A stretch of DNA of 64,000 nt, from NCBI RefSeq assembly GCF_004138165.1, contig NZ_RYFF01000001.1:310001-374000 (forward strand). Reading direction: 5' to 3'. The notes beneath the pieces are model-generated. The model searched no databases and was not told where the DNA came from. It saw nothing but the letters and a program-made list of their open reading frames with translations. The DNA is from Candidatus Chloroploca sp. Khr17. Lineage in GTDB: Bacteria > Chloroflexota > Chloroflexia > Chloroflexales > Chloroflexaceae. Below, piece by piece: positions 1 to 64,000 of the stretch; within the stretch, counting starts at the first letter, position 1, and every line of letters starts with the position of its first letter. A program made the translations under genes and the position numbers.

Positions 1-214
1 GGTGCAAGTCACCCTTGCCCCTGGACATCCCCTGGCATGGTTTCACCCCTTACAGTAGCGTCTAGTCAGTTTGCCCAAATACCACACCATAAATACTAGA
101 CACAGTATCCATAGCATCATGCCCGCAACGAGGAGTAGACTCGCGGTGTGCAGCGTGGCCACCGTGGGCCGCGCTTTGTTGTGCGCAGAAGGATTGCGCT
201 AAAGGCAGGGAGTT
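1..214. other. leader region upstream of lysE-like gene
   Basis: No convincing gene is visible. The purine-rich stretch AGGCAGGGAG at about 203-212 lies just before the GTG at 215 and is the probable ribosome binding site that decides that start. I see no strong promoter or structured RNA here. Confidence 0.4.
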
Positions 215-835
215 GTGGGCGAAATCATCTGGCTAGGCGTTTTGCTAGGGGTCGGGGCAGCCCTGTCGGTAGGGCCAATCTTTGTCACGATTGTCCAGGA
301 AGCGGCAACACGGGGGTTTCAGGCGAGCTTCCGCGTTATTCTGGGTTCGGCCACGGCTGACCTGTTTCTGCTGTTACCCGCCCTGGCCTTTAGCTGGATC
401 ATTGCCCAGGTAGCGGCTGCCTCCCTGTGGGTTGGACTCTTTGGTGCCCTATGCCTCTCCTATTTTGCCATCGAAGCGCTGCGCGATGCGCGGCGGCTCT
501 GGCATGCTGAGATGGCAGCGGCGGCACCGCTCAGTTGGTCGTTCTGGAAGGGGGTTGTGGGCAACCTGGCCAACCCGTTGACCTGGACCTTCTGGCTGGC
601 GACAGGAACGCCGACCATGCTCCGCACCTACGAACTCGGTGGAGCGATGGGGTTGATCCTCTTTACGGTGATCTGGTTTGTGGTTGCTTCAGGGCTCGAG
701 GCACTGATTGCGCTGGCTATTTCGCGGTCGGGTCATATGATCGGCCCACGCGGACAGGCGGTTTTTACGAGTGTATCGAGCGTGATGTTTTTTGCGCTGG
801 CGGGCATGCTGGTAGGGCAGAGTGTGTTGTTGTAG
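215..835 (+). CDS. LysE/RhtB-family translocator
   Basis: A 206-residue hydrophobic protein with about six membrane segments, the normal length for LysE-type amino-acid exporters of the inner membrane. The N-terminus has the family pattern with small residues and a conserved proline (GVGAALSVGPIFVTIVQEA, about residues 12-30), and a second typical segment, NLANPLTWTFWLA, at about 115-127. The start is GTG at 215, chosen for its Shine-Dalgarno-like AGGCAGGGAG; a larger overlapping frame at 535-1203 is a shadow. The family exports amino acids or metabolites; the substrate cannot be told. It is followed by a very long hairpin at 883-953. Confidence 0.85.
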   Translation: MGEIIWLGVLLGVGAALSVGPIFVTIVQEAATRGFQASFRVILGSATADLFLLLPALAFSWIIAQVAAASLWVGLFGALCLSYFAIEALRDARRLWHAEMAAAAPLSWSFWKGVVGNLANPLTWTFWLATGTPTMLRTYELGGAMGLILFTVIWFVVASGLEALIALAISRSGHMIGPRGQAVFTSVSSVMFFALAGMLVGQSVLL

Positions 836-882
836 GGCTACCGCCTTACAACCCGCTGAGGTTTTGGGGACCCATGGCCCCC

Positions 883-953
883 AAAAATCGTGCGTATGCT
901 GACGAAAACAGCCAGCTTCGCTGGCTGTTTTCGTCAGCATACGCACGATTTTT
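883..953. terminator. 34-bp perfect hairpin, probable terminator
   Basis: Bases 883-916 are perfectly complementary to 920-953, leaving the loop TTC. The stem starts with A5 and ends with a T-run, so it could terminate in both directions. It lies 48 bases after the lysE-like gene. It is much longer than a usual intrinsic terminator, and similar long hairpins close many genes in this window. Confidence 0.75.
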
Positions 954-1044
954 TAGAGCGCCCGCCTTAACGTTGATACGTATGGAGACTACGGCTTTCA
1001 CCCCCCTATTAGATCGGGTAGGTAGGATACCGCCCAACTCACCC

Positions 1045-1138
1045 TTGACGAATGAGGGCATCCTCGGTACCCTAGTGTATAGTCCCTTTGTACGTCATAT
1101 CACAATCTGTTACACGTGCCTTGCATATCCCCGGAGGA
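1045..1138 (+). promoter_or_regulatory. possible promoter and RBS of propionyl-CoA synthase gene
   Basis: TTGACG at 1045-1050 is followed after 17 bases by the poor -10 candidate TACCCT; TATAGT at 1078-1083 is a better hexamer but badly spaced. The ribosome binding site GGAGGA at 1133-1138 is strong and well placed before the ATG at 1145. The promoter assignment is weak and the RBS solid. Confidence 0.35.
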
Positions 1139-1144
1139 TAAGTA

Positions 1145-4100
1145 ATGTTCGAGGCTCCGTCCCTCGCCCCACCGCGCACTCCGCGCAGCAATCCGATCCT
1201 TAGCCGTGTTGACTGGGAGGCTCAACGTAATGCCGTTCTCGATGATCCGGGTGCCTTTCATGCTGCCATCGCCCGCAGTGCTATTCACTGGTACGATGCT
1301 GAACTGAACGCCTGGATCACCTGGGACGAGGCCGCATCCCGCTGGACAGGCCTCGATGCAGGTAACGGCGCAGTTGTTGAGGTGCCCTATGGGGCTGATC
1401 ATCAGCCCTGGGCGCGTACCTTCAATGATGATAATCCCCCACACTACCGCTGGTTCGAAGGTGGTCTGACCAATGCCTGCTTCAATGAGGTTGACCGCCA
1501 CGTCCTCAACGGTTTTGGGGATGAAATCGCTTACTATTTTGAGGGCGACCGCTGGGACAGTTCACTCAATGGTGGGCGCGGCGGCCCGGTGGTGCATACC
1601 AGCATCACCCGCAAACAATTGATGCTTGAGGTCGTCAAGGCCTCGCTGGTGCTTCAGGGGTTGGGGTTGAAGCAGGGTGATCGCATTGCCCTCAATATGC
1701 CCAATATTCTTGATCAGATCTACTACACCGAGGCCGCCAAGCGCCTGGGCATTGTCTATACGCCCGTTTTCGGTGGTTTTTCTGATAAGACCCTCTCGGA
1801 TCGCATCCATAATGCGGGTGCCGAGGTGGTCATCACCTCGGATGGTGCCTACCGCAATGCGCAGATCGTGCCCTATAAAGAGGTCTATACCGACCAGGCG
1901 CTCGATAAGTTTATCCCGGTCGAGATGGCAATCAGCATCGTTGAGCAGACCTTGACGCAACTTAGCCTTGCTGCGGCAAAGGCCGAGATGATGCTCAAGA
2001 TCGTCAAGGAGACAATTGCCGAGGATATTACGGTCGAGCGCTCGGATGTGATGCGTGGCGTCGGCAAGGCGCTGCAAGAGATGAGCGATCTTGATGTCGC
2101 CGAGCAGTCGCAGATCCGTACCGCGGTCGCGATGGCGCTGGTGGCTTCGCCGGCTCGGGTCAAGGCCGTCGTCGTGGTGCGCCATACGGGCCAGGATATC
2201 CTCTGGCGCCCCGAACGCGATGTATGGAGCCACGATTTGATGGAGAAGGCAACGGCGACGTTGTTTGAACTCGCCGCTGCTGCCGGTGTGACCGTCAAGA
2301 GCGAGCAAGAGTTGCTCGCTCTGCCGACCGAACAGTTCGTGCAGGCACTCTATGCCGCTGTGCCCTGTGCCCCGGTTGATGCCGAGTATCCGATGTTTAT
2401 CATCTATACCTCCGGCTCGACGGGCAAACCCAAGGGTGTGGTGCATGTGCATGGTGGCTATGTCGCTGGCCTTGCGCATACGATGAAGGTGAGCTTTGAC
2501 GCCGAGCCAGGTGATGTGATCTTTGTGATCGCTGATCCGGGCTGGATCACCGGTCAGAGCTATATGATCAGTGCGACGATGAGCTCGCGTTGTATCGGCG
2601 TGCTCGTCGAAGGCTCCCCGGTCTTCCCCAGTGCTGGGCGTTACTCGAGCATCATCGAGCGCCACAAAGTGCAGATCTTCAAGGCTGGCGTGACCTTCCT
2701 CAAGAGCGTGATGACCAACCAGCAGAATGTCGCCGACGTGCAACAGTACGATATGGGCACCCTGCGCGTGTGTACCTTCTGCGCCGAGCCTGTTTCACCG
2801 GCGGTGCAGCAATTTGGGATGGAAATTATGTCGCCCCAGTATATCAATTCATACTGGGCAACTGAGCACGGCGGCATCGTCTGGACCCACTTCTATGGCA
2901 ACGAGGATTATCCGCTGCGCCCCGATGCACACACCTACCCGCTGCCATGGGTACTCGGCGATGTCTGGTTGAGCGAACTACAGCCCGATGGCACAACCGC
3001 AACCTATCACCAGGCCGAAAGCGAAGAGAAGGGCGAAATTGTTATTACGCTGCCCTACCCTTACCTCACCCGGACGATCTGGGGTGATGTAGAAGGCTTC
3101 GAGAAGGTGATCGCGGGCGAGCAACCGCTGACCGCATGGGTTGGCGATGGCGACCGCTATGCCAAGACCTACTGGCGGCGCGGGCCTGATGGTCAGTGGG
3201 CCTATGTCCAGGGTGACTTCGCGATGAAGTATGCCGATGGCAGCTTTACGCTACATGGCCGCTCAGACGATGTGATCAATGTGTCGGGCCACCGGATGGG
3301 CACCGAAGAGATCGAGGGCGCAATCCTGCGTGATAAGCAGACGACCCCCGATTCACCGGTTGGCAACTGTATTGTGGTCGGCGCACCGCACCGCGAAAAG
3401 GGTCTGACCCCACTCGCCTTTGTGCTCACGGCCCCCGGTCATCGCCTTTCGAGCAATGATCGTCGCCGCCTCGATGACCTGGTGCGCAACGAGAAGGGTA
3501 TCGTGGCCGTACCCGAGGACTATATCGAAGTCACAGCCTTCCCCGAAACGCGGAGCGGCAAGTATGTGCGTCGTTTCTTGCGCAACCTGATGCTCGATGA
3601 GTCGCTTGGCGATACGAGTACGCTGCGCAATCCTGAGATACTCGACGAACTGAGCGAGAAGATCGATGCCTGGAAGCGCAAACAGCAACTTGCCGATCAG
3701 CAGCAGATTTTCGAGCGCTATCGCTACTTCCGCATCGAGTACCACGCCCTCAAGGGCAGTGGAGTCGCGCAGAAGAGCACGGCCTTGCGACGGCTGGCGA
3801 TTGTGACGATCACCAACCCGCCGGTCAATGCGCTCAACGAGCGTGCGCTTGACGAGTTGAATACGATTGTTGACCACCTGGCTCGCCGCGAGGATGTTGC
3901 CGCCGTGATCTTCACCGGTCAAGGCACCAAGAGCTTTGTGGCTGGTGCGGATATCCGTCAGTTGCTCGAAGATATGCATACCTTCGAGGATGCGATTGCG
4001 CTGCCGAATAACGCGCACCTCGCCTTCCGCAAGATCGAGCGGATGGAGAAGCCGTGTATCGCAGCCATCAATGGTGTGGCCCTCGGTGGTGGGCTCGAAT

Positions 4101-6625
4101 TTGCCCTCGCGTGTCACTATCGTGTTGCCGATGAGCACGCCGAGTTTGGTCAGCCCGAGATTAACCTGCGGATGTTGCCAGGCTACGGTGGTACGCAGCG
4201 CCTTCCCCGCTTGCTCTACAAGCGCTCGAATGGCACCGGAACCCTGCGTGCGCTCGAGATGATCCTGGGTGGGCGCAGCATTACCTCGGAAGAGGCGCTG
4301 GAAATTGGCTTGATCGATCACCTTGCCACACAAACCGAGGATGCGGTTAATTTCGCTGGCGCACTCGTGCGTGAGTACGCCACGGGCACGGGCGTGCTGA
4401 AAGCTGCCTTCGAGCGCCGCAAGGCGGCTCTGGTGAAATGGGAACAGCCGCAGTCCCACTTCGTGCAGGATGAACTGAACGCAATCATCCAGAACCCACG
4501 GGTGCAGCGCATTCTGAAGCAGTCGGAAGGTGCCGGTCGTACCAAGGCCGTTCAGCGGGCCCTTGAGGCGATTACCGTTGGCTTCGAAAAAGGTTTCGAG
4601 CAGGGTCTCGCCCACGAAGCGCAACTCTTTGCCGAGGCGGTGGTTGATCCTGAAGGCGGCAAGAAGGGTATCCAGGACTTTATGGATAAGCGCAGCGAAC
4701 CGCTGCCCACCCGCCGCACCCTGGTCACCGCCGAGCAAGAGAAACTCTACCTGGAGACCGCGCAATTGCTGCCGATTGGCTCACCCTTCTTCCCAGGGGT
4801 GACGCCAATGCCCACCTGGCAGTATGCCCAGGGTGTCATCCGTGACCCCGAAACCGGCGAAGATCTGGTCGGTGACCCGATTGATGTCGAGCGTGAGGTG
4901 ATCATTCCGGTCGAGAAACCTCGACCAAATCAGGCGCTGCTCTATATCCTGGCGAGCGAAGTCAACTTCAATGATATCTGGGCGATTACGGGCATTCCGG
5001 TCTCGCTCTTTGACGAGCATGACCGCGATTGGCACATTACTGGCTCGGGCGGTGTTGCCATCGTAGCGACCCTTGGCGAAGAACTGCGCCGCGAGGGCCG
5101 CCTCAAAGTCGGCGATCTGGTCGCCGTCTATTCCGGCCAGAGCAATGTGCTCTCGCCGATGATGGGCCTCGACCCGATGGCGGCTGATTTTGTCATCCAG
5201 GGCTACAATACGCCCGATGGCTCGCATCAGCAGTTTATGCTCGCCCAGGCACCCCAGTGTCTGCCGCTGGCCCCGGATATGTCGCTTGAGGCGGCAGGAA
5301 GCTTTATGCTCAATCTGGGTACGGCCTACCGCGCACTCTTTACGACGCTGCAGATCAAGGCGGGCAAGAGCATCTTCATTGAGGGTGCTGCCACCGGTAC
5401 TGGTCTTGACGCGGCCCGCTCATCGGCGCGCAACGGCTTGCGGGTAATTGGTATGGTCTCGAGCGAAGAGCGCGCCAGGACGTTGATGGAGGCAGGTGGC
5501 AAGGGTACGATCAACCGCAAGCATCCATCGATTGCCAGCATCTTCACACGCATCCCGTCTGATCCTTCCCAGTGGGAGGCCTGGGAGAAGGCTGGCGAGC
5601 CGTTGCTCGATCTCTATCGCCAGCAGAACAACCATCATCTGGCCGACTATGCTATCTCGCACGCTGGTGAGCAGGCGTTTGCCCGTAGCTTCCAGTTGCT
5701 CGGTGAGCCACGTGATGGGCATATTCCGGTGCTAACCTTCTACGGGGCCAGTTCGGGCTATCACTTCACCTTCCTTGGCAAGCCGGGCCATTCGAGCCCC
5801 GAGGAGATGATGCGCCGTGCGGGTCTGCGCGGTGGTCAGGCGGTGATGATCTACTACGGTGTTGACGGCAAGTCACTCGTTGACGAGCCGGGCCTCGAAG
5901 CAATTGAGGCGGCTCGTGCGCTCGGGGCACGCATTGTGGTCGTGACCTATACTGATGCCCAACGCGAGTTTGTCTTTAGTCTTGGCTTTGGCGCAGCGCT
6001 GCGTGGGGTGGTTAGTATCGAAGAGTTGCATCGCCGCTATGGTGAGGACTTTGACTGGCCCGACACGATGCCCGACCTGCCCGACTCCAAGTCAGATCCC
6101 GATGGCCTGAAGGAGGCGATCCGGCGCTTCAACGACCTGACCTTCAAGCCGCTCGGTAGTGCGATTGGCGGCTTCCTGATAAGTGCAGATAACCCCCGTG
6201 GCTATCCCGACATGATCATTGAGCGGGCGGGTCACGATACGCTCAACGTCAGTGCAATGCTCGTCAAGCCGTTCATCGGACGGATCGTCTACTTTGAAGA
6301 GATGGGCGGACGGCGCTACTCCTTCTTTGCCCCGCAGATCTGGATGCGTCAGCGCCGGGTCTACATGCCAACCGTCAACCTCTGGGGCACGCACCTCTCG
6401 AATGCCTACGAGATCCTGCGGCTCAGCGACGAGATCAGCGCTGGTCTGCTCTCGATCACCGAACCGCTGGTGGTGGATTGGCAGGAACTGAAGGAGGCGC
6501 ATCAGGCGATGTGGGAGAACCGCCACGTCGGGTCAACCTACGTGGTCAACCACGCCCTGCCGCGCATTGGCCTGAAGAACAAGGACGAGCTGTACGAAGC
6601 CTGGGCCGAGAGCATGCGCTCATAA
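1145..6625 (+). CDS. pcs: propionyl-CoA synthase (trifunctional, 3-hydroxypropionate bicycle)
   Basis: An 1826-residue fusion enzyme that converts 3-hydroxypropionate, ATP, CoA and NADPH to propionyl-CoA. The length is nearly that of the Chloroflexus enzyme. Three parts are visible: an acyl-CoA synthetase (about 1-870) with the AMP/ATP signature YTSGSTGKPKG near residue 420, GRSDDVINVSGHRMGTEEIE near 705 and the C-terminal lysine in ETRSGKYVRR near 805; an enoyl-CoA hydratase (about 880-1180) with AINGVALGGGLEFALA near 974 and GQPEINLRMLPGYGGTQRLP near 1003; and an MDR-type enoyl-CoA reductase (about 1250-1826) with the nucleotide-binding segment GKSIFIEGAATGTGLDAA near 1406. All catalytic motifs look intact. 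The fusion is thought to channel the reactive acrylyl-CoA intermediate. It stands alone between two hairpins, so it is probably monocistronic. Confidence 0.97.
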   Translation: MFEAPSLAPPRTPRSNPILSRVDWEAQRNAVLDDPGAFHAAIARSAIHWYDAELNAWITWDEAASRWTGLDAGNGAVVEVPYGADHQPWARTFNDDNPPHYRWFEGGLTNACFNEVDRHVLNGFGDEIAYYFEGDRWDSSLNGGRGGPVVHTSITRKQLMLEVVKASLVLQGLGLKQGDRIALNMPNILDQIYYTEAAKRLGIVYTPVFGGFSDKTLSDRIHNAGAEVVITSDGAYRNAQIVPYKEVYTDQALDKFIPVEMAISIVEQTLTQLSLAAAKAEMMLKIVKETIAEDITVERSDVMRGVGKALQEMSDLDVAEQSQIRTAVAMALVASPARVKAVVVVRHTGQDILWRPERDVWSHDLMEKATATLFELAAAAGVTVKSEQELLALPTEQFVQALYAAVPCAPVDAEYPMFIIYTSGSTGKPKGVVHVHGGYVAGLAHTMKVSFDAEPGDVIFVIADPGWITGQSYMISATMSSRCIGVLVEGSPVFPSAGRYSSIIERHKVQIFKAGVTFLKSVMTNQQNVADVQQYDMGTLRVCTFCAEPVSPAVQQFGMEIMSPQYINSYWATEHGGIVWTHFYGNEDYPLRPDAHTYPLPWVLGDVWLSELQPDGTTATYHQAESEEKGEIVITLPYPYLTRTIWGDVEGFEKVIAGEQPLTAWVGDGDRYAKTYWRRGPDGQWAYVQGDFAMKYADGSFTLHGRSDDVINVSGHRMGTEEIEGAILRDKQTTPDSPVGNCIVVGAPHREKGLTPLAFVLTAPGHRLSSNDRRRLDDLVRNEKGIVAVPEDYIEVTAFPETRSGKYVRRFLRNLMLDESLGDTSTLRNPEILDELSEKIDAWKRKQQLADQQQIFERYRYFRIEYHALKGSGVAQKSTALRRLAIVTITNPPVNALNERALDELNTIVDHLARREDVAAVIFTGQGTKSFVAGADIRQLLEDMHTFEDAIALPNNAHLAFRKIERMEKPCIAAINGVALGGGLEFALACHYRVADEHAEFGQPEINLRMLPGYGGTQRLPRLLYKRSNGTGTLRALEMILGGRSITSEEALEIGLIDHLATQTEDAVNFAGALVREYATGTGVLKAAFERRKAALVKWEQPQSHFVQDELNAIIQNPRVQRILKQSEGAGRTKAVQRALEAITVGFEKGFEQGLAHEAQLFAEAVVDPEGGKKGIQDFMDKRSEPLPTRRTLVTAEQEKLYLETAQLLPIGSPFFPGVTPMPTWQYAQGVIRDPETGEDLVGDPIDVEREVIIPVEKPRPNQALLYILASEVNFNDIWAITGIPVSLFDEHDRDWHITGSGGVAIVATLGEELRREGRLKVGDLVAVYSGQSNVLSPMMGLDPMAADFVIQGYNTPDGSHQQFMLAQAPQCLPLAPDMSLEAAGSFMLNLGTAYRALFTTLQIKAGKSIFIEGAATGTGLDAARSSARNGLRVIGMVSSEERARTLMEAGGKGTINRKHPSIASIFTRIPSDPSQWEAWEKAGEPLLDLYRQQNNHHLADYAISHAGEQAFARSFQLLGEPRDGHIPVLTFYGASSGYHFTFLGKPGHSSPEEMMRRAGLRGGQAVMIYYGVDGKSLVDEPGLEAIEAARALGARIVVVTYTDAQREFVFSLGFGAALRGVVSIEELHRRYGEDFDWPDTMPDLPDSKSDPDGLKEAIRRFNDLTFKPLGSAIGGFLISADNPRGYPDMIIERAGHDTLNVSAMLVKPFIGRIVYFEEMGGRRYSFFAPQIWMRQRRVYMPTVNLWGTHLSNAYEILRLSDEISAGLLSITEPLVVDWQELKEAHQAMWENRHVGSTYVVNHALPRIGLKNKDELYEAWAESMRS

Positions 6626-6642
6626 GCCTGAATAGATAGAAG

Positions 6643-6684
6643 TACCAACGTGGGGTGGCGCATCAGCGCCACCCCACGTTGGTA
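6643..6684. terminator. 19-bp perfect hairpin between convergent genes
   Basis: TACCAACGTGGGGTGGCGC (6643-6661) pairs perfectly with 6666-6684 around the loop ATCA. It lies between the end of pcs and the end of the convergent HAD-ATPase gene, so it probably terminates both. Confidence 0.75.
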
Positions 6685-6728
6685 TCTTGCCAGGGTACAA
6701 AGCTGGTTAGAGGATCATGCTTAGTTCA

Positions 6729-8501
6729 CTACAGCATCGTGGCTAATTCATCGTAGCGGGCAGCGATGATCGCTTCAAGCTCAGCACGGAGGGCCGGGCC
6801 TTTGACCTTACGGTGAACAATTTTGCGCATCTGCCGACTGAGCTCGGCATCATGCAAGCTATCGGTGAGCCAGTAAGCAAAATCGTTGCGGTAGAGATGA
6901 TATTCGAGGGTTGCGATTGGCACGCGCCCGATAAGCATGCGGAACTCGGCGAGATTGGCGGCGGTTCCGTGCATAGTGCCCGTATCGTCACGAAAGACGA
7001 ACCATTTATTGCGTGGCAAGGGGACGGTGACATACTTATGCAGGTGTCGAATGTGCGGCATGCGGCGCAGACCCGTGCGAAAGATAATATTATGCTCAGA
7101 GGCAGCACCGTGCATTGGCGTCGGCCCCAGATCGGTCAAGTACGCATGGCCCCGAGGCAAAGCGGTAATCTGCCTACGGGTGTGTGCCCAGTTGGGAGTG
7201 GTGCCAAGCAATTCATCGAAGAGCGCCAGATCTTCGGGAGTAGTGGTATTCGTGATCGCCCAGACTTGCACCGCCTCAAGGAGTGGCCGGGCAATCAGAC
7301 TGGGCCGATAGCTCACCATCGCCACCCCGCCACCTGCCATCAGCGCCTGAACCGTGCCCGTATAGGGAGACTTCCAGGCCGGATAGCTCTGCTGGATTTC
7401 GTCGAGCAAGATCCAGTGTGGGCGACTGCGACGGATGCGGAGATCGAGCAATTCGCGGAGCAACCGTTCAAGGTAATCATTACGAGCTTCCTGCTCCATT
7501 GAAGAGAGGTCAACGATCAGGTTGGCATTGCCATACTCGCAGAGGGTTATGGCATCGCCGACGCGCTGCTGGTGCGAATTCTGACCACCAACCAGCATCG
7601 TATGCGGTAGCGCCGAGAGGCTGCGATAATCGCCCTCGGGATCAATGACAACAACCTGATAGCCCTGAGCGATTAATTCCTCGGCAAGTAGACCAGCAAG
7701 CCAGGATTTGCCGCTGCCGCTTGCACCACCAATCGACCAGACCCGATCGACCAGGTGCCAGGGATCCAGGTGAAATGGCTGCTGACCAAGCTGATACCCC
7801 AGGGCAAGCTGACGCTCTGGACGAATGGGGCGGGCAGGCAGCGTGCCATCGATCAACTGCCCAAGCAACTGGCGCATCCCAGCACCAGAGGGCTGATCGA
7901 GCACCAGATCAGCGGTAGCCTTTAATTCAGGGGTGGCATTCGCAACCGCAACCGCCAACTCACTAGCCTGCAACAGACTCAGATCATTTTCCGCATCGCC
8001 ACATGCAACCACATTATGGAGGGAAAGGCCGAGTTCGCGCAAGACAAACGCCAACCCGGTTCCTTTAGTCGCCCCCTGGGGCAAAACCATGACCGATCCA
8101 AGGTTATACTCGATACTGGCACCGCCACCATATTCACGCAGCACGTCAATAATAGGCTGATCATGAGGAACGTGCGTTGCAACCAAGGCCATGCCGTGCT
8201 CAAGGGGGATGGGCAAGCCGAGCAAGCGTTCGAGCAACCCCTGTTGCAAACGACCAAAAGGCAAGATGACACTATCCTGGCGCGGCAAATAGATAACCGC
8301 GCCATTTTCGGCCACAATCGCGTCAAAAACCTCGGCAAACGGGCCATCAGGGGCAAACGTCGCCAGCGAACGCCCAGTCACAAGGATCAACGTCTTCTGA
8401 GCCTGCTTCGCCTTGCGGAGAGCCTGCCAGGTTGCAGGGGCAACGTGACCATGCTCAGCCAGGGTGCCATCCAGATCGGAAGCCAGAATGGACAGATGCA
8501 C
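6729..8501 (-). CDS. HAD-family phosphatase fused to HerA-like P-loop ATPase
   Basis: About 590 residues. Residues 1-220 are a Cof-type HAD hydrolase with motif I SDLDGT (D9, D11), motif II VTGRS (T42), motif III lysine K146 and motif IV GDAEND (168-173). Residues 230-470 are a DUF87/HerA-like ATPase with Walker A GGASGSGKS (258-266), IDPEGDY (286-292) and Walker B WILLDE (363-368). The tail (about 490-560, with EYHLYRNDFAYWL) resembles the DUF5752 family. GTG at 8501 is preferred because GAGG lies seven bases upstream; TTG at 8504 is possible. The HAD part suggests sugar-phosphate or phosphoprotein hydrolysis, but the role of the ATPase half is unknown. It is a single gene with no operon partner. 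Confidence 0.85.
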   Translation of the reverse strand: MHLSILASDLDGTLAEHGHVAPATWQALRKAKQAQKTLILVTGRSLATFAPDGPFAEVFDAIVAENGAVIYLPRQDSVILPFGRLQQGLLERLLGLPIPLEHGMALVATHVPHDQPIIDVLREYGGGASIEYNLGSVMVLPQGATKGTGLAFVLRELGLSLHNVVACGDAENDLSLLQASELAVAVANATPELKATADLVLDQPSGAGMRQLLGQLIDGTLPARPIRPERQLALGYQLGQQPFHLDPWHLVDRVWSIGGASGSGKSWLAGLLAEELIAQGYQVVVIDPEGDYRSLSALPHTMLVGGQNSHQQRVGDAITLCEYGNANLIVDLSSMEQEARNDYLERLLRELLDLRIRRSRPHWILLDEIQQSYPAWKSPYTGTVQALMAGGGVAMVSYRPSLIARPLLEAVQVWAITNTTTPEDLALFDELLGTTPNWAHTRRQITALPRGHAYLTDLGPTPMHGAASEHNIIFRTGLRRMPHIRHLHKYVTVPLPRNKWFVFRDDTGTMHGTAANLAEFRMLIGRVPIATLEYHLYRNDFAYWLTDSLHDAELSRQMRKIVHRKVKGPALRAELEAIIAARYDELATML

Positions 8502-8730
8502 CAACGCACCTCGCTTTCGTCATCGAAAGACAGGTCATCAGGCTATGCTTGTTGCCACAACGCTCGCGTCGATGGAAAGGTAGAATATGTTTGCATAAAA
8601 TTATTTGTGAAGGTGTTGTAGCTCGCGGCTACGCCGCGAGCAAGCATACAACCGCTTTTACAAACCCGTTAGGGTTGCTCTATCTTGTCCTGGAAATACT
8701 ATAGCAGGTATGATAGGCGGAATCAATGAG
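8502..8730. other. intergenic region with short hairpin
   Basis: No gene seen. A 9-bp hairpin GCTCGCGGC/GCCGCGAGC (8621-8641) is followed by ACAAACCCGTTAGGGTTGCTC (8653-8673), which resembles the right end of the TIR-bounded element at 44012-44104. It may be a decayed copy. Confidence 0.4.
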
Positions 8731-9045
8731 ATGCGTCCCTGTTCGCTAACCCTTCGCGACGTGGCGGTTTGGCGTGAGCTTATTTGCAAGGCATTGGAGC
8801 TAAGCGGCGGATTGACGGCGTAGCATGTCGTTCTTATCCGGCGAGATGGAAAACGACTTGTCTTGGAGCCTGAGGATGCCTTTGCGCAAGAAGTCGCAAC
8901 ACTTGGGCAAAGCGAATCATTTATGTTATTCTTAGCCGAACGCGCAACACGCAAAGGCGGTCGATCATTAGATGACTTTGCGCGTACCCTAGAGGCAGAA
9001 GAGCCTCGCACCACGGACGCTGACAACCCAACAGATGGAGTGTAA
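8731..9045 (+). pseudogene. antitoxin-like small gene broken by an in-frame stop
   Basis: One reading frame runs from ATG 8731 to the TAA after 9042, interrupted only by TAG at 8821-8823. The first part (30 codons, LTLRDVAVWRELICKALELS) and the second (VVLIRRDGKRLVLEPEDAF, then SFMLFLAERATRKGGRSL) read as one continuous protein of about 104 residues. The middle resembles the DNA-binding half of Phd-like or other small antitoxins (VVLIRRxGKxxxLxPED). Just downstream, KYRIPTSVVPS (from about 9051) hints at a PIN-toxin start (usually KYRIYLDTSVV) that stops at once. This suggests a decayed toxin-antitoxin pair. The shorter frame from 8863 could still be translated. The family assignment is uncertain. 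Confidence 0.45.
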
Positions 9046-9567
9046 GGGAAACGGAAGTATCGTATACCCACATCTGTTGTGCCTTCGTAAATCTCCCCAC
9101 CGCCGGTCGTCCAGCTAAGCCTCGGCCCAACACTGCCTCGCAGGCGACGCCGCTGGCGCGGCCCCTAACCTTGTGCGTTTTTCAACACGTCGCCCCGTAC
9201 CGCCAGCCGTGCGCCTATCGAAGCCGCCTGATGAGAGCTTCCGCATCTGCGTAATCTGCAGACGATCAAGATGACGTTGCAACAGCCCTAGTTGGGCTGG
9301 CACGGGTTATCGGCTGCGTGTAGTGCGGCGTGCTACAATAGACACAGGATACCGTTCAAGGAGAACCACCGTTGGATCTTCGTATGGCGACCAGGATGCA
9401 TAAGCGCCACTTCTCTATCGTTCCATTGCCTGAGGGGCAAGCGCGCGCAGTTTGCTGGTGTCGGTGTTCCTCGAACGCCGAGGCGCGATCTACCAAGCCT
9501 GCCAGTGGCGTGGTTAAGCGCCGACCGTTGGGCGTGGTAAGGCACCTATCAGTTAAAGGAATGCTCT
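9046..9567. other. 522-bp region without a recognisable gene
   Basis: Apart from a possible PIN-toxin stub at about 9050-9090, nothing recognisable is encoded. The short frames here have no family-like composition. The last part should hold the promoter of the VIT-type transporter; AAGGA at 9558-9562 is its likely ribosome binding site. Confidence 0.4.
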
Positions 9568-10257
9568 ATGAGGCATGCTGAAAAACATAAAACCCAACGG
9601 ATCGGCTGGCTTCGGGCCGCTGTTCTTGGGGCAAATGACGGAATTGTCTCCACTGCCAGTCTTGTCTTGGGTGTTGCTGCAGCGGGATCTGATACTCAGG
9701 GCATCTTGGTCGCGGGCGTTGCTGGCCTCGTCGCTGGAGCTATGTCGATGGCTGCCGGCGAGTACGTGTCAGTCAGTTCACAGGCCGATACCGAGCGCGC
9801 CGATCTGGCCCGAGAAAGTGAAGAACTAGCCACCTATCCCGAAGATGAGCAAGCGGAGCTTGCAGCGATCTATGTCAAACGCGGGCTAGATCCGGCACTT
9901 GCGGCCACCGTGGCTAGCCGCCTAATGCAGCACGATGCACTTGGTGCCCATGCGCGTGATGAACTGGGTATCTCTGATGTCTTAGCGGCACGTCCCATTC
10001 AGGCCGCGTTTGCTTCCGCTGGCACATTTTCGGTGGGCGCCGTTCTTCCGCTTCTCATCGTAATACTGTTTCCGGCGTCCGCGCTCGTGTGGGCTGTCTC
10101 GGGCAGTTCGCTCTTGTTTCTTGCGCTGTTGGGTTCACTGTCTGCTTATGCAGGTGGCGCTCCGGTAATTGTTGGTGCCTTACGCGTTACCTTTTGGGGT
10201 GCCTTGGCAATGGCGTTGACGGCTGGGGTTGGCGCGCTCTTCGGGGTGGCAACTTGA
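9568..10257 (+). CDS. VIT1/CCC1-family iron/manganese transporter
   Basis: A 229-residue membrane protein of the vacuolar iron transporter family. It has the first-helix signature RAAVLGANDGIVSTASLVLG (15-34), the second GVAGLVAGAMSMAAGEYVSV, and a cytosolic metal-binding loop rich in E and D (SEELATYPEDEQAELAAIYVKRG). Three more membrane segments follow, five in all as expected. The family exports Fe2+ or Mn2+ from the cytosol with proton exchange. The start ATG 9568 has AAGGA seven bases upstream. It is a single gene. Confidence 0.92.
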   Translation: MRHAEKHKTQRIGWLRAAVLGANDGIVSTASLVLGVAAAGSDTQGILVAGVAGLVAGAMSMAAGEYVSVSSQADTERADLARESEELATYPEDEQAELAAIYVKRGLDPALAATVASRLMQHDALGAHARDELGISDVLAARPIQAAFASAGTFSVGAVLPLLIVILFPASALVWAVSGSSLLFLALLGSLSAYAGGAPVIVGALRVTFWGALAMALTAGVGALFGVAT

Positions 10258-10472
10258 TTCGCTACTTGCCTTCCACCTGACACTGGCGCGATGCCTCGGA
10301 CGGCTGGCGTTTTGCTGAGTGGCAAAGGCATTGGTTCACCGCGCCAGATCAAGCGAAGCCCAGCATTGGGCCGCTCTCGGCCCGAAAAGCGGATGCCGGA
10401 CAATCTGTGCGACACAACATACGGTACGCTAGGAGGGTAGATAGATTTCTCTCCCGAGGGTAAACTAATGCT

Positions 10473-11021
10473 ATGGTTCCAATCATCCTCATTGTTGGGG
10501 CGCCTGCGGTTGGCAAGACAGCGGTAGCACAGGCGCTTGCGGAGCGGTTTGGCAAGAGCATTCACGTTGCTGTGGATAGCCTGCGTGATATGGTGGTCTC
10601 GGGCTATGTGGCACCAGATGCTGCTTGGGGGCCGGTCTTGGTTGAGCAATTGACCTTGGCGAGGAAGATAGCTCGACACATGGCGCTGGCGTATTACGAG
10701 GCCGGTTATACGGTGTTGGTCGATGATTTCTGGGATCCGCACAGTTTGTTGAGCGAATACAATGGTCTGGAAACATACCCAGACGTGTACAGGGTGATTC
10801 TGTTTCCGCGACAGGATGTCGCGAAGGCACGAAATCGGCAACGATCAGGTGTGAGCCCGGTGACTGGCTATATCGACTGGGGAATTGAGATGGTGTATCG
10901 CAGCCTCAACCAGAATATCGGCTCACTACGAACGCAAGGTTGGATCTATATCGACAACTCAGACATGTCCATTGATGCTACTGCCGACTGCATCCTGAAG
11001 GCAGTCCATTGCTTGGAATAG
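10473..11021 (+). CDS. P-loop NTPase, nucleotide/antibiotic-kinase-like
   Basis: A 182-residue single-domain protein. Walker A GAPAVGKT is at residues 9-16, and a DSLRD segment near 37 and VLVDDFWDP near 87 match the fold of small kinases (zeta-toxin, chloramphenicol phosphotransferase and AAA_33 types). The substrate is unknown. The start ATG 10473 follows CGAGGG. No antitoxin-like partner lies next to it, so a zeta-toxin role is unlikely. The 215 bp upstream hold no recognisable gene. Confidence 0.75.
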   Translation: MVPIILIVGAPAVGKTAVAQALAERFGKSIHVAVDSLRDMVVSGYVAPDAAWGPVLVEQLTLARKIARHMALAYYEAGYTVLVDDFWDPHSLLSEYNGLETYPDVYRVILFPRQDVAKARNRQRSGVSPVTGYIDWGIEMVYRSLNQNIGSLRTQGWIYIDNSDMSIDATADCILKAVHCLE

Positions 11022-11137
11022 TCACATGGCGATCTTCACGGTTTTAGCCCGCTTAGAAGCGCTTGTCTTCGAGATGAATGATGCGCGTGTTGCTTGTTGA
11101 AGGTCTGCCGCGCAAGCTGAAATAGGGCCTCAGACGC

Positions 11138-11629
11138 ATGAATGCTAACTCCTTTCGTCATTTTTATAACTATCACTTCGCTGAAAACCGCAAGCTATGG
11201 GATGACTGCATCACGTCGCTTCCTTATGAGCAGTTCACCCAGGCGGTAGACTACTCGCATGGATCTGTGCGGGCGCACATTCTGCATCTCATCAGCGTAG
11301 ATGATATCTGGTTCAGCGAACTATGCAACATCGAACCCTGCGAACCGCTGCCACCCGCGCACGGTGATGATCGAACCATCATACGCACGTATTGGGATCA
11401 GGTTGAGCAGCGCATGCGCGCATATCTGACCGTCTTGCAGGACGAGATGTTGTTTGAGACACCGATCAGCGAACCGGAAGAAGACAAAGACCTTCTGGTG
11501 TGGCAAGTGCTGCTCCATGTAGTCAATCATGGCACGGATCATCGCGCCCAGATGCTCAGGTTACTCAACGATCTAGGCGTGAAGACGACGTCACAAGACT
11601 ATATTTTCTATGTCTATGATAATCCGTAG
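11138..11629 (+). CDS. DinB-family metal-dependent protein
   Basis: A 163-residue four-helix-bundle protein of the DinB/YfiT-like type. Characteristic features are FxxYHFxENRKLWD at the N-terminus, a histidine-bearing helix HGSVRAHILHLISVDDIWF (50-68) and the C-terminal metal-ligand helix NHGTDHRAQMLRLL. Family members are thiol-dependent transferases or stress proteins of mostly unknown substrate. It is followed immediately by the promoter at 11644 and the IscB element. Confidence 0.9.
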   Translation: MNANSFRHFYNYHFAENRKLWDDCITSLPYEQFTQAVDYSHGSVRAHILHLISVDDIWFSELCNIEPCEPLPPAHGDDRTIIRTYWDQVEQRMRAYLTVLQDEMLFETPISEPEEDKDLLVWQVLLHVVNHGTDHRAQMLRLLNDLGVKTTSQDYIFYVYDNP

Positions 11630-11643
11630 TTGCCTTTTGGGGC

Positions 11644-11672
11644 TTGTATTTTAAGAACATATATCCTATAAT
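11644..11672 (+). promoter_or_regulatory. sigma-70-type promoter reading into the omegaRNA
   Basis: TTGTAT (11644-11649), 17-bp spacer, perfect -10 TATAAT (11667-11672). The predicted start near 11679 gives a transcript that runs over the left flank of the IscB element and through the omegaRNA. TAGGAG at 11711-11716 downstream looks like a ribosome binding site with no start codon behind it. It probably once served the VOC gene now at 13339. Confidence 0.7.
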
Positions 11673-11724
11673 TGGTTATTGTGACCGAAGCTATAGCGGC
11701 AACATAACCGTAGGAGATCAAGGT

Positions 11725-11975
11725 AAGTCAGTAACCCACGGCTGAAGCGCGTGGGCTTGTGGAGCAATCCGTAAGCCCGTACTGACCAGACCGAGTCCCG
11801 TTTGGGGGACTACGCCCGCCGGGTCATGACACCTACGGATGCGTGTGCCAGTCCGTAGCCCTGTCGCTCGTCATCACGCCGTCCTGGGGCAAGGGACGCA
11901 GGTGGCGGGCAGGACAAGCCCGGTGGGCATGGTCGAGGCACCCATTACCCCCGCGAGGGGAGCAGGAGTAATCCG
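11725..11975 (+). ncRNA. omegaRNA (HEARO RNA) of IscB
   Basis: About 250 bases without a reading frame, directly upstream of iscB where HEARO/omegaRNAs lie. Visible pairings: P1 GTCAGTA (11727-11733) with TACTGAC (11780-11786); inside it the hairpin CCCACG/CGTGGG; AGTCCC (11794-11799) with GGGACT (11806-11811); CTACGGA (11833-11839) with TCCGTAG (11852-11858); long-range GCCCGCC (11814-11820) with GGCGGGC (11904-11910); and a final stem CCCC-GCGA-GGGG (11949-11960) closed by ATTAC (11944-11948) with GTAAT (11968-11972). The guide would be the flank just 5' of the element, about 11709-11726. Family knowledge, not this sequence, says that the guide is 5'. Confidence 0.75.
11944..11972 (+). promoter_or_regulatory. 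iscB RBS inside the last omegaRNA stem
   Basis: AGGAG (11964-11968) lies four to eleven bases before the iscB ATG (11976). It is partly enclosed by the stem ATTAC/GTAAT with an inner GNRA-capped CCCC/GGGG helix. Folding of the omegaRNA could limit translation of its own nuclease. Confidence 0.5.
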
Positions 11976-13277
11976 ATGTCATTGGTGTTTGTGCTGAGTA
12001 GCGACCGGCAGCCGCTTGACCCGTGCCATCCAGCGCGGGCCAGACAGTTGCTTACGCGCGGGAAGGCGGCGATCTTCCGCAGATTCCCGTTCACGATCAT
12101 CCTGACCGACCGCACGGCAGCGGAGCGCGTGACCCACCCGCATCGCGTGAAGATCGATCCCGGCTCCAAGACCACGGGAATCGCTGTGGTGGCTGAGGGA
12201 ACGGGCCGCGTGGTGTGGGCGGGGGAACTGACCCATCGCGGTCAGCAGATCCGCGACCGGCTCTCCCAGCGGCGGGCCGTGCGCCGTTCCCGGCGGCAGC
12301 GGAAGACCCGCTATCGCCAACCGCGCTTCCTGAACCGGCGTCGGCCCGAGGGTTGGCTGGCTCCAAGCCTTCAGCACCGCGTCGAGACGACCCTGACCTG
12401 GGTGAACCGGCTGCGCCGGTACGCTCCCATCGCGGCCCTAAGCGTCGAACTGGTCAGGTTCGACACCCAACAGATGCAGAACGCCGAAGTCAGCGGCGTA
12501 GCCTACCAGCAGGGCACGCTGGCCGGATACGAAGTCCGGCAGTACCTCTTGGAAAAGTGGAACCGCCGCTGTGCATACTGTCATGCCACGGACGTGCCGC
12601 TGCAGATCGAACACATGACCCCGCGCTCACGGGGCGGGTCAGATCGGGTCAGCAACCTCACCCTGGCGTGTGAACCGTGCAACACCCGCAAGGGGACGCA
12701 GACGGCGGCGGAGTTCGGATACCCGCACCTTCAGGCCCAGGCTCGCCTCCCGTTGAAGGATGCCGCCGCAGTCAACAGCACCCGTTGGGCGCTGTCCCAG
12801 CGGCTCGTCGCCACCTGCCTACCCGTAGAAGCCGGGACGGGCGGGCGCACAACGTTCAACCGCACGCGCCTGGGACTGCCCAAAGGCCACTGGATGGATG
12901 CGGCATGTGTGGGAGCCAGTACCCCCGAGGCGCTCGACACGCGCGGGGTACGCCCGCTCCTGATCCGGGCCACCGGCCACGGGTCACGCCAGATGTGCCG
13001 GATGGATCGCTTCGGCTTCCCGCGTACTGGCGCGAAACAGGCCCGCCGCGTCAAGGGGCTTCGTACCGGCGATATGGTCAGGGCCGTGGTCACGACCGGG
13101 AAGAAGGTCGGTACCTACACGGGTCGCGTCGCCGTGCGGGCCAGCGGGAGTTTCAACATCACCACCGCGAACCGCACCGTGCAGGGTCTTTCCTATCGGT
13201 TCGTTCGCGCCATCCAGCGGAACGATGGCTATACGTATCAGCCCCAGCCTGTGCCAGCGCACGCTGAAGCGGGCTGA
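11976..13277 (+). CDS. iscB: RNA-guided DNA endonuclease IscB
   Basis: A 433-residue protein with the full IscB domain order. The PLMP-type N-terminus (1-45) has a PLDP variant (QPLDPCHPARARQLLTRGKA). RuvC-I is KIDPGSKTTGIAVV with D61. The arginine-rich bridge helix is at 99-117. RuvC-II has E158 in ALSVELVRFD. The HNH domain (about 195-245) has CAYC (199-202), catalytic EHMTP with H213, and CEPC (232-235). RuvC-III is GHWMDAACVG with H305 and D308. A C-terminal domain (about 340-430) of the target- and RNA-contacting type follows. Both nuclease centres look intact, so double-strand cutting is expected. Length and order exclude Cas9 (no REC lobe) and TnpB (HNH present). GC is higher than in neighbouring genes. 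RBS AGGAG is at 11964-11968. Confidence 0.93.
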   Translation: MSLVFVLSSDRQPLDPCHPARARQLLTRGKAAIFRRFPFTIILTDRTAAERVTHPHRVKIDPGSKTTGIAVVAEGTGRVVWAGELTHRGQQIRDRLSQRRAVRRSRRQRKTRYRQPRFLNRRRPEGWLAPSLQHRVETTLTWVNRLRRYAPIAALSVELVRFDTQQMQNAEVSGVAYQQGTLAGYEVRQYLLEKWNRRCAYCHATDVPLQIEHMTPRSRGGSDRVSNLTLACEPCNTRKGTQTAAEFGYPHLQAQARLPLKDAAAVNSTRWALSQRLVATCLPVEAGTGGRTTFNRTRLGLPKGHWMDAACVGASTPEALDTRGVRPLLIRATGHGSRQMCRMDRFGFPRTGAKQARRVKGLRTGDMVRAVVTTGKKVGTYTGRVAVRASGSFNITTANRTVQGLSYRFVRAIQRNDGYTYQPQPVPAHAEAG

Positions 13278-13291
13278 AGCAGGGCGCTCCT

Positions 13292-13312
13292 CCCAGGGCT
13301 GAAGCGCCTGGG
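13292..13312 (+). repeat. right-end subterminal hairpin of the IscB element
   Basis: CCCAGG (13292-13297), loop GCTGAAGCG, CCTGGG (13307-13312). The loop is identical to that of the left-end hairpin at 11741-11749, which ties both ends to one element. Confidence 0.75.
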
Positions 13313-13338
13313 TCTCCGCGCCTGAAGGCAAGCATTCT

Positions 13339-13788
13339 ATGACCACGTCATCCTCAGTAGCAGTGTGCCTTTGGTACGATAGCAACGCGGAAGAAGCGGC
13401 ACGGTTCTACACGTCGTTGCTTCCAAATTCAGCGATCTTGAGTGTTTCGCCCGTCATGGTGACGTTCACGCTTGACGGAGTGCCATTTCAAGCGTTGAAC
13501 GGTGGGCCGCAGTTCAAACCTACCGAGGCTGCTTCTATCGCAGTGACCACCAAAGATCAACAAGAGACCGATTATCTCTGGAGCGCACTTACAGCCGATG
13601 GCGGCGAAGAAGGCCAGTGCGCCTGGCTGAAAGACCGCTTTGGCGTATCTTGGCAAATTGTTCCGCAGATCTTGCCAAAGCTCTTGGGCTCGCCAGACAG
13701 GCAAGCAGCCAATCGAGCAATGGAGGCAATGTTGCAGATGAGCAAGATCGACATTGAAACCCTCGAATCTGCATTCAAGGGTGCATGA
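13339..13788 (+). CDS. VOC-superfamily (PhnB/glyoxalase-like) protein
   Basis: A 149-residue vicinal-oxygen-chelate protein of the PhnB / 3-demethylubiquinone-methyltransferase-like group. Typical features are CLWYDSNAEEAARFYTSLLP at the start, FQALNGGPQFKPTEAASIAV in the middle, and the C-terminal segment GGEEGQCAWLKDRFGVSWQI. The function within the group is not predictable. The family start matches the ATG at 13339. The gene lies directly behind the IscB element: only a weak GAAGG (13324-13328) serves as RBS now, while a good promoter and RBS sit on the other side of the element (11644-11716), so expression may be altered. Confidence 0.88.
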   Translation: MTTSSSVAVCLWYDSNAEEAARFYTSLLPNSAILSVSPVMVTFTLDGVPFQALNGGPQFKPTEAASIAVTTKDQQETDYLWSALTADGGEEGQCAWLKDRFGVSWQIVPQILPKLLGSPDRQAANRAMEAMLQMSKIDIETLESAFKGA

Positions 13789-13793
13789 GTGCC

Positions 13794-14068
13794 TTATAGC
13801 AGCCCTTCTACGCCAAATGTTGTGCGCACGACGCCAGGTAAATAGGTATAGAGCGCACCACCGAGCAGTGCCTCAAAGTGGGCTTGCAGCTGAATCGTTG
13901 CACGCCATCTATCCGGGAGTGTTTCATGCACCCCGTGACGTAACGCGACATCAACGAAGCGCTTTTCCAGCAAGCAGAAACCTTCGGGCAAGGCCAGTGG
14001 ATCACAGAGTTGCAAGAGCCGATCATAATCATCATATATAATGCTCTCCAAATAGGTTTTTACGAAAT
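13794..14068 (-). pseudogene. 3' fragment of an HD-domain-type protein
   Basis: On the minus strand, about 90 codons read as the C-terminal part of a conserved bacterial protein: DDYDRLLQLCDPLALPEGFC, then LLEKRFVDVALRHGVHE, and HFEALLGGALYTYLPGVV. This matches the tail of predicted HD-superfamily hydrolases. The HD motif and N-terminal half are missing; beyond about 14068 the frame runs antisense into the next gene. It ends six bases from the VOC gene. It is a relic, not a functional gene. Confidence 0.6.
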
Positions 14069-14082
14069 AGGGGTGCGTACCT

Positions 14083-14724
14083 ATGGCGAAACTCTGCCCC
14101 AAGATCATCCTCGAAGGGACGCGTCTGACCTTCAAGACCGAGATGGCCTTTGCGCTGAATGAGCATCCGCGCATTGTTGGCCCTCGCAAATACCGTTACC
14201 ATTCCCCGGTCATTTCGGCTGAGTGGTGCGCTTTTACTAATTTCCCGTGGGGCCGGGGCTTGATCAATTTTGAGCCGCAAGAAGAAGCCCTGGCAATCGA
14301 GACCTACCAGACCTGGGTGCGCCTCTTTGAGTTGCAGCGTTACTATTCGTGGATCATTGATCGCTTTCATCTTTCTACGCAAATGTACCAGTTGCAACGC
14401 CATGATAAACACTATGATTTCAGTTGGCTGGAAGACCGGATGCGTCCCCTCGGGTTTCGTCTGGTCTTCTGCACGCGTACACCCGAGTCGTTTGCGGCGG
14501 CACGGCTCGAGCGGCTGAAAGTATCGGGCAATCCGGCCCAGTATGATGATCTGCAAGGCTTTGTCACCGAACAGAAGTTGATGCAGCAACTGGTTGCCGC
14601 GACGACGCTACCGACCTTGACGGTAGATATTTCTGATAACGATGTGCCAGCGGCGGTGGAACGGATCGCCGACTGGCTTGAAGCCACCGGGGGGCTGACG
14701 ATGGCGTCGATGGCGAGGATGTGA
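14083..14724 (+). CDS. kinase-like P-loop protein with aberrant Walker A
   Basis: A 213-residue protein resembling thymidylate or deoxynucleoside kinases in layout: a beta strand into a loop (IILEGTRLTFKTEMAFAL, 8-25), a central YSWIIDRFHLSTQMYQL segment with the DR pair of such kinases, and VFCTRTPESFAAARLERLK near 130. The loop LEGTRLTFKT keeps KT but lacks the normal GxxGxGK glycines, so nucleotide binding may be altered. The start ATG 14083 has only a weak RBS. I do not recognise a named family. Confidence 0.65.
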   Translation: MAKLCPKIILEGTRLTFKTEMAFALNEHPRIVGPRKYRYHSPVISAEWCAFTNFPWGRGLINFEPQEEALAIETYQTWVRLFELQRYYSWIIDRFHLSTQMYQLQRHDKHYDFSWLEDRMRPLGFRLVFCTRTPESFAAARLERLKVSGNPAQYDDLQGFVTEQKLMQQLVAATTLPTLTVDISDNDVPAAVERIADWLEATGGLTMASMARM

Positions 14725-14819
14725 CGTAACGTCTTGCAGCGTGTGGTCGCATGTGGGGAGCTACCGCTCCCTGCCGAGTGGGGAGTTCCCACCATAAGCC
14801 GTCGGATCAACGAGCAGGC

Positions 14820-15230
14820 GCGACACGCATCCTGCGTGAGCATCCCGACCCACCCGCAGCGCCCGACACGCTCGTGTTGAGCGTCGATGGGGCAATGATC
14901 CCGCTGGGCCACGGCCAATGGGCCAAGGTGCGCACCCTGGCCGTGGGCGAGGTGCTGCCACTACAGCCGACCCGCGATGGTTCAGAGGTCGAGACGAGCA
15001 ACCGGTCGTCCTGCTCGCGGGGCGTGGATCGGATGACCTTCGCTTCCGGGCGGAGGGATGGCCGATGGGCAGCGGCATGGTGGCGAGCGCCAACACATTG
15101 GTTTGGTATCGGTACGCGCCGTTTGGATCGCCTGGATCCACTGCAGAAAGCTCTGCGGGAACTACTCGGGGTCACTACGGGCAAGCCCGCAGCCAAACGT
15201 ATCGTACGAGGGAATGCCATATCGATTAAG
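14820..15230 (+). pseudogene. ISKra4-type transposase relic
   Basis: Two frames share pieces of an ISKra4-family transposase. The frame of 14847-15000 gives TLVLSVDGAMIPLGHGQWAK and VRTLAVGEVLP, matching the DDE-region strand with its aspartate. A different frame from about 15044 gives GWPMGSGMVASANTLV, matching the late motif WPIGSGxVESANKLV. The frameshift, the missing ends and the lack of inverted repeats show that this is a dead remnant. Confidence 0.6.
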
Positions 15231-15264
15231 ATTCAATGGCCCTCAATCGTTAATAATGCGGCTC

Positions 15265-15293
15265 TTGACAAAGTAGAACAAAAATGCTATAAT
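15265..15293 (+). promoter_or_regulatory. consensus sigma-70 promoter
   Basis: TTGACA (15265-15270), exactly 17 bases, TATAAT (15288-15293): a perfect match to the consensus. CCTGACTCAGG (15304-15314), a near palindrome over the expected start site, could be an operator. It drives the 54-residue gene at 15338. Confidence 0.8.
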
Positions 15294-15337
15294 TGTATTA
15301 TGACCTGACTCAGGTAGATGCTAGAAAGGTGGCACCC

Positions 15338-15502
15338 ATGTACGTGAAAGAGATAGTCTACGATCCCGAGACCCGCGACTTTGCGATGTACCTTGATGGA
15401 GACCTCGTTGGGTTTGCCCGCACCTATCATGAAGCCGAGAGCACCCTAGACGAACTGGTCTACGAACTGTTGCGGAATGGATATGTGCGCGAAGCAGCCT
15501 GA
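15338..15502 (+). CDS. small hypothetical protein, 54 residues
   Basis: The product reads MYVKEIVYDPETRDFAMYLD at its start, followed by GDLVGFARTYHEAESTLDEL. It has a beta-hairpin-like N-terminus and an acidic helix. ATG 15338 is chosen because AAAGGTGG lies just upstream; an in-frame ATG at 15293 overlaps the promoter and is rejected. The composition (short, acidic, conserved-looking) suits the small DNA-element-associated proteins of this phylum, but I do not recognise a function. The perfect promoter in front argues that it is expressed. Confidence 0.6.
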   Translation: MYVKEIVYDPETRDFAMYLDGDLVGFARTYHEAESTLDELVYELLRNGYVREAA

Positions 15503-15512
15503 GCTTGCGTTG

Positions 15513-15540
15513 TTGCCGTGCGCGAAGAATCCGTTATAAT
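15513..15540 (+). promoter_or_regulatory. promoter of the His-rich small gene
   Basis: TTGCCG (15513-15518), 16 bases, TATAAT (15535-15540). It lies directly after the previous small gene and 57 bases before the ATG at 15597. Confidence 0.55.
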
Positions 15541-15596
15541 GCTGAGAGCAGTGGCGCTCGTGTAAAGCGTCACATCTGTGCCAGAGCGAGGTCAGG

Positions 15597-15845
15597 ATGG
15601 CTCAACAGCACTGGTGGCAGCGGGCAATAGCCGCAATTGATCGGGAATACGAGCGCCGCATTCGTGCGGCGAGTCGGGTAACGGAATATGGGGTTAGCCA
15701 TCATCACCATGATGAGCACGATGATAATGGTGACGATGGTGAGGTCGCCGAGATTATGAACATCCCGAAAGGCACCCGTATTGCACATCGTTCCTCAGAT
15801 ATGCCCATAGCTGCACCTTCGGTTGATGATCAACCAGAGCGTTGA
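15597..15845 (+). CDS. small histidine/aspartate-rich hypothetical protein
   Basis: An 82-residue protein with a basic N-terminal helix (WWQRAIAAIDREYERRIRAA) followed by SHHHHDEHDDNGDDGEV, a cluster of four histidines and many acids that could bind divalent metal. No membrane segment or known domain is visible. It has its own promoter-like sequence. It sits before yebC but is separated by 72 bases. Function unknown. Confidence 0.5.
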   Translation: MAQQHWWQRAIAAIDREYERRIRAASRVTEYGVSHHHHDEHDDNGDDGEVAEIMNIPKGTRIAHRSSDMPIAAPSVDDQPER

Positions 15846-15917
15846 GTCCGTGTGATCTGGGGCGCAGAGGCAGTCGTGCAAATGAGCACGTAGAAGCATT
15901 GACGGAGGTACGAGCGC

Positions 15918-16673
15918 ATGTCCGGCCACTCGAAATGGCATACAATTCGGCGATCCAAAGGCGTTGCGGATCAGCGTCGCGGTCAACTGTTTACCAAACT
16001 CGCCCGTGATGTCACGCTTGCCGTACGTGAAGGTGGGGGCGGTGATCCTGATATGAATTTTCGCTTGCGTCTTGCGATTGACAAGGCGAAGGCGAATAAT
16101 ATGCCCAATGACAGCATTCAGCGTTCGATTGATCGTGGCCTGGGAAAAAACAACGAGGCGGCAATCGAAGAGGTTTTCTATGAAGGGTATGCCCCTGGAG
16201 GAATCGCGATACTAATTGAGACGGCAACCGATAACCGTAACCGCACGAATTCTGATGTACGGTCAGCGCTCAACAAGGCTGGGGGCAATCCTGGTGAGCC
16301 AGGTTCAGTGAGCTGGATGTTTGAGCAGAAGGGCTTGCTCACGGTCGATCTGACTGGGAGTAGCCTTGATATTGATGAAGTGCAGTTGATGGTGATTGAT
16401 GCCGGGGCTGACGATGTTGAGGTTGATGGTGAAGCACTTGAGATCTATTGTGAATGGACACAACTCAATGCGGTACGCCAGACGCTGCTTGAGCACCAAC
16501 TCCCGCTGACCGGTGCAGAAAAGACGATGCGCCCGAAGACACTGGTGCAACCCGATGAAAAAGAGGCGCTTGCCGCCATGCGTTTGATCGAGAAACTCGA
16601 AGATCTTGACGATGTACAGAAGGTCTACTCGAATCTCGACATTACCGAGGAACTGGCTGCCAAATTTGAGTAA
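15918..16673 (+). CDS. yebC: YebC/PmpR-family DNA-binding regulator / translation factor
   Basis: A 251-residue protein with the family start [20 protein letters not shown] (family: MAGHSKWxNIxxxK) and [20 protein letters not shown], then [20 protein letters not shown] and [20 protein letters not shown], all diagnostic. Family members bind DNA as transcription regulators or help ribosomes through difficult motifs. GGAGG at 15903-15907 is the RBS. ruvC follows after nine bases, the common yebC-ruvC arrangement. Confidence 0.96.
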
Positions 16674-16682
16674 GTTGGTATC

Positions 16683-17177
16683 ATGCGGACGCTAGGTATT
16701 GATCCCGGGCTAGCAACAATGGGTTGGGGTATTGTTGAGGAACAAGGCGGTCAGTTACGCCTAGTAGCAGTTGGCGCACTGACGACACCAGCGGGCACGC
16801 CGCTTCCTGAACGGTTGCACTCCCTGTACGATGAACTGCGCAGGGTAATCGCCGAACATCGCCCACAGTCTGCTGCGATTGAAGAGCTCTTTTTTGGCAA
16901 AAATGTCAACACTGCACTGACGGTCGGGCAGGCCCGGGGGGTTGCGTTGCTCGCATTGGTGCAGGCGCATATTCCTGTCTTTGAGTACAAACCTACGGTC
17001 GTCAAGCAGGCTGTAGCTGGGTATGGCGGGGCAGATAAAAAGCAGATGCAAGAGATGGTGCGGATGACACTTGGTTTAAGCCTGGTGCCCAAACCCGATG
17101 ATGCAGCTGATGCGCTTGCGATTGCTATTTGTCATGTCTATAGTAATCCGATGTTGCGTCGCCTCGGTGAGGCATAA
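16683..17177 (+). CDS. ruvC: crossover junction endodeoxyribonuclease RuvC
   Basis: A 164-residue Holliday junction resolvase. It has MRTLGIDPGLATMGWGIVEE with the first catalytic aspartate (D7), AAIEELFFGKNVNTALTVGQ with the glutamate, and KPDDAADALAIAICH with the C-terminal HxxD/DAxDA-type aspartates. The length is normal. It is co-transcribed with yebC and acts with RuvAB in recombination repair; ruvA and ruvB are not in this window. Confidence 0.97.
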   Translation: MRTLGIDPGLATMGWGIVEEQGGQLRLVAVGALTTPAGTPLPERLHSLYDELRRVIAEHRPQSAAIEELFFGKNVNTALTVGQARGVALLALVQAHIPVFEYKPTVVKQAVAGYGGADKKQMQEMVRMTLGLSLVPKPDDAADALAIAICHVYSNPMLRRLGEA

Positions 17178-17187
17178 ACTGGCAATA

Positions 17188-17883
17188 ATGTCAAAACGAC
17201 GTGTGGGGGCACCTGCGGATCTTGAAGAAGTGTACCCCGATCGGTTCATTGTGCATAACCCTGCGGTTGGTCCAAGCCTGCGTGGCGAGGGCAAGCGTGA
17301 GGGTGATCGTTTTGTCTTGACGTCGTGGCGACGCGAGGGCTTTCTGGCACGCGTCCGCGGGAAAACATTTGTGGTGCTGACCCTCGCCGATCAGATTAGG
17401 CTGCTCCCTCTTTTGCCCCGCGTGACGGCATTGGGTGAGCCAATTCTCTATACACCCGGACAAGGGCAACGGGTGAGTTATTTTGCCGGCGTGCTCGGGT
17501 GGCAACCTGCTGCGGAGGCGCTCGATGCACCGGGAGCATATCGTCTGGTTGAGGGGTCGGTTATCCGACGGCGCAGAGGGCGCGGCCCCGGTCAATACTA
17601 CCATGTACGCACGGGTAAACTGGTTACCCTTGATGAAGATGAGGCCCTGAGATACGGGTATGTAATGGCAGCCCGTATTCAGGCACAGGTCGTGGTTGCC
17701 TATCAAGGGCAGGATGGACAGTACCAGATACCAGATCTCTTGTTGCCAAGTGCCCATCGTGCCATGCTTGGACGCTTGATTATTGGCAAGATGGGCGAGG
17801 ATTACGCTTTTGGGCCTGAGGCCGTGGGCTTGATCGAGGTATTGCTGGGGACGCTGGGGATTGAGCTTGACGTTGAGGGATAA
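17188..17883 (+). CDS. hypothetical protein downstream of ruvC
   Basis: 231 residues from ATG 17188; a longer frame from 17098 would overlap ruvC and is rejected. The protein is basic and mixed alpha/beta, with VYPDRFIVHNPAVGPSLRGE near the start and IRRRRGRGPGQYYHVRTGKL in the middle. No signal peptide or membrane segment. I do not recognise a domain. The ten-base gap after ruvC suggests a yebC-ruvC-orf operon ended by the hairpin at 17886. Confidence 0.7.
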   Translation: MSKRRVGAPADLEEVYPDRFIVHNPAVGPSLRGEGKREGDRFVLTSWRREGFLARVRGKTFVVLTLADQIRLLPLLPRVTALGEPILYTPGQGQRVSYFAGVLGWQPAAEALDAPGAYRLVEGSVIRRRRGRGPGQYYHVRTGKLVTLDEDEALRYGYVMAARIQAQVVVAYQGQDGQYQIPDLLLPSAHRAMLGRLIIGKMGEDYAFGPEAVGLIEVLLGTLGIELDVEG

Positions 17884-17885
17884 CC

Positions 17886-17942
17886 ACTGGTGGTCTCACC
17901 GCTCTTGCCAGTTTCGCTGGCAAGAGCGGTGAGACCACCAGT
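17886..17942. terminator. 26-bp perfect hairpin between convergent genes
   Basis: 17886-17911 pairs perfectly with 17917-17942 around TTTCG. It separates the yebC operon (plus) from the glycosidase gene (minus), and lies three bases after the first stop codon. Confidence 0.75.
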
Positions 17943-17959
17943 ATGTTTTGAACCCAACG

Positions 17960-19270
17960 CTAGCGTCCCTGGTTGGCCTTGAGCTCGGCGATCGTGCTTT
18001 GCACGGCCAGGAATGAAGGCCGGGGGCTCCAATCGGGGTTGAGGATACCGAACGAGCCTTGTTCGTGATTGGGATCGAGGCCATTTTCCGCTTTGGTGAC
18101 GGCAAAATTCATATTCCAGAGAAACATATTGCCGACGAAGGGATAGAGTTCGAAGGTACGGCGCATTGCCCCGGTAATATATGCGGCCTGTTGTTCGAGG
18201 GAGACAAAGTTGCCGAATTCATAGCCCGGAGTGACATTGGGGGTCGCCCAGCCATACTCGGTAATCCAGACGCGCTTATCGGCCATGCCATACTCTTCCA
18301 TCCAGCCACGCACCTTTTCGATATGGCGGAAATAGTGGGTGGAATCATCGTTCCAACAGCGATCAGGGGCGGGTTCGCAGCCCTCGATATAACTAGGATT
18401 ATCAGGCCAGAGCGTATCAGGGGGGTTGGCAGCGCCACCGGGATGGACGGCCTGAATATCGAAGTAGTTGCGCACCTCGCCGCCGTTGTAGGTGTACATG
18501 GCCTGATAGAACTCTCGGTCAGAGAGTGCAACCGAAGGATTGGTGACGGCACTTGACGAGGAGGCTGCGGCAAGCACGAGGGCATCGGGATCAATGGCCT
18601 TGATGCGTTCATAGGCCAGTTTCAGCATTTCGACATAGCGGCCAACATCAGCCGTCGTAATCGTGCCACCAGTCTCGTGGGCAAGATTCGGTTCATTCCA
18701 GATCTCGTAGGCGTGGATCCGGCCCTTATAGCGTTCGGCGAGCACAGCCATAAAATTGGCAAAGGTGGCCGGGTCATCAGGGAGACCGTTGGTTGCGCTA
18801 TACGCGGTAGGTGAACGCACGACATTGACAAGTAAGCGCACCCCATAGGCATTAGCGGTAGCGACAATCGGATCAATCTCGTCCCAGGCCCAGATCCCAT
18901 TGACCGGATCTTCGATATCGCGCCAGTAGATCTGCTGGCGCACCCAATCAAACCCGGCATTGCGGGTCAATTGGAGGACGCGCTCGCGGTCGGTATAGTA
19001 GAGGTGGGCGACAACCCCGAATTGCAGATAGTCGGGATTGAGCGAGATCGCGGTCGGTTCTGCGGTTGGGGCATTCGACGAGTCATTGGCGGTTGGCGTC
19101 GGTGCCGCCGGAGTATCTGCAGGTGTAGTGGGATCAGAAACGGTTGTGGGCGCGGGTACGGCAGAGGTCGGCCCTGGATCGGCTGTTGGAGCGCTGCCAC
19201 AGGACGCAATGAGTGGCACGAGCATCATCAGGATCAACAGAGCGCTGAACCTAGATTGCATATAAGACAT
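17960..19270 (-). CDS. secreted lipoprotein, clan-A glycoside hydrolase-like
   Basis: 436 residues from ATG 19270, which has GGAAGGAG seven bases upstream; an upstream in-frame ATG at 19327 lacks this. It has a lipoprotein signal with lipobox LIASC, a Thr/Pro-rich linker (about 27-80), then a TIM-barrel glycosidase of the GH5/GH39-like clan. HAYEIWNEPN carries the acid/base glutamate and VWITEYGWATPNVTPGYEFG the nucleophile glutamate. It probably acts on an extracellular polysaccharide at the cell surface; the substrate is unknown. It is paralogous to the next gene and shares LLVxVVxxPxxY, WNExN and ITEYGWAT segments with it. Confidence 0.82.
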   Translation of the reverse strand: MSYMQSRFSALLILMMLVPLIASCGSAPTADPGPTSAVPAPTTVSDPTTPADTPAAPTPTANDSSNAPTAEPTAISLNPDYLQFGVVAHLYYTDRERVLQLTRNAGFDWVRQQIYWRDIEDPVNGIWAWDEIDPIVATANAYGVRLLVNVVRSPTAYSATNGLPDDPATFANFMAVLAERYKGRIHAYEIWNEPNLAHETGGTITTADVGRYVEMLKLAYERIKAIDPDALVLAAASSSSAVTNPSVALSDREFYQAMYTYNGGEVRNYFDIQAVHPGGAANPPDTLWPDNPSYIEGCEPAPDRCWNDDSTHYFRHIEKVRGWMEEYGMADKRVWITEYGWATPNVTPGYEFGNFVSLEQQAAYITGAMRRTFELYPFVGNMFLWNMNFAVTKAENGLDPNHEQGSFGILNPDWSPRPSFLAVQSTIAELKANQGR

Positions 19271-19285
19271 CACACAACTCCTTCC

Positions 19286-19317
19286 AAGACAAGGATTTAG
19301 GAGATAGAAAACAGGAA
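19286..19317. repeat. 31-bp dispersed repeat, copy 1
   Basis: AAGGATTTAGGAGATAGAAA and its flank (19286-19317) recur at 30616-30646 with two or three changes. Both copies sit just upstream of minus-strand genes or between genes. Origin unknown. Confidence 0.5.
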
Positions 19318-19324
19318 CTAGGTC

Positions 19325-19425
19325 CAATACCTTTTAAATAAGACCTCACAGGTCTGCTCGTCCGCATTGGGACGCCATCATCAAGACCTGTGAGGTTTCT
19401 TCTCGTCCTTATTTGAAAAGTATTG
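19325..19425. repeat. MITE-like family B, copy 1
   Basis: A 101-bp unit bounded by imperfect inverted repeats CAATACCTTTTAAATAAG (left) and CTTATTTGAAAAGTATTG (right, 16 of 18 complementary). An inner pair ACCTCACAGGTCT/AGACCTGTGAGGT forms a hairpin. A second copy of the same length is at 35720-35820. No coding capacity. It lies between the two glycosidase paralogues. Confidence 0.75.
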
Positions 19426-19496
19426 TGTCTAAGACTGGAAAATGGCTCAGGAAGACAGTGCTTCCTGAGCCACCAGACAGAGACACAGGCTCCCTG

Positions 19497-21290
19497 TTAG
19501 CGTTTCGGGAACGACTGGAGGGCATTATAGACAGGGCGTGGGCTCCAATCGGGATTAAGCACCCCAAAGGCCGCCTGTTCGTGCAACGGATTGCCCTGAT
19601 AGGCCCAAGGGATCGCAAAGTTCAGGTTCCAAACAAACATTGCGCCGACCCATGGTGCCCAATTATAGCGACCAATCTCGAGCGCGCGCACGGTCCATTC
19701 GGCCTGCTGTTCGAACGAGATTCGATTACCATACTCGTAGCCAGGAGTATTATTGGTGGTAGCCCAGCCGAACTCGGTGATCCAGATCTGGTAATCGCCC
19801 ATCCCGTTGGCGACGAGCACATTGCGGGTATCTTCAATACGGCGGAAATAGAACTCACGGCTGTTGCGCCAGTTGGGGCCAGGGCCGGGATTGTCAGGCC
19901 ACATCGTATCAGGCGGGTTGTACTGCCCACCGGGATGGAGCCCAATGGCATCAACGTTTGCGCGGAAGCGCGGATTGATTGCCATCTGGCGAACAAATTC
20001 GGTATCGCTAATGGCGATATCGGCACGATTGGTCTCGGTACTGGTTGGAGCACCACTGACGACAATCGCATTGGGGTCAGCGGCCTTGATCGGGCCATAC
20101 ACAGCGGCGAGCATATCCACATAATAGTCCGCACTTGCGACGCGACCGCCGGTACCACCAGCACTAGCACAATCGCCACCGTTTTCACAGGCGCGGTTCT
20201 GTTCATTCCAGATCTGATAGGCATGGACGCGACCGCGGTAACGAGCGGCCATCTGGCCCATAAAGCTGCCAAAATCGGCGAAATTCTCGCGCCGCGGCAT
20301 CCCGGGGCCACCTGCCCAATCAGGGGCTGAGACCACACTGATCAAGAGTTTGACCCCCTGGTTGCTCGCATCGGCCACGATATCATCAAGTTCGGCCCAG
20401 TAGATCGCGCCGGAGCGATCATGCAAGTCACGCCAGCGGACCTGTTGGCGAATCCAGGGCATATTGGCATTCTTCGCAAGGGTCAGCGCACGGTTGCGAT
20501 CCTGCCATGCGGTACCCTGCCCATAGAGATGGGCATTGAAGCCGTAGATAAACGGCTGGGGCAGCGAATCGGCCGCGCTGCGTGGCGTAAAGGCAGGATT
20601 GTTGCTATGGAACTTGTCACGATACTCGTTGCCAAGCAGACCGAGCAAAATACGATAGCGAGGATCAGGCTGATTGGGGTGCCACTCCATCCGCTGACGC
20701 TCAAAATACTGCACCCAGTAGGTTTGTCCATCGGCCTGATTGACCTCCTGGAACTGCTCACTGAGAGGATAGCCAAAGACCTCTAGGCCACCATTGCGCT
20801 GCCAGAAATCACGAAACGGGGCGGGGCTATTGCGCAGCGTATGGTTGGTTTCGGCAAACCAGGTACCATCACCAGGGTTGCCGACAGGCTGGAAGGCGGC
20901 CTCATTCTCACGACCGCGAGCGAGCTGCTGGCCCATCAAGCGACCAAGCACATAAAACCGGTTGCCCTGCTGACCAAAATTCTCGGGGTGCTCTTCGAGC
21001 ACAGCGCGCTCGAAATACTGCACACGATAATATTGGCCAGGGTTGGTGAAACTCTCTTCGATAAAGGGTGCCGAGATGGGGAACCCAAGCACGAAGAGGG
21101 CATTCGGCGTATTCCTCCATTTCTCAAGGAAACCATTGACAGCGGCCTGGCCCGTTTCGCTAAAATAGCGAGCCTGGAAGGGGGGGAAGGTGTTGGGAAC
21201 ACTTGGCTGGGCAACGCTGGGGCGGGGCCATGCAAGCATGGTAGCCATCATTGCGACCAGCACCAGGGCGACGATGATCCGTCTGGCCAT
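19497..21290 (-). CDS. secreted glycoside hydrolase-like protein with repeat N-terminus
   Basis: 597 residues from ATG 21290 (RBS AGGAGA six bases upstream; 21305 is an alternative). A signal peptide (ARRIIVALVLVAMMATMLAW) is followed by two copies of a Chloroflexota-type secreted repeat with VLGFPISxPFxExF and YxVQYFERAVLEEHPE, then FGYPLSEQFQEV and WVQYFERQRMEWHP (about 30-210). The rest is a clan-A glycosidase barrel with AYQIWNEQN (acid/base E) and WITEFGWATTNNTPGYEYGN (nucleophile E). The repeat module is probably for wall or sheath attachment (inference). It is paralogous to the neighbouring lipoprotein but with a different export and anchoring module. Confidence 0.82.
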   Translation of the reverse strand: MARRIIVALVLVAMMATMLAWPRPSVAQPSVPNTFPPFQARYFSETGQAAVNGFLEKWRNTPNALFVLGFPISAPFIEESFTNPGQYYRVQYFERAVLEEHPENFGQQGNRFYVLGRLMGQQLARGRENEAAFQPVGNPGDGTWFAETNHTLRNSPAPFRDFWQRNGGLEVFGYPLSEQFQEVNQADGQTYWVQYFERQRMEWHPNQPDPRYRILLGLLGNEYRDKFHSNNPAFTPRSAADSLPQPFIYGFNAHLYGQGTAWQDRNRALTLAKNANMPWIRQQVRWRDLHDRSGAIYWAELDDIVADASNQGVKLLISVVSAPDWAGGPGMPRRENFADFGSFMGQMAARYRGRVHAYQIWNEQNRACENGGDCASAGGTGGRVASADYYVDMLAAVYGPIKAADPNAIVVSGAPTSTETNRADIAISDTEFVRQMAINPRFRANVDAIGLHPGGQYNPPDTMWPDNPGPGPNWRNSREFYFRRIEDTRNVLVANGMGDYQIWITEFGWATTNNTPGYEYGNRISFEQQAEWTVRALEIGRYNWAPWVGAMFVWNLNFAIPWAYQGNPLHEQAAFGVLNPDWSPRPVYNALQSFPKR

Positions 21291-21305
21291 GCATTTTCTC
21301 CTCAT

Positions 21306-21616
21306 GTTGTGTCAGCGAAGGTCTTTGCGCCTGAACCTTTTGCTAACAATTGTAGCACAGAAGCCTGATATCTGTCTGATGGTGTCCTGAATGGCAAAAT
21401 TAGGTTTCACTGTCTGTATCGGTACTGGTTGCTGAGAGTAGTGGAGACCGGTGTGTGGTTCTGACCAGGACTATTCAGGTAGGCGAAACTTGGAGGTGAA
21501 AGGGATCAGTCGGGCGGCGCAAACCAGGACATCTATGCATCTAGGGGGTTCCTATCAGACCGAGGCGATTATACGTGGATGCTGGCTGACCGTCAAGCGT
21601 TAGGGGGATTGATCGA
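21306..21616. other. intergenic region
   Basis: About 310 bases upstream of the secreted glycosidase. It should contain that gene's promoter on the minus strand, but I see no clear hexamers. No gene is recognised. Confidence 0.3.
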
Positions 21617-21661
21617 GCATGGGCAGCGTTCTGGAGCGTAGCCCCAGAACGCTGCCCATGC
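21617..21661. terminator. 18-bp perfect hairpin
   Basis: GCATGGGCAGCGTTCTGG (21617-21634) pairs perfectly with 21644-21661, loop nine bases. It lies just downstream of the oxidoreductase relic on the minus strand and was probably its terminator. Confidence 0.65.
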
Positions 21662-21697
21662 CGTTTAGGGTGGCAGGCTTTTCAAGTTTGGCCTGGA

Positions 21698-21910
21698 TCA
21701 CGCCGTATGATAGACGTCGGCGAGGCCATAGACAGGGGTTGCAAGGCCTTCTAAGCGTGCTTTGAGTTGCAGAGCAAGAAATTGGGAGTAGTGACGGGAC
21801 TGATGGAGGTTGCCACCGTGAAACCAGAGTCCTTCCTGGCGGGTTGGTTTCCACATATTGCGTTGCTCGCCTTCCCAGGGGCCGGGATCTTTCGGGGGGC
21901 GCCCTGACCC
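21698..21910 (-). pseudogene. 3' fragment of a flavin-dependent monooxygenase-like gene
   Basis: About 70 codons on the minus strand end in NMWKPTRQEGLWFHGGNLHQ and SRHYSQFLALQLKARLEGL, the C-terminal signature of FAD/NAD(P)-binding monooxygenase or potassium-transport-type flavoproteins (GLxFxGGxLxQSRxxSxxLALQLKAxxEGL). No N-terminal Rossmann motif is present upstream. The rarD gene starts divergently 90 bases away. A relic. Confidence 0.5.
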
Positions 21911-22002
21911 TACCTGTGGGGATATTTGTCTAGTCAAGTAATGTTACCAATCTTGTGGTATGATACAGGCCTGTTTCCCGTGCTCACAACAGGCGGCAAC
22001 TT

Positions 22003-22911
22003 GTGAATAAAGGTGTACTCTACGCAATCGGGGCGTATGTTTCGTGGGGCTTACTGCCCATCTTCTGGAAAGCCTTGCATCACGTACCAGCGCTTGAGAT
22101 CCTGGCGAATCGGGTTGTCTGGGCGATGGTGGCCGCGCTGATTGTTGGGCTCTTTGCGTTCCGCACAAACTGGGGATGGCTCTTCGAGGCTTTGCGCCAA
22201 CCACGCACGCTACTTGTTTTTGTGCTGTCAGCGAGCCTCCTCTCCTTTAACTGGGGCCTCTATATCTGGGCGGTCAACGCCGATCATGTCGTTGAGACCA
22301 GCCTGGGCTATTTTATCAATCCGCTGGTCAATGTCTTTCTCGGGGTTGTCGTGCTACGCGAGCGCTTGCGGATCGGGCAGGGCCTTGGTATTGCGCTCGC
22401 GCTTGCCGGCGTGCTCTATCTGACGCTCACCTATGGTTCGCCACCCTGGATTGCCCTTAGTCTGGCTGGATCGTTCGGACTCTACGGCCTGCTACGTAAA
22501 ACGGCTCCGCTCGCTTCGATCCAGGGCTTTACCCTCGAAACGTTGGTGATGGCGCTCCCAGCCCTGGTTTTCCTGGGCTTTGTTGAGCGCACCACGGGTG
22601 GTACGCTCGGCCATGCGGATCTCTTTACGACAACCCTGCTGATCTCATCGGGTGTGGTGACAGCGGTGCCCCTCTTGCTCTTTGCCGCAGGGGCACGCCT
22701 CGTGACCCTGACCACGCTCGGGCTCTTGCAGTATATTGCCCCGACGCTCCAATTTCTGCTCGGGGTTTTTGTCTATGGTGAGTATCTCAGCACGCAGCGC
22801 TTGCTTGGTTTTGTGCTGGTCTGGATTGCCCTAGCGATCTATTCGATCGAGGGCATCATCACCAGCAGGCGACGCCAGACAATCACCCCGGCACAGCCCA
22901 GCAGCGTATAG
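22003..22911 (+). CDS. rarD: RarD/EamA-family transporter
   Basis: A 302-residue protein with ten membrane segments, a duplicated EamA unit. The start NKGVLYAIGAYVSWGLLPIF followed by WKALHHVPALEILANRVVW is diagnostic of RarD (YfdC/chloramphenicol-sensitive group). LNWGLYIWAVNxDHVVETSL and GYFINPLVNVFLG also match. GTG at 22003 is the start. The family is an inner-membrane drug/metabolite transporter of poorly known substrate. A single gene. Confidence 0.93.
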   Translation: MNKGVLYAIGAYVSWGLLPIFWKALHHVPALEILANRVVWAMVAALIVGLFAFRTNWGWLFEALRQPRTLLVFVLSASLLSFNWGLYIWAVNADHVVETSLGYFINPLVNVFLGVVVLRERLRIGQGLGIALALAGVLYLTLTYGSPPWIALSLAGSFGLYGLLRKTAPLASIQGFTLETLVMALPALVFLGFVERTTGGTLGHADLFTTTLLISSGVVTAVPLLLFAAGARLVTLTTLGLLQYIAPTLQFLLGVFVYGEYLSTQRLLGFVLVWIALAIYSIEGIITSRRRQTITPAQPSSV

Positions 22912-22924
22912 GGGTGGTTATTTC

Positions 22925-22961
22925 TGGCGAACGATGCTAGCAAAGGTAGCATCGTTCGCCA
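22925..22961. terminator. 15-bp perfect hairpin between convergent genes
   Basis: TGGCGAACGATGCTA (22925-22939) pairs with TAGCATCGTTCGCCA (22947-22961). It separates rarD from the end of the WD40 gene. Confidence 0.7.
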
Positions 22962-23001
22962 CTAGCAACCTTTTCTTGCCCAAACCGAGAGGCGTTTACG
23001 C

Positions 23002-25026
23002 TTACGGCAAGGCCCAGATCTCAACAGATCCGCGGCGCGAGCCAACAACAACGAGCGTATCGTCAGCAGTGACGGCAAGGTTATCGCCATTGCAGGGGCT
23101 ACTCGCAAGCTCGGTTGGCCCATCAGCCTCAACCTGCCACAAGCTGAGCCCTCCTGTTGGGCCGACGGTCAACAGGTGGCCGGCTTCGGTCGCGGCGAGT
23201 GCCGTTGCATCAGCGAGTGCTCCCCGTTCAAGCAAGGTGCCAGCCTCATCCCAAACCCACAGGCGTCCGGTATCATCAAGGGCGGCAAGCTCGCCGTGCG
23301 ACCCATTGGCAAGCGCGATCAACCAGCCACCATGGGCGGTACGCAAGACAGTTGGCGCGCCTCCATCATGTGTCTGGAAGAGGCGTACCGATCCATCGTA
23401 GGCTGTGCCAATGACAACTTCGCCCTGGTGGGCAAAGGCAACACCGAGGACGGCGGTGGCATTCAAGCCGCCATCCTCGATGACAGTCAATTCACGTACG
23501 GCTTCGCCCCCGGGGATGCGCCAGAGGCGAACCGTGCCATCCAACCCCGCCGAGGCGAGCAAGGTACCATCCTGCGCAAAGGCAAGCCCAAGCACGCGGC
23601 CTTCGTGTCCAGTCAGGCGGGTTAGCAGCGTACCTTCAGGCAGGCTCCAGAGGATGACGCTCCCATCGGCACCCGCTGAAGCCAGCATGCGTTCGTCAGG
23701 GCTGACCGCCAGGGCGTGGATTTTGCCTTGATGTTCCCATATCGTCTCACGCAACTGGCCTTCCTGGGTCCAGAACATAAGGCTACCGTCTTCGCCACCA
23801 GTCATGACCTGACGATTGCTTGTCATCGCAACGGCGGTAACGGCAGGTACCCCTTCCAGGGTATCAAGAGGCAGCTCATCGGCATTCCAGCGTTTGAGCG
23901 CACCGTCGCGTCCTGCGGTAAAGAAGCCGCCTCCGTGAACCATCACCAGGGCACTGAGCGCCCCACGGTGCGCCTGGATCACCCGTTCGCGTTGTCCAGA
24001 GGGCCACGCCCAACGTACGACTTCGCCGCTGGTTGTGCCAGCGAAGACTGACCGACCGTCAGAAGCAAAGGCTACCCGGGTGACCGGTGCAAGCTGTGCT
24101 GTCTCGCTCATGATCGTCAGATAGGCGCGGGCATAGCCACTGACCACATCCCAGATCTGGACTGAACCTGGTTCACTGCGCGACCCTGCTGAAGCCACTG
24201 CCAGCGTTGTGCCATCGGGGGTAAAGGCGAGATCGGTGACCTCGCGGAGGCCAAGGGAGAACTGCTGGACAGGCGTAGATTCGGGCAACTGCCAGACCGT
24301 CACCGTGCCATTGGCATCACCGGCAGCTACGTAGGTACCGTCGTGATTGAAGGCCACGCTGGTGAAATTCGCCGTTAGCGCACCTAGATCATTGCCTTCT
24401 GACGGGCGCAATTCGGACAAGGGCACCCATTGCTCTACCTGCCAGATGACAAGCGAGCCGGTCGCAAGTGCAACGGCCAGGCGATCACCACCCGGGGCAA
24501 ACACAAGATCAGTCACCCTGGCCCGGTGCGCGAGGGTCTCAAGCACCGTCCCATCGTGCAGGCGGCGCAATTCAACGTCACTGCCAAGGGCAAGGGCAAG
24601 CAGCTTCCCCGAAGGCGCAACGACAAGGCCACTCGGCGGTACCGCGAGATCATACTCCCAGCCTATCTTCCCGAGCAAACCTGCGTCGTGTTGTTGCAGA
24701 TGCAGCGCGGTCGCCACAAAGAGCGTTGTGCCATCGGGACTCAGCGCCAGATCCAGTGGCACGCCACTGCCCCACTGATGCAAGCGTTGCAACACCGGGG
24801 CAGACAGGCTGAGGAGCACGTCAGGATCGGGGGAGACCGGGGCGACGGTCGCCAGAGGCACCACCGCATCAGGAGGAGCCGTCGTTTCAAGTGTTGGCGA
24901 AGGGGCAACCACACTGGTTGGCTCACTCGCCAGACGTAGTGGCGTCAACTGAGGCGTGCATGCCGCAAAACCCAACACTACGAAGGTCACAATGAGAATA
25001 GGGGTAGTTTTGCTTAGCACTGACAT
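23002..25026 (-). CDS. WD40-repeat lipoprotein
   Basis: 674 residues from ATG 25026, chosen because it starts a lipoprotein signal (ILIVTFVVLGFAACTPQ). A Thr/Pro-rich spacer leads into about 12-14 WD40-type blades forming one or two beta-propellers. The repeat core is recognisable as VxxLAFxxDGxxLASAxxDG followed by xVRLWRxP, for example LAFAQDGTLLASAGLDGTVR and LAVSPDERMLASAGADGSVI. It probably acts as a cell-surface scaffold. It is the last gene of an operon with the NUDIX hydrolase and glycosyltransferase upstream (38-base gap), though a functional link is not obvious. Confidence 0.85.
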   Translation of the reverse strand: MSVLSKTTPILIVTFVVLGFAACTPQLTPLRLASEPTSVVAPSPTLETTAPPDAVVPLATVAPVSPDPDVLLSLSAPVLQRLHQWGSGVPLDLALSPDGTTLFVATALHLQQHDAGLLGKIGWEYDLAVPPSGLVVAPSGKLLALALGSDVELRRLHDGTVLETLAHRARVTDLVFAPGGDRLAVALATGSLVIWQVEQWVPLSELRPSEGNDLGALTANFTSVAFNHDGTYVAAGDANGTVTVWQLPESTPVQQFSLGLREVTDLAFTPDGTTLAVASAGSRSEPGSVQIWDVVSGYARAYLTIMSETAQLAPVTRVAFASDGRSVFAGTTSGEVVRWAWPSGQRERVIQAHRGALSALVMVHGGGFFTAGRDGALKRWNADELPLDTLEGVPAVTAVAMTSNRQVMTGGEDGSLMFWTQEGQLRETIWEHQGKIHALAVSPDERMLASAGADGSVILWSLPEGTLLTRLTGHEGRVLGLAFAQDGTLLASAGLDGTVRLWRIPGGEAVRELTVIEDGGLNATAVLGVAFAHQGEVVIGTAYDGSVRLFQTHDGGAPTVLRTAHGGWLIALANGSHGELAALDDTGRLWVWDEAGTLLERGALADATALAATEAGHLLTVGPTGGLSLWQVEADGPTELASSPCNGDNLAVTADDTLVVVGSRRGSVEIWALP

Positions 25027-25063
25027 AGACAGGCATTGTAGCATACCCTGGGAGTGGGGGGAT

Positions 25064-25603
25064 TCACCCCTCAGCGGGCGTAGCGCTAAGCCATGCCAGC
25101 GCAGCATAGAGCCCGATCAAGGTCTTGCCATCCTCAAAGGTACCATTGGTGAGCGCCTCGGGCAGCGTTGCGAGGGGCAGCGCAACCTGATGAAGGCGTT
25201 CATCCCAATCGGGCGTTGCCGTGACGGGATGCAGATCGAGCGCCAGAAAGATAGCCGTGGTTTCATCGGTAAAGCCCGGGGAAGTCGCGTACTTCAAGAG
25301 TGGAATCAGCCGCTCGGCCGCGTACCCGACCTCTTCGGCGAGTTCGCGGGCAGCGCACGCCGCCAACGTCTCACCAGGTTCGCGCAGACCAGCGGGAATC
25401 TCGATAGTTTCGCGCTCAACGGCGATGCGAAACTGACGCACGAGCAACACCTGACCGTCTAGCACCGGCACAACGCCGACCCCACCCCGATGGCGCACCA
25501 CATCACGGCGTGCCCGTTGCCCATCATCGAGCATAGCCGCCCCGGTCACGACGGTAAAGACCGGGCCACGAAAGGCCTCGCGCTGCTCAACCCAGGTTTC
25601 CAT
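25064..25603 (-). CDS. NUDIX hydrolase, ADP-ribose pyrophosphatase-like
   Basis: A 179-residue protein with a complete Nudix box, GLREPGETLAACAARELAEE followed by VG (GX5EX7REUXEEXGU). VPVLDGQVLLVRQFRIAVER before it and a YxSPGFTDE segment after (YATSPGFTDETTAIFLA) are typical of the ADP-ribose pyrophosphatase group. It hydrolyses nucleoside diphosphate-linked compounds to housekeeping products. It lies 12 bases downstream of the glycosyltransferase, so co-transcription is likely. Confidence 0.93.
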   Translation of the reverse strand: METWVEQREAFRGPVFTVVTGAAMLDDGQRARRDVVRHRGGVGVVPVLDGQVLLVRQFRIAVERETIEIPAGLREPGETLAACAARELAEEVGYAAERLIPLLKYATSPGFTDETTAIFLALDLHPVTATPDWDERLHQVALPLATLPEALTNGTFEDGKTLIGLYAALAWLSATPAEG

Positions 25604-25615
25604 AGAGTTCCTTTG

Positions 25616-27064
25616 TTATGGCAAGACAAAGCGGATTTCAACGTGAGTGCGTGTACGCAGGATCGAGCGCAAGACCGTTAACAGTTCAGGATCGGGATGC
25701 TGCTCGATCAAATAATCGAGGGTTGGCTCATCGAGATAGTAGGTCTCGTCATCCGCATGTTCTTCAACGAGATAGGTATCGAGAAACTTCATCTGAGTAG
25801 GCGTAATCGTGCCGAGCAGCACCCCGGTCTCGTCATCATAAAGGATCACGGTATCAGGGGGCGGCGGCGCCACCAGTTCTGGCTCGGTTTTGCCGCGTGA
25901 CACCGCAATAATGCGACGGCGCTGTTCACGGTCAAAGACATAGGGGCTTGTGGTATCGTTGAGCAGCGTCTCAATCACCACTCGGGCGGCATCAGGACGC
26001 GCCAGGCGTTGGGTTCCAGCCCGCAGACCTTCGAGGCGACCAGGCTCTTGCAGCACCTGATCGATCTTAAAGCCTAACACTGGTAGATCGCGACAACGGA
26101 TGGCGGCCCCGTTCTCGAGCAAATGATCGCTATTGCGTTCTTCCTGCCCGGGGATCGGGTCAATGACAACCATGGGCAAGCCTGCCGCCATACACTCTGC
26201 CGTACTCAAGCCGCCAGGCTTGCCCACAAAGAGCGTCGCGGCGCGCATCAGATCGGGCATTTCGTTGGTAAAGCCAAGCACACGAAAATGTTCAGCCTTG
26301 GCTGCCGTCAGCGTCGTCACAGCCTGACGCAAGGGCTGATTGCGCCCACACACCACAATCGTCTGCACAGGCGTTTTCATACCCATAATCTGCTCGACAA
26401 TTTCGAGGGCTGGCCCACCACCGAGGGCACCTGCCGAAACCAGCAAGGTCGGACGATCGACCTGGAGATTGTAGCGCTTATAGACCCCCTCGCAATCAAA
26501 CGGTTCTGATAAGAGTGGCGTCACCGGAATCCCCGAGACGGTAATGCGTTCGTGCTCAACGCCAAACGATGCCAGCAAAGCCCGCGCCTCGTCAAGGGCA
26601 ACAAAATAGTGATTGAAGCTACGACTGAGCCACATGCCCTGAAAATCATAATCGGTCGTGACAATGCCGAGGCGTGAATTGATCCGCTCTTCGAGCAAGA
26701 GTTGGGCAGCAATGCCAGCGGGCATAAAGTGGGTGCAGATAATAATCTCGGGATGGTAATCTTCGATCAGTTTGACCAGAGGCTGACCATTGAGCATATT
26801 GAGCACGTGGGAGAGGCCGCGTTCGTTCTTGAAAGGTTCGTCATTATAATCATAGAGCCACCCCACCGACCAGGGATTCTCTTTGACCAGGGCAAAATAG
26901 GCATCAGTCGCGGCCACCTGATAGATGCGCGAGGTATGGAGCAGCGCATCCTGATTGATCACCTCAAACTCAGGGTAACGCCGAAAAGCCTGTTCAATCG
27001 CTGCCGCCGCTGCCTTATGACCTGATCCAACACTTGCCGAAAGGATAAGCACTCGTGTTGGCAT
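25616..27064 (-). CDS. MGDG synthase-type diacylglycerol glycosyltransferase
   Basis: 482 residues from ATG 27064, with RBS GGAGGA just upstream; an ATG at 27109 lacks one. GT28-type fold: N-terminal lipid-binding half with VLILSASVGSGHKAAAAAIE, THFMPAGIAA and VTTDYDFQGMWL (the MGDG synthase hallmark), then the nucleotide-sugar half with LLVSAGALGGGPALEIVEQI and FVGKPGGLSTAECMAAGLPM, followed by DPIPGQEERNSDHL. It transfers a sugar from a UDP-sugar to diacylglycerol at the membrane, which suits the glycolipid-rich membranes and chlorosomes of Chloroflexales (inference). A C-terminal extension of about 110 residues is unlike plain MGDG synthases. First gene of the operon with NUDIX and WD40 genes. 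Confidence 0.88.
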   Translation of the reverse strand: MPTRVLILSASVGSGHKAAAAAIEQAFRRYPEFEVINQDALLHTSRIYQVAATDAYFALVKENPWSVGWLYDYNDEPFKNERGLSHVLNMLNGQPLVKLIEDYHPEIIICTHFMPAGIAAQLLLEERINSRLGIVTTDYDFQGMWLSRSFNHYFVALDEARALLASFGVEHERITVSGIPVTPLLSEPFDCEGVYKRYNLQVDRPTLLVSAGALGGGPALEIVEQIMGMKTPVQTIVVCGRNQPLRQAVTTLTAAKAEHFRVLGFTNEMPDLMRAATLFVGKPGGLSTAECMAAGLPMVVIDPIPGQEERNSDHLLENGAAIRCRDLPVLGFKIDQVLQEPGRLEGLRAGTQRLARPDAARVVIETLLNDTTSPYVFDREQRRRIIAVSRGKTEPELVAPPPPDTVILYDDETGVLLGTITPTQMKFLDTYLVEEHADDETYYLDEPTLDYLIEQHPDPELLTVLRSILRTRTHVEIRFVLP

Positions 27065-27152
27065 ACGCTCCTCCACACTTTTGCTAGGGGTTTCCGGTCT
27101 TTGACGCATTTTCAGTATACCTGAGATTGATACATCAGTGGTGGCTTCTTGG

Positions 27153-27158
27153 TATAAT
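27153..27158 (+). promoter_or_regulatory. possible -10 of argC
   Basis: TATAAT at 27153-27158; the only upstream TTGATA (27127-27132) is 20 bases away, so the -35 is poor. About 100 bases of GC-rich leader follow, with GCCCCGTGCG/CACGGGG-type pairing (27159-27225), before the RBS AGAGGA at 27244-27249. Confidence 0.35.
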
Positions 27159-27257
27159 GGCCCCGTGCGTGGCGTAAGAGCGGGCTGGTGCTAGCGCAAA
27201 CGGGCGGCACAGCCACGGGGTTTTGAGGGCGGTAGCCCTAAAGCAGAGGAAAAAGTT

Positions 27258-28259
27258 ATGGCTCGTGTGGGTATTTACGGGGCAACCGGGTACACCGGGT
27301 ATGAATTGATCAAACTGCTGGTACGCCATCCCCAGGTTGAGATTGGCTTTGCTACGGCACGCTCGGCAGCGGGCAAACGTCTGTCTGATATCTTCCCTAC
27401 CCTGATTGAAACGCCGTTGGTTGCCGTCGAAGAGGCCAATCTCCAGGACGTAGATCTGATCTTCACCTGTCTTCCGCATAATACTCCCGATCTTATTCCT
27501 CTGGTGCAACAGGCACTGGAGGCGGGCAAGCAGGTGATTGATTTCTCTGATACCTTTCGGCTCCACGATGCCGATGACTATGAGCGACGCCGTGGCAAGC
27601 CGCATCCGGCCCCCGAGTTGCTTAGTGCCGCCGTCTACGGCTTGCCCGAGTTGCACCGCACGGCGATCCGCGAGGCACGCCTCGTCGCCAACACAGGTTG
27701 TTATCCACTCACGGCGATTTTGCCCCTGTGGCCGCTAGTCAAAGCGGATCTTTTTGCGGATCGTGTGGTGATTGTTGACAGCAAATCGGGCATTTCGGGG
27801 GCGGGGCGGTCGTTGTCACTCAAGACCCATTTTGGTGAAACGCACGAGACCTTCAGTGCCTATAACGTTGGGCGGGTGCATCGCCATCTCGGCGAGATGG
27901 AACAAGAGACCGGGTTGCACATTATCTTCTCGCCCCACCTGTTGCCAGTCTATCGCGGCATTCTCTCGACGATCTACGTCAATCTCAAGCCAGGCACAAC
28001 GCCCGAAGTGGTTCACGAAGCCTACAGCGTGTTTCGTGACGAACCATTCATCACCGTGTTGCCCACCGGACGCTTCCCTGAATTGCGCCATGTGCAACAG
28101 ACAATGGATTTTGTCATCGGCTTTCAGCCAGTGGAGATCGAGGCGGGACGGATGATTATCGTCTCGGCGCTTGACAACCTGCTCAAAGGGGCGTCTGGGC
28201 AGGCCGTGCAATGCATGAACTTGATGCTCGGGTTTAACGAGACCGCCGGATTGAAATGA
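27258..28259 (+). CDS. argC: N-acetyl-gamma-glutamyl-phosphate reductase
   Basis: 333 residues, third step of arginine synthesis: NADPH reduction of N-acetylglutamyl phosphate. VGIYGATGYTGYELIKLLVR is the Rossmann start (GxTGYxG), VANTGCYPL holds the catalytic cysteine, SGISGAGRSLSLKTHFGE follows, and FSPHLLPVYRGILSTIYVNL is the late motif with HxxPxxRG. RBS AGAGGA. It stands apart from other arg genes here. Confidence 0.96.
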   Translation: MARVGIYGATGYTGYELIKLLVRHPQVEIGFATARSAAGKRLSDIFPTLIETPLVAVEEANLQDVDLIFTCLPHNTPDLIPLVQQALEAGKQVIDFSDTFRLHDADDYERRRGKPHPAPELLSAAVYGLPELHRTAIREARLVANTGCYPLTAILPLWPLVKADLFADRVVIVDSKSGISGAGRSLSLKTHFGETHETFSAYNVGRVHRHLGEMEQETGLHIIFSPHLLPVYRGILSTIYVNLKPGTTPEVVHEAYSVFRDEPFITVLPTGRFPELRHVQQTMDFVIGFQPVEIEAGRMIIVSALDNLLKGASGQAVQCMNLMLGFNETAGLK

Positions 28260-28264
28260 ATCGC

Positions 28265-28307
28265 TCGTGCCTCGTGGCAGCGGCAATGCCGCTGCCACGA
28301 GGCACGA
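28265..28307. terminator. 20-bp perfect hairpin between convergent genes
   Basis: TCGTGCCTCGTGGCAGCGGC (28265-28284) pairs perfectly with 28288-28307, loop AAT. It is placed six bases after the argC stop and before the end of the convergent ABC ATPase gene. Confidence 0.75.
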
Positions 28308-28336
28308 GGTGGGTGTCCCCAGATAAGCGAAAGCCC

Positions 28337-29443
28337 TTAGACCAGCGCCTTTTCGGTTTCGCGGTCAAAGACGTGCATCTTATTCATATCCACGACGATC
28401 TCGACTGGTTTACCAGTCCGGGCTCCGGTACGCGGATCGAGGCGACCGACAAACTCTTTGCCGCTATTTTCGATATAGGCATAGACTTCCGAACCAAGCG
28501 GCTCAATGACATTGACCATCGTCATCAGGCGCGCACTCTCATCCACGCCACGCGGCACATAGTTCGCATCGTGGATATCCTCGGGCCGAATGCCGAAATA
28601 GATATTCTTGCCAACATGTGTCCCGAGTTGTTCGGTTGAACTCGAGGGCACGGGGACAACAAACTCCTTGCCGACCACGACCGCAAGACCACCCTGTACC
28701 CGGTCGAGTTTAGCCTCAAAGAAGTTCATCGAAGGGCTGCCAATGAAGCCTGCCACAAACATATTGGCCGGGCTATCATAGAGCTTCTGAGGGGTATCGA
28801 GCTGCTGCAGAATGCCATCACGCATCACGGCAATGCGGGTGCCCATCGTCAACGCCTCGGTCTGATCGTGGGTCACATAGATAAAGGTTGTCTTGAGGCG
28901 CTGATGGAGACGGCTGATCTCGGCGCGGGTCTGCACCCGCAACTTGGCGTCGAGGTTCGAGAGCGGCTCGTCCATCAAGAAGACCGACGGGTCACGCACA
29001 ATTGCTCGTCCGAGCGCGACACGCTGGCGCTGACCACCCGAGAGCGCCTTGGGCTTGCGGTCGAGCAGGTGCCCAATCGAGAGCATCTCGGCGGCCTCTT
29101 TGACCCGCGTATCAATTTCAGTCTTGGGCAATTTGCGCAACTTCAGGCCAAAGGCCATATTGTCATAGACGCTCATATGGGGATAGAGGGCATAGCTCTG
29201 GAAGACCATCGCGATATCGCGATCTTTGGGGGGCACATCATTGACGACGCGGTCGCCAATCCAGATATTGCCATCGGTAATCTCTTCGAGACCGGCGAGG
29301 CAGCGCAACGCGGTTGATTTGCCACAGCCTGACGGCCCAACGAGCACCAGAAACTCGCCGTCATTAATATCAATATTGAGATCCTTGAGGACCGAGACTT
29401 CACCAAAGCGCTTCCAGACCTTCTCGAACTTAATACCGGCCAT
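28337..29443 (-). CDS. MalK/UgpC-type ABC transporter ATPase
   Basis: 368 residues from ATG 29443 (GAGGAGG eight bases upstream; the ATG at 29464 is rejected). Walker A GPSGCGKSTALRCLAG, Q-loop MVFQSYALYPH, signature LSGGQRQRVALGRAI, Walker B VFLMDEPLSNLDAK and H-loop YVTHDQTEALTMG are all intact. The TOBE region (about 240-368) has IYFGIRPEDIH. It energises import of sugars or glycerol phosphate. No permease or binding-protein gene is nearby, so it may be a shared ATPase serving several transporters, as MsmX does. Confidence 0.93.
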   Translation of the reverse strand: MAGIKFEKVWKRFGEVSVLKDLNIDINDGEFLVLVGPSGCGKSTALRCLAGLEEITDGNIWIGDRVVNDVPPKDRDIAMVFQSYALYPHMSVYDNMAFGLKLRKLPKTEIDTRVKEAAEMLSIGHLLDRKPKALSGGQRQRVALGRAIVRDPSVFLMDEPLSNLDAKLRVQTRAEISRLHQRLKTTFIYVTHDQTEALTMGTRIAVMRDGILQQLDTPQKLYDSPANMFVAGFIGSPSMNFFEAKLDRVQGGLAVVVGKEFVVPVPSSSTEQLGTHVGKNIYFGIRPEDIHDANYVPRGVDESARLMTMVNVIEPLGSEVYAYIENSGKEFVGRLDPRTGARTGKPVEIVVDMNKMHVFDRETEKALV

Positions 29444-29474
29444 AGTAACATCCTCCTCAGGCAAGAAAACAACT

Positions 29475-29500
29475 GCTCCTCAGCGACTATCGTGAGGAGC
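29475..29500 (-). promoter_or_regulatory. hairpin between lacI-type gene and ABC ATPase gene
   Basis: GCTCCTCA (29475-29482) pairs with TGAGGAGC (29493-29500). It lies in the 69-base gap between the two minus-strand genes and could be a weak terminator or processing site that separates their expression. Confidence 0.4.
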
Positions 29501-29512
29501 ATCAGCGAGCGC

Positions 29513-30544
29513 TCACTCAGGCAACGGACAGGTTGTCTTACGGACAATCAACTGGAGAGGCAGGGGCGTAAACGATGGTAGGGGTTGCTGTTCTACCAGC
29601 GCGATCAACGTATGGGCAAGCGCCGCACCGAGGGCGCGGCGGGGGGCACGGAGCGTTGTCAGGGGTGGATGCGTATGGGCGGCGAGCGGAACATCACCAC
29701 ACCCGATCAAGGCTACGTCGCGACCCACCTCGATCCCGGCATCACGCAGCGCGTGCATTGCCCCAAACGCAAGTTCATCGCTTGCGGCCAGCACTGCGGT
29801 TGGCCCTTCAGGTTGCGCCAGGAGCTCTTGCATCGCAGCCAGGCCATCATCCTGACTCGTCCCCGCCTCGACAATCAATGAAGGCGCCACCTCCTCACCA
29901 GTTTCAGTCAGAGCTTTGGCAAAGCCCTGGTACAAGAGGTCGCTATCGGTCAACTCCGAAGGCAGATTGATCAAGGCAATGCGGCGGTGCCCCAGGGTAC
30001 GCAGCGAGCGCGTTGCGATCAACGCCCCCCCGGTGAGATCGAAGCTCAGACCTGGGCAGGCATTGCCCGAGGCAGGCGCACCAACGCCAACATGCAGAAC
30101 GCCAGCAGCGGTAAGGTGAGCACTGCGCTCGTCATCAACCTGCAGGTCAAGCAAGACAAAGCCATCGACCCGCCCGGTTCGTGCTAAACTGGTGGCGACA
30201 AGGTGTTCAGACTGAACAGGATCACCGGCGAGCAAGAGGTAATAGCCGTGGTTCGCGGCCGCCTCAGTCAAGCCTGCGACCAGTTCTGCCAGGGTTGGTG
30301 TACTCAACCCGGCAGCCCCGTTGGGTAAAATCAGGCCGAGGGTGCGCGAGCGGGAACGCATACTACGGGCAGCATGATTGGGCTGATACTCAAGTTCAGC
30401 GACCACCTGCAGCACCCGTTGCCGGGTTGCCGCCGTCACCGATCCCGTACCATTGAGCACATACGAGACCGTTGCCGTCGAAACGCCTGCTCGTTCAGCT
30501 ACATCCTTGATCGTCGCCACTGTGCGTCGCCTTCGCTTGACCAT
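29513..30544 (-). CDS. LacI-family transcriptional regulator
   Basis: 343 residues. The DNA-binding head is TIKDVAERAGVSTATVSYVL with RVLQVVAELEYQPNHAARSM (hinge helix), followed by a periplasmic-binding-type effector domain (LGLILPNGAAGLSTPTL onward). It senses an unknown sugar or related ligand. It is directly upstream of the MalK-type gene on the same strand and probably controls it and distant sugar genes. A palindromic site 12 bases before its own start suggests autoregulation. Confidence 0.92.
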   Translation of the reverse strand: MVKRRRRTVATIKDVAERAGVSTATVSYVLNGTGSVTAATRQRVLQVVAELEYQPNHAARSMRSRSRTLGLILPNGAAGLSTPTLAELVAGLTEAAANHGYYLLLAGDPVQSEHLVATSLARTGRVDGFVLLDLQVDDERSAHLTAAGVLHVGVGAPASGNACPGLSFDLTGGALIATRSLRTLGHRRIALINLPSELTDSDLLYQGFAKALTETGEEVAPSLIVEAGTSQDDGLAAMQELLAQPEGPTAVLAASDELAFGAMHALRDAGIEVGRDVALIGCGDVPLAAHTHPPLTTLRAPRRALGAALAHTLIALVEQQPLPSFTPLPLQLIVRKTTCPLPE

Positions 30545-30555
30545 TGACCGGTCAC

Positions 30556-30567
30556 TTAACCGATTAA
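30556..30567. promoter_or_regulatory. LacI-type operator
   Basis: TTAACCGATTAA is a near-palindrome with a central CG, as in LacI-family operators. It sits 12-23 bases upstream of the regulator's start codon. Confidence 0.55.
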
Positions 30568-30615
30568 CTAGATTATAGCTAGCCCACCGAGTCTTGTCAA
30601 GTTGCGAAACTCGTT

Positions 30616-30646
30616 AGACAAGGATTTAGGAGTTAGAAAATAGGAA
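30616..30646. repeat. 31-bp dispersed repeat, copy 2
   Basis: AGACAAGGATTTAGGAG and TAGAAAATAGGAA match 19286-19317 with a few changes. Between the LacI gene and the LLM gene; no coding role seen. Confidence 0.5.
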
Positions 30647-30712
30647 AGAGTCGAGCGCATCAGGACGCGATGGAGGCCACCAAACTGTAAAGTAACCTGA
30701 AACCTTGCCTTA

Positions 30713-30747
30713 GTGCAAAAAAGCCAGCTATGCTGGCTTTTTTGCAC
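30713..30747. terminator. 16-bp perfect hairpin, intrinsic terminator
   Basis: GTGCAAAAAAGCCAGC (30713-30728) pairs with GCTGGCTTTTTTGCAC (30732-30747), loop TAT, with T-runs in both directions. It lies 18 bases past the end of the LLM oxidoreductase gene on the minus strand. Confidence 0.8.
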
Positions 30748-30764
30748 ACCCACCACGCCGAGCT

Positions 30765-31736
30765 TTAACTCAAGTGAGGAATCACCTCTTCGGCAAAGAT
30801 GTGTAGGGGCGTGTGATCATACGCGATCCGGGGGAAGTAGGTGATGAAATAGTTCACGCCAGCATCGGCAAGCACTTGCAGGCGCTCGGCAACCTGTGCG
30901 GGCGTACCGACAATCGAATTGCGCATGAGATCTTCGAGGCTCCAGTTATAGGTCGCACGCACAGCGGCGGTAGCCTGTTCGAGATCATCACCAGGGCGTA
31001 CAAAGACAATATTGGCGTTCGATGAACGAATAATGTCGTCATAGTTGCGGCCAACCTGCTCGCAATGGCCGCGCAAAATGGCAAACTTCTGTTGCAACGT
31101 GGCCGGGTCGCCCATCACATTGCACGCATTGCCATACTGCGCCACCAGTTTGAGCGTCACCTGTTCGCCGCCACCGCCGATCCAGAGGGACGGATAGGGC
31201 TTCTGCACCCCGCGAGGCTCGTTGATCGCCCCGCGAATATGAAAATACTCGCCCTCGAAGGTTGGTGTCTCCTCCGTCCACATCTTGACCATAATCTGCG
31301 TGGCCTCACGGAAGGCGCGCATGCGGTCGCGTGTTTCGGGGAAACCGTAGCCATACGCACGCCACTCGTGCTCGTACCAACCCGCGCCAATGCCACAGTA
31401 AAGCCGCCCGTGGCTGAGGACATCCACGGTCGAGGCGATTTTGGCGGCCAGGGCCGGGTTGCGATAGCCAATACAGGTGACCATCTGACCGACCTTGACC
31501 CGTTGCGTATCACGGGCCAGTGCTGCGGTGATTGTCCATGCCTCAAAAACCGCCTCTTGCTCAATCCGAGGTACCGTGTGAAAATGGTCATAGATCCAGA
31601 TTGAATCATAGGCGGGCATGCCATCAACCACACGGGCGACCTGCGTCATTGCTTCGTACTTCTCGATGGGATCGGCGATCTCCATCAAGTCCAGCCGCCA
31701 TCCTTGCGGTACAAATGTACCAAAACGAATAGTCAT
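30765..31736 (-). CDS. LLM-class F420-dependent oxidoreductase
   Basis: 323 residues with a luciferase-like TIM barrel: VDGMPAYDSIWIYDHFHTVP near 35, LARDTQRVKVGQMVTCIGYR, PALAAKIASTVDVLSHGRLY and CGIGAGWYEHEWRAYGYGFP are the family signature, followed by PSLWIGGGGEQVTLKLVAQY. It is an F420-dependent hydride transferase of unknown substrate; an FMN enzyme is the alternative. A single gene with its own terminator. Confidence 0.93.
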   Translation of the reverse strand: MTIRFGTFVPQGWRLDLMEIADPIEKYEAMTQVARVVDGMPAYDSIWIYDHFHTVPRIEQEAVFEAWTITAALARDTQRVKVGQMVTCIGYRNPALAAKIASTVDVLSHGRLYCGIGAGWYEHEWRAYGYGFPETRDRMRAFREATQIMVKMWTEETPTFEGEYFHIRGAINEPRGVQKPYPSLWIGGGGEQVTLKLVAQYGNACNVMGDPATLQQKFAILRGHCEQVGRNYDDIIRSSNANIVFVRPGDDLEQATAAVRATYNWSLEDLMRNSIVGTPAQVAERLQVLADAGVNYFITYFPRIAYDHTPLHIFAEEVIPHLS

Positions 31737-31815
31737 TGCTTCCTCCTCTAACCTTTGTATTCTCTATTATAATATACTAGCCCTATCAAAGTCCGCCCAT
31801 TGCCAGGAGGCATGA

Positions 31816-33450
31816 ATGAGCGAAATGACAACCCATCCATCCAGTCGCCCGGAGTGGCAGGCTCTGCAGACACACGCCCGGGCGTTCCAAGAGGTGCATT
31901 TGCGAGCATTGTTTGCCGCAGATCCCGGACGAGGTCGCCGTTTCACCGCTGAAGCTGCCGGTCTCTATCTTGACTATAGCAAGCATCGCATCAGCGAAGA
32001 GACTATCGCGTTGCTGATGGCGCTCGTGCGTTCGGCTGGTCTGCCTCGCCGCATTGATGCAATGTTTGCCGGTGAAAAGATCAATGCAACCGAAGGGCGT
32101 GCTGTTTTGCATGTTGCGCTACGGATGCCTCGTGGCGCGATTGTCAATGTTGACGGTCAGAATGTGATCCCCGACATCTATGCCGTACTCGATCGGATGG
32201 AAGCCTTTGCCAACCAGGTACGCAGTGGCGGGTGGCTTGGTTATACGGGGCGTCCGATCAAGAACATTGTCAATATTGGCATTGGCGGCTCGGATCTTGG
32301 CCCGTTGATGGCCTATGAGGCGTTGCGTCATTACAGTCAGCGCTCACTGGCCTGCCGTTTTGTCTCGAATGTTGATGCCACCGATTTTGTCGAAACCGTC
32401 CGCGATCTCGATCCCGCCGAGACGCTCTGCATTGTCGCCTCCAAGACCTTTACGACGCTTGAGACCATGCGCAATGCGCGCACCGCACGGGCCTGGCTGG
32501 TCGAACACCTCGGCGACGAGGCTGCCGTAGCCCGCCATTTCGTGGCCGTCTCGACCAATGCCCGCGAAGTGACTGCCTTTGGCATTGATCCGGCCAACAT
32601 GTTTGGGTTCTGGGATTGGGTTGGTGGGCGCTACTCGATGACCTCGGCCATCGGGCTCTCAACGATGCTCGCATTGGGTCCCGAAGCGTACCACGAAATG
32701 CTCGGTGGCTTTCGGGCCATGGACGAACACTTTCGCACGGTACCTTTTGAACGCAATATGCCGGTGATCATGGGCATGCTTGGTCTCTGGTACACCAGTT
32801 TCTTGGGGGCCGAAACGCAGGCCGTTCTCCCCTACGATCAATACCTGCGCCGGTTTCCGGCGTATCTGCAGCAATTGACGATGGAGAGCAATGGCAAACG
32901 GGTACGCTTCGACGGTACACCAGTTGATTATCAGACGGGTGCCATCTACTGGGGTGAACCAGGCACCAACGGACAGCACTCATTTTACCAGTTGATCCAC
33001 CAGGGCACCAAATTGGTACCGTGCGATTTCATCGGGTTCTGCCATAGTCTCAATCCCGTTGAAAACCATCACGATCTCTTGATGTCCAATATGTTTGCGC
33101 AGGCCGAAGCGTTAGCCTTTGGCAAGACCAGCGAAGCCGTGGCGGATGAAGGTGTTGCCCCCGGACTTATCGCCCACCGCACCTTCCCGGGCAATCGCCC
33201 GAGCAGCACCATTCTGGCTGATCGACTCACCCCGGCGCTGCTCGGGGCGCTCATTGCCCTCTACGAACACAGCGTCTTTACCCAGAGCATTGTCTGGGAC
33301 ATCAACGCCTTTGACCAATGGGGCGTTGAACTCGGCAAAGTCCTGGCGGGGCAGATCGTACCTGAACTCACCGCCTCCAGCGAACCTGTGCTCAACCATG
33401 ACAGTTCAACCAACAACCTCATCCGTCGTTATCGTGAAGCCCGGAAATAG
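31816..33450 (+). CDS. pgi: glucose-6-phosphate isomerase
   Basis: 544 residues, standard long-form PGI of glycolysis and gluconeogenesis. [59 protein letters not shown] (PGI signature 1) and [20 protein letters not shown] are present, with the catalytic histidine in [18 protein letters not shown] and the C-terminal signature [21 protein letters not shown] at about 31805. Followed by a terminator hairpin that a MITE-like element has split. Confidence 0.98.
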
Positions 33451-33667
33451 GTAGAAAGACCTATCGGGGCCAGCTTTGCTGGCCCCGATGGTAGGGCGAT
33501 TGCATCTTGCGTGTATGCACCCGCCAGGGCACCCGCAAGGGGTGCCCGTACACCGGGCCCGGCCCCCGGCCTGTAGGGGCACTCCTTGCGGGTGCCCTGA
33601 TAGAGCGTCTTGTTGTATCCGGTTTCGTATGATGCAATCGCCTTGGCCCCGATAGGTCTTTCCTCTA
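33451..33667. terminator. terminator hairpin split by a MITE insertion
   Basis: GAAAGACCTATCGGGGCCAG (from 33454) would pair with the reverse complement now split between 33478-33489 and 33644-33662. The core GGGGCCAGC/GCTGGCCCC is still intact at 33467-33486. The original hairpin of about 22 bp served pgi and the convergent epimerase gene. Confidence 0.65.
33490..33643 (-). repeat. MITE-like family A, copy 1
   Basis: A 154-bp unit with inverted ends GGGCGATTGCATC (left) and GATGCAATCGCC (right) and an inner GGGCACCCGCAAGG palindromic core. TGGCCCCGAT is present on both sides (33480-33489 and 33644-33653) as a 10-bp target duplication. Its reverse complement is about 90% or more identical by eye to 59256-59412. 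No reading frame of note. Confidence 0.8.
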
Positions 33668-35644
33668 CGAGCGAGGGGTCAGCGTCTCGAGGGGCTCACG
33701 CCCAGGATGATAGCCATTCTGAGAGGCACCGATCTTCGCCACACTTGGCGCAAAGTCAGGCAAGGGAGGCACATGGTGGGGCGGCTGATATTCAGGCACG
33801 AGGGTACGGAGCATCCGCAGCAACACCTCTTCGTCGTGGGCGTGGATCGCGCCCTCGATCACGGCGAGTGAATCGGCAAGTTCAACGGGAACCCAATTGC
33901 TCGCCGTGCCTGCAACAAAGATCTTCGCGTGGGTCGTCGCACGATACTCTTCACCGGCGGCAAACAGTTCCTCAAAGAGCTTCTCACCGGGGCGCATCCC
34001 CTGGAAAACAATATCAATATCCTGCCCCTCTTCAAGGCCCGAGAGGCGGATCATATCGCGGGCCAGATCAACGACTTTGACCGGCTCACCCATATCGAGC
34101 ATAAAGACTTCGCCCTGGGTACCGAGCACCGAGGCCTGCAACACAAGCTGGACAGCCTCAGGGATGGTCATAAAGTAGCGTTGCATCTCGGGATGGGTCA
34201 CCGTCACCGGGCCACCTGCGGCGATCTGCTGTTTGAAAGTCAGGACCACACTGCCCCGGCTGCCGAGCACATTGCCAAAGCGCACCGCAACATAAGGGCG
34301 GCCACTGCGTTGCCCCATCTGATGCACCAGCATCTCGGCCATACGCTTGGTAGCCCCCATCACGCTCGTTGGATTCACGGCCTTATCAGACGAAATCATC
34401 ACAAAGCGTTCAACGGCGGCGGCCTCGGCTGCTTCAAGCAAATTCCGGGTTCCAAGGACATTATTGCTAATCGCCTCGATCGGATTTGCTTCCATCAGGG
34501 GCACGTGCTTATGGGCCGCAGCGTGGAAAACAATTTGTGGTCGGTGTTGTTGTAGCAAGTTGTTGAGGCGGACAGCATCACGAATATCGGCGATCAACGG
34601 CGTGAGGATTGGCGGTGACACATCTTTCTGTGCAGCGATGGTGCGCCGCAACTCGCTATGGATCTCAAAGATACTATTTTCGCCATGGCCGAGAATCAAC
34701 AACTCTGCCGGGCCAAAGCGGATAATCTGACGGCACAACTCACTGCCAATCGAACCACCGCCACCAGTGACCAGCACACGCCGACCGCGAATCAAATCAC
34801 GCACCGCACCAATATCGGTCTGCACCGGCTCACGCCGCAAAAGATCGGTAATCTCGACTGAACGCAACTGGTTCAGCTTGAGGCTACCGTCAAGCAATTC
34901 TGACAATCCAGGCACCGTCAACGTCTGCACCCCAGCGCTCTGACAGATCTGCACAATCTCGCGGATCGCCTTACCGGGGGCCGTTGGCATCGCAATAATC
35001 ACCTGGCGCACCCGATATTGCTTAACGAGTTCGGGGATAGCATAGCGATCGCCAAGCACGCTCACCCCGTGGATGCTCACCCCTCGTTTCGTCGGATCAT
35101 CATCAAGAAACCCGACAACCCGCATCCGCCAGAAGAGCTTGCTCTGCAACTCACGCACCGTCATCGCCCCACCGTCCCCGGCCCCCATCACGAGCACCGG
35201 TGTCCGGGCTTCTTCGTCCCAATGGGGGATCTGGCGTCGCTTGCGCTGATTTGACCAGACACGCAGGGCAAGCCGCGGAGAACCCAGCATCGCCACGAGT
35301 AAGGGCAAGAGGATCAGGGGAATCGAGCGTGGAATACGCAGGGCTGGAACGAGGGTTCCAATCGTGAGCACAATGGCCCCGAGGAACAACACAGCCAGCG
35401 TCACCGTCTGAATCAGAACCAGGATCTCATCAACCGACACATAACGCCAGTATTGCTGGTAGATCCTGGCCTGAGCCAGCATCAATGGTACCAGCGCCAT
35501 CGCGGTCACCACCATAAAGAAAAAACCCGGACGATACCCGCCGATCCCAAAGAGTTCGAGACGTAAGAGAAATGCAGTATAGACCGCAAGAGGGATCAGA
35601 ATCAGGTCAGCTAGGAGTAAATGGCGGTTACGAAAACGATCCAC
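33665..35644 (-). CDS. membrane-bound nucleoside-diphosphate-sugar epimerase/dehydratase (CapD/FlaA1-like)
   Basis: 659 residues. Four membrane helices (about 10-110) are followed by a CoA-binding-like Rossmann domain (PVLVMGAGDGGAMTVRELQS, 155-290) and a SDR catalytic domain: GRRVLVTGGGGSIGSELCRQ, the catalytic region VMISSDKAVNPTSVMGATKR (S and the YxxxK-type position replaced by MxxxK, as usual in this family) and AVRFGNVLGSRGSVVLTFKQQ-type segment. It converts UDP-GlcNAc or a related sugar for capsule, O-antigen or glycoprotein synthesis at the inner membrane. A single gene. Confidence 0.93.
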   Translation of the reverse strand: MDRFRNRHLLLADLILIPLAVYTAFLLRLELFGIGGYRPGFFFMVVTAMALVPLMLAQARIYQQYWRYVSVDEILVLIQTVTLAVLFLGAIVLTIGTLVPALRIPRSIPLILLPLLVAMLGSPRLALRVWSNQRKRRQIPHWDEEARTPVLVMGAGDGGAMTVRELQSKLFWRMRVVGFLDDDPTKRGVSIHGVSVLGDRYAIPELVKQYRVRQVIIAMPTAPGKAIREIVQICQSAGVQTLTVPGLSELLDGSLKLNQLRSVEITDLLRREPVQTDIGAVRDLIRGRRVLVTGGGGSIGSELCRQIIRFGPAELLILGHGENSIFEIHSELRRTIAAQKDVSPPILTPLIADIRDAVRLNNLLQQHRPQIVFHAAAHKHVPLMEANPIEAISNNVLGTRNLLEAAEAAAVERFVMISSDKAVNPTSVMGATKRMAEMLVHQMGQRSGRPYVAVRFGNVLGSRGSVVLTFKQQIAAGGPVTVTHPEMQRYFMTIPEAVQLVLQASVLGTQGEVFMLDMGEPVKVVDLARDMIRLSGLEEGQDIDIVFQGMRPGEKLFEELFAAGEEYRATTHAKIFVAGTASNWVPVELADSLAVIEGAIHAHDEEVLLRMLRTLVPEYQPPHHVPPLPDFAPSVAKIGASQNGYHPGREPLETLTPRS

Positions 35645-35719
35645 AGCTGCACTCCTGGTCTATGGCCATTACGCAGAATCGACTCACACTGGCTCACCTT
35701 TATCTGCTGTTGCTCGACA

Positions 35720-35821
35720 CAATACCTTTCAAATAAGACCTCACAGGTTTGCTCGTCGGCATTGGGACGCCATCATCAAGACCTGTGAGGTGGCTTCTCG
35801 TCCTTCTTTGAAAAGTATTGG
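35720..35821. repeat. MITE-like family B, copy 2
   Basis: 101-102 bp, about 90% identical to 19325-19425, bounded by CAATAC and GTATTG. The flanks repeat TGCTCGACA (35711-35719 and 35822-35830), a 9-10 bp target duplication that shows real transposition. It lies upstream of the epimerase gene. Confidence 0.8.
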
Positions 35822-35830
35822 TGCTCGACA

Positions 35831-36035
35831 CACTCCAAAGGACTGCCCTTGACAGCGGCGTGTCGAGGCAGCATACCCATGCAAACTGAGCGTAGCACTT
35901 CTAGTATAACCTTGATAAACACGAGCGCTCTGGATTTTCCTTACCACCATGGGGACAACAATAGACGTAGATAAAGTTGCATGTACTTCTTGTCCTTCTG
36001 GGAATCGATCAAGTCAGGGCTTGAACAACAGGTTT
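35831..36035. other. intergenic region after STAS gene
   Basis: No gene recognised. It separates the epimerase promoter side from the end of the STAS gene. No clear terminator hairpin of the long type is seen here. Confidence 0.35.
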
Positions 36036-36395
36036 TCATCCCGAAGGTGCTGTATACGCGGCAAGAGCGGTTGTGCGGTCAGGATAGATCCGAAAAAAAG
36101 TATCAAAACGACTCTTCCGAAAGATTTCAGCAATTGGCGGTTGGAGTCCGACCAAGCGGACGTCGCCACCGAGAGGTTGCACGGCTTTCAGCGTCGTAAG
36201 CAACATTCGCAGCGCAAGACTAGCAACAAAGGTCACCTGGCTCATATCAGCCAGCACTTTGCCACGATGGTTGGCGACGGCCATCGCGAGTTGTTCTTCA
36301 ATCGAGGCAACGCCAACTGCATCAAGACGTGCCGGCAGTTGAACGACAAGCACATCATTGATCAGCTCAACCTTCACCGTTTTGCCTTTCTTCAT
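36036..36395 (-). CDS. STAS-domain anti-anti-sigma factor
   Basis: A 119-residue single STAS domain: VKVELINDVLVVQLPARLDA, then VLADMSQVTFVASLALRMLL. The usual DSSG phosphorylation loop reads ASLA, which keeps one serine (the normal target position). The role is to bind and titrate the RsbW-like kinase in a partner-switching cascade. It is 84 bases downstream of the RsbU-type phosphatase gene and probably its substrate. The target sigma factor is not in the window. Confidence 0.88.
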   Translation of the reverse strand: MKKGKTVKVELINDVLVVQLPARLDAVGVASIEEQLAMAVANHRGKVLADMSQVTFVASLALRMLLTTLKAVQPLGGDVRLVGLQPPIAEIFRKSRFDTFFRIYPDRTTALAAYTAPSG

Positions 36396-36479
36396 CTATG
36401 CCTTGATCACCGCCGCCGAACAGAAGCAGGTACGGAGAGAGAGATGGGCCGACTTATTATAGCATCACTCTGCTGATCC

Positions 36480-37748
36480 TCACATCCGCGACACGACCAG
36501 GATGGTAATATCATCAGACTGAGCGGCGCCATCAATATGGCGATCAACCGCATCAATGATGCCCTGCATCAATGCAGGTGCAGCCAGAAGGGCATTAGTG
36601 GTCAGCACTTCACGCAGACGACCTTCACCAAACATCTCGCTATGCGAATCAAGCGCTTCGGTAATGCCATCACTAAACATCACCAGACGACATCCAGGGT
36701 TGATGACCGTATGCTGCACATGATACTGCTGATCAGGTAGAATACCGAGGGGCATCGAGCCAAGCTCGGTTTCGCCAAGCGTTGCGCTAGCCCCATCGAC
36801 GATCAAGGGGGGATTATGGCCAGCATTGACATAGGCCAGGATCCCGGTACGAGGATCAAGCAACCCATAAAAGAGCGTAATGAACATCGTATTATCACCA
36901 TGTTCACGACAGAGATAGTCATTGACCAGCCAGAGCGCATCAGCCAGGATCGTCTCGGCATCTTGTTGATCGGCACATTGGAAAACACGTGGCGAAAGCG
37001 AAGCCGCCCGCAGCAACGAGCGGGTCAGCGCCACAAAGAGCGCCGCGGTAACCCCTTTGCCACAGGCATCTGCCACCACGAGACCGAGCAACTGATCAGG
37101 CAATTCAATGCAATCAAAGAAATCACCACCGACGGCCTGGGCCTCACGGCTCATCGCCGTCAACTGCCAGCCCTCGGGTTGGGGCAGATGCTTGGGCAAA
37201 AAAGAGGTCTGGATACGCCGGGCAACGGCCAATTCCTCTTCCAGACGGTTGAGGCGCACCAGTTCAGCCTGCATCGCCTGAAGTCGCCGATATGCGTCGG
37301 TCAATTCGGCATTCTTCCGTTCCAACCCGGCAATCATGCGCCGGTTGGCCTCACGCACCCGCGCCGAGCCACTGCTCAACATTTGCATCGCGAGGTCAGG
37401 ATTCGACCGTAGCAGCGTCTTGAAAGCATCTTCACCCAGGGCGATCAGCTTAGTATCAGCGACAGCCCGTACCGTCGCCGAGCGTGGACTCCGATCAATC
37501 AGGGCCATTTCACCAACAATATGGCCTGCTCCAAAGGTATCGAGACGCAATTCATTTCCGTTGACATAGGTCAAGACATCAACATTGCCTTCGAGAATAA
37601 TGAAACATTCATGACCCGCTTCGCCTTCAGCAAAGAGAAGGGCTCCTGCGTTAAGCTGACGGTAGGCGATTGTTTCAGCCAGGCTTCGCAAGGCATCAAG
37701 AGGTAAGTCGCGAAAGAAGGAAACCTCACGCAAGAGGCTCTCGGTCAT
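36480..37748 (-). CDS. cNMP-binding RsbU-type PP2C phosphatase
   Basis: 422 residues. A cyclic-nucleotide-binding domain (about 5-120, with LLFAEGEAGHECFIILEGNV and LIDRSPRSATVRAVADTKLI) is followed by a short coiled coil (about 135-185) and a SpoIIE/PP2C domain (about 190-420) with GGDFFDCIEL, LVVADACGKGVTAALF, MFSDGITEALDSHSEMFGE and QSDDITILVVSRM, the acidic metal ligands. It should dephosphorylate the STAS partner under control of a cyclic nucleotide. Its ATG overlaps the stop of the kinase gene by four bases (ATGA), so translation is coupled. Confidence 0.93.
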   Translation of the reverse strand: MTESLLREVSFFRDLPLDALRSLAETIAYRQLNAGALLFAEGEAGHECFIILEGNVDVLTYVNGNELRLDTFGAGHIVGEMALIDRSPRSATVRAVADTKLIALGEDAFKTLLRSNPDLAMQMLSSGSARVREANRRMIAGLERKNAELTDAYRRLQAMQAELVRLNRLEEELAVARRIQTSFLPKHLPQPEGWQLTAMSREAQAVGGDFFDCIELPDQLLGLVVADACGKGVTAALFVALTRSLLRAASLSPRVFQCADQQDAETILADALWLVNDYLCREHGDNTMFITLFYGLLDPRTGILAYVNAGHNPPLIVDGASATLGETELGSMPLGILPDQQYHVQHTVINPGCRLVMFSDGITEALDSHSEMFGEGRLREVLTTNALLAAPALMQGIIDAVDRHIDGAAQSDDITILVVSRM

Positions 37749-38167
37749 GGCAGGCGTCCCTTCGTTACGGTCAGTTCATTCCATCCGCTCTGCGGATCGT
37801 GGGTATAACTAATCTGGTCAACCAGTTCGCGCACAAAAAAGATCCCCAAACCGCCAAGATCGCACTCATCCGCGCTGGTGTGATTCAAGTCAGGTGGTGG
37901 ATGTTCACGGAGATCAAACGGGCATCCCTGGTCACGAATGATGAGTTGCAGCGTATCGTTGTGATAATGACATTCCAACTGGATGGGGCCGGTATAGCTT
38001 TCACTGTACCCATACTTAATAATATTGCTCACAATTTCTTCAATCACCAGGCGCATCAAATAACGCTCATCAGGTGATAGGTTAAACTCGTGCTCGATAC
38101 TATCACTAAAGCTAAGCAGGGTCACCAGACCAGACCATGTACCAGAGACTTGGATCTGCCGTTGCAT
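37745..38167 (-). CDS. RsbW-like anti-sigma factor serine kinase
   Basis: A 140-residue GHKL ATP-binding domain. N-box LVIEEIVSNIIKYGYSES, D-box IRDQGCPFDLREHPPPDL and G-box LGGLGIFFVRELVDQISY. Single-domain proteins of this type phosphorylate the STAS factor and sequester a sigma factor. First gene of the three-gene partner-switching operon. Confidence 0.92.
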   Translation of the reverse strand: MQRQIQVSGTWSGLVTLLSFSDSIEHEFNLSPDERYLMRLVIEEIVSNIIKYGYSESYTGPIQLECHYHNDTLQLIIRDQGCPFDLREHPPPDLNHTSADECDLGGLGIFFVRELVDQISYTHDPQSGWNELTVTKGRLP

Positions 38168-38291
38168 ACGCGCTCCAGAGGTTGAAGACGAGACAAGGAC
38201 GGGTACGCTTGCGGGCGCATCAGGAGAAGAACCGTGTTTGTCTTCTTATTTCGAGTATACCATTTTTCATGTGGTTTGTGGGCGTAGTGTG

Positions 38292-38334
38292 TGCTGACGC
38301 AAGCGGCCAGTTTCGCTGATCGCTTGCGTCAGCA
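38292..38334. terminator. 19-bp hairpin with one mismatch
   Basis: TGCTGACGCAAGCGGCCAG (38292-38310) pairs with 38316-38334 around TTTCG, with one mismatch and one G-T pair. It lies between divergent genes, so it may end an unseen transcript, or act as a boundary or regulatory structure. Confidence 0.5.
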
Positions 38335-38431
38335 GCATGGGTTTGTCGAGTTTGAAACCTCCTTGCCTCTTTTCTACGAGGTGGTATCATAGAGTATATC
38401 GGCATGAAGGCTGCCATGCAGGAGGCGCACA

Positions 38432-39664
38432 GTGACACATTCACACTGGCATGCGACACTTGACCAGGAGCCTTTACCAGGGCACGAGTTGCCACCCCGC
38501 GCCGAAGTGGTCGTCATTGGTGGTGGCATCCTGGGGGCAATGACAACGTACTGGTTGACCCGCGCCGGGGTCGCTCCACTGGTACTCGAACAGGGTGGCC
38601 CCGCCACAGGTGCCTCGGGCAATAACGGTGGTCTCTGTATTACCGGGACCCCCGAGCCCTACCCCGCTGCCGTACAGCGCCTCGGTCGCGCAACAGCCCA
38701 GGAGGTCTGGGGTTTGACCCTACGTGGCCTGGCGATGCTGCGCTCGGTGGTCGAGCAAGAAGGCATCGCGTGCGATTTGCGCCCCGATGGGCATCTGGAA
38801 CTTGCCGCCAATCCTGCCCAACTAGCGGCCCTGACCCAGGCGGCGGGCGAGCTGCAGGCTGATGGCTTTCAGAGTAGCATGGTTGACCGCACGGCGATCT
38901 GCACGTTACTTGGCCTGTCACCAGGCGACGAGGTGCTCGGTGCCAGATACAACGAGGCGGCAGCGCGGCTCCATTCGGCTCGTCTGGTGCATGGCTTATT
39001 TGCGGTGACTGCGCGTCGTGGTGCTCGCTTCTGCTGGCAGACGCCCGTCACCAGGCTAGACATATCAGCCTCACCCCGTCAGGTCGTGGTCACCACACCG
39101 CATGGTGTCGTGACCGCAAGTGCTGTGGTGGTCGCCCTGAATGCGTGGAGTAGCGATCTCTTGCCGGAACTCGTTGGGATCGTGCGTCCCGTACGCGGAC
39201 AGGCGCTCGCAACGGCCCCGGTGGCACCCTCACTCAACCTGGCTTTTGGCGTTGATCTCACGCCGACCGGCGAGTACGGGCAACAAACCGTTGATGGCGC
39301 GATCGTCTTTGGAGGATGCCGCGCCCTTGCCCCACAACGTGATGTAGACATCCGTGAACGAGTGCCGACCCCTCTGGTACAAGACGCGCTCGACGCTGCG
39401 CTTGGACGCATTTTTCCGTCGCTGGCCGGGTTACCTATTGCACGTCGCTGGGCTGGATTAATGGGCTTTACCCCCGACTATCTGCCCGTTGCAGGCTCAG
39501 TAGAACGCTTGCCTGGGGTCTGGTTTGCCGGAGGGTTTTGCGGCCATGGTATGCCGTTTGCTGGCCCCTTCGGGCGGTTGCTGGCCGAAGCGGCGCTGGC
39601 CGGGACTCTTCCACCTGAACTCGAACCCTATCGTCTGCAACGCCCCACGCTTAGGCAAGGATGA
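38432..39664 (+). CDS. FAD-dependent amino-acid/amine oxidase-like (DAO family)
   Basis: 410 residues from GTG 38432 (RBS GGAGG at 38421-38425). FAD-binding start EVVVIGGGILGAMTTYWLTR, then GPATGASGNNGGLC, a DAO substrate domain and the C-terminal FAD contact GVWFAGGFCGHGMPFAGPFG. The family oxidises glycine, sarcosine, proline or other N-containing substrates; the substrate cannot be told. Single gene, convergent with the DUF3095 gene. Confidence 0.9.
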   Translation: MTHSHWHATLDQEPLPGHELPPRAEVVVIGGGILGAMTTYWLTRAGVAPLVLEQGGPATGASGNNGGLCITGTPEPYPAAVQRLGRATAQEVWGLTLRGLAMLRSVVEQEGIACDLRPDGHLELAANPAQLAALTQAAGELQADGFQSSMVDRTAICTLLGLSPGDEVLGARYNEAAARLHSARLVHGLFAVTARRGARFCWQTPVTRLDISASPRQVVVTTPHGVVTASAVVVALNAWSSDLLPELVGIVRPVRGQALATAPVAPSLNLAFGVDLTPTGEYGQQTVDGAIVFGGCRALAPQRDVDIRERVPTPLVQDALDAALGRIFPSLAGLPIARRWAGLMGFTPDYLPVAGSVERLPGVWFAGGFCGHGMPFAGPFGRLLAEAALAGTLPPELEPYRLQRPTLRQG

Positions 39665-39732
39665 GATAGCACATAGGAAATAGAGGCTAGCTTTGCTGGT
39701 ATCGTGTGCGAAAAGAAGCACCGGTTTCAGGA

Positions 39733-40908
39733 CTACGGCCCTGAACCCGACAACCGCTGCTTGAGCGCATGGGACGCCAGGGCATACCCACCGTCGGCTC
39801 CATCCACTAGATGCACCTGGTGCCCCATGCGTTCAAAGACGAGACAGGTCAGAATGGCCCGGTCGGTAACGTGGAGGCCATAGACAAGCTCACCGTGCTG
39901 ATACTGGGCATCCAGATAGGTTTCGAGTTGCATGCGCTGGGCAGGGGTGCTAGCGATCACCATGCGCAAGGCTCCGTCGAATTTGCGATAGTCGGTGGTA
40001 CGAAAAGCCAACGCTCGGTAGGCGTTCCACCAGGGTGGGTGACCGGTCAACACCTGGTACTGTTTGTAAAGACCAACCAGCAGGTTCATGCTCCAGATCC
40101 GCAGCAGATAATCGAGCCGAGCCATCAGGCCAGGCCGGGCTCGCAGGCGGCTCTCGATCATCAGGGCACGGGGGCTAGCGGTTGTCTGCAATTGCTCAAT
40201 GCTCACCGGATGGTAGTTCTGATCCGAGCCATAGATCGTTTCGATCAGCGCAAAGAAAGCACGTAGGGTACTGGTTCGTGTTGGTGCTTCTTTAGCGATT
40301 GGTATGACGATCAGGTTAATAATTTCGCCGTGACGACTCACGAGATCTTGCCAACGGCATTCCAGCCCACGCAGATCGGCCGCTTCGGGCGTGGAGATTT
40401 CTGTCACGAGAAAGCCGGCCCCTGCCACCGGATCTTTCAGGATGTTTTCAACATACGCCAGCCCACCAGAAAAAGCGGCCTGACTATAGTGTTCATCAAC
40501 TTCGATGCGAGCGACGGTTACAGGCTGGGCGTGACGATTCACCATTTCTATCGGAACAATGCCAGCTCGTAGCTCAAGTTGATAGCTACGTTGCGCCAGG
40601 CTGCGTAATGCTGCGAGCACGCTTCGCGCAGGAACAACCAGGGTTGGCGGGATCGCCAGGGTTGCACCATCGCCTCCAAAAATAAACGGCAAGTCGAGTG
40701 GCGCAGCGAGGTTCAACAGCGCAACAATCGAGGCTGCCCCGAGCATATTGACTTCTTTGTAGCGCCCGGCGGCAATCGCCTGCGTTGAGCTAACAACATC
40801 AGTAACCACCAGATACCATTCATCAGGGAGAGGGGTAAAATTGTCGGGATCGGTGATCGAGGTGAAATCAGATAAAGATGGAAGTTGCTGATAGAAGTCA
40901 TCGCTCAT
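39733..40908 (-). CDS. DUF3095-family protein
   Basis: 391 residues. The pattern YLVVTDVVSSTQAIAAGRYK, EVNMLGAASIVALLN and PFIFGGDGATLAIPP matches DUF3095, whose first half resembles nucleotidyl cyclase catalytic cores (D and GGDG). Adenylate-cyclase-like activity has been suggested for such proteins, but is not shown here. If active, it could feed the cNMP-binding RsbU protein at 36480 (speculation). Single gene. Confidence 0.8.
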   Translation of the reverse strand: MSDDFYQQLPSLSDFTSITDPDNFTPLPDEWYLVVTDVVSSTQAIAAGRYKEVNMLGAASIVALLNLAAPLDLPFIFGGDGATLAIPPTLVVPARSVLAALRSLAQRSYQLELRAGIVPIEMVNRHAQPVTVARIEVDEHYSQAAFSGGLAYVENILKDPVAGAGFLVTEISTPEAADLRGLECRWQDLVSRHGEIINLIVIPIAKEAPTRTSTLRAFFALIETIYGSDQNYHPVSIEQLQTTASPRALMIESRLRARPGLMARLDYLLRIWSMNLLVGLYKQYQVLTGHPPWWNAYRALAFRTTDYRKFDGALRMVIASTPAQRMQLETYLDAQYQHGELVYGLHVTDRAILTCLVFERMGHQVHLVDGADGGYALASHALKQRLSGSGP

Positions 40909-41032
40909 CGGGCAACTCCAGATGATCCTAACTACTCACAGGTGCATTGTACTCCTCTTTAACCAAACGCGCAGCGGCACGGAAATAGCAGTCATAGAAC
41001 AACCCGTAATCCGGTATGCGTGACACGGGCGA

Positions 41033-41058
41033 GGCCTCACAGATCTGCTCGTCGGCAT
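41033..41058. repeat. MITE-like family B relic
   Basis: GCCTCACAGATCTGCTCGTC with the next five bases matches 23 of 25 positions of the interior of family B (19343-19367, 35739-35763). Both inverted ends are missing. Confidence 0.6.
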
Positions 41059-41065
41059 ATGGCAC

Positions 41066-41446
41066 TCACGCCTGGAACTGAACAACCTGTTGGAGTGCAG
41101 TGCGGAGATTCTCGGTCGAACTGTCGCTGGGGAGAACCGCATCGGCCCCGGCACGCAGCATCATATTGGCGTGAATATTCGACGAGATAAAGACGATGCA
41201 GCGCGGCGGGTTCTCAGCGGCTTTCAGCGCGACCAGCAGAGCCTCTACCTCGTCAGGAAGCAGGTTAGCATCAATGACCACTAGGGCCGGGTGGTGAGCT
41301 ACAATCTGATGCAGCGCATTCAAGGCATCGCCTGCCGAACTGACGATCACAATGCCAGGGTAGAGCGACAGTGCTGTGCGTAGAGCCTGTTGCATCACCC
41401 CAGGCCGTGAGACCACAATCGTCGGGATCGCCTGCTGATATTCCAT
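41066..41446 (-). CDS. degenerate response-regulator receiver domain protein
   Basis: 126 residues from ATG 41446 (GGGAAAGGG upstream). The longer frame to 41617 runs into a MITE-like repeat and is rejected. A single CheY-like domain with phosphoacceptor-position D59 (ALVVIDANLLPDEVEALL). The N-terminal acidic pair (IVVSRPGV instead of DDxxxx) and the late lysine (VLPSD) are missing, so Mg-dependent phosphorylation is doubtful. No output domain. A pseudo-receiver or orphan adaptor. Confidence 0.75.
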   Translation of the reverse strand: MEYQQAIPTIVVSRPGVMQQALRTALSLYPGIVIVSSAGDALNALHQIVAHHPALVVIDANLLPDEVEALLVALKAAENPPRCIVFISSNIHANMMLRAGADAVLPSDSSTENLRTALQQVVQFQA

Positions 41447-41527
41447 CGCATCTACCCTTTCCCGTTGTTGAAGCATGATCACATGCGGTAGCACTAGATC
41501 GAGATTTCCAAGTTTTCTGGGAGCACC

Positions 41528-41615
41528 GCCGTCCACGAATTGGGGCCACGAATGAACGAATAATTGCGTCACAAAGACTGTTTTCGTGTCTTCGTGAGGG
41601 TTCTTCGTGGTCGGC
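41528..41615. repeat. MITE-like family C, copy 1
   Basis: 88 bp bounded by GCCGTCCACGAA and TTCGTGGTCGGC (11 of 12 complementary). A second copy is at 44978-45063. It supplies the false N-terminal extension of the receiver-domain frame. Confidence 0.65.
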
Positions 41616-41756
41616 ACTCCCTGTTTTCATTTTTAAAACTCATGAGCCGGCTGAAGCCGGCACTCCCTTCGGCAGTATGTCAGAAAGCTTATTTCGCAAA
41701 CCAATGAGTATAGAGCGATGCACTCTCAAGCCCAAATGCTTTCACCCAGGGAGCCG

Positions 41757-43949
41757 TCACGTAAACCAGGGGGCAGGATGGGTAAATGCCTGGGTATCGC
41801 GGGTAAAATCAAGGATCAGTTGCTCGACAACCTCGGGATTGTTGACCACAATGATATGATTCGCGTCAGGAACTGTAATCAGGCGTGAGCCGGGCACATG
41901 GTGCTGGATCAACTGCGAGTCTGCGACGGTAAAGACCGTATCTTGCTCACCGACTACTACCCACACGGGTTGGGTCATCGAGCGTAGCGCGTCAATGCCG
42001 TCATACTGGGCAATGCCACGATAGACCAGCAACCATGCGCGAAGGGTGGTATGGGCCGCGTCAGACACCAGGCGACTTGGTTCGATATCGCGGGTACCCT
42101 TAAACGACTCCATATCGGCGTGAAAGAGACGGCGGCGTTCGTTGGGCAACAGTTCAAGCACCCGTCCAGCCAACCCAATGACCCATGGGGTACGACTCGC
42201 CAGCCAGTGCGGCAAAACGGGCGCACGGGCAGCCGTATCAATTAAGACATAGCCCCGACTCAACCGCGGATTGGCCTGATGGAACATGGTCGCAACCATG
42301 CCCCCAAAGCAGTGCCCAACAATGATGAACTCGCGGATGTCCAGAGCCGTAAGCACATCACTGAGATCTTCGGCAAAGCGCTCGAGCCGATAATCGTCGG
42401 CACCACGGGGACGATCCGAGTAGCCGTGGCCGCGCAGGTCAAGGGCGAGGGTCGAGTAGCCAGCCGCATGGAGTGCCGGGTACTGCACGCGCCAGGCGAG
42501 ATGATCGCCACCGGCACCATGGAGGAGGACAATCGTGCGTTCGGAGCGGCGCCGCCAGTCAGTAAAAATCCGCACCCCGGCACGTGTAGTGATCAACTGG
42601 AGTGTATCTGCGCTCTTGGGATCGCCTGTGCTCAAGGCTGCGTTGCGGGCCTCATTGATCACCGTTTCGGCCATTTGCGCGGCTGGCAGAGGTGTATAGC
42701 GGATGATTGCGCCGCTTGCCTCAAGCTCTGCGACAACGGTCGGCCCACCATGATGGTAAACCGAACTGAGCAGCAACGCCTTGCCTGCGGGTAGCGTCTG
42801 AGCGATGCGGCGCAGATCCGTATCGTTATAAGCAAGGTTGATCAGGCTGGCGATGACTGCTCCGATCAGCGCACCAATCATGCCAAGCAGCATTGCGCCC
42901 CCGCCCCCGAGCAGAATGATGCCCGCAAGCATCCCTTCCCTGACGGCTTCAGGTGACGGATTGGCACCCTCGTTCATCACTACGACGAGGAGGCCCACCG
43001 CGATGCCAAAGAACCCGAAGATGAGCAACCCGACGAGTGCGCCCAGACCCAGGCCAAAGCTTGCGCCACGCCCGGTCGTCACATCTTCCGTCTGTTGGAT
43101 TTGGATCTGCCCCTTGTGATCGTGCGTTACGATGGCATTATTGCCGGTACTCAATCGGCCAAGTTTATGCCGGAGCCGTGACAGACGGCGTCGGGCCTGC
43201 CGTGCTTGGGTCACGTTGGCGAACTCGGCGACGATCAGATCGCGTTGCTGCGGATCAACCGGTGCCTGGGCCTGTTCTGCGGGCACATAGCGCCCCGCAG
43301 CAGCACTGCCCGTGCCTCCTCCATAGGCATGGGCCGCGAAACGTGCGGCCAGCATGTCATCACTGGCTGCCGAAACGACCTCGTCGGCACGACGCTCACG
43401 CATCAGCGTACCGCCACTGAGGGCGAGTTTGTCAATGATCGGTTGCCGGTATGGCTCCTGTACGCGTAGAACGAGGGCACCCTGACCGACGGCAAGCTCT
43501 TTGCCGATGGCATACAGATGGCGTTGGGGAATACCGAAGTTGAGCAGCATCGCCGTGAGTGCCCCGATCAATGCGCCACCGAGCGCTGCTGCCAGGGCTG
43601 TGATGCCGCTCACGAAGGCGGAAACGAGCGCTACACCGGCAAGCAACTCACGGCCACTGAGATCCGGCGGAGGGCTGTCGAGTGACGCGCTGATCGCCAG
43701 GAACCCAATCACAGGGGCGAGCAGCAACGCACCGAGCAGGGCACCGGCAATGGTGCCAAAACGTGCGCCGGCACCAACCCCAACGTCACCATCCTGCTCG
43801 AAACGAATATCGTCAATGGCTGGTCGCGTAATCACAGCCATCGAACGAATCCGACCCAGACGCAACTCGCGCTGCAAGGCCCGCAGGGTGCTACGGGCTT
43901 CGCGGGCCGCGCTTGGACGATCAAAAAAGCTCACGATCTCAAGGTGCAT
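41757..43949 (-). CDS. membrane protein with two DUF1269-like modules fused to alpha/beta hydrolase
   Basis: 730 residues. Two copies of a module made of a soluble ferredoxin-like strand region (RSMAVITRPAIDDIRFEQDG), a glycine-rich double membrane segment (GARFGTIAGALLGALLLAPV and GALIGALTAMLL), and a second soluble part (about 1-190 and 235-440). Then a canonical hydrolase fold (about 460-725): HGAGGDHLAWR, RGHGYSDRP, nucleophile elbow GHCFGG with cysteine C547 instead of serine, acid in VVVGEQDTVF, histidine in DANHIIVV. The Cys nucleophile is as in dienelactone hydrolase. RBS GGAAGAG at 43955-43961. Function unknown; the fusion is unusual. Confidence 0.82.
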   Translation of the reverse strand: MHLEIVSFFDRPSAAREARSTLRALQRELRLGRIRSMAVITRPAIDDIRFEQDGDVGVGAGARFGTIAGALLGALLLAPVIGFLAISASLDSPPPDLSGRELLAGVALVSAFVSGITALAAALGGALIGALTAMLLNFGIPQRHLYAIGKELAVGQGALVLRVQEPYRQPIIDKLALSGGTLMRERRADEVVSAASDDMLAARFAAHAYGGGTGSAAAGRYVPAEQAQAPVDPQQRDLIVAEFANVTQARQARRRLSRLRHKLGRLSTGNNAIVTHDHKGQIQIQQTEDVTTGRGASFGLGLGALVGLLIFGFFGIAVGLLVVVMNEGANPSPEAVREGMLAGIILLGGGGAMLLGMIGALIGAVIASLINLAYNDTDLRRIAQTLPAGKALLLSSVYHHGGPTVVAELEASGAIIRYTPLPAAQMAETVINEARNAALSTGDPKSADTLQLITTRAGVRIFTDWRRRSERTIVLLHGAGGDHLAWRVQYPALHAAGYSTLALDLRGHGYSDRPRGADDYRLERFAEDLSDVLTALDIREFIIVGHCFGGMVATMFHQANPRLSRGYVLIDTAARAPVLPHWLASRTPWVIGLAGRVLELLPNERRRLFHADMESFKGTRDIEPSRLVSDAAHTTLRAWLLVYRGIAQYDGIDALRSMTQPVWVVVGEQDTVFTVADSQLIQHHVPGSRLITVPDANHIIVVNNPEVVEQLILDFTRDTQAFTHPAPWFT

Positions 43950-44011
43950 AACTCTTCCATTGCGGCGAACCCGCTAGCGAACGCAAATTGGGTCGGCCGC
44001 CTTCACCAAGA

Positions 44012-44104
44012 TATAGCAGTCCTGTTTGGATTGTAAACAGGAGTGCCGGCTTTAGCCGGCTAAAGCCGGCACTCCGTAGACACAAACCTGTTAGGACTGC
44101 TATA
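44012..44104. repeat. TIR-bounded palindromic element
   Basis: 93 bp with perfect 12-bp inverted ends TATAGCAGTCCT (44012-44023) and AGGACTGCTATA (44093-44104), and a central uninterrupted 34-bp palindrome at 44041-44074 (half: GAGTGCCGGCTTTAGCC). The TA at both ends suits IS630/Tc1-type mobilisation. GCCGGCTGAAGCCGGCACTC near 41647 and 8653-8673 look like relatives. Confidence 0.65.
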
Positions 44105-44177
44105 GCTCAGATGCATATTAGCGATCAGCAAACGTACGCCTTGCAAAAAAATAGGGCGCGAGCGCTCTTCTGGCGTT

Positions 44178-44555
44178 CTAGAAGATCAGCCCAAGCACCC
44201 AATTTGACAGCCAACCGAGTAGGCCGAAGCCAATCGCGCCGGTGATCGCACCGCTAAAGCCATTCACTTTCATCCCCGCCACAAACGTATCCGCGATCAG
44301 CAAGACGATCGCAGAGATGACGAGATTAACGATGGCACTGATCAGGCCAGCACCATTGACCGTCAGGCCAAACATGCCAAGCAGCCCGACCACCACGGTT
44401 GAGACAACCGCGATCGCGATTGCGCCAAGAAAGGCTGACCCAAACCCGTCGACCGTGAGACCCATGCCCAGATTGCTCAAGACCCAGAGAAACAGTCCAC
44501 CGATCAGACCAATGAAGATTGCCACAATCACGAGGCCGAGTACCGTTGATAGCAT
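44178..44555 (-). CDS. phage-holin-family-IV-like small membrane protein
   Basis: 125 residues, four glycine-rich membrane helices (VIVAIFIGLIGGLFLWVLSN through GFGLLGWLSNWVLGLIF), matching the Phage_holin_4_2/Mycobacterial-membrane type. Despite the family name, no phage genes are nearby. Function unknown. Confidence 0.8.
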   Translation of the reverse strand: MLSTVLGLVIVAIFIGLIGGLFLWVLSNLGMGLTVDGFGSAFLGAIAIAVVSTVVVGLLGMFGLTVNGAGLISAIVNLVISAIVLLIADTFVAGMKVNGFSGAITGAIGFGLLGWLSNWVLGLIF

Positions 44556-44710
44556 ACGACGATCACTCCTTGTTTTTGGTGAGAATCACCATGCTTGGCC
44601 CTGTGTGATGGTTAGGGGTGCCGGTGTGCTCAGGTGAGTATAGGGTCATTATCGAAAACGGCACCTTCTACGATAAGCGATAATGCGCTAGTATTTTGAT
44701 CAACAGAAAG

Positions 44711-44730
44711 CCCCCTACATGTGTAGGGGG
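44711..44730. terminator. hairpin CCCCCTACA/TGTAGGGGG
   Basis: CCCCCTACATGTGTAGGGGG. A near-identical hairpin is at 59178-59197. Each lies downstream of a minus-strand transcription unit and is followed by T-rich sequence on that strand, so both may be terminators. Confidence 0.5.
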
Positions 44731-44977
44731 CATCAGTGTATTTTGCTCACCACGATCCTTCCGGGTGAGTGAGGCAGGGCTGATGCAACGTCCACTTGAC
44801 CGGAGCACCGCCGGGTTGATGGTTTTGCAGTACATGATCTGATCTGCACCCGATGCCGTCGGGCTCAAGCCCTCGGCCCGCCCCCCCCCCCAACCTCCCC
44901 CCGCCCCAGCGGGGGAGGGGGCAACATGATCATCGCACCACATCAGAACACTTCTTTCCCAGACTACGGCGTCCTCA

Positions 44978-45063
44978 GCCGTCCACGAATGGGGGCACGA
45001 ATGAACGAAGAGCACATGGAGCAGCCCATATTCGTTTATTCGTTATCAGCATTCGTGGTCGGC
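44978..45063. repeat. MITE-like family C, copy 2
   Basis: 86 bp with the same ends as 41528-41615 (GCCGTCCACGAAT ... ATTCGTGGTCGGC). The middle is more diverged. Confidence 0.65.
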
Positions 45064-45247
45064 GGCGCGACCGGGACATGTAGTTGACAGACTACTTAGC
45101 CGACACTCCGGAGCAAAGCGTCGACGTTTCAGCCAGCCTCTCAAGATCAGGGGTGAGGCGCATGCTCAGGGCTTGCTCCACTCCAGTACGTAGCCCACGG
45201 CGCTTGCAATGAGCAACGAGCCATCAGGCAAAGGGCGACAGAGTCGC

Positions 45248-46810
45248 TCACTCTGTCGCGCCCTGCTCGATCAGGGTGATCAGGGTAGGGTAGACCAGAT
45301 CAACGCGCTGTTCGGGATTGTTCACGTCGATTAGGTCGTGGTTGAGGTTCAGGTCGGCGGGAAAGATGTAGCGGCGCACCACGGCACCGTTGCGCTCCCA
45401 GTCATCGCCGATCGCGTCTGTGGCGGGATTGCTGACGGCACCGTCGGCAGCGTTGCTCACCAGCAGAATCGCCCGTACCGCCGGTGGCTCCCGCTCGGCG
45501 GCGTCTTGCACCGCGAAGCTCAGACGGAGCAAGGCCCCCGCAGCGTGAACGGGGTAACGCGGGTAGGCGTAGGGCGGGCCGATGATCTGTTCGTGCCGCT
45601 GGTTGTCCCACCACATGTAGAAGTTCGGCACGGCCAGGATGGTGCTCGCCACTGGACGGATCGCGAAGGGCGGTAGCCCGGCGATCTGGAACAGCGGGGC
45701 GATTAGGGTGACCTGGGCGACGTCGCTGCGGTGTTGGGCGATCCACGCGGCCATGGTCGCACCCATCGACAGGCCGACCACGTCGACCTGGTCGCCCAGG
45801 CCCTGGGCTAGGTCAACACTGCGTGACGAGAAACGCACCAGATCGTCGGCGCTCAGCCCGGCGAGATCGGTGGTCAGGCGATCGGTGATGCCGTGACGTG
45901 GGACGCGCGGGATGTAGACGCTGTAGCCGCGCGCCACCAACTGCTCGGCCAGCGGCACAAACTGCGCCGGGCAGTTGGTGAAGCCGTGAAAAAAGATGAC
46001 CACTCGTTCGGTGCGGTGCCCCGGCGTAAATAGGCGGGTGGCGCACGTCGGATTCAACGTCGGGTCGGCTGCCTCTGCCGCGATCTGGGTCTCGATGGCC
46101 GCGACGCTGGCCCCGTAGTCCGTCACCGGCGCTGACGCTACCGCAAGGTCGCCTACGAAAAGTGGCCGACTCCAGACCCAGACCCCGGCGCTGGTTACGA
46201 GCAGGCCGATGATGCACACCACGGCTACAATCGCCCGCACAATCGGGCGGCCCCGCAGCAGGGAAGCCGAGCGCTGCGAGAGTCCGCGCATGCGCTTGAT
46301 CAGCCCGCCCTCAAGGCTCGGCGTGGCGGCGATTTGCAGCAGTGCCAGGCCAGCGCCCAGCAGGGCGAGCAGCGGGATGACAAACCAGCCGCTGAAGAGC
46401 AGCGTGACCACCGAGAGGATCAGGCCGCCCACGATTTTGGCGACCGGGCTGACGTTCAGAAACATGGGCACGGCCGCTCCGTAGACGAGGTTAGCGACCT
46501 GAAAGATCAGCAGGTAACCCAGCAAGGCCGTGAGCGCACCGGCCATAGCTCCGCGGCCCTCACTCACCCGACCCTTGCGGGTGAGCAGCAGCCACCAGCT
46601 CCAGCCGCCCACTGCACCCACGGTGAGGAAGACCAGCACGCTGGTTACAGTCAGATCAGCGGAGGGCGTGCCGCCCTGGAAGAGCCGCACGACCCCCGTC
46701 GTGATGAGGCCGAACACGAGGGCGGCAATGCCTGTCCAGAGCCAGACGCCCTGGGGCGAGGGCGGCGGTTGCGCTGACGCCTGCGCATCTGAATGACGAG
46801 CTCGATTCAT
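45248..46810 (-). CDS. membrane-anchored alpha/beta hydrolase
   Basis: 520 residues from ATG 46810 (GAGGGG upstream), eight bases after the P-type ATPase gene. Four or five N-terminal membrane helices (about 20-200) are followed by a hydrolase domain with FFHGFTNCPAQFVPLAEQLV, nucleophile GLSMGA, acid in SNAADGAV and histidine in LNLNHDLIDV. The HGFTNCPxQF segment is shared with the 51778 protein, its paralogue. Probably a lipase/esterase on the membrane. Last gene of the cluster. Confidence 0.8.
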   Translation of the reverse strand: MNRARHSDAQASAQPPPSPQGVWLWTGIAALVFGLITTGVVRLFQGGTPSADLTVTSVLVFLTVGAVGGWSWWLLLTRKGRVSEGRGAMAGALTALLGYLLIFQVANLVYGAAVPMFLNVSPVAKIVGGLILSVVTLLFSGWFVIPLLALLGAGLALLQIAATPSLEGGLIKRMRGLSQRSASLLRGRPIVRAIVAVVCIIGLLVTSAGVWVWSRPLFVGDLAVASAPVTDYGASVAAIETQIAAEAADPTLNPTCATRLFTPGHRTERVVIFFHGFTNCPAQFVPLAEQLVARGYSVYIPRVPRHGITDRLTTDLAGLSADDLVRFSSRSVDLAQGLGDQVDVVGLSMGATMAAWIAQHRSDVAQVTLIAPLFQIAGLPPFAIRPVASTILAVPNFYMWWDNQRHEQIIGPPYAYPRYPVHAAGALLRLSFAVQDAAEREPPAVRAILLVSNAADGAVSNPATDAIGDDWERNGAVVRRYIFPADLNLNHDLIDVNNPEQRVDLVYPTLITLIEQGATE

Positions 46811-46817
46811 GATCCCC

Positions 46818-49340
46818 TCATGCTTCATCTGAACGAGCAACCGACACATACCGTGCGCCAAAGTCGATGTCGAGGAAGCGCTCGAGCGCATTCGAGCGCC
46901 AGACCCAGCGCAGCAGAAAGAGCCAGATCAGGGTTGCGACGCCAATCAGACCAAAGCTCACCGAGTGCGGCACGCGCAGCACGAACCAGTCGCGCAGCGC
47001 CGGGATGAGCAAAATGGCACCATAGAGCAAGGCACAGCCGAGAGCGACTAGGGTCGGGCGCCAGTCGCCGCTCAGTTCGTCGCCGCCCACCCACCACGCG
47101 GTCGGCGGCTCGACGAAAACCACCAGGAGCAACCCGGTGAAGATCAGGAAGCTGAGCAGCGCGGTCTGGGCGATCGGCAGAGCGGTTCCATAGAGCAGTT
47201 GCTCCTCGCCGCCCGGGGGCACGCCCGCCGCACGCACCACGTACTCGATGATGATCGCGCCGAAGAAGATCAACAGCCCGAACACGGTCGAGAGCAGGCT
47301 GGCAGGGATCAGGAAGCGCAACAGGCGTGCGATCTGCCCAGTACGCGCGGTTGGGCCTGGCCGCGCCCAGAGCGCGATCAGCGGCGTCGGGATGCCGACC
47401 GCAAGCATCGCCATCAGGGTTGACTGGGCTAGGAGAAACGGGAAGAGCTCGCTGCTGACCATCAGCGTCGCGATGGTCAGCAGCGCGATGGTCGCTGTGC
47501 GAGTCAGGAAGAGCCGCAGCGTATCTTGCATGCCGTTGACAATGCGCTGGCCTTCTTCAACCGCCGGCGACAGCACCGCAAACGAGTCCTTGGTCAGCAC
47601 AATATCAGCGGCATTGCGCGTTGCTGCGCTGCCGCTCTGCATCGCGACCCCCAGGTTAGCCTGCTTGAGCGAGAGCACATCGTTCACTCCGTCGCCCACC
47701 ATCGCCACGTAACGGCCCTGCTTGCGCAGTGCCTGCACGAGCCGTTGCTTTTGCTGCGGCGTGATGCGTCCGAAAATCGTGGCCGAGAGGGCCGCTGCCT
47801 CGAACGCCGCCTCGTCCATCTGGTCAAGCTCGGGACCAGAGACCAGCCTGATGTCGTCGGGCAACCCGGCTTGCTTCGCGAGGGACGCCACCGTCTCGGG
47901 ATTGTCACCCGAAATAATTTTTGGCTCCACCCCAGCTGCACGGAAGCGCGCCAAGGTTTCACGGGCCTCGGCGCGCAACTCGTCGCTGAGACTCACCAGG
48001 CCGATTGGCGTCAACAACGGCAGCGTGGTTGCATCGCCGTCGTCCTTCAGCAGCGTTGGGTCAGGATGGTGGGCCGCCAGCAAAACCCGCAACCCCTGAT
48101 CCGACCACGCCTTGAGTTGGGCCTGCCACGCGTCGGCGGCCCCGGGGGCGAGGAACGGTCGCAGCATCTCGGCGGCGCCCAGCACATAGATCCCCCGCCG
48201 TGCAGGGTCATCAAAGGCGATGGCGCTCCACTTGCGCGCCGACGAGAAGGGCACCTCGACGAGCACCCGACGCGCCTCGCGGGGAAAGGCGGCCGCCAGT
48301 GCCTCGCTGGTCTTGTTGCCCGCAGCGGTGCTGGCCATCATCTCGCCGAGAATGGTCTGCAATTCGGCCTCGTCACTGCCAAGGGGATGCACCGCGTGAA
48401 ACACCAGCCGATTGGCCGTCAGGGTGCCGGTCTTATCTACGCAAAGCGTATCGATATTGCTCAGGCTCTCGATCGCGTTCGAGCGCTGCACCAGCACCCC
48501 AAAGTTGAGGATGCGCACGGCGCTAATCGCATAGGCCACCGTGATCGCGAGGAAGAGCCCGTTGGGAATCAGGCCAGCCACGACCGTCACATCCTGCACG
48601 CTCTCGACCAGGCTGCGCGTTTGCACAAAGGCGTTGAGCACCATCACGATTTCAAGGAAGATCATCAGCAGCAGGAAGACCCGCACCAGCATGTTGGTAT
48701 TGCGCTGGAGCGGAGTCAACTCGTGCTTGTGCTGCTTGGCCCCGGCGGTGATCTGATTGGCGAGGCTGGCGGCGCCGACCTTCTCGGCAATATAGAGGAT
48801 GCTGCCAGAGACGCAATAGCTACCTGAGAAGACCGGATCACCGGCCGTCTTGGCAATCCGGTCAGCCTCACCAGTGACCTGCGACTCGTCCAGTTCGGCG
48901 CGTCCATCGCCGAGCACGGTGCCATCCACGATAATCTGGTCGCCCGCGCCAACCTTAAGCAGATCGCCACGCACGACCTCTTCGGGGGCAATCGTCTGTT
49001 CAACGCCGTCGCGGATCACAAGGGCCTGGGGCCGGTTGAGCAACGCAATCTGGTCGAGCTTGCGCTTGGCCTGGATCTCCTGCACACTGCTCACCAGCGC
49101 ATTGATAAAGACGATCCCGGCTGAAAGCAGCGCATCGCCCGGTCGGCCTAGCAGCAACAAGGCCAAGCCAAGGATGAAGAGCGTATTGTTGACAAAGGTG
49201 AAGACGCTCTCACGGATGATCTGACCGGCGCTGCGCGTCGCGATACCGCCGGTTGTATTCGTCTCGCCGGCGGCGGTACGCTCGCGCACCTCAGCGGCGC
49301 TCAGGCCGCGCAGGGCGTTGGTTGAAAGCTCGGTTGACAT
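46818..49340 (-). CDS. P-type cation ATPase (HAD-IC, CtpE-like)
   Basis: 840 residues from ATG 49340 (TGGAG six bases upstream); GTG 49355/ATG 49352 overlap the previous stop. It has the actuator motif VTGEAD (usual TGES), phosphorylation motif CVDKTGTLTANRL and hinge GDGVNDVLSLKQANLGVAM. The usual PEGLP of the fourth transmembrane helix reads PNGLFLAITVAYAISAVRIL. Length and order fit PMCA/CtpE-like pumps without heavy-metal domains. The ion is probably Ca2+ or another divalent cation, but the altered TM4 motif makes this uncertain. Translationally coupled to the upstream Yip1-like gene. Confidence 0.88.
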   Translation of the reverse strand: MSTELSTNALRGLSAAEVRERTAAGETNTTGGIATRSAGQIIRESVFTFVNNTLFILGLALLLLGRPGDALLSAGIVFINALVSSVQEIQAKRKLDQIALLNRPQALVIRDGVEQTIAPEEVVRGDLLKVGAGDQIIVDGTVLGDGRAELDESQVTGEADRIAKTAGDPVFSGSYCVSGSILYIAEKVGAASLANQITAGAKQHKHELTPLQRNTNMLVRVFLLLMIFLEIVMVLNAFVQTRSLVESVQDVTVVAGLIPNGLFLAITVAYAISAVRILNFGVLVQRSNAIESLSNIDTLCVDKTGTLTANRLVFHAVHPLGSDEAELQTILGEMMASTAAGNKTSEALAAAFPREARRVLVEVPFSSARKWSAIAFDDPARRGIYVLGAAEMLRPFLAPGAADAWQAQLKAWSDQGLRVLLAAHHPDPTLLKDDGDATTLPLLTPIGLVSLSDELRAEARETLARFRAAGVEPKIISGDNPETVASLAKQAGLPDDIRLVSGPELDQMDEAAFEAAALSATIFGRITPQQKQRLVQALRKQGRYVAMVGDGVNDVLSLKQANLGVAMQSGSAATRNAADIVLTKDSFAVLSPAVEEGQRIVNGMQDTLRLFLTRTATIALLTIATLMVSSELFPFLLAQSTLMAMLAVGIPTPLIALWARPGPTARTGQIARLLRFLIPASLLSTVFGLLIFFGAIIIEYVVRAAGVPPGGEEQLLYGTALPIAQTALLSFLIFTGLLLVVFVEPPTAWWVGGDELSGDWRPTLVALGCALLYGAILLIPALRDWFVLRVPHSVSFGLIGVATLIWLFLLRWVWRSNALERFLDIDFGARYVSVARSDEA

Positions 49341-49351
49341 GCTATGCTCCA

Positions 49352-50008
49352 TCACATCTGGCCCGCAAAGGCAAGGATCAGCAGTGCCAGGCTACAGAAG
49401 GCCACCAGCCAGAGCAGGGCCGGGATCAGCACCAGGGTGAGGGCCTTGCGGGCGGAAAGGTTCATCCCTGCTTGCACACTCAGATACGTCAGGTAGAGGC
49501 CGTAGTAGGTCACGCCGACAGCGACCGGTGCCGTGAGGCACGAGAAGAAGCCGATTGAGAAGACGTTGATCAGCGCTGAGACGACCGAAACGGGCACCCA
49601 GAAGAGGGCGAGGTCGTAGGCAAGCTCGCCGAGTCGGCCCGTCCCGCCCAGGGCCCGCCCGAGCAGAAAGACGATGCCCAGATAGGTCAAGAAGCCGATC
49701 AGGGTAACGAGAATGTTGGAGACGATCGGAATGCCGGGATCAGCGGGGGCAAAGAGCTGCTCAAAGGCCAGATCCTGGCCGGTCAGCGCCTCGATCTTCG
49801 CGAGTTCGGCAAAAAGGGTAGCGTACTGGCGTTCGAGAAACGGGCGCTGAACCAGGAAGGCCAACCAGCCGAGCGTGGCGGTGATGGTGGCCCCAAACAT
49901 CACGTAGAGCAACGCCCAACCGAACGCGTTGCGTTCATGCTCCTCAAAGTTCGCCACGGCAGGCCGCACGACCACAGCCCAACTGCCGCGCAGCATTGTG
50001 TTCAGCAT
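49352..50008 (-). CDS. Yip1-domain membrane protein
   Basis: 218 residues, five or six membrane helices, with LLYVMFGATITATLGWLAFL near 30 and FLTYLGIVFLLGRALGGTGR in the middle, followed by LAYDLALFWVPVSVVSALIN. The pattern fits the Yip1/DUF1282 superfamily. Its stop overlaps the ATPase start region. Function unknown; the second Yip1-like gene of the cluster is at 51077. Confidence 0.72.
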   Translation of the reverse strand: MLNTMLRGSWAVVVRPAVANFEEHERNAFGWALLYVMFGATITATLGWLAFLVQRPFLERQYATLFAELAKIEALTGQDLAFEQLFAPADPGIPIVSNILVTLIGFLTYLGIVFLLGRALGGTGRLGELAYDLALFWVPVSVVSALINVFSIGFFSCLTAPVAVGVTYYGLYLTYLSVQAGMNLSARKALTLVLIPALLWLVAFCSLALLILAFAGQM

Positions 50009-50012
50009 CGTA

Positions 50013-51080
50013 TCACCTCTTCACTGTCCTTGCGCGGAAGGAGTTTATGAGTTCGACCGTCAGCGCGACGGTGGCGTCGCGATGGCTACGCCCATCGGCA
50101 AGCACTGCGTCGGGGCCAAAATAACCTTGCGGACCGCTGTGCAGCATCGGTCCCATATCGATGCGCCGCAGCTTGCCGCTTGCCAGAGCGCGATTCCAGC
50201 GTGACGAGCGGGCCAGCGGCCAGCGCCGCGGGAAGAGATAGTCGCCCAGGGCCTGGATGGGGTCGAGCTTGCTGTCGAGGTGAATGATCTCGTCGGCAGC
50301 GTCGATGCCCGCACTATCCGACATGACGCCACCCACCGAGATGACCTGCAACGGGCCATCGAGGGCCGGCTTGAGATACTGCGCTGAGGCGAGCCCTACC
50401 TGGCCGCCGCCGCTGTAGCCGATCAGGGTCACGGGCATGCCAGAGCCGGGCACATAGCCGGCCTCGATCACGTTCTGGAAGATCGTATTGGCGGTGCCAT
50501 AGTTGAAGACCGGGCCGTAGCGCGAGTCGGCTGAGACCGCCACCTGGAGCATGTTGCGCCCGTTGATCGCGATCCTACTGAACACTGCGGCTTTGCCCGG
50601 CCTGCTGTTGATCTGCTTCATCCAGTGCCAGAACCGCCCCATGCGATCCTCCTCGGTCAGGCCTACATTGGTCACCGAGAAGGCGAAAATATCGTCGATA
50701 ATGTGGGCGCTCGGCAGTGCCTCTTCCAGCGCGTTGACGTAGCCCAGTTCGATCGCCTGAAGAAAGGTCGCCGAAATATCGGCGATCCCTGACAGATAGA
50801 CAATAAAGTGTTCGACCGGGCGCGTCGTGTCGACTGGTTGTGCAAGGATCACCGGCGGAACCAGCGCTTCGGCCTCGGTCTCCGCCTCGGTGGCCTCACC
50901 GCCTGCGGCATTGCCCTTGCGCCTCGCCCAACCGGCCCACCAGCTCAGGGCACCGAGCGGTGCCAGCACGCCGGCAATCAGCACGCTGAAGATGAGCATC
51001 GCGACGAGGAAGAGCAACTCGACGCCGAAGGTCTTGAAAAAGGCACTGATCCCGTCGAGCAGGTAGAAAAAGACCGTCAC
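50013..51080 (-). CDS. membrane-anchored hydrolase-like protein
   Basis: 355 residues. One or two N-terminal membrane helices (VELLFLVAMLIFSVLIAGVL) lead into an alpha/beta hydrolase-like domain with the elbow GYSGGGQVGLAS, and HSGPQGYFGPDAVLADGRSH with a late histidine. The acid is not clear. Four-base ATGA overlap with the Yip1-like gene upstream. The substrate is unknown. Confidence 0.7.
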   Translation of the reverse strand: MTVFFYLLDGISAFFKTFGVELLFLVAMLIFSVLIAGVLAPLGALSWWAGWARRKGNAAGGEATEAETEAEALVPPVILAQPVDTTRPVEHFIVYLSGIADISATFLQAIELGYVNALEEALPSAHIIDDIFAFSVTNVGLTEEDRMGRFWHWMKQINSRPGKAAVFSRIAINGRNMLQVAVSADSRYGPVFNYGTANTIFQNVIEAGYVPGSGMPVTLIGYSGGGQVGLASAQYLKPALDGPLQVISVGGVMSDSAGIDAADEIIHLDSKLDPIQALGDYLFPRRWPLARSSRWNRALASGKLRRIDMGPMLHSGPQGYFGPDAVLADGRSHRDATVALTVELINSFRARTVKR

Positions 51081-51772
51081 CGCTCGCCTCCGTCTTCAAG
51101 GGTATGCCGGTGCCGCTGCAGGCCCAGAGGCACCGTTGGCGCAACATCGCGGAGCTGATAGTTCACCTCGCGCCCGGTGACCACCCGCAGCACCCAGCGG
51201 CTAATCGCCGTCGTCGGCCCGGCGGCGAACCAGCGCAGCACCTGGAAGATCAGCCAGCCCCCGACCGTGCTGATAGCCGCCTGCGTGAAGGACAACCCAT
51301 ACCCAACGCTCATCGCGACCGTGGTCGTCAGCAGGCTCAAACCCTGAAGCAGCGCCAGGATGGCCGGGCCAAGGTAGGGGATGAAGCCGAGGAAGGCGAA
51401 GAGCAGCGGGATGTAGCCGAGCGCCACCGCCACGACGACGACCCTGGGCTCTGCCGCAGCCTCCGGGAAGATCTGGCCGAGCACCACAGCGATCGAGAGC
51501 GTCCAGACGATCCCACCAGCCACATAGGTCAGGGCGGTGAGCAGCAGAACGATGAAGAAGGGTCGGCGCCCAACCTTGTTGAGGAAGAGCGTCACCGCAC
51601 GGGTGCCGTAGGTCTCGGACAGGCCGGCCAGGAAGAAGATGCCGTAGATGACTGGCAGGATCAGGTAGGCGTCGGCGACCTCGAGCACGTTCCCCTGGTA
51701 GCTGGTCACACTCGTGGTGATCGACCAGAGGGCGAGCAGGGCTTGAAAGAGCGGGCGCAGGTCGAATGGCAT
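51077..51772 (-). CDS. Yip1-domain membrane protein
   Basis: 231 residues, five membrane helices with ILPVIYGIFFLAGLSETYGT, IVLLLTALTYVAGGIVWTLS and LAFLGFIPYLGPAILALLQG-type stretches typical of Yip1. The last 40 residues are soluble and basic. It is five bases from the neighbouring hydrolase gene and overlaps the next one, so it is part of one transcript. Confidence 0.72.
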   Translation of the reverse strand: MPFDLRPLFQALLALWSITTSVTSYQGNVLEVADAYLILPVIYGIFFLAGLSETYGTRAVTLFLNKVGRRPFFIVLLLTALTYVAGGIVWTLSIAVVLGQIFPEAAAEPRVVVVAVALGYIPLLFAFLGFIPYLGPAILALLQGLSLLTTTVAMSVGYGLSFTQAAISTVGGWLIFQVLRWFAAGPTTAISRWVLRVVTGREVNYQLRDVAPTVPLGLQRHRHTLEDGGER

Positions 51773-51777
51773 AGGCC

Positions 51778-52767
51778 TTACCTCCGCTCGATCAAGTGCT
51801 GTAAGACCGGGTAGACCAGATCGGGTTTGGCCGTCTTCTGGAGCGGGTCAATGATATCGTGGCCCAACTGATCCTCGACGCGAAAGACATACTCGTCGAC
51901 GGTTGTGCGTCCGTGACTGCGCCAGCGCCGACCGAGCAGATCCACCAACTGGTGGTTGATCACAAAGTCAGCGGGGTTATTCACCAGCACGATCTCCGGC
52001 GCGGCGGGGGCCGTGTGCCGCGCCTCGCGCAGCACCCCCTCGCCGAGCAGCATCAACTCGCCCAGGCTACGCGAGGACTTGCGCACGTAGTTGTGTGCGG
52101 GCTTCTCGGCCAGCTCCTTCGCGCTGTCTTCCAGCATCAGGTTGGGCATGCGTACGAGCAGGTTACGGATCATGGCCTGGTAGGGCACGGCAAAACTACT
52201 GACCCCGAGGAAAGGCGCGGCAATGATTACCCTGGCAGCCTCGGGGCGGTGCTGTGCGATCCAGGCCGCCACCAGGCCGCCTGCCGAAAGGCCGAAGACG
52301 GTCACGCGCCGGCCCAGGCCCACGGCGATGTCCATCGTTTCGTCGCCAAAAGCGGCTAACTCGTCGGCCCGTAGCCCCGCAAGGGCGGTCGTACGCCGGT
52401 CGGCGAGTCCGTTGCGCGGCAGACGCGGCACGAGCACCGTGTGGCCTGCAGCGTGCAGCCGCTTGCCAAAGGCGTCGAACTGCAGCGGGCAGTTGGTCAG
52501 GCCATGCAGCAACAGCACCACCGAGTCGGTCGGCCCGCCGTGATGCAGCAGGGCCGAATGGCATGCCGGATGCACGGCGTTGTTGTCACGGGCGCGTACC
52601 ACCTCGAAGCGCTCCAAGGCCGCGGCATAGGTCGTCGTGGGCCTGGGGGTTGAGCGCAGATGGCGGGTGCGAGGGGGCAGGCCAAGCGCCACACCCAGGC
52701 CGAGGGCGAGTCCGGCCCCACCGGCCAGGGTGAGCCGGCGCCATCGTGGTGTTCTTTCTTGCATCAT
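51778..52767 (-). CDS. alpha/beta hydrolase with N-terminal membrane anchor
   Basis: 329 residues. One N-terminal hydrophobic segment (LTLAGGAGLALGLGVALGLP) and a hydrolase domain with LLHGLTNCPLQFDAFGKRLH, nucleophile elbow GLSAGG, acid in NNPADFVI and histidine in QLGHDIIDPL. About 35-40% similar by eye to the 45248 protein over the hydrolase part (HGxTNCPxQF, PRLPRNGLADRxTTxLAGL). Probably an extracytoplasmic lipase/esterase (inference). Confidence 0.82.
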   Translation of the reverse strand: MMQERTPRWRRLTLAGGAGLALGLGVALGLPPRTRHLRSTPRPTTTYAAALERFEVVRARDNNAVHPACHSALLHHGGPTDSVVLLLHGLTNCPLQFDAFGKRLHAAGHTVLVPRLPRNGLADRRTTALAGLRADELAAFGDETMDIAVGLGRRVTVFGLSAGGLVAAWIAQHRPEAARVIIAAPFLGVSSFAVPYQAMIRNLLVRMPNLMLEDSAKELAEKPAHNYVRKSSRSLGELMLLGEGVLREARHTAPAAPEIVLVNNPADFVINHQLVDLLGRRWRSHGRTTVDEYVFRVEDQLGHDIIDPLQKTAKPDLVYPVLQHLIERR

Positions 52768-52861
52768 TTGTCCTCACTTGCCTGGCTATAAGAGACGAGC
52801 GTCAGAGGCAGGCGTCGGCCAGCACGATCGTCGATAGTGTTCTTGCGCAAAAGTCGGTTCG

Positions 52862-53326
52862 TTACGGCAGCGGGACGAAGTCCAGCGTGCCCCCGTCGGC
52901 CATCAACTCGATGACCAGGTCGTTGCCGTCGAAGCGGTAGAGCGCCGCGCTCGGCAGAAGCTTGAGCAACTTCTCGCTGTGCGAGTTCTCGCCGCATGCC
53001 GCCGCCGTCACCGGGCCGAGCGTAATCCTCAGTGCGCCGTCTGCGGCCTCGTAGGTACCGACGGCCTGGTTACAGTCGGCCTTGATCGCCAGGCTGCCGT
53101 CGGCGTTAAAGGTGAGGGTGTAGTCGGGCGTAGTGCTGATAGTCACAATGACCTCGGTCGGGCCGTTGTACGAGACCCACTGCCAGGTCTTCCCCTGGAG
53201 CGTCGGTGCCGCAGCGGCGGCGGTCGGCGCGGGCGCGGCGGTGGGCGTCGCGGTCTGAGCACCGCAGGCAGACACGAGCAGGGCGAACACGATCATACTC
53301 AGGATGCCAGTCAGACGGTTAAACAT
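52862..53326 (-). CDS. META-domain lipoprotein
   Basis: 154 residues from ATG 53326; the frame to 53443 has no RBS and begins before the signal. Lipobox LLVSACG, Ala/Pro/Thr linker, then a META domain with LQGKTWQWVSYNG, YTLTFNADGSLAIKADCNQA and GTYEAADGALRITLGP, as in HslJ-like proteins. It is an envelope stress or adhesion-type lipoprotein. First gene of the hydrolase/Yip1/P-ATPase cluster, 94 bases before the next gene. Confidence 0.85.
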   Translation of the reverse strand: MFNRLTGILSMIVFALLVSACGAQTATPTAAPAPTAAAAAPTLQGKTWQWVSYNGPTEVIVTISTTPDYTLTFNADGSLAIKADCNQAVGTYEAADGALRITLGPVTAAACGENSHSEKLLKLLPSAALYRFDGNDLVIELMADGGTLDFVPLP

Positions 53327-53467
53327 AGTAGGTATCCTTACGCGCACATTGCGTCCACTCCTCGGGCGTGAAGTCGGTCTTGGTTGCCATGGGGAAACTC
53401 CTGTGGATAGCGGGCCTGTTGGCCCATTACGTTGGTCGCGCAATCGCTCAACCCTCTGCGGCTATTA

Positions 53468-54391
53468 CTACCTTTTTCTTTTGCTGTTTTGTGCCAGCGA
53501 AGCTGGCAGAAAACAGCAAAAGAAAAAATTACTATCGGCTACTGGCCCATCAAAGTAGAAGAGATCTGAGAAGAGAGCGCCGTCGTAGGGCTTGCGGGTG
53601 TCTGTGGGGAAGAGCTGGGCCGTAAGTGCGAACATGCTGCCGTCCTGGCTGAAGGCGGCGTGCTCGACGCGTGTTCCGGGCGTGAGGGTCACCACCGGCC
53701 GGGACTCGCCCGTCTCACGGTCGCGAACCACGAGGCTCGAGAACAGGGTGATCGCCCCGATCCCGCTCTGGGCGAGCGGGTCAAACGCCTGGGCCAGTTC
53801 GATGATCGCGCTGGCGCGGGCGGCGCGCTGGGCGACCGAGTCGCCCGCAGCGGGCAACTCGGCGTAGAGCACGCGGCGCCCATTAGGCGACACAAGCACC
53901 GGGAAACCGGCCTCAAGGCCAACAGAGGTCGCGTCGCTGGCGCCGCTACGGCGATCGCCGGTGACCAGGTACGGCATACTGCTCCCGTCACCTGCGTAGG
54001 TCGCGTACTGAGCAAAGGTGTCGCTGTTCAGCCAGAAGTAGTTCGAGAGCGGCTGCCAGCCGGGATCTACGTTGAACCTGATGATGCTCCCGTCATTCAC
54101 ATTGAGGAAGTTCGTCGTCTGAGCCTTCACCAGCACCGTCTGGTCGTCAGGGCTGACCGGGCTCACCACCCGGTGCAAGCTGCCGGGCGTGCTGAAGACT
54201 AGCTCGCGGATCTTGCGCACCTCGTCGGCGGGCAGCAGGTTTGGGATAGCCACCTGTGTGCCGTCCACCAGATAGATGTTGCTGCCCTGGTGGGTTACAG
54301 CCGGGTTGGGACCCTGGGCGAGGGCTTGCGCACTCGTCGTTACCAGTAGGATCAGGGCAAGCAGGGCGAGCAGTGAGCCGTTGAGTTTCAT
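53468..54391 (-). pseudogene. truncated paralogue of the S9 peptidase (propeller half only)
   Basis: 307 residues from ATG 54391 with a signal peptide (LLALLALILLVTTSAQALAQ). It follows the N-terminus of the 54563 protein: GSNIYLVDGTQVAIPNLLPA, SPVSPDDQTVLV, FWLNSDTFAQYATYAG, FPVLVSPNGRRVLY and AFSQDGSMFALTAQ. The catalytic domain is absent. The last 20 codons (FFFCCFLPASLAQNSKRKR) are made entirely by the hairpin at 53473-53527. It may be a secreted propeller protein, but the ending looks like a break. Confidence 0.75.
53473..53527. terminator. 26-bp hairpin within the 3' end of the truncated gene
   Basis: 53473-53498 pairs with 53502-53527 (one mismatch), loop GAA. TTTTTCTTTTGCTGTTTT and its complement give strong T-runs both ways. 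The reading frame of the truncated paralogue continues through the whole structure to TAG at 53468. Confidence 0.75.
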
Positions 54392-54562
54392 CGATCTCTC
54401 CTTGCATCGCTTGTTTTCTCTTGCCTGACTGCCAGTCACGGGACACTCGAACCCGAGCGCCCCGTGATGCGGTCGTGATCGTGATGTCGGCAGATCCGAG
54501 GGTCGCGCCCCTAATAATCGCTCCCTGAGCAGCAGCGCGCGAAGCTCGAGGCACCTATTGCA

Positions 54563-56854
54563 TCATCTCATCAAATAGGTGCGGAACCAGATGATCTGCT
54601 CCTGGGCACCGTAGAGCTCGTAGGGCGGGATCGCGACGAAGCCGTGGGGGGCGTCCTGGAACTTCATCAACTTGGCTGGCACCCCGTTGTTGATGACCTC
54701 GAGCATGAAGTTCTCCATCACGGTGACTGGCAAGAAGTCAGCGGTGCCGTGGAAGGCCAGCAGCGGCGTGCGCACCTTGTCGGCGTTGTAGGACGGCGAG
54801 TCCTGCGCGTACTCGGCCAGGGCCGCCTGCGGCGGAAGCCCCTGTAAGACTGGCATGGCGGTGGCGTAGCCGCGGCTCCATTCGGTCACTGCGTCGCTGA
54901 TTGTACACATCGTGTGGGCGGCGTTGTAGGTGGTGGGATGGCGTATGATGCTCTGGGTGGTGAAGTAACCGCCGTAGGAGCAGCCGGTGATGCCGACCTT
55001 GCTCGCCCAGCCGCGTGCCCGCATCTGTCCGACAATCTCGTTCATCGCGTCGATGTCGATCTGCCCGAAGTTCGCCCCGTCGGACAGGGCCTCGAAGCGC
55101 TCGGGGCCGATCCCGTAGCGCCCGTAGAGCGGCACCACCAGCAGCCCAAAGCCGAAGTTCGGCAACAGACCAAACGGGCTCTCGATAAGGGCGAGCCACT
55201 GATTCTTGACGTGCGTGCGCGGGCCACCTTCCTGCCAGACGATGATCGGCAGGTTCTTCGGCGGGAAGGGCGCGTCGGCGGGCAGGATCAGCACACCGCT
55301 GTGGGTCGAGCCATCGCCCAGAGTGAACGAGACCGGCTGTTGCTTCGTCTGGCTGAACTGGCGCGCCGCCTCGTTGAGCCAGGTGATCCGAGCAAAGGCG
55401 GTGCCGTCCCATTTCATGCGGTAGAGATCGACCGGATCAGTGAACGAGGTGTACATAAAGACGATCTCGCGGGAGCGGTTCGTCGGCGTGACACCGGCGA
55501 AGGTGCCGGCTCGGTCGGCAATCGTGCGCAGCTCGCCCGAGCGCCAGTTGTAGTAGTGCGGGTGGTCGTTGAGGCGGTAGTGGCTCTGAATGAGCAACTC
55601 GTCCGGCGAGACGAAGCTGGCGGTCATATCAATGTCGGATATCTCGATGCGATCAACACGACGGATCTCGCGCAAGTTGCTGTCCAGGAGGCGCAGGCTA
55701 GACCCGGAGCGACTGGCGGAGGCGTACACCGGGTAGCGCCGGCCGAGCAGTCGCGACGGCTGCTGCATCGTCACCGCCAACGTCTGGTTATCGGGGCTCC
55801 AGCTCACGCCGTGGTAGATCGCGCCGTCGCCGTCGGCCGCGCGCAGGGTCTTGACCTCGCCGCTGGCGAAGTCGAGCGTGATCAACTGGTTGCCCTGCAG
55901 CCAGGGGTTCTGCGCCGGGGGCAAGTTGCCGGTCGCGTCGCGGTAGCCGAACTCCGAAATGCGGGCGCCGTCAAAGCCGCGGTCCGGGTCAACGTCGCCC
56001 CGCTCCACCGTCAGGGCGAACTTGCTACCGTCCTGGCTGAAACTCAGCTCACCGGGTGCCGAGCCGGCCGGAAGCGTGGTGACCGGGCGCGCCTCGCCGG
56101 TCTCGGTGTCCACGACGGTCAGGCGCGTGTTCACATTGAACACCTCCGAGGCCACCGCGCCCGCTGGGATCGGGTTAAACAGCGCCGCAAAGTCGGCCAG
56201 GGCGCGGGCGCGCGAGCCAGTCGGCAGCCGGGCGGCGACGCTCAACGCGGTTGGCAGCGGGGCGGCCTGTACGCTGCCACCCGGTGCCGGTGCGGTCAGC
56301 GCCTGGCTGGTCTGCGGCGGTGCTGCAAAGAGCACCTTGCGCCCGTTCGCCGAGACGAGCACGGGGAAGCCGAAGCCAGCGGGCACGGCCGCGAGCACCT
56401 GGCCCAAGCCCGTGCGCCGGTCGGCTCCGTACAGGATCGGCTGAAGATCGGGGAGCGTCACGCCGTATGAGGCGAGCGTCTCGTCGTTGAGCCAGAACCA
56501 GTTGGAGAGCTGCGCGTAGTTTGGTGCCTGCGGGAACGGTACCGTTTTTCCGTCGCGAATGTTCGTGAAGCCAAACCCGCTCGATGTCGCCACCAGGATG
56601 GTCTGGTCGTCGGGGCTGACTGGGCTGAGGATCACGAAGAAGGCGCCCGGAGCGATGCGCTGCAACGTGGCGATCTTCTGCACCTCTTCGGCGGGCAGCA
56701 GGTTGGGGATCTGCGCCTGCGTGCCGTCCACCAGATAGATGTTGTTGCCGAGGTCGGTCACAGTGGGGTTGCCGCCCTGGGCGCGAGCTGGCGCGCTCGT
56801 TGTTACAAGCAGGATCAGGGCGAACAGAGCAAACAGTGGGGCCTTGAAATGCAT
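54563..56854 (-). CDS. S9-family (prolyl oligopeptidase-like) secreted peptidase
   Basis: 763 residues with signal peptide (FALFALILLVTTSAPARAQ). N-terminal beta-propeller (about 30-480) and C-terminal alpha/beta-hydrolase domain with catalytic Ser in GITGCSYGGYFTT (about 627), Asp in FHGTADFLPV (about 702) and His in DAPHGFVAIP (about 739). VIVWQEGGPRTHVKNQW-type and GRYGIGPERFEAL segments fit the acylaminoacyl/dipeptidyl peptidase group. Extracytoplasmic peptide hydrolysis is likely. Upstream partner of the truncated copy. Confidence 0.92.
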   Translation of the reverse strand: MHFKAPLFALFALILLVTTSAPARAQGGNPTVTDLGNNIYLVDGTQAQIPNLLPAEEVQKIATLQRIAPGAFFVILSPVSPDDQTILVATSSGFGFTNIRDGKTVPFPQAPNYAQLSNWFWLNDETLASYGVTLPDLQPILYGADRRTGLGQVLAAVPAGFGFPVLVSANGRKVLFAAPPQTSQALTAPAPGGSVQAAPLPTALSVAARLPTGSRARALADFAALFNPIPAGAVASEVFNVNTRLTVVDTETGEARPVTTLPAGSAPGELSFSQDGSKFALTVERGDVDPDRGFDGARISEFGYRDATGNLPPAQNPWLQGNQLITLDFASGEVKTLRAADGDGAIYHGVSWSPDNQTLAVTMQQPSRLLGRRYPVYASASRSGSSLRLLDSNLREIRRVDRIEISDIDMTASFVSPDELLIQSHYRLNDHPHYYNWRSGELRTIADRAGTFAGVTPTNRSREIVFMYTSFTDPVDLYRMKWDGTAFARITWLNEAARQFSQTKQQPVSFTLGDGSTHSGVLILPADAPFPPKNLPIIVWQEGGPRTHVKNQWLALIESPFGLLPNFGFGLLVVPLYGRYGIGPERFEALSDGANFGQIDIDAMNEIVGQMRARGWASKVGITGCSYGGYFTTQSIIRHPTTYNAAHTMCTISDAVTEWSRGYATAMPVLQGLPPQAALAEYAQDSPSYNADKVRTPLLAFHGTADFLPVTVMENFMLEVINNGVPAKLMKFQDAPHGFVAIPPYELYGAQEQIIWFRTYLMR

Positions 56855-56987
56855 CAGTCTCTCCTTTGCTACTCCATTAGGTACATGTTGCTGACGAACT
56901 CGGTCATGGCGGGAAGCCGCAGGTCGGTTCCTACCTGTCCTGCGGCTCCATACGGCATCACGCTACAAACATGCGCCGCATCGATCC

Positions 56988-59069
56988 CTACTGGGTCTCC
57001 TGGTTTAGCAACTCGATCGCTGCATCAAGCAGAGGGTCGCCGCCTGCCAACTGGGCTGCGAGGAACTGCTCGGTGATCGGCACAAGCAGATCCGGCTGCA
57101 CACCCCTCCCCTCGATGTTCGGCTCCTGCGAGTCGGGCCAGGTGGTGCGCTGCTTGGTGTACGCGAAGCCAAGACCACCGGGCATCGGGATCGTCTCGGG
57201 ATTGCCGCCGCCGCCCGCGCTCGGCGTCGCGCCTACAATCAAGGCCCGTTCGTGGAACTGCAGATCCTGTGAGAAATACTCGCCAGAACTGCCCGTCCGA
57301 TCGTCGATCAGCACCACCACTTTTCCGGTGTAGGTGAGGTCGGGGCGCAGCGAACTGCTGGGATAATCGGGGTCGGCGCGCAGTACGAATAAGCCTTGCT
57401 GCTCGTCGTAGATGTAGGTGTCGTACCAGGACAGTCTGGCCGGCGCGTCGGGGGCGTACAGATACGAGCTCATCGTGCTGGCGAGGCTGACGCTGCCACC
57501 GCCGTTGCCGCGCATATCGATAATTATTCCCGGCAAACTCTTGATCTGGGCCAGAAAGTTCTCCCAGAAGGCGATCGTATAGCGCAGATTGTCGAAGTGG
57601 CGCCACTGGATGTAGCCGTAGCGATCCCCGACCAGATCGGAGCTTATGCTTTCCGTTGGGTATGTGTGGAGCACGGTGCCAGGCACGTATGCACCCGTTG
57701 TCAGACTGACGCTGCGCGTCTCGGCCTCACCCGGTTGGCGATACTCGACGCTGAAGATGGTGTCAGACGGCCCCAGGAAGGTGTAAAACTCCTTGGAGGA
57801 GCGAATCTTCTGTGGGGTCGCTGCGGTCTCGCGCAGCGTAAGCCCGTCGATCCAGTCGTTGATTGGCTGACCCTGAACACTGATGATCTCGGTGCCAAAT
57901 ACCCACCCAGCCGCCGCCGCTGGCCCAGCCGGGTCGACATAGTAGACGATCACCCGCCCGTCAGAGAGGGTCTTGACGCCGACACCCGCGTTGGTGTTGA
58001 ACGCGAGGCTATTCTTCTGGTTCGCCGCTGCGGCGATCTCCGGAGAAATGCCCATGCCAGTAACCCCGACGTGAAAGTCCCGCAACTCGAAAGCCAGTGC
58101 ATTCAGCGCGAGCAGATAGTCGCCAACGTCGTTCGCCGCATCGGCGGCCTCGATCCGTGGTAGATAGCGCTGGCGGATCTCCTCCCAATCGAGCGCGCGC
58201 AATTCGGTGTAGGCGTAGTGTATGCTCAGATGATCGATCAGCGAGTTAAAGCCCTCGGCCAGGCCCTGGTCGGCGAAGCTGACTAGTTCATTAGCGGCCG
58301 ACTCGCGCACGTCTATGCGCCCGAGGCGCGGGCGTGCGAAGCTTACTGTGCCATCGGATCCCAGGGTCGCCAGAGTGTAGCCAGCAGGCAGACCGACAGT
58401 CGGATCGTCGGCGGTAAAGTAGACCGCGTCAGGGCCAGATCCTGCGGGGAAGCCCTGGTCGGCATCGGGGGCATAGACCAGCAGCGTGCCCTCGCGTGCC
58501 GCTTGGGTGAGCGGGTCGGTCACGAGCGACTCGTAGCCGCCACGCTCGTAGGCCGAGACATACGAGTCGCCGACGAGCACGATCGATACGAGCATAGAGT
58601 AGACCTGCACGCCGCCATCATCGCGGCCATTGTTATCGAGGTCGACCGTCGGGCCGGCGGGTGCGATCGGTAGGCTAACACGATAGCTGGCGGGCGAGGG
58701 TGCGATCGGACTGGTCATCACACCGAGAACCTGGCCAGAGTTGTCGATGCCCTTGCCAAAATCGTTGACTAATTCACGCGAGATGTTGAAGAGCAGCGGC
58801 ACCGGCAGCGTATAGAAATCGGCGATCTGCGCGTTGGTGTAGCTCATTGCGCCTTCAATCGTCACCGGGCCGCCCTCGTCGGCGGTGATCGTGGCTGGCG
58901 TCAGCCCTGAGGTACTGGCAGGTGTAGGTACTATGGTCGGCGCATTGGCGGCCTGTGTGGGCGCGGCTGCCTCGGGGCTGGGCGTGGTTTCTAGCACGAG
59001 CGTGCTGTTTGTGCAAGCGCTAAGCAGCAGCGCAAGCACAACAAACCATATGATTCGTCGTTGCATCAT
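56988..59069 (-). CDS. S41-family (C-terminal processing) peptidase lipoprotein
   Basis: 693 residues from ATG 59069, preferred over 59087 for its spacing to GGAAAG. Lipobox LLLSACT and a Pro/Thr/Ala spacer, a unique N-terminal part (about 60-270), a PDZ-like section (GWVFGTEIISVQGQPINDWI), then the S41 core with IIDMRGNGGGSVSLAST and catalytic-serine segment VVLIDDRTGSSGEYFSQDLQ, and a late GGGGNPETIPMPGGLGFAY. Acts on envelope proteins. Single gene, upstream of S9 genes on the same strand. Confidence 0.9.
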   Translation of the reverse strand: MMQRRIIWFVVLALLLSACTNSTLVLETTPSPEAAAPTQAANAPTIVPTPASTSGLTPATITADEGGPVTIEGAMSYTNAQIADFYTLPVPLLFNISRELVNDFGKGIDNSGQVLGVMTSPIAPSPASYRVSLPIAPAGPTVDLDNNGRDDGGVQVYSMLVSIVLVGDSYVSAYERGGYESLVTDPLTQAAREGTLLVYAPDADQGFPAGSGPDAVYFTADDPTVGLPAGYTLATLGSDGTVSFARPRLGRIDVRESAANELVSFADQGLAEGFNSLIDHLSIHYAYTELRALDWEEIRQRYLPRIEAADAANDVGDYLLALNALAFELRDFHVGVTGMGISPEIAAAANQKNSLAFNTNAGVGVKTLSDGRVIVYYVDPAGPAAAAGWVFGTEIISVQGQPINDWIDGLTLRETAATPQKIRSSKEFYTFLGPSDTIFSVEYRQPGEAETRSVSLTTGAYVPGTVLHTYPTESISSDLVGDRYGYIQWRHFDNLRYTIAFWENFLAQIKSLPGIIIDMRGNGGGSVSLASTMSSYLYAPDAPARLSWYDTYIYDEQQGLFVLRADPDYPSSSLRPDLTYTGKVVVLIDDRTGSSGEYFSQDLQFHERALIVGATPSAGGGGNPETIPMPGGLGFAYTKQRTTWPDSQEPNIEGRGVQPDLLVPITEQFLAAQLAGGDPLLDAAIELLNQETQ

Positions 59070-59119
59070 CACAAGACTTTCCTTCATAAAGACTCTTTGG
59101 CAAGCTAGATAACCATTAT

Positions 59120-59255
59120 TTCAGATCCCACCGCCGCATACTAGCGACAGAGTGCTAGGGCTTGGGCAAACAAATGACCCCCTACATATGTAGGGGGCCG
59201 TAGGGGCGAAGCACTCGCCCGCGCACACGGTGCAGCTTTGGGGTGCCGCAGGGGG
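59120..59255. other. intergenic region with CCCCCTACA hairpin
   Basis: CCCCCTACATATGTAGGGGG at 59178-59197 is a 10-bp-arm perfect palindrome like the one at 44711-44730. No gene. Confidence 0.5.
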
Positions 59256-59412
59256 ACGGGGCGATTGCATCATACGAAACCGGAGACAACAAGACGCGCT
59301 ATCAGGGCACCCGCAAGGGGTGCCCCTACCGGCCGGGGGCCGGATCCGGTGTACGGGCACCCCTTGCGGGTGCCCTGGCGGGGTGCCTACACGCAAGATG
59401 CAATCGCCCTAG
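59256..59412 (+). repeat. MITE-like family A, copy 2
   Basis: 157 bp, ends GGGCGATTGCATC and GATGCAATCGCCC; the reverse complement of 33490-33643. GCAGGGGG occurs on both sides (59248-59255 and 59413-59420), an 8-bp target duplication. Confidence 0.8.
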
Positions 59413-59484
59413 GCAGGGGGCTGGTGCTTCGCCCCTTCGCTGCGCACGGTCGCGTTTTGGCTCCGGTTGGGGAAATCTGTGCGG

Positions 59485-60117
59485 CTACAACCGAAACAGA
59501 TGCTCACGCGCCACGACGGCCGCCTGCGTCCGGTTGTCAACCTGTAGTTTTAGCAGAATGTTGCTGACGTGCGCACGTACCGTGGCGACGCTGATGCTCA
59601 ACTGTTCAGCGATCACTTTGTTTGGCTTGCCCTCCACCAACAAGCGAAGCACGTCAAGCTCGCGCTCGGTAAACTGTTCGAGGTGAGGTGTGGTTGGCGC
59701 CGGACGCAACAAGGTGACCGCTAGTTCACGGGTCAGCACAAGGTTGCCCTGGTACACGCTGCGAATGGCCCGCACCAGTTCCTCGGGCTCTGAGTCCTTC
59801 AGCATATAGCCCATGGCACCAGCGTGCATCGCCGCAGCTACCCGTGCGCTCTCACCAAAACTGGCTAGAACAAGGATCTTTGCTTCCGGGTTCTCCTGTT
59901 TGATCAGCACAATCGCCTCGAGGCCGTCCATCTCTGGCATTAACATATCCATCACAATCACGTCGGGGGCGAGTGTGCGCGCCAAGGCAACCGCCTCGCG
60001 ACCGGTTCTGGCCTCGCCAACAATCTGCATTTGGTTCCGCGCCACCAGCATAGCCGCCAGTCCCTGACGGACAATGTGGTGATCGTCGGCAATCAGCACA
60101 CGGATCAGCGCGGTCAT
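59485..60117 (-). CDS. NarL/FixJ-family response regulator
   Basis: 210 residues. Receiver domain with VLIADDHHIVRQGLAAML, phosphoacceptor D in PDVIVMDMLMPEMDGLEAI and lysine in GYMLKDSEPEEL, then a LuxR-type HTH (FTERELDVLRLLVEGKPNKV, ATVRAHVSNILLKLQV). Its ATG overlaps the stop of the kinase gene by four bases, so the two form a two-component pair. Confidence 0.96.
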   Translation of the reverse strand: MTALIRVLIADDHHIVRQGLAAMLVARNQMQIVGEARTGREAVALARTLAPDVIVMDMLMPEMDGLEAIVLIKQENPEAKILVLASFGESARVAAAMHAGAMGYMLKDSEPEELVRAIRSVYQGNLVLTRELAVTLLRPAPTTPHLEQFTERELDVLRLLVEGKPNKVIAEQLSISVATVRAHVSNILLKLQVDNRTQAAVVAREHLFRL

Positions 60118-63100
60118 AGGGCCTCCATCTGGTACGGGATCGCAAGCTCTAGCCGGGTGCCGCTCCCCGGTGTACTGATGATACGTAGCTCACCGGATAG
60201 CCGGGCGACGCGCTCACGGATGTTCCGCAGCCCTAGGCCTCCGCTTGTCTGCTGGACATCAAAGCCCTGTCCGTCATCGCTGATCAACACATGTATCCAC
60301 CCGTCAACCTGGCGAAGGCTGAGGCTTACAGCCGTCGCGGCAGCATGCTTGAGCACATTGTTCAGCGCCTCGACAATGATATAGTAGAGTTCGACTTCTT
60401 GACGGGGAGCTATGTCGAGCAGGGTGTCAATCTCGACCGTGAGTTGTAGGCCCACACGCCGCTCGACGGTGTTCAAGCGCAACTGTAGCGCCCGGAGCAG
60501 GCCCTCTTGTTGCAGGTCAGCTGGGCGGAGCTCGTAGAGCAGCAGGCGCATTTCGCGTAGGGCGAGCAGCGTCGCACGTTTCAGATCGCTCAGGATCTGT
60601 TCCACGCGCACGTTATCGCCATCATCCGCCGCCTCGCGCCCAGCCTGGGCAAAGAGCGCCACGCTGTAGAGTGACTGCGTGACCGCATCGTGAAGATCGC
60701 GCGCCAGGCGCTGGCGCTCCTCTACGACCGCCAGTGCCTGGGCGCTTTGGCGTAGCTGCTGGGTCGCTCGCATCATGCCAATCTGCTCGGCAAGGGCTGT
60801 CACCAGGGCTACCTCATCAAGGCCATAACCGCAATCAGCTGTGCGATAACAACTCAACACGCCCTCAATGCGCGGCCCCACTCGTATCTGTGCACCCAGG
60901 TAGGTTCTCATGCCACTGGCATAAAAGACCGGCAAGAGCGTAGGGTGCTCACTGAGATTGGTTGTCAACAGCGGGTCATTTGGCTGCGCAATCCAGCGTT
61001 GAAAGTGGCGCGGCAGGTGCTCAAGCTTGGTCGTTGGTGGAAGCTCTGCCGTGAGGTTGAGTTGCCCGGCAAGGTGCAAGTTGGTCTGGCTCTCGTCAAG
61101 CAAATGGATCGAGATCGCGTCGCTGCGCGTGACTTCGATGATGCGGGGCAGCACTTGATCAAACACGTCGGAAAGCAAAACTGCCTGACCAGCCAGCAGC
61201 GTAAGGTCGAAAAAGGTCGCTACCTCAGCCGTGCGGGCGGCAAGGCGCTGATCGAGGGTCACCACCATCTGCTGTATCGCTGCCTCGGCTCGCTCACGCT
61301 CATGCACCTCGCGGCGCAGAAGTTCGACGGTCGTGCTCAACTCGGCGGTGCGCTGACCAACCTGCTCCTCCAACTGATTGTTCAGCCAATGCAGTTGATC
61401 TTCGGCCTGCCAACGCTGGATCGTGCTCGCGAGCATCTCGGCAGCGGCGCTGAGTAGCAGCATCGCCTCTTCGCTCCAGATGCGCTCGCTCCGCTCGTCG
61501 GTGACCTTGATGCAGCCCCACCACTGCTCGCCGATGCGAACCGGGAAGAGTTGGAACGAACAATGGCCTCCTAGACACCGTTGGTAGTCGCGCCAGAGAG
61601 GGCTATCAGCATACACCTCCTGCGTCAATCCGCCAATAGGGACGCCAGCAGCCAGCTTCTGTGCTACCTCGGCTGGCGCAAGCGACCATGGCAAGAGGGT
61701 GGTGCCCTCGGCCTCGTAATACGGCGCACTTGCAAGATACGGGCGAATGGTGCGCACAAAGCTCATCGTCTCGTCGTGAACGATCCCGATACCGGGCGCT
61801 CCAGCGTGAGCAAAAGCGCTCGAGCAGAGGCCCAGCACCGGATCAGCGACATTGGGGTGCAGCGACGCCCTGCTTGCCTGTGCCGGCTCGAGAAGTTGCG
61901 CAAGGGCAAGGCCAAGCAATTGCCGACGCGCAACCTCACCCGTGGCAGGCGTGAGCAGCACCGCCGAGAATGCCGAGAGCGCCCGCATTGTCGCGAGTTG
62001 GCGCTGCAAATGCGTCTCGGCCAACTTGCGCTCACCAATCTCGTACTGGAGTTCATCGGCGCGAAGCCGTAAAGCACTGGCTTCACGTTTGGCCGCCTCG
62101 GTATCATGGATCACCTGCAGGACTTTCAAACGACGATCGGCCTTCTCACCAGCAACAAGCTCCTTCAACGCATGGTACTGCTTATGATGCGCAAGAGCCC
62201 TGCCTAAATCACCCTGGCGCTCATACAATTCAGAGAGGGCAAGGTGGGCGGCAAGCAATTCAGGCTTCGCCTGGATCGCCTCAGCGATGGCGACACTCTG
62301 CCAAAGGTAGTCGAGCGCCTGCTCACATTGGCCGATCTCGCAAGAGGCCTGGCCCAGTGTGAGCAGATTCAAGGCCTCGGTCACCTGCGAGCCGATCCTG
62401 CGCGACACGCTCAAGGCCTGCTGCAGGTAGGCGAGGCCAGCCGCATGGTCGCCGAGCTTCAGCCGAATCTTGCCAAGAAAATCCAGGGCATACGCTTCAA
62501 ACGTCGCAAACTCGGCCGCTCGTACGACGCGCAACCCCTGAAGCGCATATTCGAGTGCGCCTGGCAGGTCGCCAGCAAGAAACGCTACATTCGCCAGATT
62601 CAAGTATGAGATTGCTTCAATGCGGGGATATCCGATCTTGGCCGCTAGATCGGCATTCTCTTGCAACAGGCTGACCGCCATGCTGCTGTCACCACTCTCG
62701 ATAAAAACATGAGCCAGGTTATTTCTGGCATTGGCGCTACGCCTGAGGTCGCCATTTGGCTCGGCAAGCGCGAGCATCTTGTAACTGTAAGCAAGGCACT
62801 CGGACCAGTCACCCATCTGGCCGTAAATGCCGGCGATCCCATCGAATACATCGCACAGCCCATCGTCAACCGACAGGTTCTCTTCGAGACGCAAGGCCTC
62901 AAAGAGCATCTGGGCACGGAGCAACCGCTCTATGCCGCGCGGGTACGCACCAGAGCGCATGTCAAGATAGCCCTGCGTTCGTAGGCTATAGGCCTTGCCA
63001 CGCTCGTAGGTACGACCATCGGGCGCTGGAGAGTCAGCCAGGGCATACGCTGCCTCCGCGAGCTTCATCGCACGGCTTGCATCACAATCGCTCAACTCCC

Positions 63101-63197
63101 ACGCCAGGGTATTCAGCAGATCGATCCGGCTGATCGCGTCTCCATCAGCCTCGACAAGCGCACGCTCCAGCTCATCGACTGTCTGCGATGGTGTCAT
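60114..63197 (-). CDS. TPR-GAF sensor histidine kinase (NarX/HisKA_3 type)
   Basis: 1027 residues, no membrane segment. N-terminal TPR region (about 1-350; repeated NNLAHVFIESGDSSMAVSLL-like units), coiled coil, GAF-type domain (about 410-600), second coiled coil, second GAF (about 665-815), HisKA_3 with the phosphorylated His in RQRLARDLHDAVTQSLYSVA (about 836), and HATPase with EALNNVLKHA and DDGQGFD, then GGLGLRNIRERVARL. Senses a cytosolic signal through TPR and GAF domains. Partner: the NarL-type gene at 59485. Confidence 0.94.
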   Translation of the reverse strand: MTPSQTVDELERALVEADGDAISRIDLLNTLAWELSDCDASRAMKLAEAAYALADSPAPDGRTYERGKAYSLRTQGYLDMRSGAYPRGIERLLRAQMLFEALRLEENLSVDDGLCDVFDGIAGIYGQMGDWSECLAYSYKMLALAEPNGDLRRSANARNNLAHVFIESGDSSMAVSLLQENADLAAKIGYPRIEAISYLNLANVAFLAGDLPGALEYALQGLRVVRAAEFATFEAYALDFLGKIRLKLGDHAAGLAYLQQALSVSRRIGSQVTEALNLLTLGQASCEIGQCEQALDYLWQSVAIAEAIQAKPELLAAHLALSELYERQGDLGRALAHHKQYHALKELVAGEKADRRLKVLQVIHDTEAAKREASALRLRADELQYEIGERKLAETHLQRQLATMRALSAFSAVLLTPATGEVARRQLLGLALAQLLEPAQASRASLHPNVADPVLGLCSSAFAHAGAPGIGIVHDETMSFVRTIRPYLASAPYYEAEGTTLLPWSLAPAEVAQKLAAGVPIGGLTQEVYADSPLWRDYQRCLGGHCSFQLFPVRIGEQWWGCIKVTDERSERIWSEEAMLLLSAAAEMLASTIQRWQAEDQLHWLNNQLEEQVGQRTAELSTTVELLRREVHERERAEAAIQQMVVTLDQRLAARTAEVATFFDLTLLAGQAVLLSDVFDQVLPRIIEVTRSDAISIHLLDESQTNLHLAGQLNLTAELPPTTKLEHLPRHFQRWIAQPNDPLLTTNLSEHPTLLPVFYASGMRTYLGAQIRVGPRIEGVLSCYRTADCGYGLDEVALVTALAEQIGMMRATQQLRQSAQALAVVEERQRLARDLHDAVTQSLYSVALFAQAGREAADDGDNVRVEQILSDLKRATLLALREMRLLLYELRPADLQQEGLLRALQLRLNTVERRVGLQLTVEIDTLLDIAPRQEVELYYIIVEALNNVLKHAAATAVSLSLRQVDGWIHVLISDDGQGFDVQQTSGGLGLRNIRERVARLSGELRIISTPGSGTRLELAIPYQMEAL

Positions 63198-63352
63198 GGT
63201 GCCAGCTTATCCGTCACGATAGGCGCAACTGCTCTTCATACGAGCGGATGCTCACACGAACCACATAGGACTATAATAATCTATTTTGTGTATGCCTTTC
63301 ATCATACCACATGCATCATGTTCAGCAACCACGGATGCCAGCCGCCCCAGGT

Positions 63353-63760
63353 CTGGTGCATTATACGAAACCGGATACAAAAATACGCTCTATCAGGGCA
63401 CCCGCAAGGGGTGCCCCCTCAAAGGGTTTCACCAGATGGCGTCATCAAACCGCCCTGCGGCCCAGGAAGGCGTCTGGGTGGCGGGCGGCTGCGTCGTGCC
63501 GCATCCCGGTGGCGGTGCGGGAAACCTGCCAGGTGTGCGCCGCCGCGATCCTGGAGGGAACGGAGCGGTGTCCCGGCGCACACCTGGCAGGTTTGCCCAC
63601 GGCGGTGAACCGCACGGGAACGCACGTGCCTGAACAGGTGAAACCCTTTGAAAGGGGTGCCCCCACAGGGCCGGGGCCGAATCCGGTGTACGGGCACCCC
63701 TTGCGGGTGCCCTTGCGGGTGCCCTTGCGGGGTGCATACACGGAAGAGGCAATCGCCCTG
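63353..63760 (+). repeat. MITE-like family A, copy 3, carrying a nested insertion
   Basis: Left part (ATACGAAACCGGATAC, then GGGCACCCGCAAGGGGTGCC) and right part (GGTGTACGGGCACCCCTTGC, then GAGGCAATCGCCC) match family A. The left inverted end is decayed. The core is split by the element at 63419-63651. The right part has a three-fold short repeat around GCGGGTGCCCTT (63697-63731). Confidence 0.7.
63419..63651. repeat. nested TIR element inside family A copy 3
   Basis: About 233 bp with inverted ends AAAGGGTTTCACC (63421-63433) and GGTGAAACCCTTT (63637-63649) and a further inner inverted pair AAACCTGCCAGGTGTGCGCC (63522-63541)/its complement (63575-63594). AAGGGGTGCCCCC stands on both sides (63406-63418 and 63652-63664), so this looks like a real insertion with duplicated target. 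No gene. Confidence 0.65.
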
Positions 63761-63903
63761 CCAGTCGCCCACAGGGCATGCGCAACGTCAGATCTCCGGG
63801 GGTCGCCGTCGCCGTGTCAACGGCTCGGCTACCGTCGGCGAAGCTGGCCTTCGCCGGCTGGATGAGGCCGCGCAGGTGGCCTTCGCGACCCGGAGCCGAG
63901 GGC
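63761..63903. other. intergenic, no gene seen
   Basis: GC-rich sequence between the family A repeat and a possible gene end. GGCGAAGCTGGCCTTCGCC (63837-63855) forms a short hairpin that may end the gene on its right. No recognisable frame. Confidence 0.3.
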
Positions 63904-64000
63904 TTATGGTTTTTCAGGAAATGGTTCGCGCTGCTGGTTGAACTGCGGGATGATCGGGCACACGGGGAAGCCGGTGGTCGTAGTGCCCTTCCCTTTATTT
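63904..64000 (-). CDS. possible 3' end of an unknown gene, cut by window edge
   Basis: On the minus strand 31 codons are open from the window edge to TAA at 63904-63906, ending GFPVCPIIPQFNQQREPFP and EKP. The residue mix looks protein-like, but the piece is too short to assign a family, and it could be chance. Confidence 0.25.
   Translation of the reverse strand, partial: NKGKGTTTTGFPVCPIIPQFNQQREPFPEKP

What the first reader, a model, noticed from the sequence alone, without database searches (positions are those of the whole stretch)
11725..13338. Intact IscB RNA-guided nuclease locus with a well-folded omegaRNA
The 433-residue protein keeps D61, E158, H305/D308 (RuvC) and H213 (HNH), both CxxC pairs, a bridge helix and a PLMP-type N-terminus. 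About 250 bases upstream lack a gene but fold into at least five paired elements, including a P1 stem that closes exactly at the element's left end. Both ends have subterminal hairpins with the same loop GCTGAAGCG. IscB proteins with HEARO/omegaRNA are known; this one comes from a phototrophic Chloroflexota lineage and has a PLDP variant. Domain calls are read from sequence; activity is inferred.
Basis: partly seen in the sequence, partly recalled or inferred. Interest (0 to 1): 0.85.

Follow-up and report, generated by a model that had tools for sequence, protein, structure and literature searches.

The report
IscB transposon at a start codon
This is a complete 1,612-base mobile element that carries the Cas9-like RNA-guided nuclease IscB and its guide RNA; the element is of a known kind, but it and its relatives repeatedly sit exactly between a bacterial gene's ribosome-binding site and its start codon.

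Summary
Window 11727-11948 is a HEARO/omegaRNA (Rfam RF02033, 134.7 bits against a cut-off of 83) and 11976-13277 is an intact IscB gene (NCBIfam guided_IscB, 463.5 bits). All cited catalytic and zinc residues are invariant in 20 relatives. The empty site occurs in both sister genomes of the genus and fixes the element at exactly 11727-13338, 1,612 bp, with no target duplication. It lies between ATCAAGGTAA and ATGACC. This is the only HEARO and the only IscB in a 6.4-Mb genome, and close relatives are common in Oscillochloris-type Chloroflexota, so it is a new member of a known kind. The same placement recurs: 17 of 23 curated right ends abut a start codon (hemE, pnp, the photosynthetic reaction-centre gene, argJ), against about 17% of non-genic RTGA sites in the window. 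Of 132 HEARO insertions, 54 have a Shine-Dalgarno core just outside the left end, against 13-22 in control positions. The putative guide is therefore the host gene's leader, and its likely promoter is the host gene's own. Nuclease activity, guide use and transcription are inferred.

The parts
11727..13338 (+). whole mobile element, 1612 bp, no target duplication
   Evidence: empty site in G002 and G001: window flank 11625-11726 is joined directly to 13339 onward
11727..11948 (+). HEARO / omegaRNA scaffold; its P1 stem starts at the element's first base
   Evidence: Rfam RF02033, 134.7 bits; folding z-score -2.97
11711..11726 (+). putative 16-nt guide (host DNA, 5'UTR of the downstream gene; contains its Shine-Dalgarno AGGAG at 11712-11716)
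   Evidence: position 5' of HEARO as in known IscB/HEARO RNAs whose 5' spacer was reprogrammed (PMC9755519); only perfect match in own genome is this flank
11644..11672 (+). possible host promoter (TTGTAT, 17 nt, TATAAT) that would start the guide-bearing transcript; weak
   Evidence: read from sequence, with similar sequence at the empty sites of G001 and G002; did not pass the consensus scan
11735..11755 (+). left subterminal hairpin, loop GCTGAAGCG, overlaps a HEARO stem
   Evidence: pattern search of own genome
11964..11968 (+). ribosome-binding site of iscB (AGGAG, 7 nt before ATG)
   Evidence: sequence
11976..13277 (+). iscB: PLMP(PLDP)-type N-terminus, RuvC-I, bridge helix, RuvC-II, HNH, RuvC-III, C-terminal TAM-interacting region
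   Evidence: NF040563 463.5 bits; RRXRR PF14239 251 bits, HNH PF01844; Foldseek to IscB 8csz E 9.8e-27
13292..13312 (+). right subterminal hairpin with the same loop GCTGAAGCG
13320..13338 (+). terminal motif GCCTGAAGGCAAGCATTCT; also present at the ends of TnpB elements in the same genome
13339..13342 (+). ATGA: predicted TAM / insertion tetranucleotide, and start codon of the next gene
   Evidence: empty-site alignment; right ends of relatives are followed by ATGA/GTGA
13339..13788 (+). host gene split from its ribosome-binding site (PF06983, VOC/PhnB-like, 149 aa)
   Evidence: Pfam; ~95% identical DNA in the two sister genomes

Best explanation
This is an intact, non-autonomous IS200/IS605-type element carrying IscB and its omegaRNA. 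Shown: exact ends, seamless insertion before ATGA, a full HEARO RNA, an IscB with all catalytic residues, and an empty allele in two sister genomes. Inferred: a Y1 transposase acting in trans moves it as single-stranded DNA using the end hairpins and the TCAT/ATGA site. Inferred: transcription from the host gene's promoter runs through the last bases of that gene's leader into HEARO, so the 5' guide matches the empty site. Inferred: IscB then cuts an empty allele (guide followed by ATGA), and repair from the occupied copy keeps the element. The occupied site is safe because HEARO's GTCAG replaces ATGA after the guide match. The element and its relatives settle preferentially between a gene's Shine-Dalgarno and its start codon, which puts them under a host promoter.
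For: HEARO hit; family, structure-relative and fold evidence; catalytic residues invariant in 20 relatives; exact empty sites in G001 and G002; hairpins at both ends; the guide's only exact genomic match is the protected flank. Start-codon placement: 17/23 curated right ends, 14/19 when only ends defined by a motif shared between copies are used, against 17% of non-genic RTGA sites in the window. Shine-Dalgarno core at -18..-4 of the left boundary in 54/132 insertions against 13-22/132 at six shifted controls, with no peak for the reverse complement. Downstream genes verified as URO-D, PNPase, reaction-centre, BFN and ArgJ.
Against: No transcript, guide, cleavage or transposition data. The three TnpA-like genes in the own genome (two good, one weak) show no end resembling this element's in the stretches fetched, so the mobilising transposase is unidentified. 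The candidate promoter did not pass the consensus scan. Part of the start-codon enrichment could be survivor bias after loss of insertions inside genes; the gene model behind the 17% control is crude.
Confidence: 0.85

Rival explanations
1. It is an IscB element as described, but the start-codon position carries no meaning: the transposase needs TCAT/ATGA, insertions inside genes are purged, and ATGA is common at starts.
For: TnpB elements in the same and related genomes share the end and the ATGA site and also sit at start codons (4 of 8 independent sites), so no IscB-specific cause is needed.
Against: Only about 17% of non-genic RTGA sites in the window are start codons, against 14/19 to 17/23 observed; some copies sit before ATGC or ATGG that are still start codons (L043, L045).
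Confidence: 0.45
2. A domesticated or regulatory IscB: the host keeps it to use its guide on the downstream gene's leader, for example as a repressor.
For: The guide equals the leader of the neighbouring gene; single copy in the genome.
Against: All nuclease residues are intact; the element is absent from both sister genomes, so it is a recent insertion and not conserved at this place; both ends are intact.
Confidence: 0.04
3. A dead element: intact by sequence but never transcribed or no longer mobile for lack of a matching transposase.
For: No matching TnpA end was seen in the draft genome; promoter evidence is weak.
Against: Intact reading frame, RNA and ends; recent insertion relative to two sister genomes.
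Confidence: 0.25

Closest known systems
IscB/HEARO OMEGA systems (Rfam RF02033; NCBIfam NF040563; KraIscB-1, OgeuIscB)
   Same: HEARO RNA directly upstream of the IscB gene, guide position outside the left end, RuvC+HNH+bridge helix+PLMP, TAM on the right flank
   Different: 433 aa, PLDP instead of PLMP as in its Chloroflexota clade; predicted TAM RTGA instead of the NTAAA or NWRRNA-type TAMs of characterised IscBs (PMC13180657)
IsrB (DtIsrB, PDB 8dmb)
   Same: similar core fold (target-normalised TM 0.68); reported NTGA TAM (PMC9581776) resembles the RTGA predicted here
   Different: IsrB lacks HNH; this protein has an intact HNH with both CxxC pairs
IS200/IS605 TnpB-only elements in the same genome
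   Same: share the terminal motif GCCTRAAGGCAAGCATTC and the ATGA/TCAT site
   Different: encode TnpB on the other strand, with no HEARO detected

Membership tests
IscB (OMEGA RNA-guided nuclease) | matches the IscB family model with RuvC I-III split by bridge helix and HNH | tested here: met
   NF040563 463.5 bits vs cut-off 175; RRXRR and HNH; Foldseek best hits all IscB/IsrB
IscB (OMEGA RNA-guided nuclease) | intact catalytic residues | tested here: met
   D61, E158, H213, H305, D308 invariant in 20 relatives
IscB (OMEGA RNA-guided nuclease) | PLMP-type N-terminal domain | tested here: met
   N-terminal strands and helix in the model; motif reads PLDP, as in most close relatives
HEARO / omegaRNA | covariance match to RF02033 directly upstream of the ORF | tested here: met
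   134.7 bits, positions 1-211 of 211
IscB (OMEGA RNA-guided nuclease) | RNA-guided DNA cleavage with a TAM | not testable with these tools
   TAM RTGA is only inferred from right flanks
IS200/IS605-type mobile element | seamless insertion next to a fixed short site, no target duplication | tested here: met
   two empty sites; copies of the same end in other genomes precede ATGA/GTGA
IS200/IS605-type mobile element | subterminal hairpins at both ends | tested here: met
   11735-11755 and 13292-13312
IS200/IS605-type mobile element | a Y1 transposase that acts on these ends | tested here: inconclusive
   no TnpA in the element; three TnpA-like genes elsewhere in the genome show no matching ends

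The most novel reading that the evidence does not exclude
HEARO/IscB elements of Chloroflexota (and their IscB-less mini-forms) are start-codon specialists. They insert between Shine-Dalgarno and start codon, borrow the host gene's promoter to make a guide that is that gene's own leader, and some carry a substitute ribosome-binding site in their right end, so that even essential genes tolerate them and the nuclease homes to start codons of the same gene in other cells.
Probability: 0.3. Interest if true: 0.65.

Novelty: new member of a known kind. Interest (0 to 1): 0.4.

Why it matters
The element adds a compact, complete IscB with a predicted RTGA TAM and a natural target known from two empty alleles, so its guide and target are defined by nature and directly testable. 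If the start-codon placement holds up, it bears on how a guide RNA whose guide lies outside the element gets a promoter, and on how nuclease-bearing transposons persist next to essential genes without killing their hosts.

Tried and rejected
Built-in ribosome-binding site as a general rule: strong Shine-Dalgarno complementarity is present in some right ends (L035, L068, L071; L246 and L046 moderately) but the window's right end (-3.7 kcal/mol) is near the random median of -2.6, against -7.3 for the native leader, so the claim is kept only as part of the novel case. Automated right-end detection by pairwise alignment ends was noisy: 20 of 76 ends were start-like, against 14% for random positions; it was replaced by curated ends for closely related copies. 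Matching ends around the TnpA genes of the own genome: none found. Further IscB copies in the own genome: only weak HNH-only matches. The literature library held no report of start-codon insertion of these elements; the original HEARO paper is not held. From memory only, that paper noted ATGA/GTGA right of HEARO elements.

Full report
What was checked. The reported ORF is intact at 11976-13277 and matches the NCBIfam equivalog for IscB at 463.5 bits (cut-off 175) and Pfam RRXRR plus HNH. The RNA upstream matches Rfam HEARO over its full length at 11727-11948 with 134.7 bits; the family cut-off is 83 and this was the only gathering-level hit in 64 kb. Its folding energy is 3 standard deviations below dinucleotide shuffles. 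A model built from that alignment (mean pLDDT 74.7) finds IscB and IsrB structures as its ten best matches. TbaIscB is the nearest solved sequence.

Exact ends from empty sites. Two genomes of the same genus (handles G001 and G002) carry the two neighbouring genes without the element. In both, the base matching window 11726 is followed directly by the base matching 13339. The element is therefore 11727-13338, 1612 bp, inserted without target duplication or loss between ATCAAGGTAA and ATGACC. Both ends carry a hairpin with the loop GCTGAAGCG (11735-11755 and 13292-13312), the only two exact matches to that pattern in the genome. The genome has one HEARO and one IscB.

Mobilisation. The last 18 bases of the element (allowing A or G at one position, and at most one further mismatch) occur at four other places in the genome and in relatives. 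Those inspected in the own and closest genomes border TnpB genes on the opposite strand and are followed by ATGA. One transposase probably moves both kinds of element, but the TnpA-like genes found show no such ends in the stretches fetched, so it is unidentified. The HEARO family is frequent in the phylum: 39 of 400 Chloroflexota genomes and 11 of 41 of the family, including about 420-bp copies with HEARO and right end but no IscB.

Start-codon placement. In the window the ATGA that abuts the right end is the start codon of a 149-aa gene (PF06983), and its Shine-Dalgarno AGGAG (11712-11716) now lies 1.6 kb upstream, just outside the left end. Relatives repeat this. Curated right ends abut the first codon of genes whose products match uroporphyrinogen decarboxylase, PNPase, the photosynthetic reaction-centre protein, bifunctional nuclease and ArgJ. 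In total 17 of 23 curated ends open a reading frame of at least 60 codons; with only ends defined by a motif shared between copies it is 14 of 19. For comparison, 29% of random ATGA/GTGA/ATGG sites open such a frame, and about 17% of non-genic RTGA sites in the window are start codons by a crude gene model. An independent test uses only the left boundary: among 132 HEARO insertions, 54 have a Shine-Dalgarno core 4-18 bases outside the element, against 13-22 at six shifted windows; the reverse complement shows no peak. Limits: copies are not fully independent, five of the 23 ends were placed by eye, and survivor bias may explain part of the excess.

How it most likely works. By analogy with characterised IscB/HEARO systems, whose 5' spacer is the guide (PMC9755519), the guide here is the host sequence ending at 11726. 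That is the leader of the downstream gene, so transcription must begin in host DNA. A TTGTAT-17-TATAAT pair at 11644-11672 is a candidate promoter, but it failed the consensus scan and is weak evidence. The guide followed by ATGA is exactly the empty allele. In the occupied allele the guide match is followed by GTCAG, which protects it. The guide has no other match in the genome at fewer than two mismatches. Cleavage of empty alleles and repair from the occupied one would maintain the element. These functional steps are inference; the anatomy is shown.

Membership and novelty. Every sequence-level defining feature of IscB and HEARO that could be tested is met. The predicted RTGA TAM resembles the NTGA TAM of the nickase IsrB (PMC9581776) more than the NTAAA or NWRRNA-type TAMs quoted for OrufIscB and OgeuIscB (PMC13180657). 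The PLDP spelling is the norm in its clade. The element is a new member of a known kind. The recurrent start-codon placement was not found in the held literature, but the founding HEARO paper is not held, and from memory it noted ATGA/GTGA next to HEARO elements, so novelty of that point is uncertain.

Noticed in passing
L006 about 1998-2204 (sister genome G002, between the DinB-like gene and the empty site): The sister genome has about 206 extra bases upstream of the empty site, with the palindromic repeat GGGGCACCCCTTGCGGGTGCCCC, apparently a different small insertion.
   Followed up: no
L102, L103, L116 (G002, G001, G000): A TnpB element with the same end as the IscB element sits at what looks like the same chromosomal place in all three genomes of the genus, so at least one relative of this element is vertically kept.
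   Followed up: partly
L192, L216, L232, L240 (G304): In one Chloroflexota genome four HEARO elements end in AAAGGA just upstream of ATGGC, that is with a near-perfect ribosome-binding site next to a likely start codon.
   Followed up: partly
L033/L246 and L042: Mini HEARO elements inserted at an ATGA that is both the stop of the upstream gene (hemB-like in L033) and the start of the next; the left end supplies a new stop codon a few codons later.
   Followed up: partly
L109, L115, L117, L119 (G045): TnpB elements of another family share the terminal motif with one change (CATCC) but are followed by GTAAA instead of ATGA: the target site has shifted while the end is conserved.
   Followed up: no
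L026, L033, L036, L039, L042, L043, L045, L046: IscB-less copies of about 380-440 bp that keep HEARO and the right end, as if served in trans by IscB elements elsewhere.
   Followed up: partly
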